Source: Deltaproteobacteria bacterium (GTDB lineage: Bacteria > Desulfobacterota > Desulfobulbia > Desulfobulbales > SURF-16). From it: DNA of 34,349 bases. A program made the translations under genes and the position numbers. The notes below the pieces were generated by a model. The model made no database searches. It was not told the origin of the DNA and was given only the letters and a program-made list of their open reading frames with translations. The stretch lies in NCBI GenBank assembly GCA_016208225.1, contig JACQYM010000167.1:1-34349 (forward strand), read 5' to 3'. This document shows positions 1-34,349 of this stretch, one piece after another. Position 1 is the stretch's first letter, and each line of letters begins with the position of its first letter.

Positions 1-246
1 GGGAACCGTAACGAAAGAGTTCCAAGGGACTTGGAAATTTTAAAAATACCGGGTGTTTTGAGAATCTGGATTCCGGCTAAAAACACGCCGGAATGACGGA
101 CTTCTCAAGACAAGATAAACGGTATATCAACAATTGCTGAATCCCTAAAAAAAGCGGGGATTTCGTAACGGCTCCTGAACCGGCTTCAATTTTTTACTCT
201 TGCAACGGGATGCAGTTAGCGTGTAACAAACAATCTTGAGGGAGAG

Positions 247-1263
247 ATGAAGATGTGGGACAGCAATAAATCTCTCAATGATATCAATTCATATCTGCCT
301 GATCCACTGCTGCGGGTCCCGCAGGTTGTCACCGGCAATAAAACAGCCCTGTGGCCCGGACGGTTCCCGCCCGGCGGCAAGGGTGTAAAAACCATGAAAA
401 AAATCGTTCAGTGGGCCAGTCGGACTTTTCATCCTGATCAGAAATCCGGTCCGGGTGTGCCGTTCGCCACCCTCTTCAGCAGATTTCAAAAAATATTGTC
501 ATTGAACAACCTGACCCTGGAATTGATTGCCGAGGCCAACGACAAACAGGGCGGCCATTATGTCTTTGATCAGCAGTACATCCGCTCCATCTGCCATCAA
601 CTGGCGGACAATGTGCACCAGCTGATCTACAATCTCGAAGCCCTGGCGCCGCACAAATATGTGGCCCTGCATGGCGTTTTCAGCGGGATCTATGAGGTTA
701 TTGAAAAAGAGCTGGCCGGCCGCCTGGTGATAGAGGGCTCCGATATCGTCATGCCCTATGAACGGGTGAGCCGGGAGTATATCAACGTTGTGGGCGGCAA
801 AAACGCCCGCCTGGCTGAAATGAAGCAGATTCTCGGTCTCCGCGTCCCGGCAGGCTTTGCCATCACAACCCGGGCCTTCCAGTTGTTTATGGATGACAAC
901 GACCTGTGGCCGAAGGTGCTGAAGATTGCCGACGACTGGCGGCAGAACAAACTCACCGGGGAACAGGCGGCGGCGGAAATCAGACCGCTCATCAGCAATG
1001 CCGTTGTTCCGGCGGCCATCAGAAAGGCGGTGCAGTCGGAACTGGCGCATCTGCATGAACTGAGGGGGACGAAATATCTTTATCTGGCAGTGCGCAGCAG
1101 CGCCTGGGGCGAGGACAGCGAGCTTTCCTTTGCCGGCCAGTATCTGAGCCTGCTGAATGTGGCGGAGGACAACCTGTTTGAGTGCTACAAGGAAGTCATT
1201 GCCAGCGCCTTTTCCGCCACTGCCATGGAATACAGAAGAGCAAACGGTTTCGGCGATCAGTAG
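247..1263 (+). CDS. PEP synthase-like / PEP-pyruvate-binding (ATP-grasp) N-terminal part, ended by an in-frame TAG
   Basis: Contains VGGKNARLAEM...VPAGFAITTRAF and VRSSAWGEDSELSFAGQYLS, typical of the PPDK/PEP-synthase ATP-binding domain, after a ~170 aa helical N-terminal extension. Stops at TAG 1261-1263; same reading frame resumes at 1264. Confidence 0.85.
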   Translation: MKMWDSNKSLNDINSYLPDPLLRVPQVVTGNKTALWPGRFPPGGKGVKTMKKIVQWASRTFHPDQKSGPGVPFATLFSRFQKILSLNNLTLELIAEANDKQGGHYVFDQQYIRSICHQLADNVHQLIYNLEALAPHKYVALHGVFSGIYEVIEKELAGRLVIEGSDIVMPYERVSREYINVVGGKNARLAEMKQILGLRVPAGFAITTRAFQLFMDDNDLWPKVLKIADDWRQNKLTGEQAAAEIRPLISNAVVPAAIRKAVQSELAHLHELRGTKYLYLAVRSSAWGEDSELSFAGQYLSLLNVAEDNLFECYKEVIASAFSATAMEYRRANGFGDQ

Positions 1264-1269
1264 CTGGCC

Positions 1270-2967
1270 ATGTCCGTAGCCTGCCAGACCATGGTCAATG
1301 CCGCGGTGAGCGGGGTCATCTACACCATCGCCCCCTCCCCGGCCCGGCAGGACAACATGATGATCTCCGCCGCCTGGGGCTTGGGGGAACCGGTGGTATC
1401 CGGGGAAATCAGCGCCGACCAGTACACCGTGACCCGGCGGAAACCGCACAGGATTTCCGCCGTCAGCCTGGTGCGCAAGCCAAGGAAACTCTCCCTCCGG
1501 CCAGACGGGGGCACCGTCATGCGGGCGGTGCATGATTCTTTTAACAGCAATGCCTGCCTGACCAATGAGCAGGTCATCCGCCTGGCCACTGCGGCCATGG
1601 AGATCGAGCAGTTTTTCCGCTCCCACATGGATATCGAATTCGCCTTTGACCAGCAGGGCGAGCTGATCATCCTGCAGGCCCGGCCGCTGCATGTGACGCT
1701 GCAGACCACGGAACAGGTCTGTGACATTGCCGCCATTGTGAAAAAATATCCGGTGCTCATGCAGGACTGCGGGCTGATCGCCCAGAAAGGGATCGCCGCC
1801 GGCCCGGTTTTTGTGGTGCGCAGCAGCGCCGACCTGGACAATTTCCCCAGCGGCTCCGTGCTGGTCGCCAAATACGCTTCGCCCCTCTATGCCAAGGTGA
1901 TGAAAAAGGCGAGCGGGATCATCACCGATGTGGGCGCCGCCACCTGCCATATGGCAACCATTGCCAGGGAATACCGGGTGCCGACCATCGTCAATACCGG
2001 CAATGCCACCGAACTGCTCAAAACCGGCCAGGAGATTACCATCGATGCCGAGGAAAACGTCATCTATGCGGGCACCATCGATGCCCTCTGCTTCTACGGA
2101 CTGACCACGGAACGGCTGGAAGAGACTTACGAATACAGACTGCTCAGACGGGTGCTGAAAAAAATCGAACCTCTCTCCCTGGTGGACCCGACGGCCCCCG
2201 AATTCAAACCGGAAAACTGCAGGAGTTTTCATGACATCATCAGGTTCGTGCATGAAAAGGCGGTGGACGAACTCATCGATCTCCATTACAGCCAGCGTCA
2301 CGACCCCAAGGCAATAGCCGGCAAACTGCGATGGGATCTGCCCCTGGATATGGTGCTCATCGACATCGGCGGCGGACTTGCCGCCCCGGCTGGGGTCAAT
2401 ACCATCAACATCGGCCAGATCACCTCGCTTCCCATGCTGGCATTCGTGCAGGGTCTGGACAGCCCCGGGGCATGGGACAATGAACCGCTGTCCATTGACC
2501 TCGGCAGTTTCATGTCAAGCCTGACCAGGACCTTGCCCACCGAACTTGCCGGCCCCAGATATGTGGGCCAGAACCTGGCCGTCATCTCAAAGGAATATGC
2601 CAACATCAGTCTGCGGCTGGGCTATCATTTCAGCATGGTTGACGCCTATGTTTCCGAGAATTTCAATGACAGCTACATCTATTTCCGCTTTGTCGGCGGG
2701 GTGACCGATACAACCAGGCGGGCCAGAAGGGCGCAGCTGCTGCAGAAAATTCTGGCGGAAAACGATTTCATGGTTGAGGTGCATGATGACCTGGTGGTGG
2801 CGAGGATCAAGAAGCTGCCGGCGGCCGAGATTATTCGCAAAATCAGGCTGCTCGGCCTGCTGGTGGGCTTTTCCCGCCAGCTCGACGTCCTGCTGGTCAG
2901 CGATCAGCACATCAACCAGTTCGTCTCCGCCTTTGAGATGCTGGCCAAAAAGAATATCACTCAATGA
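1270..2967 (+). CDS. Continuation of the PEP synthase-like protein: rest of ATP-binding domain, PEP-utilising mobile (His) domain, novel ~270 aa C-terminal domain
   Basis: Same frame as 247..1263; LAMSVACQTMVNAAVSGVIYT continues the ATP-binding domain; ASGIITDVGAATCHMATIAREYRVPTIVNTG is the phosphohistidine swivelling domain; no TIM-barrel PEP_C domain. No obvious Shine-Dalgarno before ATG 1270. Confidence 0.8.
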   Translation: MSVACQTMVNAAVSGVIYTIAPSPARQDNMMISAAWGLGEPVVSGEISADQYTVTRRKPHRISAVSLVRKPRKLSLRPDGGTVMRAVHDSFNSNACLTNEQVIRLATAAMEIEQFFRSHMDIEFAFDQQGELIILQARPLHVTLQTTEQVCDIAAIVKKYPVLMQDCGLIAQKGIAAGPVFVVRSSADLDNFPSGSVLVAKYASPLYAKVMKKASGIITDVGAATCHMATIAREYRVPTIVNTGNATELLKTGQEITIDAEENVIYAGTIDALCFYGLTTERLEETYEYRLLRRVLKKIEPLSLVDPTAPEFKPENCRSFHDIIRFVHEKAVDELIDLHYSQRHDPKAIAGKLRWDLPLDMVLIDIGGGLAAPAGVNTINIGQITSLPMLAFVQGLDSPGAWDNEPLSIDLGSFMSSLTRTLPTELAGPRYVGQNLAVISKEYANISLRLGYHFSMVDAYVSENFNDSYIYFRFVGGVTDTTRRARRAQLLQKILAENDFMVEVHDDLVVARIKKLPAAEIIRKIRLLGLLVGFSRQLDVLLVSDQHINQFVSAFEMLAKKNITQ

Positions 2968-3000
2968 TTTAATGATTTAATGATAGAGGGAGATACTACC

Positions 3001-3417
3001 ATGACTATTCAGCAGACAACCATTCTACTTCTGGACGATGAACCCATTGTCAGCAAACGACTGAAACCGTCCCTGGAAAAAAACGGCTACGCGGTGGAAA
3101 CCTTCACCAGAAGCGTCGATGCCCTCTCCCGCATCAGGGAAAAGGAATTCGACATTGTCATCACCGACCTGAAAATGGAAGGCGTCAACGGCATGGAATT
3201 TCTGACCGAGGTGAAAAGGCGTTCGCCGGCAACCGAAGTCATCGTCATTACCGGCTTTGCCACCATGGAGACGGCCCGGCAGTCCTTCAGCAAAGGTGTT
3301 TTCGATTTTATGGCCAAACCCTTCAAGCTCGGGGAGATCCTGGCGGTCATCCGTAAAGCGGAAATGAAACGCAACAAAGATGGCAGGGTTGAAGCCGCAG
3401 CCCTTTCCGCCCCCTGA
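3001..3417 (+). CDS. Single-domain response regulator (CheY-like receiver)
   Basis: ILLLDDEPIVSKRL, VITDLKMEGVNGMEFL, VIVITGFATMETA, DFMAKPF receiver motifs; start set at ATG 3001. Confidence 0.9.
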   Translation: MTIQQTTILLLDDEPIVSKRLKPSLEKNGYAVETFTRSVDALSRIREKEFDIVITDLKMEGVNGMEFLTEVKRRSPATEVIVITGFATMETARQSFSKGVFDFMAKPFKLGEILAVIRKAEMKRNKDGRVEAAALSAP

Positions 3418-3458
3418 GGGGCTCTGAAAAAAATACCAATCCCCTGCCGTTCCCTTCC

Positions 3459-3487
3459 TTGACATTGCCAAAGAGCGAAATTATCTT
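3459..3487 (+). promoter_or_regulatory. Sigma70-like promoter upstream of the Hsp20 pair
   Basis: TTGACA (3459-3464), 17-bp spacer, TATCTT (3482-3487). Confidence 0.5.
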
Positions 3488-3564
3488 TTAGCCATAAAAG
3501 TTAACATACTGATATAAAAAGATAATTAAAAAGCATGTCCCATTGCGGCACTCATTTACTCAAA

Positions 3565-3658
3565 TAAGCCGTATAAAAAAATAACCGGAACATTGCCATA
3601 CCGTGACGACGGCATGATGTGCCGTACCGAAATTGAAATGTTATTTCGTCACGGCTCC
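3565..3658. repeat. ~95-bp TAAGCCGT...CGTCACGGCTCC palindromic element, copy 1
   Basis: Aligns along its length with 4147-4241 and 16353-16452; ends are inverted (AGCCGT / ACGGCT). Confidence 0.6.
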
Positions 3659-3705
3659 TATGAGATGTACTGGTTATTCGCAGCGGCGCACAAGGGAGAG
3701 AAATC

Positions 3706-4149
3706 ATGTTCAGAAGACTCAATGACATTGACAGAATTTTCGGCACCATGGATTTCTTCAAGAATCAGATGAACAGATTTTTTGAAGATTACGAAAGCGG
3801 CCGAGGAAATCTTACCCAGGGCGGGGTATGGCCGCCCACCAATTTTTATGACGACGGCGAGGCGATATTCGTTTACTGCGTCCTGCCCGGCATGAACGAA
3901 AACGAGGTGAATATCAAACTGCAGAACAACCTGCTCACCATTAAAGGGGAGCGCAAGGCAACCATGCCGGAAGGGTACGCCATTCTGCGGCAGGAACGCA
4001 ATGTGACCCCCTTTTCCCGAAGCTTCACCCTGCCCGTGGAAATCGACACGGAAAAGACCACTGCCACCTTAAAAAACGGCATCCTGACCGTGAAGCTGGT
4101 GAAAGCCCAGGCGGTAAAACCCAAAAAAATCATGGTGCAGGCCGCATAA
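3706..4149 (+). CDS. Hsp20/alpha-crystallin family small heat shock protein
   Basis: ACD motifs: PTNFYDDGEAIFVYCVLPGMNENEVNIKLQNNLLTIKGER and LKNGILTVKLVKA. Confidence 0.93.
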   Translation: MFRRLNDIDRIFGTMDFFKNQMNRFFEDYESGRGNLTQGGVWPPTNFYDDGEAIFVYCVLPGMNENEVNIKLQNNLLTIKGERKATMPEGYAILRQERNVTPFSRSFTLPVEIDTEKTTATLKNGILTVKLVKAQAVKPKKIMVQAA

Positions 4150-4241
4150 GCCCCTTGTAAAAAATTATCGCCGTCGGATGGCAGACGGCAGAAGAAGCCG
4201 TACGCAATGGGCAAAAATACCGCGTATTTCGTAACGGCTCC
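4147..4241. repeat. ~95-bp TAAGCC...CGTAACGGCTCC palindromic element, copy 2
   Basis: Aligns with copies 1 and 3; internal GCCGTC...GACGGC hairpin; starts at the stop codon of the first hsp20. Confidence 0.65.
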
Positions 4242-4257
4242 GAAAGGAAGGAGAACT

Positions 4258-4644
4258 ATGAGCATGGAACAGCAAACAGCAAAACAGGCCCAGGATTCCC
4301 CCGAAATTTTTAAACCGGGCAAGACAACCGCCCCGGATGTCGATATTTTCGTCAATGATGACGAAATCCTGCTGGTGGCCGATCTGCCGGGGGTTGCCAA
4401 GGATGATCTTGCCATCAACCTTGAAAACAACGTCCTGACCATCGAAGGCGTCTTTACCAGTGATTTTGCCGGGACATCCCAGCGGCGGGAGTTCGACTCC
4501 ACCGATTATCGCCGGGTTTTCACCCTGCCCAAGGGAATCGATGTTGAAAAAACCAGCGCGGAATTCAAGCAGGGCGTACTTACACTGCACCTGCCGAAAT
4601 CAGCGGCGGTCAAACCTTGCCAGATCGAGGTGAAAGGCGGCTGA
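4258..4644 (+). CDS. Second Hsp20/alpha-crystallin family protein
   Basis: APDVDIFVNDDEILLVADLPGVAKDDLAINLENNVLTIEG and FKQGVLTLHLPKS; AAGGAGGAG-like RBS just upstream of ATG 4258. Confidence 0.93.
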   Translation: MSMEQQTAKQAQDSPEIFKPGKTTAPDVDIFVNDDEILLVADLPGVAKDDLAINLENNVLTIEGVFTSDFAGTSQRREFDSTDYRRVFTLPKGIDVEKTSAEFKQGVLTLHLPKSAAVKPCQIEVKGG

Positions 4645-4684
4645 CGGCCATGGGGGGGGAAAGCCCCCCTGGCGCGGCCGACGG

Positions 4685-5794
4685 TTATTCCTGCCCGTCC
4701 GATTCTTCATCGATTTTCCGCAGACCATCCATCAGCAGTTTCATAAAGGGGGCAAGGGGGGGGGCACCCATCTCTTCCAGAGAAATGGAGGATGAAAACT
4801 TGAAACCGCCCTTCTGCTCCCTGATCATCTCGTAAAATGCGGCAACGCCGTCGAGCCCCCGGTAACGCGCCCGCACGACCTCTCCTTCGCTGAAGGTGAC
4901 CGAGGCGGGTCCCTCGCTCAGATCAAGTCCGACAATACCGGTTTTGCTGTTTTCATTCAGCATCTGGAATAGTTCCGCCGGCGGCAGTTCAGCCAGCTGT
5001 CCGGTGAAGGCCAAAGACATCTTTTCCGCGTGGCTGGCGTTCGTCTCCGCCAGGCGCTGGACGAGCAGACGGGTAAAGGCCATCTGCAGAAAAGGGTGCC
5101 TGATCAGGATCTGGCTTAAATCCTTGCCGGAAAGCGTCAGAATTTTCACCGGCTCAACGGCCTTGATGGAAGCGCAGACCGGCTGGCCGCTGAAGAGGCT
5201 CATCTCGCCGAAAATTTCGCCCGGGCCAAGCAGGGCGATGGTCAAATCATTTTGATTCAGCACCGCCACCCTGCCGGACACGATAAAGTACAAATAATGG
5301 CCAGGATGACCGCGATGCAGAATAAACTCCTCGGCCCGGAAATTTTTCATGATCAGACAGGAAAAAATGGCCTTCAGACTCTCTTCTTCCAGGACCTGAA
5401 AAAAAGAAAAGGTGTTCATCAGGCTGAAAAGCGACCCCATCCGGCGCGACTGATGCCGATTTTCCGCGGCGGCCAGCATGCGCATCTGCGGGGTGTAAAA
5501 TTTCGCCTCCTCGACATAGGTGAACTTGATCAGCCCGCTGCAGCCGCTGCAGTTGAATTCCTTTTTTTCCCGTCTTTCCCGTTTATCTTCCCGTTCACGC
5601 AGGTCATGACCGGCATCGGCCTCCATTTTCTCCACCACGATCGCGGTAACTTCCCTGGCCAGAAAAAGGCAGGTGGGCTTGGCGGCGGGAGGATGCAGGG
5701 CAACACCGGAAAGACGGAACTCTTCCCCTTCGGCATAGAGCGGACAATCCCTGGCCCCGATTATTTTAAAATGTGCTTCAAGAAGGCTTGCCAT
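4685..5794 (-). CDS. Cyclic-nucleotide-binding domain protein with C-terminal DUF4388 (PATAN) domain and Cys-containing N-terminus
   Basis: cNMP motif PGHYLYFIVSGRVAVL...LLGPGEIFGEMSLFSGQPVCASIKA; C-terminal GQLAELPPAELFQMLNENSKTGIVGLDL...EGEVVRARYRGLDGVAAFYEMI; N-terminal CSGCSG. Confidence 0.85.
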   Translation of the reverse strand: MASLLEAHFKIIGARDCPLYAEGEEFRLSGVALHPPAAKPTCLFLAREVTAIVVEKMEADAGHDLREREDKRERREKKEFNCSGCSGLIKFTYVEEAKFYTPQMRMLAAAENRHQSRRMGSLFSLMNTFSFFQVLEEESLKAIFSCLIMKNFRAEEFILHRGHPGHYLYFIVSGRVAVLNQNDLTIALLGPGEIFGEMSLFSGQPVCASIKAVEPVKILTLSGKDLSQILIRHPFLQMAFTRLLVQRLAETNASHAEKMSLAFTGQLAELPPAELFQMLNENSKTGIVGLDLSEGPASVTFSEGEVVRARYRGLDGVAAFYEMIREQKGGFKFSSSISLEEMGAPPLAPFMKLLMDGLRKIDEESDGQE

Positions 5795-5981
5795 CAGACC
5801 TCGATGCTCCTGCCGGGACAGAGCGCTGCATTACGGCAGTTTCCATAAAATTAAGATGTTGCCCGCTACCCGTTTACGACTGAAAGTCGTCCGGCGGTAC
5901 CCTATTTTCTCATCGGATGAAAATTTCACTTCGTAAACTATAAACTTTGGGGCACGATGACCATTCCAGCCACTTTTTTCG

Positions 5982-6725
5982 TCATCTGGTCAGGGCAAGC
6001 AGGGTAACCGCAAGATAGAAGATCAACCAGCCGAGAGTAAACCGTCTGGCCCGGCGGCCCCACGTCCGGTTCACCTGGAGAAAGGAGAGGGCCGCCACCA
6101 GCAGCAGGGGGACCGCTTTCATGGGTTCCATCGGCGCATTCAGCGCCAGGGGCACCGCCAGAATGGCCAGCACCAGCCAGCCGTGTTCGGCGATCTGCAC
6201 CTTGTAGCGGCGCAGATGGTCCCAGGCAAAAACCAGCCATAAAACCACCAGACCGATCACATGGTTGGCATAGACCCGTTTCATCCCCTCCTCGCTGATG
6301 GCAAACAGAACGGAATTCACCAGAGAGCCGACCAGGGGGATGGCCAGGCAGATGTTTTCCGCAATCAGGCCGGCCGACTCGCCGGTGGCGTCCGCCCGCA
6401 GCACGTAGCCGGTGAACAGCAGCAGCAGGGCCACCGGCATGGAGGCCATGAGCCACATCCATTTCCACAGGGACAGACGATCCGGCGCCTCGACCAGGAT
6501 GGCTACCAGATGGACAGCGGAGAGCAGGAAAAAGATCTGGCTTGAATAAAAATGCAGGGAACGCCAGAAAGCGCCGAAGGGAATGAGCAGATCAATGGAG
6601 GTGGCGGAATAGAATGGATGGGCCGCATCATACTGCAGGGCCACGACGATGCCTGACAGGATGGAAATGTACAGGGCGATGAGGCTATTCGCCCCCCATT
6701 TTGTCTCAAGCAGCAAACGCTTCAT
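5982..6725 (-). CDS. Cytochrome b/b6-type N-terminal domain protein
   Basis: H-X13-H (LHFYSSQIFFLLSAVHL) and H-X14-H (NHVIGLVVLWLVFAWDH) heme ligand pairs in predicted helices; follows the Rieske gene. Confidence 0.88.
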   Translation of the reverse strand: MKRLLLETKWGANSLIALYISILSGIVVALQYDAAHPFYSATSIDLLIPFGAFWRSLHFYSSQIFFLLSAVHLVAILVEAPDRLSLWKWMWLMASMPVALLLLFTGYVLRADATGESAGLIAENICLAIPLVGSLVNSVLFAISEEGMKRVYANHVIGLVVLWLVFAWDHLRRYKVQIAEHGWLVLAILAVPLALNAPMEPMKAVPLLLVAALSFLQVNRTWGRRARRFTLGWLIFYLAVTLLALTR

Positions 6726-6740
6726 GGTCAGTGTCCGGCA

Positions 6741-7151
6741 TCAGAGGGATACAATATAGCCCTTGCCGTTTCCTTCACTAATCCGTTCCACGGCAAAGAG
6801 CGGCAGATTCCTCTTCGCCGGTCCGGCCACCCGCTCGCCTCTGGTGGTGAACATGCTCTGATGGCAGGGACAGATAAGCAGATGGTCCTTTTCACTGAAG
6901 TTCAGCCGGCAGCCGAGATGGGTGCAGGTACGGGATACCGCCCAGGTGTCCGCGGCATCATGAAAAAGGACAAATTCCTGATCAAGATAGACATCGCCGA
7001 CTTTCAGCTGTTTCTCAACCTTGACCAGTCGCGGTTTCTTCGGCACCTGAAAGCGGACAAAACGGAAAAGCGGATAGCAGAGGGTTGCAGCGGCGGCAAG
7101 TTGAATCCAGGTCCACCCGTTCCGCAGAAATGACCTTCGCCGCTCCGTCAT
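6741..7151 (-). CDS. Rieske 2Fe-2S protein
   Basis: CTHLGC...CPCHQS cluster-binding motifs; N-terminal membrane anchor. Confidence 0.93.
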   Translation of the reverse strand: MTERRRSFLRNGWTWIQLAAAATLCYPLFRFVRFQVPKKPRLVKVEKQLKVGDVYLDQEFVLFHDAADTWAVSRTCTHLGCRLNFSEKDHLLICPCHQSMFTTRGERVAGPAKRNLPLFAVERISEGNGKGYIVSL

Positions 7152-7165
7152 GCCTCTCTACCCCA

Positions 7166-7690
7166 TTACTTTGCCAGAAAACATTGCCGCAGCTTCTCAC
7201 AGACATGGTCCGGCACCAGGCCGCTGACATCGCCGCCATGGCGCGCCGCCTCCTTGATGATGCTTGAACTGATATAGATCCAGCGAAATCCGGTCATCAG
7301 AAAAACGGTTTCCACCTCGCGCTCGATGCGGCGATTCATCAAGGCCAGCTGAAATTCATAGTCAAAATCAGAGACGGCCCGCAGACCACGAACAATGGCC
7401 TTGGCCCCTTTGGTATAGGCGTAATCCACCAGCAGCCCTTTCACCGCGGTCACCTCAATCCTTTTTTCATCGGCCGGAAAACAGTCCCGGATCATCTGCA
7501 GGCGCTCATCAAGGGAAAAGAGCGTTTTTTTCGCCACATTTTCCGCCACCGCCACCACCACCCGGTCAAACAGATGGAGGGCGCGCTGGATAATGTCCAG
7601 ATGGCCCATGGTGATCGGGTCGAATGATCCGGGATAGACGGCAATGGATTCCGCCACATCAGGGGCCACAAACGGCTGGTATTCACTCAC
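7166..7690 (-). CDS. coaD: Pantetheine-phosphate adenylyltransferase
   Basis: [62 protein letters not shown]. Confidence 0.95.
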
Positions 7691-7712
7691 GGCATGTTCC
7701 TCTTCTGTTTAT

Positions 7713-7795
7713 GGAGTCAGGAGTCAGAATCCAGGAGTCAGAAAGCGGAGTAATCTTCCGGCTTCTCACTCCTGACTCCTGACTCCTGGCTCCTG
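7713..7795. repeat. Heptanucleotide (GGAGTCA)n inverted-repeat hairpin between coaD and rsmD
   Basis: ggagtcaggagtcagaatccaggagtcagaa (7713-7743) versus ttctcactcctgactcctgactcc (from 7763), ~19-nt loop. Confidence 0.8.
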
Positions 7796-8228
7796 GCTTC
7801 CGTATCAGCTTCCCCCTGCACATAAAACCAGAAGCCGGCCTCGCCGTACGAGCGCCGGTCCACCAGGGTAAAAAGCGAAACCGCCTCGGGCAGCCGGTCG
7901 GCAGCGCTAGCTTCAGCCACCAGCATGCCGCCGGGGCTGACGACTTCCACCCGGCCCAGTTCCCGGATGATCCTTTCCGCCTGTTGGCTTTTATAAGGCG
8001 GATCAATAAATACCAAAAGAGGGCTGATGCGGCCCCCCGGCTCAGCGCTTCCAGACCAAGGGCGCCGGTGCCGGCAAAGAGATCGAGCACCCTGGCTTCG
8101 ATTGCCCTGTCGGCCAGGATGCTGAAGAGCGCCTCCCTGGCCCGGTCGGAGGTGGGCCTGATATCAGAGGTGCCGCTGCCGGGTGAAAAAAGTCTGCGGC
8201 CCCTGGCCGTACCGGCAATAATCCGCAT
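7738..8228 (-). pseudogene. rsmD: 16S rRNA (guanine966-N2)-methyltransferase with internal deletion and frame change
   Basis: N-terminal [38 protein letters not shown]...[22 protein letters not shown] in one frame; C-terminal [20 protein letters not shown] in another, joined directly. About 45 expected residues are missing. Confidence 0.75.
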
Positions 8229-8235
8229 ACAAAAT

Positions 8236-8315
8236 TCAGGAGTCAGGAGTCAGAAGACAGGAGCCGGAATGAGAGAAGTGCCTTCTGACTCCTGGCTCCT
8301 GACTCCTGACTCCTA
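8236..8315. repeat. Heptanucleotide (AGGAGTC)n inverted-repeat hairpin between rsmD and asd
   Basis: ttcaggagtcaggagtcagaag (8236-) versus cttctgactcctggctcctgactcctgactcct (-8315). Confidence 0.8.
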
Positions 8316-8336
8316 TCCCTTGGGGCTCCTGCCCCT

Positions 8337-9361
<1,025 letters not shown>

Positions 9362-9365
<4 letters not shown>

Positions 9366-10924
9366 TTTTCAACCTTTACTGTTCTTTCTTTTTTCAGATA
9401 AACCAAACGGTTTAATGCGTTTAAATAAGCCTTTGCCGATGCGGTGATGATATCCGGATCAGCGCCCTGACCAATAACGATCTTGCCTTCATCCTCGACC
9501 CGCACCATCACCTCGCCCTGGGCGTCCGTGCCGCCGGTGATGGAGCTGACGGCAAAATAGAGCAGCTTGCTCGTGGTGCCGGTGAGTTCGGCAATGGTGC
9601 GGAAGGCGCTGTCAATGGGGCCGACACCGAGCCCCGCCCCCTGCACCTCCCTGCCCTCCACCAGCAGCTTCACCCCGGCGGTGGGCATGGTCCGGTTGCC
9701 GCTCATGGCGCCCAGGGAGACCAGCTGATAGGTTTCCGGGATGCGGACGATCTCGTCCAGCAGAATGGCCTCCAGATCCTCGTCGAACATCTCCTTCTTC
9801 ACATCAGCCAGCCCCTTGAAGCGCAGAAAGACGCGGTTCAGCTCATCGTCGGTGAGATGGTCATAGCCCAGGGTCTTGATGCGTTCCTTCAGGGCATGGC
9901 GGCCGGAGTGTTTGCCCAGCACCAGGTTGCCGGCGGAAAGCCCGATATCGCACGGGTTCATGATCTCATAGGTGGTCCGCTCCTTGAGCACGCCGTCCTG
10001 ATGGATGCCGGACTCATGGGCAAAGGCATTGGCGCCGACCACCGCCTTGTTGGGCTGCACCATGATGCCGGTGATGGCGCTCACCATGCGGCTTGAGGCG
10101 TGAATATGTTCGGTGACGATATCGGTGCGCACGTTTACCTGATCCGCCCTGGTGCGCAGGATCATGACCAGCTCTTCCATGGCCGTGTTGCCGGCCCGTT
10201 CGCCGATGCCGTTCAGGGTCGTTTCCACCTGCCGCGCCCCGGCCTTGATGGCGGCGAGCGAGTTGGCCACGGCCAGCCCCAGGTCATTATGGCAGTGCAC
10301 GCTCAGCACGGCCCGGTCGATATTGGAGATGTTGCCCATCAGATAGGCGATCTTGGCGGCAAACTCGTCCGGCAGGGCATAGCCGGTGGTGTCCGGAAAA
10401 TTCAGGGTGGTGGCGCCGGCCTTGATGACCGCCTCAAACACCCGGCAGACAAAGGCAAGATCGCTGCGTGAGGCGTCCTCGGCGGAGAACTCCACGTTGG
10501 AGGTGTACTTGGCCGCATGCTTCACCGAGGCAACAGCCAGCTCCAGCATCTGTTCGCGACTCATCCGCAGCTTATGCTGCAGATGGATGTCAGAGGTGGC
10601 GAGAAAGGTGTGGATGCGGGGATTGTCCCCTTTTTTGAGGGCCGCCCAGGCGGTATCGATATCCTTCTGGCTGGCCCGGGCCAGACCCGCAACCTGCACC
10701 CCCCTGATATTGTCGGCAATATTTTTGACGCAGTCAAAGTCACCGCCGGACGCCACAGGGAAACCGGCCTCGATCACATCAACCTGCAGCTTGACCAGCT
10801 GCTGGGCCAGCCTAAATTTTTCCTGCAGATTCATGCTGGCGCCGGGCGACTGTTCGCCGTCCCGGAGGGTGGTATCGAAGATGAACACCTTCTCTTTGCC
10901 TGCTGCTCCGTTACCCTCTGTCAT
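9362..10924 (-). CDS. leuA: 2-isopropylmalate synthase
   Basis: FDTTLRDGEQSPGASMN, HCHNDLGLAVANSLAAIKAGARQVETTLNGIGERAGN, HESGIHQDGVLK, C-terminal LeuA regulatory domain. Confidence 0.93.
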
Positions 10925-11016
10925 TTATTCCCTCCTTCTTGCATCCGGCCTGCCGGCACGAAACTGAAACCGCAAAGGAAATGTATCATTTGATGAATCG
11001 TAAAAAGTCTGTTTCC

Positions 11017-11070
11017 ACCACAGAGATCACAGTGAAAATATTTTTAATTACAAATATTTATCTCTGTGGT
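11017..11070. repeat. CACCACAGAG-type palindromic repeat, copy 1
   Basis: accacagagat (11017-11027) and atctctgtggt (11060-11070) are perfect inverse complements; related to 21226-21305. Confidence 0.6.
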
Positions 11071-11088
11071 TAGTTTTCCGGCTCGCTG

Positions 11089-11733
11089 TCAGGAAAGATA
11101 GCCGAGCACCGTCTCCCCGGCCTTCACCTTCTGGCCGGTCGCTACTTCAATCTGGGTTTTCAGGGGCAGATAGAGATCCACCCTGGAGCCGAACCGGATC
11201 AGGCCGAAACGCTGGCCCCGGCCCAGTGCATCCCCCTTTTCCGCCCAGCAGACGATGCGCCGGGCAATGAGGCCGGCCACCTGCACCACGGCAAACCGGT
11301 ACCCCGATTCACTCGCCATGGTAATGGCGCAGAACTCGTTTTCCAGGGCGCCCCGTTCCGTATCAGCGGAATAGAAACGGCCCGGCGAATAGGTGATGGC
11401 CTCCACCGTGGCGGGAAAAGGCGCCCGGTTCACATGCACATCAAAAACGTTCATGAAGATACTGATCTTATAGACCTGTTCATTGACGAAACGGTCGTCA
11501 AAAACCTTTTCCACCAGGATTACCTTGCCGTCGGCCGGAGAAACCAGGGCATCCTCCGCGGCAGGGATAATGCGGCTGGGATCCCGGAAGAAATAAAGGA
11601 CAAACCCGGTGACCAGCATGGCCGCGAAGGCGGCCATATCATAATCGAGCACGGCAAGGATCATGGTGACGAAGGCGGCGAAAACGATAAACGGGTACCC
11701 TTCCCCGGCCACCGGTATGTGCTGTTCTTTCAT
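11089..11733 (-). CDS. psd: Phosphatidylserine decarboxylase proenzyme
   Basis: YFFRDPSRIIP, VSPADGKVILVE, FMNVFDVHVNRAP, RFGSRVDLYLP. Confidence 0.93.
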   Translation of the reverse strand: MKEQHIPVAGEGYPFIVFAAFVTMILAVLDYDMAAFAAMLVTGFVLYFFRDPSRIIPAAEDALVSPADGKVILVEKVFDDRFVNEQVYKISIFMNVFDVHVNRAPFPATVEAITYSPGRFYSADTERGALENEFCAITMASESGYRFAVVQVAGLIARRIVCWAEKGDALGRGQRFGLIRFGSRVDLYLPLKTQIEVATGQKVKAGETVLGYLS

Positions 11734-11779
11734 CCTGTTCTTCCCTTCGCAGCCAAAACCCTCTTTGCCTGAGACGCAA

Positions 11780-11813
11780 CAAACCGGTATCCTCTTCAGG
11801 GGATACCGGTTTG
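11780..11813 (-). terminator. Strong hairpin between ilvH and psd
   Basis: caaaccggtatcc-tcttcagg-ggataccggtttg, 13-bp perfect stem; no clear T-run, so terminator function is uncertain. Confidence 0.4.
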
Positions 11814-11865
11814 CTGCCGTGAAATGTGGATTGCGCTTGTCCTCACGACCCGGACAACGAACCTG

Positions 11866-12351
11866 TTAATATTTTTTGCTGGCCCGCGTCATGGCAATGG
11901 TGCCGGTCCGGATGATTTCCTGGATGCCGATGGGACGGAGAATATCAATCATGGCCTGCACCTTGTCGCAGGTGCCGGTGACCTCGAGGGCATAGCTCTT
12001 GGGGCTGACATCCACCACCTTGCCGCGGAATATATCGCAGATTCTCAGGATCTCCGCCCGGGTGGAAGGCTCGGCCTTGACCCTGATCAGCGCCATTTCC
12101 CGTTCAACGAATTCGAATTCGCTTATATCCGTGACCTTGATGACATCAATGAGTTTATGCAGCTGTTTGGTGATCTGCTCGACAATGGCGTCATCACCCA
12201 AGGTTACCAGCGTCAGACAGGAGACATCCGCTTCCAGGGTCGGGGCAACGGACAGGCTTTCGATGTTAAAACCCCGGCCGCTGAACAGGCCGGTGACCCG
12301 CGACAGCACTCCGGGTTTATTCTGCAATAATACGGATATGGTATGTTTCAT
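11866..12351 (-). CDS. ilvH: Acetolactate synthase small subunit
   Basis: MKHTISVLLQNKPGVLSRVTGLFSGRGFNIESLSVAPT ACT domain. Confidence 0.95.
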   Translation of the reverse strand: MKHTISVLLQNKPGVLSRVTGLFSGRGFNIESLSVAPTLEADVSCLTLVTLGDDAIVEQITKQLHKLIDVIKVTDISEFEFVEREMALIRVKAEPSTRAEILRICDIFRGKVVDVSPKSYALEVTGTCDKVQAMIDILRPIGIQEIIRTGTIAMTRASKKY

Positions 12352-12386
12352 GAGGATACCCTGTTTTTCTTATATATTTCGGGGTG

Positions 12387-14087
12387 TTAAACAAGCAGCA
12401 TTTCAGTTGTAGCCTTGCCGGCGGGAACCATCGGATAGACTCCCTCCTCCCGATCGATGACAAAATCCATGATCACAAGATTTTTTGTTTTCAGGGCTTC
12501 CTTGATCACCGGCTCAACCTCGCTCGGCTTCGTGGCCCGCAGCACGACCGCGCCATAGGCCTGGGCCAGAAGGACGAAATCAGGCGCCACATCCAGGGGG
12601 GTGGCCGAATACTTCTTATTGTAAAAAAGTTCCTGCCACTGGCGAACCATACCCAGAAAATTATTGTTTAAAATCGCTATTTTCACCGGCAGCTTATACT
12701 GCATGGCCGTCGCCATTTCCTGGATATTCATCTGGATGCTGCCGTCCCCGGCAATATCGATAACCGTGCGGTCGGGCGCGGCCATCTGCGCCCCGATCGC
12801 CGCCGGAAAACCATAGCCCATGACGCCCAGACCGCCAGAGGTCATGAAAGCGCGGGGATGGTTGAAATGATAAAACTGGGCGGCCCACATCTGATTCTGG
12901 CCAACCTCGGTGGTGATGATGGCGTTGCCGCCGGTCAGTTCATGCAGCTTCTGCACGACGAACTGGGGCTTGATGACCCCCTCTTTTTCCACATAACCCA
13001 GGGGATGGGCCGTCTTCCAGTCACCGATCTGCTGCAGCCAGGCCGCGTGGTTCGCCTTCTCCGTTTTGCCGTTGAACTCGTCGCTGCGGGCAAACCAGGT
13101 ATTCATGGCGGTCAGGGCATGCTTGCAGTCAGCGACAATCGGCACATGCACCTTGACGTTCTTGCTGATGGAGGTCGGGTCAATATCGATATGGATGATC
13201 TTGGCATGGGGGGCGAAGGCGTCAACCCTGCCGGTGACCCTGTCGTCAAACCGGGCGCCCACGGCAATGAGCAGATCGCAGTTGGCCACCGCCATATTGG
13301 CATAATAGGTGCCGTGCATGCCGAGCATGCCCATGGACAGGGGATCGGTACCGGGAAAGCCGCCCAGCCCCATGAGGGTCATGGTTACCGGGATATCGGC
13401 GGTTCTGGCCAGCAGGGTCAGTTCTTCATGGGCATTGGACAGAATGACGCCGCCGCCGGAGTAGATGACCGGTTTTTTGGCGCGCAGAATGGCCCGGCAC
13501 GCCTTTTCAATCTGGCCCGGATGCGGCTCATAGGTCGGCCGGTAGGTGCGCATCTTGACCTGCTGCGGCTCGGGGAACACCAATTTTGAGGCCATGACAT
13601 CCTTGGGCAGGTCAACCAGCACCGGACCCGGCCTGCCTGACCTGGCAATATGAAAGGCCTCCCTGATGGTCGGCACCAGATCATTGACATCCTTGACCAG
13701 ATAATTATGCTTGGTGCACGGCCGGGTAATGCCGACAATATCCACCTCCTGAAAGGCGTCATTGCCGATGAGCCCGGTGGGCACCTGGCCGGTAAAGACA
13801 ACAATGGGAATAGAATCCATATAGGCCGAGGCAATGCCGGTTACCGTGTTGGTGGCGCCCGGTCCCGAGGTGACCAGGGCCACGCCGACATCGCCGGTTA
13901 CCCGGGCATAGGCATCGGCGGCATGTACTGCTGCCTGCTCGTGGCGGACAAGAACATGCGTCAGCTTTTCTGCTGCGAGTATTTCATCATACAGATCGAT
14001 AACCGCGCCTCCTGGAAAACCGAAGATCGTATCCACCTTCTGTTCTTCCAGACATTTCAACAACGCCTGTGCGCCTGTGATTTTCAT
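12387..14087 (-). CDS. ilvB: Acetolactate synthase large subunit
   Basis: [67 protein letters not shown]; start set at 14087, trimming the 14279 extension. Confidence 0.95.
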
Positions 14088-14117
14088 AACGTATCCCTGC
14101 AGTTGGAATGAATGATT

Positions 14118-14165
14118 CTGAGGACCCAAAAAACCGGCAGATCTGCCGCTGACAGCCATCCTCAG
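14118..14165 (-). promoter_or_regulatory. Candidate attenuator/terminator in the ilvB leader
   Basis: Minus strand: CTGAGGA ... CGGCAGATCTGCCG G TTTTTT GGG TCCTCAG; inner palindrome 14135-14148 followed by six T, enclosed by a 7-bp outer stem (14118-14124 / 14159-14165). Confidence 0.55.
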
Positions 14166-14200
14166 GGAGTCAACACAAAGCCAATTTTTGGTAATCGCCC

Positions 14201-14228
14201 AATATAGCCACTGGCCATAAATTGTCAA
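14201..14228 (-). promoter_or_regulatory. Sigma70-like promoter for ilvB
   Basis: Minus strand TTGACA (14228-14223), 16-bp spacer, TATATT (14206-14201). Confidence 0.6.
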
Positions 14229-14318
14229 GCACCTAATGTATCTATAACCGAAAACGGACTGGGGCTCAATAGTTTGCAAAACAAGGAAAGGAAATAAGGG
14301 AACAGAAGGGAAATTATT

Positions 14319-15152
14319 TCAGCTGAGGAAGATCTCCTCTTCACCGGCGGGTAAAATTTCCGCCTGCCGGCCGCGCCGCAGAAATTCCCGGATGGCGGCC
14401 TGGCCCTCAGCCCCCAGCTCCTCGGAAAAATGATTGACATAGAGGCCGATGTGGCTGGCAATCACCTGATCGTCAAGCTCCTGCGCATGTTGCTTGCAGT
14501 ACAATCTGCTCTGGCCCGGATCGGCAAAGGCCAGCCGCACGCTGGCCCTGATGCAGGAATCGATGCGCCGCAGCAGTTCCCGGCCCAGGCTTCTTCTGGC
14601 CGCAATGCCGCCCAGGGGAATGGGATGGCCGGTCTCGGCTTCCCACCAGGCCCCCAGGTCCTGCAGGCAGAGCAGGCCATGCTGTTGAAAGGTGAAGCGG
14701 CTTTCATGGATAATGACCCCGCAGTCCACTGTGCCCCGGGCAACACAGGGCATGATTTGTTCAAAGGGCATGACCACCGGTTCATAGGGCGCCCGGCTGA
14801 ACAGTGCAAGCAGCATGGCGGCCGTGGTGTAGCGGCCCGGAATGGCGATTCTTTTCCCGGCAAGGTCCCGGGCGGCAAGCGGCCCCCGGCTGACCAGCAG
14901 GGGCCCGCAGCCGCGGCCCAGGGCGCTGCCGGCGCGCAGCAGCACATACTCATCCAGCATATGGCCCAGGGCATGGTAGGAAACCTTTGTCACATCAAGC
15001 CTGGCCTGCTCCATGGCCCAGCCATTCAGCGTTTCCACATCGGCGAGCAGCGGCTCCGCAAACAGCGGGCAGTCCGCTCCCGTCAGCCCATGCACCAGGC
15101 CATGAAAAATAAAGGTATCATTGGGGCAGGGAGAAAAACCGATGGTCAGCAT
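14319..15152 (-). CDS. mqnD: 1,4-dihydroxy-6-naphthoate synthase, futalosine pathway
   Basis: MLTIGFSPCPNDTFIFHGLVHG, GRYTTAAMLL, VIIHESRFTF; adjacent to mqnB. Start set at 15152 because the longer ORF runs through a heptamer repeat. Confidence 0.9.
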   Translation of the reverse strand: MLTIGFSPCPNDTFIFHGLVHGLTGADCPLFAEPLLADVETLNGWAMEQARLDVTKVSYHALGHMLDEYVLLRAGSALGRGCGPLLVSRGPLAARDLAGKRIAIPGRYTTAAMLLALFSRAPYEPVVMPFEQIMPCVARGTVDCGVIIHESRFTFQQHGLLCLQDLGAWWEAETGHPIPLGGIAARRSLGRELLRRIDSCIRASVRLAFADPGQSRLYCKQHAQELDDQVIASHIGLYVNHFSEELGAEGQAAIREFLRRGRQAEILPAGEEEIFLS

Positions 15153-15156
15153 GGTC

Positions 15157-15279
15157 GTGAGGAATGAGGAGTGAGAAGTGAGAAGTAAGGAGTGAGGAGT
15201 GAGGAGTGAAAGGCAAGAGCAAGAACAGTAAGGAGCATTCCGTGCATGTTTTTTCTCCTCACTCCTCACTCCTCACTCA
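15157..15279. repeat. Heptanucleotide (GGAGTGA)n inverted-repeat hairpin between mqnB and mqnD
   Basis: ggagtgaggagtgaggagtga (~15189-15209) and tcctcactcctcactcctcactca (~15255-15278). Confidence 0.8.
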
Positions 15280-15939
15280 AAAGGAGAACTCGGCGCCGCT
15301 CAAGCCCTTGACCACCTTGGCCACGGCATATCCTGCTGTCGTGCACGCCTCTTTCAGCTGCCATTTCGACGGGTTGCGGTCTTCGACCATATTGCTGACA
15401 CAGCGCAGTTCCAGGAAATCAATGCCAAAACCCTGGCACACCCTGGCCAGGGCGGCGCCCTCCATGTTTTCACAGATGGCCTGATTTGTCCTCTGCAGGT
15501 GGTCGCCGCGCATGGTTGTTCCGGTAACGCAATTGACCGTCAAGAATGTCCCGTCGGAAACGGGAATATTTTCAACCTCCAGAATTTTGCGGGTCTCAAG
15601 CAACAGCTCGTTCTGCAGATCAAACTCCCGGCTGACCGACAGCGCATCCATGGCAAACGGCTCAATCCGGTCGGAAAAGCAGATGCCCAGATCGGCCAGA
15701 ATCTCTTTGCGCGCCACACACATGTCAAGCAGGCCGAGCCCGGTGTGCAGATAGGCCCCGGCCACGCCGAAATTGATCACCGCCGAAATCTGATAATGGA
15801 GGGAAAGATAGCGGGTCAGGGCAAAGGTGGCATCAACAGGGCCGATACCTGACAGGAGGAATTCCGCAGACCGGGAACCGTTCAATGCCTTTCTGACCGG
15901 TTCCAATTCCAGATCCGTTGCCGCGACCAGCAGATACAT
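15277..15939 (-). CDS. mqnB: Futalosine hydrolase
   Basis: MTAP/nucleosidase-like: LLVAATDLELEPV, FLLSGIGPVDATFALTRYL, NFGVAGAY, NMEGAALARVCQ. Confidence 0.88.
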   Translation of the reverse strand: MYLLVAATDLELEPVRKALNGSRSAEFLLSGIGPVDATFALTRYLSLHYQISAVINFGVAGAYLHTGLGLLDMCVARKEILADLGICFSDRIEPFAMDALSVSREFDLQNELLLETRKILEVENIPVSDGTFLTVNCVTGTTMRGDHLQRTNQAICENMEGAALARVCQGFGIDFLELRCVSNMVEDRNPSKWQLKEACTTAGYAVAKVVKGLSGAEFSF

Positions 15940-15940
15940 G

Positions 15941-16339
15941 TCAGAAGACGTCCCGGGTCAGCGTACTATCGGCAAAATGCGTCTGCACCCTTTCCTTTAT
16001 CCTGTTCTGCTGATCAAGGACCACCACCCGGGGTTCATAGGTTTTCAGATCTGCCGGGGAGTAAAGGGCGTATGTGACGATGATGATCAGATCGCCGACC
16101 ATGCCTCTGCGGGCCGCGGCGCCGTTTAAGCCGATGACGCCGGAGCCGGGTTTGCCTTCAATGGCGTACGTTTCAAAACGTTCGCCGTTGTGAATATTAT
16201 AAATGTTTATTTTTTCATACGGATAAAGACCCACGGCGGCCATGAGGTCGCTGTCGATGGACAGGCTGCCCTCATACATCAGATCAGACTGGGTGACGGT
16301 TGCCTTGTGGATCTTTGATTTCAACATATAGCGCTGCAT
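15941..16339 (-). CDS. panD: Aspartate 1-decarboxylase
   Basis: MLKSKIHKATVTQSDLMYEGSLSIDSDLM, NGERFETYAIEG, NGAAARRGMVGDLIIIVTYA; Gly-Ser processing site. Confidence 0.96.
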   Translation of the reverse strand: MQRYMLKSKIHKATVTQSDLMYEGSLSIDSDLMAAVGLYPYEKINIYNIHNGERFETYAIEGKPGSGVIGLNGAAARRGMVGDLIIIVTYALYSPADLKTYEPRVVVLDQQNRIKERVQTHFADSTLTRDVF

Positions 16340-16352
16340 GATTTTTCCTACA

Positions 16353-16452
16353 TAAGCCGTTGTAAAAAAGAATACCGCCGTCCGGATGTCAGAGACGGCA
16401 GAGGAGACGTAACGAAATGCGCAAAAATATCGCGGTTATTTCGTAACGGCCC
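16353..16452. repeat. ~100-bp TAAGCCGTTG...CGTAACGGCCCC palindromic element, copy 3
   Basis: Aligns with copies at 3565-3658 and 4147-4241; GCCGTC...GACGGC hairpin plus near-inverse ACGTAACGAAAT / ATTTCGTAACGG. Confidence 0.65.
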
Positions 16453-16466
16453 CTGAAATAAAATAA

Positions 16467-17312
16467 TCACCCTGCCAGCAGGGTATTGTCAATTAATCGG
16501 GTCCGGCCGATCTTCACCGCCAGGGCGAGCAGTGATCGGTCGTTGATTGTCCGGCAGTCGGCAAGGGTCTCCGCATCCACGACTGCGACATAATCAATGT
16601 CAACATCTCCACAGGAGACGATATACTGCTGCACTTCCTCGCGCACTCTGTGTCCGTCCCGTTCGCCGCCGGCGACCATTTTTCTGCCGAGCTGCAGGGA
16701 GTTATACAGACAAAGAGCCTTGCGCCGTTCGGCAGGTTCCAGATAACTATTTCTGGAACTCATGGCCAGCCCGTCGCGCTCGCGGACAATGGGATGGGCA
16801 ATAATTCCGACATCCCAATTTAAATCAATAACCATTTTTTTAATAATCGCAAGCTGCTGGAAGTCTTTCTGCCCGAAAACGGCAAGGTGGGGTTTTACCA
16901 GGTGAAACAGTTTGGCCACCACCGTGGTGACCCCGTCAAAATGGCCCGGCCTGCTCAGTCCGCACAGGGTGTCGGTCAACCCGCTCACCACCACCCTGGT
17001 CTGAAACCCGGCAGGATACATCTCTTCAGCCGTTGGCGCAAACAAAACCGCCACCCCCTCTGCCCCAACCAGCTCCGCGTCCCGCTCAAAGGCCCGCGGG
17101 TAGCGGGCCAGATCTTCTGCCGGACCGAACTGCATGGGGTTGACAAAAAGGGAAACCACCACTTTCCCGGCCATCTCCCGGGCCCTGCGCATGAGCGCCA
17201 GATGGCCGTCGTGGAGAAAACCCATGGTGGGCACCAGACAGATTGTGCGGCCGGCGGCCCTGGTCCTGTCGGACCAGGCGGTCATGGCCCGGGGAGAGTC
17301 GATGATTTCCAT
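16467..17312 (-). CDS. panC: Pantoate-beta-alanine ligase
   Basis: LVPTMGFLHDGHLALMRRA, VVSLFVNPMQFGPAEDLARYPR, FGQKDFQQLAIIKKMV, VRERDGLAMSSRNSYL. Confidence 0.96.
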   Translation of the reverse strand: MEIIDSPRAMTAWSDRTRAAGRTICLVPTMGFLHDGHLALMRRAREMAGKVVVSLFVNPMQFGPAEDLARYPRAFERDAELVGAEGVAVLFAPTAEEMYPAGFQTRVVVSGLTDTLCGLSRPGHFDGVTTVVAKLFHLVKPHLAVFGQKDFQQLAIIKKMVIDLNWDVGIIAHPIVRERDGLAMSSRNSYLEPAERRKALCLYNSLQLGRKMVAGGERDGHRVREEVQQYIVSCGDVDIDYVAVVDAETLADCRTINDRSLLALAVKIGRTRLIDNTLLAG

Positions 17313-17324
17313 TGTCCTTATTTT

Positions 17325-17483
17325 GATGGTCTCGTAAAAGTCTGGGAAAAGCCCGGATGGCTAAGCACAAAACTTCGATATACAAGGCGCGGTGTTTTTT
17401 TCAGGGGCTCGATTATACACATGGTATGTCGAGGTCCTGAAAAAAACCTGCAACGCTGGAGATCGGAGTTTTGCGACGCCATC
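17325..17483. repeat. 159-bp MITE-like palindromic element (GATGGTCTCGTAAAAGTC ... GAGTTTTGCGACGCCATC)
   Basis: Imperfect terminal inverted repeats; perfect internal arms GTTTTTTTCAGG (17394-17405) / CCTGAAAAAAAC (17436-17447); no ORF of its own. Confidence 0.65.
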
Positions 17484-18160
17484 TATTTTACGGCGAGCCT
17501 GGCGTCAACCCACTCCCGCGCAGCCGGATCAAGATCGGTCATCGCCTTTAACTGCTCGTAGATTTCCCGCGCCTTGGCCGGGTCGTTTTTCTGTTCGTGA
17601 ATCCGCGCTTCGCCGAGAGAACCGATGATGACAAAACCGGGAATTTCGCGCAGGGCCGCATACTGCGCAAGGGCCTGATCCAGGTCGCCATGCAGCTCAT
17701 GGACCTGGGCCATATCGAACTGGAGCAGCGGGAAAAGCGGGTTGCCTTTGCCGATATCCTTTGAAATGGCGGTCAGTTGTTCCAGGGCCTTGCCATAATC
17801 TTTTTTCTCCACCAGCTCGTGGGCCTGGGTAATCCTGCTCCAGCTGGCGGCCCCGCTCCCCGAATAATCGGTAATCACCTGCTGCAGCTTCTCGGTCCTG
17901 GCCGCGGCATCCTTTTCCTGCATGGCCTGGGCAAGCAGAGCAGTGGAATCGTTTCTCTGTTTTTGCGTATAATAATTGTAAAAACTCCAGACAGAGGTTA
18001 AGACAAGAAACATCACCACGGCAGTCTGCAGGGCCTTGGCATTGTCGCGGATGAATTTCGTCGCCTTGGGCGGCAGATTCAATTCATCAAGCAGGGTCCT
18101 TTTGGCAGGCGTCACCTCTTCGATGCGTAATTTGGTAAAAGGGCTGTTCTGTTCTGACAT
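17483..18160 (-). CDS. Membrane-anchored tetratricopeptide-like protein (YfgM-like)
   Basis: Single TM AVVMFLVLTSVWSFYNYY followed by TPR-like helical repeats. Confidence 0.7.
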   Translation of the reverse strand: MSEQNSPFTKLRIEEVTPAKRTLLDELNLPPKATKFIRDNAKALQTAVVMFLVLTSVWSFYNYYTQKQRNDSTALLAQAMQEKDAAARTEKLQQVITDYSGSGAASWSRITQAHELVEKKDYGKALEQLTAISKDIGKGNPLFPLLQFDMAQVHELHGDLDQALAQYAALREIPGFVIIGSLGEARIHEQKNDPAKAREIYEQLKAMTDLDPAAREWVDARLAVK

Positions 18161-18374
18161 GGGGATATCCTTATGGCTGACGGTATGTTAATGTTACGGA
18201 AACGTGAGCTGATAGGAAACAGATTACCAAAATTTATAAAAAATGGTAACTACTTCAAGTTGTTTAGTCTCTCAGGCTGCGGTCTGTCAGGTATTAGGCA
18301 ACTATCTCGGGTTCCGGCCTGGTACCCGCAGAGCGCCTAAAGGTAAAGGTGTCATCTGATCAGAAAGTACCGAA

Positions 18375-18410
18375 ACTTTAGGCACTTAAGTCACTTTAAG
18401 TACTTTAGGC
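18375..18410. repeat. Four imperfect 9-bp tandem units upstream of xseA
   Basis: ACTTTAGGC|ACTTAAGTC|ACTTTAAGT|ACTTTAGGC; inverted GCCTAAAGGTAAAGGT at 18335-18350. Confidence 0.7.
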
Positions 18411-18540
18411 ATTCATTCTGGTCTTGTCTTTTGGTCCCAACGTTAACTCTCCGAGATGAGGTGTCTGAACTTATACAAGCCGCACAAAAAAAAATCAACG
18501 CCGCACTTTTTTTCGTCACCATAAACCAGGGAAAAACGTT

Positions 18541-19884
18541 ATGATCATGTCCCCCTATGCCGCCAGGGTGCAGACCGTTACCGAACTGACCCGCTCCATC
18601 CGCGGGCTGCTGGAAACGGAATTCTCCTTTGTCACGGTAAGCGGAGAGATATCAAATCTCAAGCGCCCCTATTCGGGCCATTGCTATTTTACCTTGAAGG
18701 ACCGGGAAGCCCAGATCAGGGTGGTGCTGTTCAAAGGCCAGCAGCGCTACCTGGAAACCGCCCTGCAGGACGGCCAGCAGGTCATCTGCCGCGGCAGGAT
18801 TTCCGTGTACGAACCGCGGGGCGAGTACCAGATCATTGCCGATTTTGTCGATTTCCACGGTACCGGCGCCCTGCAGATCGCCTTTGACAATCTCAAGAAA
18901 AAACTGACGGACGAGGGCCTTTTTGACAGCCGGCACAAGAAACCCCTGCCCTTTCTGCCCGAAAAAATCTGCCTCGTCACCTCGCCCCGGGGCGCCGCGG
19001 TTTTTGATTTCCTGCGCATTGCCGCTACCCGTTTCCCGGCCGTGCCCATTGCAATCTTTCCGGTCAGGGTGCAGGGGGAAGGGGCGGCCGAGGATATCGC
19101 CCAGGCCATCCGCACCATCAACAACCGGGAGACGGAGGCGGTCATCGTTCTCTGCCGGGGCGGCGGCTCCCTGGAGGATCTCTGGGCCTTTAATGAAGAA
19201 AAAACGGCCTGGGCCATTTATGAATCCCGGCTGCCGGTGGTCTCGGCCGTGGGCCATGAGGTGGATTTCACCATTGCCGACTTTGTGGCGGACCATCGCT
19301 CGCCCACCCCGACCGCCGCGGCCAGGGACGTCCTGCCCGACCGGGCGGCGCTCGCGCGACAGCTGCGCACCAGCACGGGCCGGATCCACAACGCCATGCA
19401 CCGCAAAATCGACATTCTCCACCGGCAGACCCGTTTTGCCCGGCAGCGGCTGGGCGACCCGACGGCCATGGTAACCCATTTCCGCCTCGTTCTTGACAAC
19501 AGCCAGCTTGCCATGGCAGGCGCCGTGGCCGCCGTCTTCCACCGGAAAAGGGAACTGCTGAGCCGGCTGGAAAACAGACTGGCAGGCTTGAATCCGGCGC
19601 AGAAGGTTGCCCAGCGCCGGCAACTGGTCGCCGAACTCGCGGATAAGCTCCAGGTCTTTACCCGCATGCACCTGGAACGCAAGCAGGCGGAGTTTGCCAA
19701 GGGGGCAATGCTGCTTGATGCGGTCAGCCCGCTGGCCGTTCTCCGGCGCGGCTACGGCACCGTCAGCCGGGAGAGCGACGGCCGGGTCATCCGGGCCGCA
19801 GCCGAGGTCAGGCCGGGCGATATGCTGCGCATCAGACTGCACAAAGGCCAATTGCGCAGCACGGTTGCGGAAAGCGATTCATGA
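18541..19884 (+). CDS. xseA: Exodeoxyribonuclease VII large subunit
   Basis: TVTELTRSIRGLLETEFSFVTVSGEISNLKRPYSGHCYFTLKD, TSPRGAAVFDFL, VLCRGGGSLEDLWAFNEE, DHRSPTPTAAA. Confidence 0.96.
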   Translation: MIMSPYAARVQTVTELTRSIRGLLETEFSFVTVSGEISNLKRPYSGHCYFTLKDREAQIRVVLFKGQQRYLETALQDGQQVICRGRISVYEPRGEYQIIADFVDFHGTGALQIAFDNLKKKLTDEGLFDSRHKKPLPFLPEKICLVTSPRGAAVFDFLRIAATRFPAVPIAIFPVRVQGEGAAEDIAQAIRTINNRETEAVIVLCRGGGSLEDLWAFNEEKTAWAIYESRLPVVSAVGHEVDFTIADFVADHRSPTPTAAARDVLPDRAALARQLRTSTGRIHNAMHRKIDILHRQTRFARQRLGDPTAMVTHFRLVLDNSQLAMAGAVAAVFHRKRELLSRLENRLAGLNPAQKVAQRRQLVAELADKLQVFTRMHLERKQAEFAKGAMLLDAVSPLAVLRRGYGTVSRESDGRVIRAAAEVRPGDMLRIRLHKGQLRSTVAESDS

Positions 19885-20004
19885 GACCGAACACCTAATG
19901 GATACAGTGAAAGATTTTATGAAGAAGTATTGCCGCAGGCTCGTCATTCCGGCATGCTTTCAGCCGGAATCCAGCTAACCGATACTCAGGCTGCCCGCTA
20001 TTCT

Positions 20005-20823
20005 TCAAAACAGTTTGCCGTCCCGGCTGTGTTTGGCAATCAAGGCGCGGAACATTTCCACCAGCCCTCTGGCCAGCAGATAAATTGACTCGATGCCCAC
20101 ATTATCGGCGGCTGTCCGGTCAAAAAGGATGTTCAGTTTTGAGGCGAAATTTTCCTCCGCGCCCCAGTAATTGATCAACATCGGCACGTTGGGCAGCGGA
20201 TGGATGAGCAGGGACTGATCGGCGTTTGTCACCCCGGATGCGGCTGTGGCCCCGAACAGATGCAGAATTTCAAACAGCAATTCCCCGTGGGCGTCGGCAA
20301 GCTGCCGCATGCCCTCCTCGCAGCGGTGGCAAAAAAAATTGTTCCACTCCGTGGCCCCCGGCAATTCGCCGAAGGCGACCCATGCACCGGATAACCGGCG
20401 GCCCTTGCCGTGGATGATGTAATGCAGCACCGGCACCTGCACCCATAAATTTTTGTGACACTCCCCTGACATCTCGCCGCTCGCATCGACCCAGAAGTCC
20501 TTGCCCAGACAAGTGACGGCCAGCCTGTTATCACGCCATTGCGTCGCCAGCCGTGTTGATGCCGCGGCAAGATCGATTTTCGCCATCTCCTGCTTGAGAC
20601 GACCCACCGCTTCCCGCTGCTCGTCAACCCGGGGGGCCTGTCTGGCCACGTCTCCGCCCAACGCAAGAATCGTATCCGGGGCAAGATGGGGGCACTCCTC
20701 CAGCCGTTTCTGGCCCTGGATGACGGCCACGGCAAACGCCATGCATGACGGCAGCATGCATTCCCGGCAATTTGTTTTCTGCAGGAGTTTATAAAGTGCA
20801 AGGGGATTCGTGGGGCGAGACAT
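20005..20823 (-). CDS. DUF3786 protein with N-terminal Fe-S type Cys motif
   Basis: NCRECMLPSCMAFAVAVIQGQKRLEECPHL, CFeSP/ASKHA-type 4Fe-4S motif; PMLINYWGAEENFASKLNILFDRTAADNVGIESIYLLARGLVEMF resembles DUF3786. Confidence 0.8.
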   Translation of the reverse strand: MSRPTNPLALYKLLQKTNCRECMLPSCMAFAVAVIQGQKRLEECPHLAPDTILALGGDVARQAPRVDEQREAVGRLKQEMAKIDLAAASTRLATQWRDNRLAVTCLGKDFWVDASGEMSGECHKNLWVQVPVLHYIIHGKGRRLSGAWVAFGELPGATEWNNFFCHRCEEGMRQLADAHGELLFEILHLFGATAASGVTNADQSLLIHPLPNVPMLINYWGAEENFASKLNILFDRTAADNVGIESIYLLARGLVEMFRALIAKHSRDGKLF

Positions 20824-21343
20824 GCTGCAACACCATTTTTTTCAGGAGTTCATGATAGCGGATAAGCAAAGATCACGGCGCTGATCCTGCATTGACTTTA
20901 TTTTCTCTACCTCATCGCGCCGTCTTCCTGCAAGGGATATTCCGGGGCAAACGAGCCCGCCACGGCCCGTTTCACCTTATTTTGTCCTCCGCTTTTTCGC
21001 ACTCATCATTTTCCGAAGATTCTGGTATAGTACGCCGGTTTCAGCAGCGAGAGAATATTGAAATTCCATTGAGTCTCTTGCAAAAGAGGCCGCGATCATT
21101 TCGTCATTCCGGGCAAGCGCAGCGCGACCGGCAAGCCATTGTGCTTTCCAGATTCCCGCTTTCGCGGCAATGACGGCACATTGATTTTCTGTCATTTTGC
21201 CAGCGGCTCTGGTAAAAGGTCTCTTTTTCACCACGGAGCGCCCGGAGATCACAGCGAATATCTTGATTACAGTTCGTCAACTCTGCCGGTTCCGTGGTAA
21301 ATTTCCCGTTGCTGCGGGATCATCAATATTGTACGTGAAACAA

Positions 21344-21868
21344 ATGTCTATCCGCCCTCAAAAACTGCCGCTTTCCTTCCTTATTCTCCTGATTCTGCTT
21401 CTGCCCTCCGCCAGGGCCGCGGCTGACCGGGGCACCGCCCATGCCGCTCCCGCGCCTGCCGGTCCATCCGCCCCGCAGGCGCAAGGCGGAGCTGAGGAAT
21501 ACGAGGCGATGCTGTGGTACCAATGGCGGGCGGAACAGGGGCATGCCGACGCCCAGTTTTATCTGGGTCTCATGCATGCCCTGGGTAAAGGGGTGCCCAG
21601 GGATTATGAAAAGGCGGCCATGTGGTACCGCAAGGCGGCGAAGCAGGGCTATGCCGATGCCCGCTTTGAACTCGGCCGCCTTTATGCGGTGGGGGACGGC
21701 GTGCCGCAGGATCTGGTCCAGGCCTATATCTGGACAAGCCTGGCCGCCGACCAGGGCCACGGCAAGGCCATGGAGATCAGAGAGCTTATTGCCCTGCAAT
21801 TGTCTCCCGCCCAGATGGAAGAGGCGCGGAAATCCCTGCGCAAGCTGCTGCCCGAAAGGCAGGAGTGA
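21344..21868 (+). CDS. Secreted Sel1-repeat protein
   Basis: Signal peptide MSIRPQKLPLSFLILLILLLPSARA; Sel1 units GHADAQFYLGLMHALGKGVPRDYEKAAMWYRKAAKQGYADARFELGRLYAVGDGVPQD. Confidence 0.85.
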   Translation: MSIRPQKLPLSFLILLILLLPSARAAADRGTAHAAPAPAGPSAPQAQGGAEEYEAMLWYQWRAEQGHADAQFYLGLMHALGKGVPRDYEKAAMWYRKAAKQGYADARFELGRLYAVGDGVPQDLVQAYIWTSLAADQGHGKAMEIRELIALQLSPAQMEEARKSLRKLLPERQE

Positions 21869-21883
21869 AACCCCATTGCCGGC

Positions 21884-24184
21884 ATGAATCTTACTGAAGA
21901 ACAGCAGCGGATCGTGGCCCACCGGGGCGGTCATGCCAAGGTGAGCGCCGTGGCCGGTTCCGGCAAGACCACCACCATGGTGGCCCGGGTCAGGTATCTG
22001 CTGACCCAGGGGGTCGCCCCGCAGCAGATGCTGGTGCTCATGTTCAACCGGTCGGCCAGGGAGAGCTTTGCCGCGGCCATGCACGATGTGCTGCGGCCGG
22101 CCGGACTGCCGTTGCCCGAGGTACGCACCTTCCATTCCCTGGGCCAGCGGCTGGTCAACAGCTTCACCAGCCGGGGCGCTCTAGCCGCCTGCACCCTGGT
22201 CACCGATGATTACCGCCAGGAAAAGCTGGCCAAAGGGGCGGTGCGGCAGATCATTGACCAGGACGGCGGCAGCGAGGAGTGGCTTTCCGGGGAAAACATG
22301 GAGGGATTTCTGACCTTCATCGATCTGGTCAAGTCAGACACCATGCCGGCGGCCCAACTCTTTTCCGCCCTGAATCTTGCCGACCGGTTCGCCTATTTCA
22401 TCGAGGCCTTCAAGATCTTTGAAGCGGCGCGGCAGGCCGCCAACCTCCGTTTCTATGCCGACCTCATCCATGAGCCGGTCATGGCCATGCTCGCCCGGCA
22501 GGAACTGGCGGACTGGGTCGGCAACCATGTTGACCATATCATTGTCGACGAGTACCAGGATATCAATGAAGTCCAGCAGCAACTGCTGAAAATCATTGCC
22601 GGCCACCGGGCGCAGGTCATGGTGGTGGGGGATGTGGACCAGTGCATCTATGAATGGCGCGGGGCAAAGCCGGAATACATCACCGAACGGTTCCAGCACG
22701 ATTTCCCGCGGCCCGCGACCTATACCCTCTCCTATACCTTCCGCTACGGTCACCGCCTCTCCCTCGCCGCCAACCACCTGATCAGCCGCAACCGGCAGCG
22801 CGACAGGAAACTGTGTATCTCCTTCCCCGCCAACCCGGACACCATTCTCTGCTGCCTGCCGGAAAAAGAACCCCATCCGCTGCTTGCCATCCTGCGGGAG
22901 ATGGCCGACGAGGGCAGGTCCGCAACAGAGGCGGCGGTGCTGGTCAGGATGTTTGCCATGAGCGTGCCGGTGGAACTGGCCCTGCTCGAGGCCCATATCC
23001 CCTACCGGCTGGTCGGCCACGAGCAGGTTTTCGCCTGCCCGGAGATCAAGGCCCTGACCGGCTATCTGCACCTCTGCCGGGGCAGTCTCGGCGAGCCGCC
23101 CCCTGACCGGCGGCGGGACTTCATCGAGGCCATGCTGACCCATCCCCATCTTGGCGTCAAACGGGAAAAAATCAGCGAACTGGCCGCCGTCATCGCGCGC
23201 CGGCCGGAAAACGCCGCGGAGCTGCTGCTGGCCGCGGTCAGCCCCGACACCCCCTCGTTTCTGCGCAAACGCTTTGAACAGACCGCGGAGACCTGGCATG
23301 ATATCGGCAAATTGCCCGCCTCGGCCCGGGCCGGCCAACTGCTTGACACGATCATCAGGAAAACGAATCTTTTCGACTATTACCGCAACATCTCCTCCCG
23401 CCTCTCCACCGCGGAAAACCGGATCAAAACCTGCCAGGCCTTTGTCCGCTTCGCCGAGCGGCTTGGTCTAGCCGCGGCCCCCTTCCTCGCAAAAATCGAG
23501 ACCCTGCAGCAGCCGGCCGCGGATCCGGCCGAAGACAGCCTGCTCATCACCTCGATTCACCGGGCCAAGGGCCTCGAATGGCCGGTGGTGATCATACCGG
23601 GCCTGAGCGACGGTTCCTTTCCGCTGCTGGCCGATGACCACGACCTCGCCTTTGACAACCTGGAGGATGAACGCCGCCTCTTTTACGTGGCCATGACCCG
23701 GGCCAAGGAAAAGGTCTTTTTCCTCCATCCTCCGGATGAGCGCCTGGCCAGACGGACAAAGGCGGGAAATTCCCGTTACCCGCGGCAGCCGGACGGCGGG
23801 CAAGAGTTCCCGGCCAGCCGCTTTCTCTACGAAGCAAATATCGACGTGAGCAGCCGGCTCGGCGCGGCGATCCGGCAGGGGAACTATGATACCGGCAAAG
23901 CGATTACTGCCCAGGATATCGAGGTGGCCAACCGCTACCTGGCAGCCGTCCATTCCCCGATCGCACCGGTGCAAAAGCCGGCGCCGCCGGCAAGGCAGGC
24001 AGCAGCCGATGCCGGGCTTTCGATCAGCGAACTGGCCGAGGGCATGCTGGTCCAACACCCCACGTTCGGTCCGGGGGTGGTCACCCGGGTTCTGAACCGC
24101 CGCCGGGGCATGGTGCAGGTGTTGTTTGACCTGCACGGCGAAAAAACCCTGGTCACCGAACTCGCCCGGCTGCAGCCGCAGTAA
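21884..24184 (+). CDS. UvrD/Rep-family ATP-dependent DNA helicase
   Basis: Walker A SAVAGSGKTTTM, IIVDEYQDINEVQQQLL, VVGDVDQCIYEWRGA, TSIHRAKGLEWPVVIIPGL, VAMTRAKEKVF; PcrA-like C-terminal HPTFGPGVVTRV. Confidence 0.95.
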   Translation: MNLTEEQQRIVAHRGGHAKVSAVAGSGKTTTMVARVRYLLTQGVAPQQMLVLMFNRSARESFAAAMHDVLRPAGLPLPEVRTFHSLGQRLVNSFTSRGALAACTLVTDDYRQEKLAKGAVRQIIDQDGGSEEWLSGENMEGFLTFIDLVKSDTMPAAQLFSALNLADRFAYFIEAFKIFEAARQAANLRFYADLIHEPVMAMLARQELADWVGNHVDHIIVDEYQDINEVQQQLLKIIAGHRAQVMVVGDVDQCIYEWRGAKPEYITERFQHDFPRPATYTLSYTFRYGHRLSLAANHLISRNRQRDRKLCISFPANPDTILCCLPEKEPHPLLAILREMADEGRSATEAAVLVRMFAMSVPVELALLEAHIPYRLVGHEQVFACPEIKALTGYLHLCRGSLGEPPPDRRRDFIEAMLTHPHLGVKREKISELAAVIARRPENAAELLLAAVSPDTPSFLRKRFEQTAETWHDIGKLPASARAGQLLDTIIRKTNLFDYYRNISSRLSTAENRIKTCQAFVRFAERLGLAAAPFLAKIETLQQPAADPAEDSLLITSIHRAKGLEWPVVIIPGLSDGSFPLLADDHDLAFDNLEDERRLFYVAMTRAKEKVFFLHPPDERLARRTKAGNSRYPRQPDGGQEFPASRFLYEANIDVSSRLGAAIRQGNYDTGKAITAQDIEVANRYLAAVHSPIAPVQKPAPPARQAAADAGLSISELAEGMLVQHPTFGPGVVTRVLNRRRGMVQVLFDLHGEKTLVTELARLQPQ

Positions 24185-24196
24185 TAGGGATAAATA

Positions 24197-25261
24197 ATGG
24201 GCTTTTTACGAACGATTTTAGCGATTACCGTGGTATTTGCGCATTCCCCCTGGCATGGCGCTTTTGTTTTTGTCGGCGGAAGAAATGCCGTTCAGTTGTT
24301 TTATATAATTTCCGGTTTTTTGATTTCTTATGTTATCAAAACAAATACAACCTACAGAGACCCTTGGAAATTCTACCTGAATAGAGCGCTCCGAATTTAC
24401 CCGATTTATTATGTGGTTGCCCTCCTCTCCCTTCTCGCTGTTCCGATATGGAACCATAAACTTATTGATATCTATCGTAATGTTCCAGCCACTGCGGACG
24501 TTTTGCTTATATTTTCCAATCTCTTTCTCTTTGGACAGGATTGGGTAATGTTTTCCGGGGTCAGAAACAGTCATCTTGTATTCACCCCCGATTTCCTCCA
24601 ATCTGATTTCCTGCTTTTCAAAGGACTGCTTGTTCGACAAGCATGGACCCTCGGCGTCGAGCTTACTTTTTACGCTCTCGCGCCTTTTATCTTGCGCAAC
24701 AACAGAATAGTCATTTTGCTTATTATTCTCTCCCTCTCGATACGGGGATTCCTGTTCAGCATAGGGTTGGGCATGAGTGATCCGTGGACATACAGATTTT
24801 TCCCGGCGGAATTATCATTTTTCCTGTTCGGAGCTCTCGCCCACCAATATTTGCTGCCGATGTGGGAACGATTTATATTGTCAACCGGTCTTGAATGGAT
24901 ACCGAGGGCAGGAACCTATCTACTTATCTGTCTTTGTCTGTTTTATTTTTTGATTCCGGCGAAAGAAATCTTTAAAATATCACTGCTGTTCTCTCTGTTT
25001 TTAACATTTCTCCCGCTGACTTTTCTTTATCAGAACACATCGAAAAGCGACAAGGCCGTTGGTGAATTAAGTTACCCGATTTATATTGGACATCTGTTTG
25101 TTATTATGGTTGTTGGTAAGCTCATAGGACATCACATCTTACCGACCCCTTTTATGGTCGCAATGGGGAATGTATTTTTTTCAATAATTTTTGCGCATTA
25201 TTTAAATAAATATATAAGCAGTCGAATCGAGTACCTCCGGGTAAAGGTAAAATCTCTTTAG
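24197..25261 (+). CDS. Acyltransferase family 3 membrane protein
   Basis: FLRTILAITVVFAHS...AVQLFYIISGFLISYVI...FYLNRALRIYPIYYVV; multiple TM helices. Confidence 0.9.
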   Translation: MGFLRTILAITVVFAHSPWHGAFVFVGGRNAVQLFYIISGFLISYVIKTNTTYRDPWKFYLNRALRIYPIYYVVALLSLLAVPIWNHKLIDIYRNVPATADVLLIFSNLFLFGQDWVMFSGVRNSHLVFTPDFLQSDFLLFKGLLVRQAWTLGVELTFYALAPFILRNNRIVILLIILSLSIRGFLFSIGLGMSDPWTYRFFPAELSFFLFGALAHQYLLPMWERFILSTGLEWIPRAGTYLLICLCLFYFLIPAKEIFKISLLFSLFLTFLPLTFLYQNTSKSDKAVGELSYPIYIGHLFVIMVVGKLIGHHILPTPFMVAMGNVFFSIIFAHYLNKYISSRIEYLRVKVKSL

Positions 25262-25288
25262 CCGGAGAAAGAGGATGCAAATGAGACA

Positions 25289-26155
25289 ATGACCATTCAA
25301 CAATTTCTTGCGATCGTGTGCTGCCTTTGCTTCCTGTCCGGTTGCGAAAATACCGACGTTATAACCGCCACGGATGCGGGATTTGATGCTGTAAAGGCAT
25401 TAACGCTCTCTGATCAGGATGTGCAGGAGATCGCAATACAATCAGCGCAATATTCAGATGAACAGCATACCCTGGCCCCCCCTGACAGCAAATATGCCCA
25501 ACGCCTGAATGGGTTGGTGGGACAGAAATTTCAGGATGGCAATCTGCAGTTCAATTATGCTGTTTACGTCTCCCCGGAGGTCAATGCCTTTGCCATGGCG
25601 AACGGCACCATCAGAGTATACAGCGGTCTGATGGATATGCTGGATGATGGGGAGCTGCGTTTTGTGATCGGCCATGAAATGGGGCATGTGATCAAAAAAC
25701 ATATCCGTAAGAAAATACAGCTCGCCTATGCCGCCAGTGCTGTCAGGAAAGGGGTCGCTTCGCAGAACAACGCGGCAGGGGATATAGCCCGGTCACTCTT
25801 TGGCGGGCTGGCGGAGACCTTGATGAACGCCCAATTCTCACAGCTCGAGGAAAAAGAGGCTGACGACTATGGATTGGCGTTCCTGCAAAGGGAAAAATTT
25901 GCACCAGAGGATGCGGTGTCCGCCTTAAAGAAGATTGCCAAGCTGGCCCGGGGACATTCTTTTTTGTCGAGTCACCCGGACCCGGACAAAAGGGCTGCAA
26001 GGTTACAGGCCCAACTTGAAGGCAGGTCCCTGTCCATCGAGCAGAACAAACAGGACATCATCGCCAGGTTCAGGGCATTTATTGCGGAACTGTTGTCCTC
26101 CCTCTATAGCCAGCTGCACAGGCTGCTTACCACGGCAAACGGATTCAGCAGATAA
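25289..26155 (+). CDS. M48-family metallopeptidase lipoprotein
   Basis: Lipobox LSGC; HEMGH zinc motif and EKEADDYG. Confidence 0.92.
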   Translation: MTIQQFLAIVCCLCFLSGCENTDVITATDAGFDAVKALTLSDQDVQEIAIQSAQYSDEQHTLAPPDSKYAQRLNGLVGQKFQDGNLQFNYAVYVSPEVNAFAMANGTIRVYSGLMDMLDDGELRFVIGHEMGHVIKKHIRKKIQLAYAASAVRKGVASQNNAAGDIARSLFGGLAETLMNAQFSQLEEKEADDYGLAFLQREKFAPEDAVSALKKIAKLARGHSFLSSHPDPDKRAARLQAQLEGRSLSIEQNKQDIIARFRAFIAELLSSLYSQLHRLLTTANGFSR

Positions 26156-26185
26156 GCCATGGCGGGAATAAAAACCGGAAAAGAG

Positions 26186-27094
26186 ATGAGCATTATCGAG
26201 GCCCGACACGTCGTCAAGCGGTTCGGCCAGTTCACCGCCGTGGATGATGTGAGTTTTGCGGTGGAACGGGGCGAATTCTTTGCCCTGCTCGGTCCGAACG
26301 GGGCGGGCAAGACATCGACCATCCGCATGATCTACGGGTTTTCGCCTTTGACCGCCGGCCGGATGGAGATCTTCGGCCTGGACATCGGCAGCGAATGGCG
26401 AAAAATACGCTCGCGGCTGGGGGTTTGTCAGCAGGAGAACACCCTGGATCCCGACCTGACCGTGGCGCAGAATCTTTTCATCTACTCCCGTTATTTCGAA
26501 ATGGACAAGGCCGTCGCCCGCCGGCGCGCCGAGGAGCTGTTGGAGTTCTTTGCCCTGACCGGCAAACGCGGCGCCAAGGTCATGGAGCTCTCCGGCGGGC
26601 TGGCAAAACGGCTGCAGCTGGCCCGGGCGCTCATGGCCGAACCTGAACTGCTCATTCTGGACGAGCCCACCACCGGGCTGGACCCGCAGTCACGGCACCA
26701 GGTGTGGGACCGGCTCTTCGAACTCAAGAAACGCGGCCTGTCCATGGTGCTGACGACCCATTACATGGACGAGGCCGAGAATCTGTGCGACCGGCTGTTG
26801 ATCATGGATCACGGCAGGATCATCGCCGAGGGGAGGCCGCAGGACCTGATCATCGCGCATGCGGCCGAGAGCGTCATCGAGATCGACGGTCCGAGCGCGG
26901 AACTCCGGAATTATGTCAAGCAACACGCAGTGGAGCACGATGACCTGGGAGAGCGGCTCATCATCTACGCCGAGCCGCGCGGGGAACTGGAGAGCCAGGT
27001 CCGCGAGAAGTTCTGCGTGGAGTCCTGCCGTTTCCGCGCCGGCAACCTCGAGGATGTGTTTCTGCGCCTGACCGGCAGGGGGCTGCGCGAATGA
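26186..27094 (+). CDS. ABC transporter ATP-binding protein (NodI-like)
   Basis: Walker A GPNGAGKT, signature LSGGLAKRLQLARAL, Walker B LLILDEPTTGLDP; start could also be 26159. Confidence 0.93.
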   Translation: MSIIEARHVVKRFGQFTAVDDVSFAVERGEFFALLGPNGAGKTSTIRMIYGFSPLTAGRMEIFGLDIGSEWRKIRSRLGVCQQENTLDPDLTVAQNLFIYSRYFEMDKAVARRRAEELLEFFALTGKRGAKVMELSGGLAKRLQLARALMAEPELLILDEPTTGLDPQSRHQVWDRLFELKKRGLSMVLTTHYMDEAENLCDRLLIMDHGRIIAEGRPQDLIIAHAAESVIEIDGPSAELRNYVKQHAVEHDDLGERLIIYAEPRGELESQVREKFCVESCRFRAGNLEDVFLRLTGRGLRE

Positions 27095-27882
27095 GCCGCG
27101 TCCATCTCACCGACATCTCCCTGCGCTTCCGTCACATCTGGTTCCGGAACCTGATCACCTACCATCGTATCTGGAAGGTCAATTTCCTGGTGCCGCTGCT
27201 CGAACCGGCGTTTTACATCCTGGCATTCGGGCTGGGCTTCTCCGGCCTGGTCGGCCGGGTGAGCTATGCCGGCATGCAGCTGGAGTATACCAGATTCATG
27301 GCCCCGGCCCTGGTGGCCACGGCCTGCATGTGGAACTCATTCTTCGAGACGACCTACACCTCCTTCGTGCGCATGTATTACCAGAAAACCTTTGACGGCA
27401 TTCTGGCCACGCCGGTGAGCGTCGAGGAGATCATCATCGCCGAGATCGTCTGGGCCGCCTCCAAGGCCATGGCTGCCGTGGCCGTGATGCTCGCCGTGCT
27501 CATTCCCATCGGCTACGCCAATTTCCCCGGCGCGCTGCTGTGCATCCCGCTGGCATTCATGGGAGGACTGGCCTTTGCCTCCATCGGCATGTTCTTTACC
27601 GGCATCGTCCCGACCATCGACATGTTCAACCTGCCGATCTTCCTGTTCATCACGCCCATGTTTCTCTTTTCCGGTACGTTTTTTCCCGTTTCGGGCATTC
27701 CGGATTGGGCCGGGATCTGCTCCCTCGCCTTCCCGCTCTATCACATGGTGGAGCTCACCCGCTTCCTGTGCATCGGCGCCATCGAGTCCCAGCCGGCCTT
27801 CAACCTGGCCTATCTGCTGCTCTTCACCATGATATTCGGGTACCTGGCGCTGGGGGCCATGAAGCGGCGGCTGATCAAATAG
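27091..27882 (+). CDS. ABC-2 type transporter permease (NodJ-like)
   Basis: Six-TM-type hydrophobic pattern, overlaps the ATPase stop by 4 bp; FSGTFFPVSGIPDWAGICSLAFPLYHMVELTR. Confidence 0.9.
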   Translation: MSRVHLTDISLRFRHIWFRNLITYHRIWKVNFLVPLLEPAFYILAFGLGFSGLVGRVSYAGMQLEYTRFMAPALVATACMWNSFFETTYTSFVRMYYQKTFDGILATPVSVEEIIIAEIVWAASKAMAAVAVMLAVLIPIGYANFPGALLCIPLAFMGGLAFASIGMFFTGIVPTIDMFNLPIFLFITPMFLFSGTFFPVSGIPDWAGICSLAFPLYHMVELTRFLCIGAIESQPAFNLAYLLLFTMIFGYLALGAMKRRLIK

Positions 27883-28000
27883 CAGCAGGCCAGGCAAGTG
27901 CACAGCCATCCCATCGCACCTCCCGGTCATGCGGGAACGTCCGCCCTCACAAACAAAAACCGCTTGAGTTGTACCCTGCTAACTAATATCATCTGAAAAG

Positions 28001-28030
28001 TTGACAATCCTATCCTGAATAGAGTAATTA
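28001..28030 (+). promoter_or_regulatory. Possible sigma70-like promoter upstream of DUF485/symporter genes
   Basis: TTGACA, 18-bp spacer, TAATTA; weak -10. Confidence 0.3.
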
Positions 28031-28250
28031 AGCCAACTGTGCGCAGATTTACCTAAGCCATTGCATAGAAATAACATGACCGTATGCATGGCCAAAACGG
28101 CACAGGGAGCCGGAACGAAATAGTATCGAGACACGTTATTTTGGGACAGTTCCTGAGCATTCCTGCTGCCCAGCAAAATCAATTTACGTCGCATTACGCG
28201 GCGGTGCTATTAACCCAGGTGGTTTCCACCGGCAACCTAAGGAGAAATCA

Positions 28251-28556
28251 ATGGCAAAAGATGTCCGGAGTGTTCTCGAATCAAAAGAGTTCAAGGCCCT
28301 GGTGGCCAAACGGGCCAGGGTCTCGACCGTGCTGATGATCATGCTTTTCCTGCTGTATTACGGTTTTATCCTGCTGATCGGTTTCAATAAACCTTTTCTG
28401 GCGCAGAAGATCGGTGAAAGCACCACGCTGGGCATCCCCATGGCTGTGGCTGTCATCATCCTCGCCTGGGTGCTGACCCTTGTCTATGTCGTCTGGGCCA
28501 ACGCCATCTTTGACCCTGAGGTCGAAAGGCTGCGCGGGCAGCTGTTCGGCAAATAA
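28251..28556 (+). CDS. DUF485 small membrane protein
   Basis: VLESKEFKALVAKRARVSTVLMIMLFLLYYGFILLIGF; directly upstream of the ActP-like symporter, as usual for this family. Confidence 0.9.
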   Translation: MAKDVRSVLESKEFKALVAKRARVSTVLMIMLFLLYYGFILLIGFNKPFLAQKIGESTTLGIPMAVAVIILAWVLTLVYVVWANAIFDPEVERLRGQLFGK

Positions 28557-28607
28557 CCCCGTCTTGATATCTTGATTATCAAAACAACCTGATAAATATG
28601 CAAAACA

Positions 28608-28738
28608 CAAGGTGGCTAAGCTAAAAACGTCAGATGCAAGGCGCTAAATTTCAAGGGATGGGCCTCGTTGGGCACCCCCGCAATGACAAGATAATTTAAC
28701 GCGCCCCAGTAGCTGGCGATTTTTTTTGCAACGCCATC
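28608..28738. repeat. Diverged relative of the 17325-17483 element
   Basis: Shares GGCTAAGCnnAAAAC..TC.GAT..CAAGGCGC and TTTTGC(A/G)ACGCCATC. Confidence 0.5.
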
Positions 28739-28758
28739 AATAATCGAGGAGTGATCAT

Positions 28759-30189
28759 ATGCCACCAGTGACTGAACTAGCGGCCGGCACCATCCAGACA
28801 ACCCTGGGCAAGCCGACCGTGCCATCCATTTCATTTTTTCTGATCATCGTTGTCATCACCCTGCTCATTACCTATTGGGCCTCCAAACGCACCAAATCAG
28901 CCAAGGAATTTTACGCCGCCGGCCGCAGCATCAGCGCCTTCCAGAACGGCCTGGCCCTGGCCGGCGACTATATGAGCGCCGCATCCTTTCTGGGCATCGC
29001 CGGCATGGTTGCCCTCAAGGGGTATGACGGCATGATCTACGCCGTGGGCTGGCTCGTGGGCTGGCCGGCGTTGATGTTTCTCATCGCCGAACCGCTCCGC
29101 AACCTGGGCAAGTTCACCTTTGCCGATGTTGTCGCCTTCCGTCTCAAGCAGACACCGGTCCGCATCGCTTCGGCCATCGGCGGCATCCTGACGGTGCTCT
29201 TCTACACCATCGCCCAGATGGTCGGCTCCGGCAGTCTCATCAAACTCATGTTCGGCCTGCCCTATGAGTTGGCGGAAATCCTGGTGGGTGCCATTATGCT
29301 GGCCTATGTTCTTTTCGGCGGCATGCTTGCCACCACCTGGGTACAGATTATCAAGGCCGTACTGCTGCTCTGCGGCGTGACGGTGCTGATGCTGATCACC
29401 CTGGCCAAGTTCAATTTCAATCGCGGTGAACTCAACACCGAAGTCGCCAACCAGTATACCCAGGCGGCCCTTGAGCCCGGCGGTCTCATCAGCAACCCCA
29501 TTGACGCCGTTTCCCTGGGGCTTGCGCTCATGCTGGGCCTGCTTGGGCTGCCCCACATTCTGCAGCGCTTCTTCACCGTGCCCAATGCCAAGGCGGCCCG
29601 CGTTTCCGTGCTCTATGCCTCCGGCTTCATCGGTTATTTCTACATCATCATCCCCATTGTCGGATTCGGCGCCGCGGCCCTGATCGGCCGTGACATCATC
29701 ACCCAGATCGACAAGGGCGGCAACATGGCTGCCCCGCTGCTGGCCGAGTTTGTCGGCGGCACCCCGTTCCTCGGTTTCATCGCCGCCGTGGCCTTTGCCA
29801 CCATCCTGGCGGTGGTGGCCGGCCTGACCCTGGCCGCGGCCTCCTCTTTTTCCCATGACATCTATGTGCATGTCATCAGACGCGGCAAGGCCACGGAAAG
29901 GGAGGAGGTGAAGGCCAGCCGCATCGCCACCCTGTTATTCGGTGTCATTGCAGTACTCCTGGGCATCCTGTTCAAGGGTCAGAACGTGGCGTTCATGGTG
30001 GGTCTTGCCTTTGCCATTGCCTGCAGCGCCAACTTCCCGGCCCTGGTCCTGTCCATCTTCTGGAAACGGTTCACCACAGCCGGCGCGGTCTGGGCCATCC
30101 TGACCGGCGCCTTTCTGGCCGTTGGCCTGATCATCATCAGTCCCACCGTCTGGGAGGATGTACTGGACCTGGGAGTCGGCGCCGAATAA
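28759..30189 (+). CDS. Sodium/solute symporter, cation-acetate symporter (ActP)-like
   Basis: AKEFYAAGRSISAFQNGLALAGDYMSAASFLGIAGMVALKGYDG; SSS family; C-terminus short for ActP. Confidence 0.9.
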   Translation: MPPVTELAAGTIQTTLGKPTVPSISFFLIIVVITLLITYWASKRTKSAKEFYAAGRSISAFQNGLALAGDYMSAASFLGIAGMVALKGYDGMIYAVGWLVGWPALMFLIAEPLRNLGKFTFADVVAFRLKQTPVRIASAIGGILTVLFYTIAQMVGSGSLIKLMFGLPYELAEILVGAIMLAYVLFGGMLATTWVQIIKAVLLLCGVTVLMLITLAKFNFNRGELNTEVANQYTQAALEPGGLISNPIDAVSLGLALMLGLLGLPHILQRFFTVPNAKAARVSVLYASGFIGYFYIIIPIVGFGAAALIGRDIITQIDKGGNMAAPLLAEFVGGTPFLGFIAAVAFATILAVVAGLTLAAASSFSHDIYVHVIRRGKATEREEVKASRIATLLFGVIAVLLGILFKGQNVAFMVGLAFAIACSANFPALVLSIFWKRFTTAGAVWAILTGAFLAVGLIIISPTVWEDVLDLGVGAE

Positions 30190-30210
30190 CCTTTTGCCGC
30201 CCCTCTTCCA

Positions 30211-30256
30211 CCATGGCGCAAACAGGACCGGGATCCCGGCCCTGTTTGCGCCATGG
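30211..30256. terminator. 46-bp near-perfect palindrome between convergent genes
   Basis: ccatggcgcaaacaggaccgggatcccggccctgtttgcgccatgg; 22 of 23 pairs match. Confidence 0.6.
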
Positions 30257-30311
30257 CTCCACCTGCAATCCATCAGCCGTCCTCATCTACACCCTCGGAG
30301 CCCTTCTCCTT

Positions 30312-31472
30312 TCACGGGCAACGCCGCCTGTTTTTTTTCAGCTCCGCCAGCGGATAAAAGGTGCCGCGCCAGACAATGCCGCCCTGATAAATCGTGGTCA
30401 GCACCGCCTGCCATGTCATGTACAGCCGGATATACGGCGTCAGCAAAAACCAGATGACAGGCCGGCGGGCCATGCCGCTGTAATGCGCCGCCATGACAAA
30501 AAGCGCCGCCTGCAGGGCAATGATGGCCAGATTGACCAGCCGGGTCGCCCCTGCTGTGAAAATGAGCGCCCAGACGGGCCAGATGCTGACGCCAAGCTGC
30601 AGCCCGGTGAGCAGACAGAGCCTGGAAAAACTGTATTCCAGGGCCGCGTACGTGTTCTTGCCGAGGCCTCTGATCATCTGCCGGAGGGAACCATACCATT
30701 TGACGGCGATGAAATGATACCCGTAGAGACATTCCTGCCTGAACCCCTTGCATTTCAGGAGCTTGCCCAGCATGATGTCATCCACCGGGCACAGCCTGAT
30801 GGCCCCATGGCCGCCGGCCTCGCGGTACGCCGCCGCCCGCACCAGATTGAAGGCGCCGATGCCGATGAATTTATCTGATGCCGGGTCAGCGGCCTTCCAT
30901 GGCTGCAGATAGCTGATGAGGCTGACGCCGAATTCAAGCACCACCATCTGCAGCAGGCCCGCCGGCAGCACGGCCTTGAAAAAAAGGGTGAGATGATCCA
31001 GACTGGCGGCGCGCATCCGCGTCATGGCCCTTTTTAAGGTTGAGCGCTCCATGACCACATCGGCATCGGTGAAAAGCAGATCCTCTCCGCCCGCCCTCCC
31101 CGCCCCCAGGTGCAGGGCATGGTTCTTGCCGAGCCAGCCGGCGGGCAGTTCGCTGACCTGCAGCACGGTAAGCCGGGGATGGCCGGCGCCGATCTCGGCC
31201 AGGATGGCGGCGGTGGCATCGGTTGACCGGTCGTTGATCACGATGATTTCCAGGGGTTGGTAATCAAGAGCCAGCACCGACAGCAGGGCCGGCCGGATAT
31301 TTTCCTCTTCGTTCAGGGCAGGGATGATAATGGAAACGGCCGGCAGGGGCTCCGCAGGTGAAGGCGCGATGTCGTCCAGCCATCTGATGCGGCGCGCCCC
31401 AAGGACGCCCTGCAGCCCGAAGACCATGAGGGCGGTCAAGGTGACTGCAGCCAGCAGGAAAAAAAAGTCCAT
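30312..31472 (-). CDS. Family 2 glycosyltransferase, membrane associated
   Basis: AVSIIIPALNEEENIRPALLSVLALDYQPLEIIVINDRSTDAT, LFTDADVVM; N- and C-terminal TM segments. Confidence 0.9.
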   Translation of the reverse strand: MDFFFLLAAVTLTALMVFGLQGVLGARRIRWLDDIAPSPAEPLPAVSIIIPALNEEENIRPALLSVLALDYQPLEIIVINDRSTDATAAILAEIGAGHPRLTVLQVSELPAGWLGKNHALHLGAGRAGGEDLLFTDADVVMERSTLKRAMTRMRAASLDHLTLFFKAVLPAGLLQMVVLEFGVSLISYLQPWKAADPASDKFIGIGAFNLVRAAAYREAGGHGAIRLCPVDDIMLGKLLKCKGFRQECLYGYHFIAVKWYGSLRQMIRGLGKNTYAALEYSFSRLCLLTGLQLGVSIWPVWALIFTAGATRLVNLAIIALQAALFVMAAHYSGMARRPVIWFLLTPYIRLYMTWQAVLTTIYQGGIVWRGTFYPLAELKKNRRRCP

Positions 31473-31590
31473 AGGTGTCAGAAAAACAATTCGGTAGCGG
31501 AGATCAAAATATTTCGACTTTTACCGTTTTTTCCGGCATAGTTAGGTTCATCAATCCTTCAGGTTACAAACGTACCGGAAACTGCGCCGC

Positions 31591-31812
31591 ATGGAAAAAA
31601 TGCTCGCCCACATACCATGGGGGGTGCTGGTCATCGCCTGTCTGACCCTTGGCCTTGCTCCCTTTCATCCGCCCCATGTCTGGGAAAAATTGCAGATGCT
31701 GCTCAAAGGCCAGCTGGTCCGTCCCATCGACTGGTTCGACTTTTTCATGCACGGCGCTCCTTGGCTGCTGCTCGCGGCCAAGGCGATATTTACCCTGAAA
31801 GGGCCGTCGTAA
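31591..31812 (+). CDS. Small conserved membrane protein
   Basis: 73 aa with two hydrophobic segments: MEKMLAHIPWGVLVIACLTLGLAPFHPPHVWEKLQML...WFDFFMHGAPWLLLAAKAIF. Confidence 0.65.
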   Translation: MEKMLAHIPWGVLVIACLTLGLAPFHPPHVWEKLQMLLKGQLVRPIDWFDFFMHGAPWLLLAAKAIFTLKGPS

Positions 31813-31901
31813 CAGATCATCGCCTGTTCCCGAGAAATCGGGGCACCAGCCAAACGTCAGCACATTCGTATCCAGTACGGCACACAGAGGAGAGAAGAGG
31901 C

Positions 31902-32420
31902 ATGAACCCGCGATTACACTTTATTTTTTCCAGGCGCAGCATCCGCAGATATGCGGACAAAAACGTCCCGGAGGAAATGATTCACGATCTGCTGGAGGCC
32001 GCCATGGCCGCCCCTTCGGCGGTGGCCAGGGACCCCTGGCACTTCCTGGTGCTCACCAGCCGAGAAAATCTGGACAAACTGGCGGACATTCTCCCCCACG
32101 GCAAGATGCTGCGCCAGGCCACCGCCGCCTTTGTCGTCTGCGGCGACATCAACCGGGCCCACGACAAGAAGGAATCCTACATGCTGCAGGATCTGAGCGC
32201 CGCGGTGCAGAACATCCTGCTCGCCGCCAACGCCTCGGGTCTCGGCTCATGCTGGCTCGGCGTCCATCCCCGCGAAGAACGGATGGCGGGAATCATCCGG
32301 ATGTTCAGTCTGCCGGCAGGCATCATTCCCATGTGCGCCATTGCCCTGGGCTGGCCGGCCGAGCAGCCGGAGGCCCGCACCCGCTACCGGGACGAATGTG
32401 TGCACCGGGAAAGATGGTAG
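31902..32420 (+). CDS. Nitroreductase family protein
   Basis: FSRRSIRRYADKNVPEEMIHDLLEAAMAAPSA, GLGSCWLGVHPREERMAGI; AGGAGAGAAGAGG RBS. Confidence 0.93.
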   Translation: MNPRLHFIFSRRSIRRYADKNVPEEMIHDLLEAAMAAPSAVARDPWHFLVLTSRENLDKLADILPHGKMLRQATAAFVVCGDINRAHDKKESYMLQDLSAAVQNILLAANASGLGSCWLGVHPREERMAGIIRMFSLPAGIIPMCAIALGWPAEQPEARTRYRDECVHRERW

Positions 32421-32437
32421 CCATTCCGTAACAGCTC

Positions 32438-32866
32438 CTAAGCAATCTCAACCAGCTCGATGTCAAAGGTCAGATCTTCTCCTGCCAGCGGGGGATTGGC
32501 ATCAAGAATGATGCTTTCCTCCGTGATCTCGGCCACCGAAACCATGACAGGTTCCCCATTGGGACCGCTCAGCTGCAGCTTTTGCCCAACCTCGGGGTTG
32601 AGGTCGGCCGGCACCTGATTCCGGGGAAAAGGCATCAACAGTTCCTCGTTGCGCGGACCATATGCCTTATGGGCCGGGATCAACACCTGTTTGGCATCTC
32701 CCTGGCTCATGCCGATCACCGCCTCCTCAAATCCGGGAATTACCTGGCCGCTGCCGATGGTGAATCCCAGCGGATCGCGTCCGGCGGATGAGTCAAACAC
32801 CGTCCCGTCCTGCAGTTTGCCGGTATAATGAATTTTAACGCTGTCGCCGTTTTTTGCTGCTGCCAT
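32438..32866 (-). CDS. FKBP-type peptidyl-prolyl cis-trans isomerase (SlyD-like)
   Basis: GDSVKIHYTGKLQDGTVFDSSAGRDPLGFTIGSGQVIPGFEEAVIGMSQGD. Confidence 0.95.
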   Translation of the reverse strand: MAAAKNGDSVKIHYTGKLQDGTVFDSSAGRDPLGFTIGSGQVIPGFEEAVIGMSQGDAKQVLIPAHKAYGPRNEELLMPFPRNQVPADLNPEVGQKLQLSGPNGEPVMVSVAEITEESIILDANPPLAGEDLTFDIELVEIA

Positions 32867-33412
32867 ATTGTTCTCCTTTCAGCAAATTTCATTTTGCATC
32901 AATTTTTCTGGGTGAATATTTCCGGAAATTCGACGGTTTTCCTGAAAGTTGACCGGAAATTCGGATAATCGGCCGATCGCCTACAGAAAATTAATGGTTG
33001 CCCGGTTATGGGATTGACCAGTTACCTCTTCGTAACGTTGCACTTTCATATCCTGCTGTTCCAGATCTTCTGTGATTGCCGTATACCAAACGGCGGCTGA
33101 CTATACCATACAAAAAGCAGAAAAGATACCCTGCGGCTTTTCCTCCTGCGGCACGAATCCTGCTATCTATCAAAACAGAAACAACTTGGGCTCATTTTGA
33201 TTCCATTGCGGCAATTTGCCACATTTGCCGATACGGCGATATATGTTACAAATAATTATTAGGATAAAAAGCAGCATTCTGCTTGTAATCCCTCTCTCAA
33301 GCCGTTGTAAAAATCTCAGCGCAATACGGGAAACGGCATAAGGGGCCATAACATCCCAAGATTACTAATGATTATTAGGAAATGACCCCCCCAAACTACC
33401 GGTGGAGCTCTT

Positions 33413-34349
33413 ATGGTGAAATCAGCCAAAAACATCAAAACTCCCAAGGTGACAGACGCGATCTTCACGGTGAACTCCAAGTGGGAGCTCAGCTCGTTCA
33501 ATAAGGCGGCGGAAAATCTTTTCGGTCTTAAATCCGAGGACGTGGTCGGCAAAAGCTGCCACGATATTTTTGGCACCGACATACGATTCGCTGAACTTTT
33601 TTCATCCCTCTGCCCATCGATTTCAGCAGGAAAGATAGTGACCGATTTCAACCTGGTCATTGAAAATCCGGAGAAAAATACCCTGTCCGCCGTGCTGGCC
33701 ACGGCCGTGCCGATTCCCGGCCAGGATGGAGCCCCATCCGGTGCTGTTGTCATCTTCCAGGATGCCTCATCAAGCTACATGTGCAACAGGATGATCCTGG
33801 ACAGCATTGCTGACGGCGTGTTTACCGTTGACCGCAACTGGAAGATAACCTCCTTCAATGCCGCGGCGGAAACGATCACCGTCTGGAAAAAAGAGTATGC
33901 CATCGGTAAATTCTGCGGGGATGTCTTCCACTCCAGCATCTGCGGCAAAAGCTGCGCCATTGCCCAGAGTTTATACAGCGGCAAGCCGGTGCCCAACCGC
34001 TCCATCACCATCGGCAACATCGACGGCAGCAGGATTCCCGTCAGCATCTGCGCCTCCCCTCTCACCGACCATGAGGGCAACATCATCGGCGGGGTTGAGA
34101 CATTTCGCGATCTTTCCGCGATCACCATGCTGCAGAAACAGCTGAGCAAAAGCTATACGTTTGACGAAATCATCAGCAAGAGCAGCGCCATGCAGCGCAT
34201 CTTCTCCATCCTGCCGGAGATCTCCCGCAGTCCGAGTACCGTGCTGATTCTCGGGGAAAGCGGTACCGGCAAAGAGCTGGTGGCCAGGGCCATTTATCAT
34301 GCCAGCACGAGAAACGACAAACCATTCGTCACCGTCAACTGCGGTGCCC
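33413..34349 (+). CDS. PAS-domain sigma-54-dependent transcriptional activator (truncated by window end)
   Basis: ORF from ATG 33413 open to the window end; two PAS-like segments; AAA+ VLILGESGTGKELVARAIYHAS...PFVTVNCGA. Confidence 0.92.
   Translation, partial: MVKSAKNIKTPKVTDAIFTVNSKWELSSFNKAAENLFGLKSEDVVGKSCHDIFGTDIRFAELFSSLCPSISAGKIVTDFNLVIENPEKNTLSAVLATAVPIPGQDGAPSGAVVIFQDASSSYMCNRMILDSIADGVFTVDRNWKITSFNAAAETITVWKKEYAIGKFCGDVFHSSICGKSCAIAQSLYSGKPVPNRSITIGNIDGSRIPVSICASPLTDHEGNIIGGVETFRDLSAITMLQKQLSKSYTFDEIISKSSAMQRIFSILPEISRSPSTVLILGESGTGKELVARAIYHASTRNDKPFVTVNCGA

What the first reader, a model, noticed from the sequence alone, without database searches (positions are those of the whole stretch)
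1264..2967. PEP-synthase-like phosphotransferase with an unrecognised C-terminal domain instead of the PEP/pyruvate barrel
ATP-grasp and phosphohistidine (GAATCHMATIAREY) domains are present, but the usual C-terminal TIM barrel is replaced by ~270 aa with a conserved-looking core: LPLDMVLIDIGGGL, GRYVGQ-like GPRYVGQNLAVISKEYANISLRLGYHFSMVDAYVSENFNDSYIYFRFVGGVTDTTRRARRAQLL. By analogy to rifampicin phosphotransferase (ATP-grasp + His domain + a dedicated acceptor domain), it may phosphorylate a different acceptor.
Basis: partly seen in the sequence, partly recalled or inferred. Interest (0 to 1): 0.65.

Follow-up and report, generated by a model that had tools for sequence, protein, structure and literature searches.

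The report
Barrel-less PEP-synthase-like protein of sulfate reducers
The gene makes a relative of PEP synthase that keeps the ATP-using and phosphate-carrying parts but ends in a conserved, unnamed domain; it belongs to a widespread but barely studied gene set of sulfate-reducing bacteria that probably controls uptake of sulfur compounds (and, by accident, of nitrate).

Summary
The gene runs 247-2967 (+) and is cut by an in-frame TAG at 1261-1263, in a column that is mostly Glu in relatives; the finding's ORF is the 3' part. Read through, the ~905-aa protein has a 165-aa N-terminal extension, a complete PPS-type ATP-grasp, the phosphohistidine domain (His568) and a ~295-aa C-terminal region without any Pfam, NCBIfam or PDB sequence match. 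AlphaFold gives two mixed alpha/beta lobes, not a TIM barrel; the second resembles YbjN/type III chaperone folds, below significance. This architecture defines a family in 107 of 297 Desulfobacterota genomes, 105 of which carry dsrA. C-terminal H662-D663 is invariant in 155 sequences, even in a clade whose ATP site is destroyed. The window's subfamily sits in a conserved module: TSUP permease, PF09608 protein, this gene, a CheY-like regulator, Usp proteins and usually a histidine kinase/NtrC pair. A sister subfamily matches, gene for gene, the Desulfovibrio 'nitrate cluster' (DVU0251-DVU0245), where disrupting DVU0246 gives nitrate resistance. So this is an uncharacterised phosphotransfer protein of an anion-transport signalling module rather than a rifampicin-phosphotransferase analogue. 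The acceptor is unproven, and this copy may be broken or misassembled.

The parts
247..2967 (+). whole gene (interrupted by one in-frame TAG): PPS-like phosphotransferase, ~905 aa if read through
   Evidence: same-frame ORFs 247-1263 and 1270-2967 carry adjacent parts of PPDK_N; orthologs are single uninterrupted ORFs of 869-929 aa in four same-genus genomes
247..741 (+). N-terminal extension (~165 aa), unassigned, moderately conserved (F80, L84 nearly invariant)
   Evidence: no Pfam match; present in family alignment
748..1701 (+). PPS-type ATP-grasp domain (PPDK_N), residues ~168-485; ATP-site residues K185, R283, E289, E464, Q477, R479 present
   Evidence: Pfam PF01326 in both halves; alignment to solved PPS and RPH; family-wide conservation
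1261..1263 (+). in-frame TAG stop, in a column that is E in 26, D in 13 of 52 relatives
   Evidence: sequence; alignment; no pyrrolysyl-tRNA synthetase above cut-off in the genome
1771..2070 (+). phosphohistidine swivelling domain (PEP-utilizers), His568 in TCHMATIARE
   Evidence: Pfam PF00391 E 1.4e-21; His in 152 of 155 family members
2077..2964 (+). conserved unnamed C-terminal region (~295 aa), two lobes
   Evidence: no Pfam/NCBIfam/PDB sequence match; 50-sequence alignment A1; model pLDDT 79.5
2218..2256 (+). C-x3-H-D-x2-R-x2-H-E motif (CRSFHDIIRFVHE; C658, H662, D663, R666, H669, E670)
   Evidence: H662 and D663 invariant in 155 of 155 sequences
2482..2964 (+). C-terminal lobe 2 with RLGYHF, FRFVGG and LLVGFSRQLD motifs; predicted bbbb-a-bb-a-a, YbjN/T3S-chaperone-like
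   Evidence: model pLDDT 84.4; Foldseek best E 0.006, probability 0.96-0.97, not significant at 0.001
2980..3417 (+). single-domain CheY-like response regulator, conserved partner gene
   Evidence: Pfam PF00072 E 6.6e-28; phospho-acceptor and active-site residues conserved; next to the family gene in 65 of 67 testable orthologous loci
3706..4149 (+). Hsp20 chaperone, downstream neighbour (genus-level)
   Evidence: Pfam PF00011; same order in the same-genus locus L024
4207..4644 (+). second Hsp20
   Evidence: Pfam PF00011; same order in L024

Best explanation
The family is a PEP-synthase-derived phosphotransfer protein that lost the PEP/pyruvate barrel. It works as a signalling or regulatory component of a TSUP-type anion transport module of dissimilatory sulfur metabolizers. 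Proposed mechanism: the ATP-grasp domain phosphorylates His568 (inferred from complete conservation of the ATP site and the His); the swivelling His domain delivers the phosphate to the C-terminal lobe that carries the invariant H662-D663/R666/H669-E670 helix, or directly to the co-encoded receiver protein (inferred). The output sets the activity or expression of the TSUP permease and associated sensor genes (inferred). Shown: architecture, conservation, module membership, association with dsrA, gene-for-gene match of a sister subfamily with the Desulfovibrio nitrate cluster. In the window's genome the gene carries a nonsense codon, so this copy is either decaying or affected by an assembly error.
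For: ATP-site residues and His568 conserved in most of 155 members, H662/D663 in all. A nine-member clade (one origin, SH support 100) has destroyed its ATP site but keeps His568 and the C-terminal motif: such a protein can receive phosphate from elsewhere but cannot use ATP, which suits a relay and fits a self-contained kinase poorly. The receiver gene directly follows the family gene in 65 of 67 loci of the window's subfamily, often with overlapping stop and start; a TSUP permease is upstream in 67 of 67. NtrC and histidine kinase genes recur in most of these loci. Sister subfamilies sit next to protein phosphatases: DSP-type or calcineurin-like. L146 has the order TSUP, unknown, PtxB-like, histidine kinase, receiver, family protein, DSP phosphatase, the published order DVU0251-DVU0245; transposon mutants of DVU0246, 0247, 0250 and 0251 are all nitrate resistant and a leaky thiosulfate transporter was proposed (PMC4001038). 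105 of 107 family-positive Desulfobacterota genomes carry dsrA. Lobe 2 resembles protein-binding YbjN/T3S-chaperone folds (PMC3575483).
Against: No phosphotransfer has been measured for any member here or in the papers found. The Foldseek match of lobe 2 is not significant (best E 0.006). The dsrA association is not corrected for phylogeny, and 40 dsrA-positive genomes lack the family. An ATP-dead clade can also mean regulatory pseudoenzymes. The receiver could be a regulator of the enzyme rather than its phosphate acceptor. Paralogs without a neighbouring receiver exist.
Confidence: 0.5

Rival explanations
1. RPH-like enzyme: ATP-grasp and His domain phosphorylate a small molecule bound by the C-terminal domain, for example an organic acid, sulfonate or xenobiotic imported by the TSUP permease.
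For: Complete dikinase-type ATP site and His; RPH, PigC and RedH models hit the ATP-grasp part; TSUP permease next door; invariant C-terminal polar residues could be a substrate site.
Against: Domain order differs from RPH. The ATP-dead clade keeps the C-terminal motif. Constant company of receiver domains, histidine kinases and protein phosphatases, with no metabolic enzyme conserved.
Confidence: 0.2
2. Energy-coupling enzyme of sulfate activation: a PPS/PPDK relative that handles AMP, pyrophosphate or phosphate, or a sulfur oxyanion, rather than pyruvate.
For: Near-exclusive occurrence in dsrA-positive genomes; PPS/PPDK chemistry interconverts ATP and AMP (established knowledge).
Against: Up to nine diverged copies per genome, one clade ATP-dead; neighbours are signalling and transport genes, not sat, apr or dsr.
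Confidence: 0.12
3. The window copy is a broken or misassembled gene and has no function in this organism, whatever the family does.
For: In-frame TAG in the middle of the ATP-grasp domain; no pyrrolysyl-tRNA synthetase above cut-off; the contig ends 246 bases upstream while the PF09608/TSUP genes lie at the end of another contig, both ends holding a similar short repeat; rsmD on the same contig is also damaged.
Against: All 67 highly conserved columns are intact in the window protein, so the change is very recent or a sequencing or assembly error; ATG 1270 just after the TAG could allow reinitiation.
Confidence: 0.45
4. The C-terminal region is a diverged PEP/pyruvate TIM barrel.
For: It occupies the position of the barrel and has a similar length.
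Against: Predicted secondary structure is mixed with long antiparallel strands; no PEP-utilizers_C match in 50 members; no barrel among the listed Foldseek hits.
Confidence: 0.03

Closest known systems
Phosphoenolpyruvate synthase (PpsA; TIGR01418, PRK06464)
   Same: ATP-grasp and phosphohistidine domains in the same order; best PDB matches 8a8e, 9dae, 2ols over residues 168-614
   Different: PEP/pyruvate barrel absent; scores far below the PPS cut-offs; 165-aa N-terminal extension; unnamed C-terminal region
Rifampicin phosphotransferase (RPH; 5hv1, 5fbs)
   Same: PPS-derived enzyme with a dedicated non-barrel domain; same ATP-site residues
   Different: RPH order is ATP-grasp, acceptor domain, His; here His precedes the extra domain; signalling neighbourhood
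DVU0246 / Dde_0604 of the Desulfovibrio 'nitrate cluster' (PMC4001038)
   Same: Annotated with PPDK_N and PEP-utilizers mobile domains, no barrel listed; same neighbour classes (TauE/TSUP, histidine kinase, receiver)
   Different: Sister subfamily with DSP phosphatase and PtxB-like neighbours; the window's subfamily has PF09608 and Usp instead; DVU0246 sequence itself not compared here
Enzyme I of the PTS
   Same: Swivelling phosphohistidine domain used to phosphorylate other proteins
   Different: EI uses PEP through a barrel and has no ATP-grasp
[quoted passage not shown]
   Same: Predicted topology of lobe 2 and weak Foldseek hits
   Different: No sequence similarity, E-values not significant, fused to a phosphotransferase

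Membership tests
PEP synthase (pyruvate, water dikinase) | PPS-type ATP-grasp domain with ATP-site residues | tested here: met
   PF01326 in both halves; residues conserved
PEP synthase (pyruvate, water dikinase) | phosphohistidine domain with catalytic His | tested here: met
   PF00391; His568
PEP synthase (pyruvate, water dikinase) | C-terminal PEP/pyruvate-binding barrel (PEP-utilizers_C) | tested here: not met
   no match; non-barrel model
PEP synthase (pyruvate, water dikinase) | whole-protein equivalog score (TIGR01418 cut-off 739.75 bits) | tested here: not met
   109.9 and 212.5 bits for the two parts
Rifampicin phosphotransferase | order ATP-grasp, acceptor domain, His at C-terminus | tested here: not met
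   His domain at 509-606 aligns to 783-879 of 883 in 5hv1
Rifampicin phosphotransferase | equivalog score NF041857 (cut-off 999 bits) | tested here: not met
   84.7 and 120.8 bits for the two parts
Rifampicin phosphotransferase | rifampicin phosphorylation | not testable with these tools
   needs enzyme assay
Nitrate-cluster PEP-synthase-like family (DVU0246 type) | ATP-grasp + His + this C-terminal region | tested here: met
   L146 family protein has all three within the seven-gene order, as does the window protein; DVU0246 sequence itself not available
Nitrate-cluster PEP-synthase-like family (DVU0246 type) | neighbourhood with TSUP permease and receiver | tested here: met
   receiver at 2980-3417; TSUP and PF09608 genes of the same genome on contig C246
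Nitrate-cluster PEP-synthase-like family (DVU0246 type) | DSP phosphatase and PtxB-like neighbours (nitrate-cluster subfamily proper) | tested here: not met
   window gene falls in the separate PF09608+TSUP clade with Hsp20/Usp neighbours
YbjN / T3S chaperone fold (lobe 2) | significant structural match | tested here: inconclusive
   best E 0.006, probability 0.96-0.97, TM about 0.35

The most novel reading that the evidence does not exclude
A new kind of ATP-fuelled phosphohistidine relay: PPS-derived proteins carry phosphate from an ATP-grasp domain through a swivelling His to a second, invariant His (H662) in a new C-terminal domain and on to single-domain receivers, with ATP-dead paralogs acting as relay intermediates, to control sulfur-oxyanion transport in sulfate reducers.
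Probability: 0.2. Interest if true: 0.85.

Novelty: new variant of a known kind. Interest (0 to 1): 0.52.

Why it matters
A family present in over a third of sampled Desulfobacterota genomes, in up to nine copies each and almost only where dsrA is present, has no named domain for a third of its length and no biochemical function. A sister subfamily is the gene class whose loss makes Desulfovibrio nitrate resistant, a matter of practical weight in souring control. Knowing that it is a PPS-derived phosphotransfer protein paired with a receiver and a TSUP permease makes the question of how sulfate reducers control anion uptake testable, and the C-terminal region deserves its own domain family.

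Tried and rejected
Pyrrolysine read-through of the TAG: no PylS above cut-off in the genome, only general class II synthetase hits (genome 88% complete). Barrel in disguise: rejected. Fusion of the family protein to a receiver as Rosetta-stone evidence: none found; very long frames in one high-GC genome (L155, L156) look like spurious 5' extensions, and two members (L056, L157) only add a ~190-aa C-terminal extension. Weak Pfam hits of single members (OB_RNB, CLAMP, ChuX_HutX and others) judged chance: one or two members each. First Foldseek hits to RecJ and AlaRS C-Ala fragments rejected as unspecific (TM 0.2, rmsd above 8). Literature searches for the operon by domain names gave nothing direct until the nitrate-cluster paper.

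Full report
What is in the sequence. The ORF named in the finding (1270-2967, +, 565 aa) exists, but it is the 3' part of a longer gene. The ORF just upstream, 247-1263, is in the same frame and ends in TAG at 1261-1263. Its residues 180-336 match PPDK_N profile positions 2-161 and the downstream ORF continues at 167-317, followed by the PEP-utilizers mobile domain. Reading the TAG as a residue gives 906 letters. In the alignment with 52 relatives the TAG column is mostly Glu (26) or Asp (13), and orthologs in four same-genus genomes are single uninterrupted ORFs of 869-929 aa. The genome has no pyrrolysyl-tRNA synthetase above the curated cut-off, so suppression as pyrrolysine is unlikely.

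State of this copy. The window protein keeps all 67 highly conserved columns of the family, so the stop is either a very recent mutation or a sequencing or assembly error in this metagenome-assembled genome. The window's contig begins 246 bases upstream of the gene. The expected upstream partners (Usp, TSUP, PF09608) were found on another contig, C246, whose end lies just beyond the PF09608 gene; both ends contain a similar short repeat. A same-genus genome shows the whole order Usp, TSUP, PF09608, family gene, receiver, Hsp20, Hsp20 (L024), matching the two contigs together. Another gene on the contig, rsmD, is also damaged, which argues for caution about assembly quality.

The C-terminal region. 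Residues 611-905 match no Pfam or NCBIfam family and no PDB sequence, singly or as a profile of 50 sequences. The AlphaFold model (pLDDT 79.5) is mixed alpha/beta with long antiparallel strands and is not a TIM barrel. The second lobe modelled alone (pLDDT 84.4) has a bbbb-a-bb-a-a order. Its best Foldseek hits are the YbjN homolog 2plg and DR1245 4h5b (E 0.006-0.007, probability 0.96-0.97), with several class I type III secretion chaperones also in the top 30; none is significant at 0.001. The DR1245 paper describes this as a shared protein-interaction fold (PMC3575483). I take this as a hint that lobe 2 binds protein.

Conservation. Across 155 near-full-length members the ATP-site residues K185, R283, E289, E464, Q477 and R479 are kept in about 93-95%, His568 in 152, and the C-terminal H662 and D663 in all 155, with H669, H794, R828, D848 and D880 in 154 each. 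C-terminal lobe 2 is as conserved as the His domain and more than the ATP-grasp. One clade of nine members (a single origin on the tree, SH support 100) has lost the ATP site but keeps His568 and the C-terminal HD motif. These sit as the second family gene, behind a receiver gene, in arrays of three family genes. That pattern suits a phosphorelay with separate phosphate-loading and phosphate-receiving members, though regulatory pseudoenzymes are also possible.

Distribution. In 297 Desulfobacterota genomes the C-terminal region occurs in 107; a strong dsrA match occurs in 145, and 105 of the 107 are among them (Fisher p about 1e-43, not corrected for shared ancestry).

Neighbourhood. In the window's subfamily a TSUP permease (PF01925) lies upstream in 67 of 67 testable loci that have the PF09608 gene, and a single-domain receiver follows within 260 bases in 65 of 67, often with overlapping stop and start. 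One or two Usp-like genes and a histidine kinase/NtrC pair recur. The window's own receiver (2980-3417) keeps the canonical residues. Other subfamilies have a dual-specificity-type phosphatase or a calcineurin-like phosphatase next door.

Link to published genetics. Korte and co-workers (PMC4001038) described the nitrate cluster DVU0251-DVU0245: TauE/SafE permease, hypothetical, PtxB, histidine kinase, receiver, a protein with PPDK_N and PEP-utilizers mobile domains, and a tyrosine/dual-specificity phosphatase. Transposon mutants of DVU0246, 0247, 0250 and 0251 grew equally with and without 100 mM nitrate; the authors suggested a leaky thiosulfate transporter. In locus L146 (an unnamed Desulfobacterota genome) the same seven gene classes occur in the same order, and the PEP-synthase-like protein there carries this C-terminal region. 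DVU0246 itself was not available for alignment, so its membership is inferred from gene order, annotation and architecture. The family gene of the window belongs to a separate clade of the same family.

Interpretation. The anatomy says ATP-driven phosphorylation of His568 without a PEP/pyruvate site. The company says signalling and anion transport, and the genetics of the sister cluster says that the TSUP permease, the receiver and the PPS-like protein act in one pathway. I therefore favour a phosphotransfer protein that serves this module, with the receiver as partner and the C-terminal HD helix as a possible second phosphate site. Module membership is well supported; the acceptor and the direction of control are inference. 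The rifampicin-phosphotransferase analogy is possible but has a different domain order and no support from the neighbourhood.

Noticed in passing
window 7683-8228 (-): rsmD-like 16S rRNA methyltransferase gene is damaged: profile positions 1-69 and 116-181 of PF03602 lie in two frames with about 46 codons missing between them.
   Followed up: partly
window 1-120 and L141 90-195: Both contig ends hold a similar short dispersed repeat (ggattccggct...gccggaatgacg), which probably broke the assembly between the PF09608 gene and the family gene.
   Followed up: partly
L118 7295-9940, L129 7177-9906, L115 7355-10039 and six more: Clade of nine family members with destroyed ATP site but intact phosphohistidine and C-terminal motif, second in arrays of three family genes.
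   Followed up: partly
L056 and L157: Two family members carry an extra ~190-aa C-terminal extension that looks like a beta-sandwich (LamG-like) domain by eye.
   Followed up: no
L026 14478-15275: Downstream 265-aa Usp-like protein (cluster c5) conserved in 60 loci has no Pfam match.
   Followed up: no
window 4685-5794 (-): Protein with a cNMP-binding domain followed by DUF4388, next to the Hsp20 genes.
   Followed up: no
window 5982-7151 (-): Adjacent cytochrome b-like and Rieske genes between a cNMP-binding/DUF4388 gene and a CoaD-like gene.
   Followed up: no
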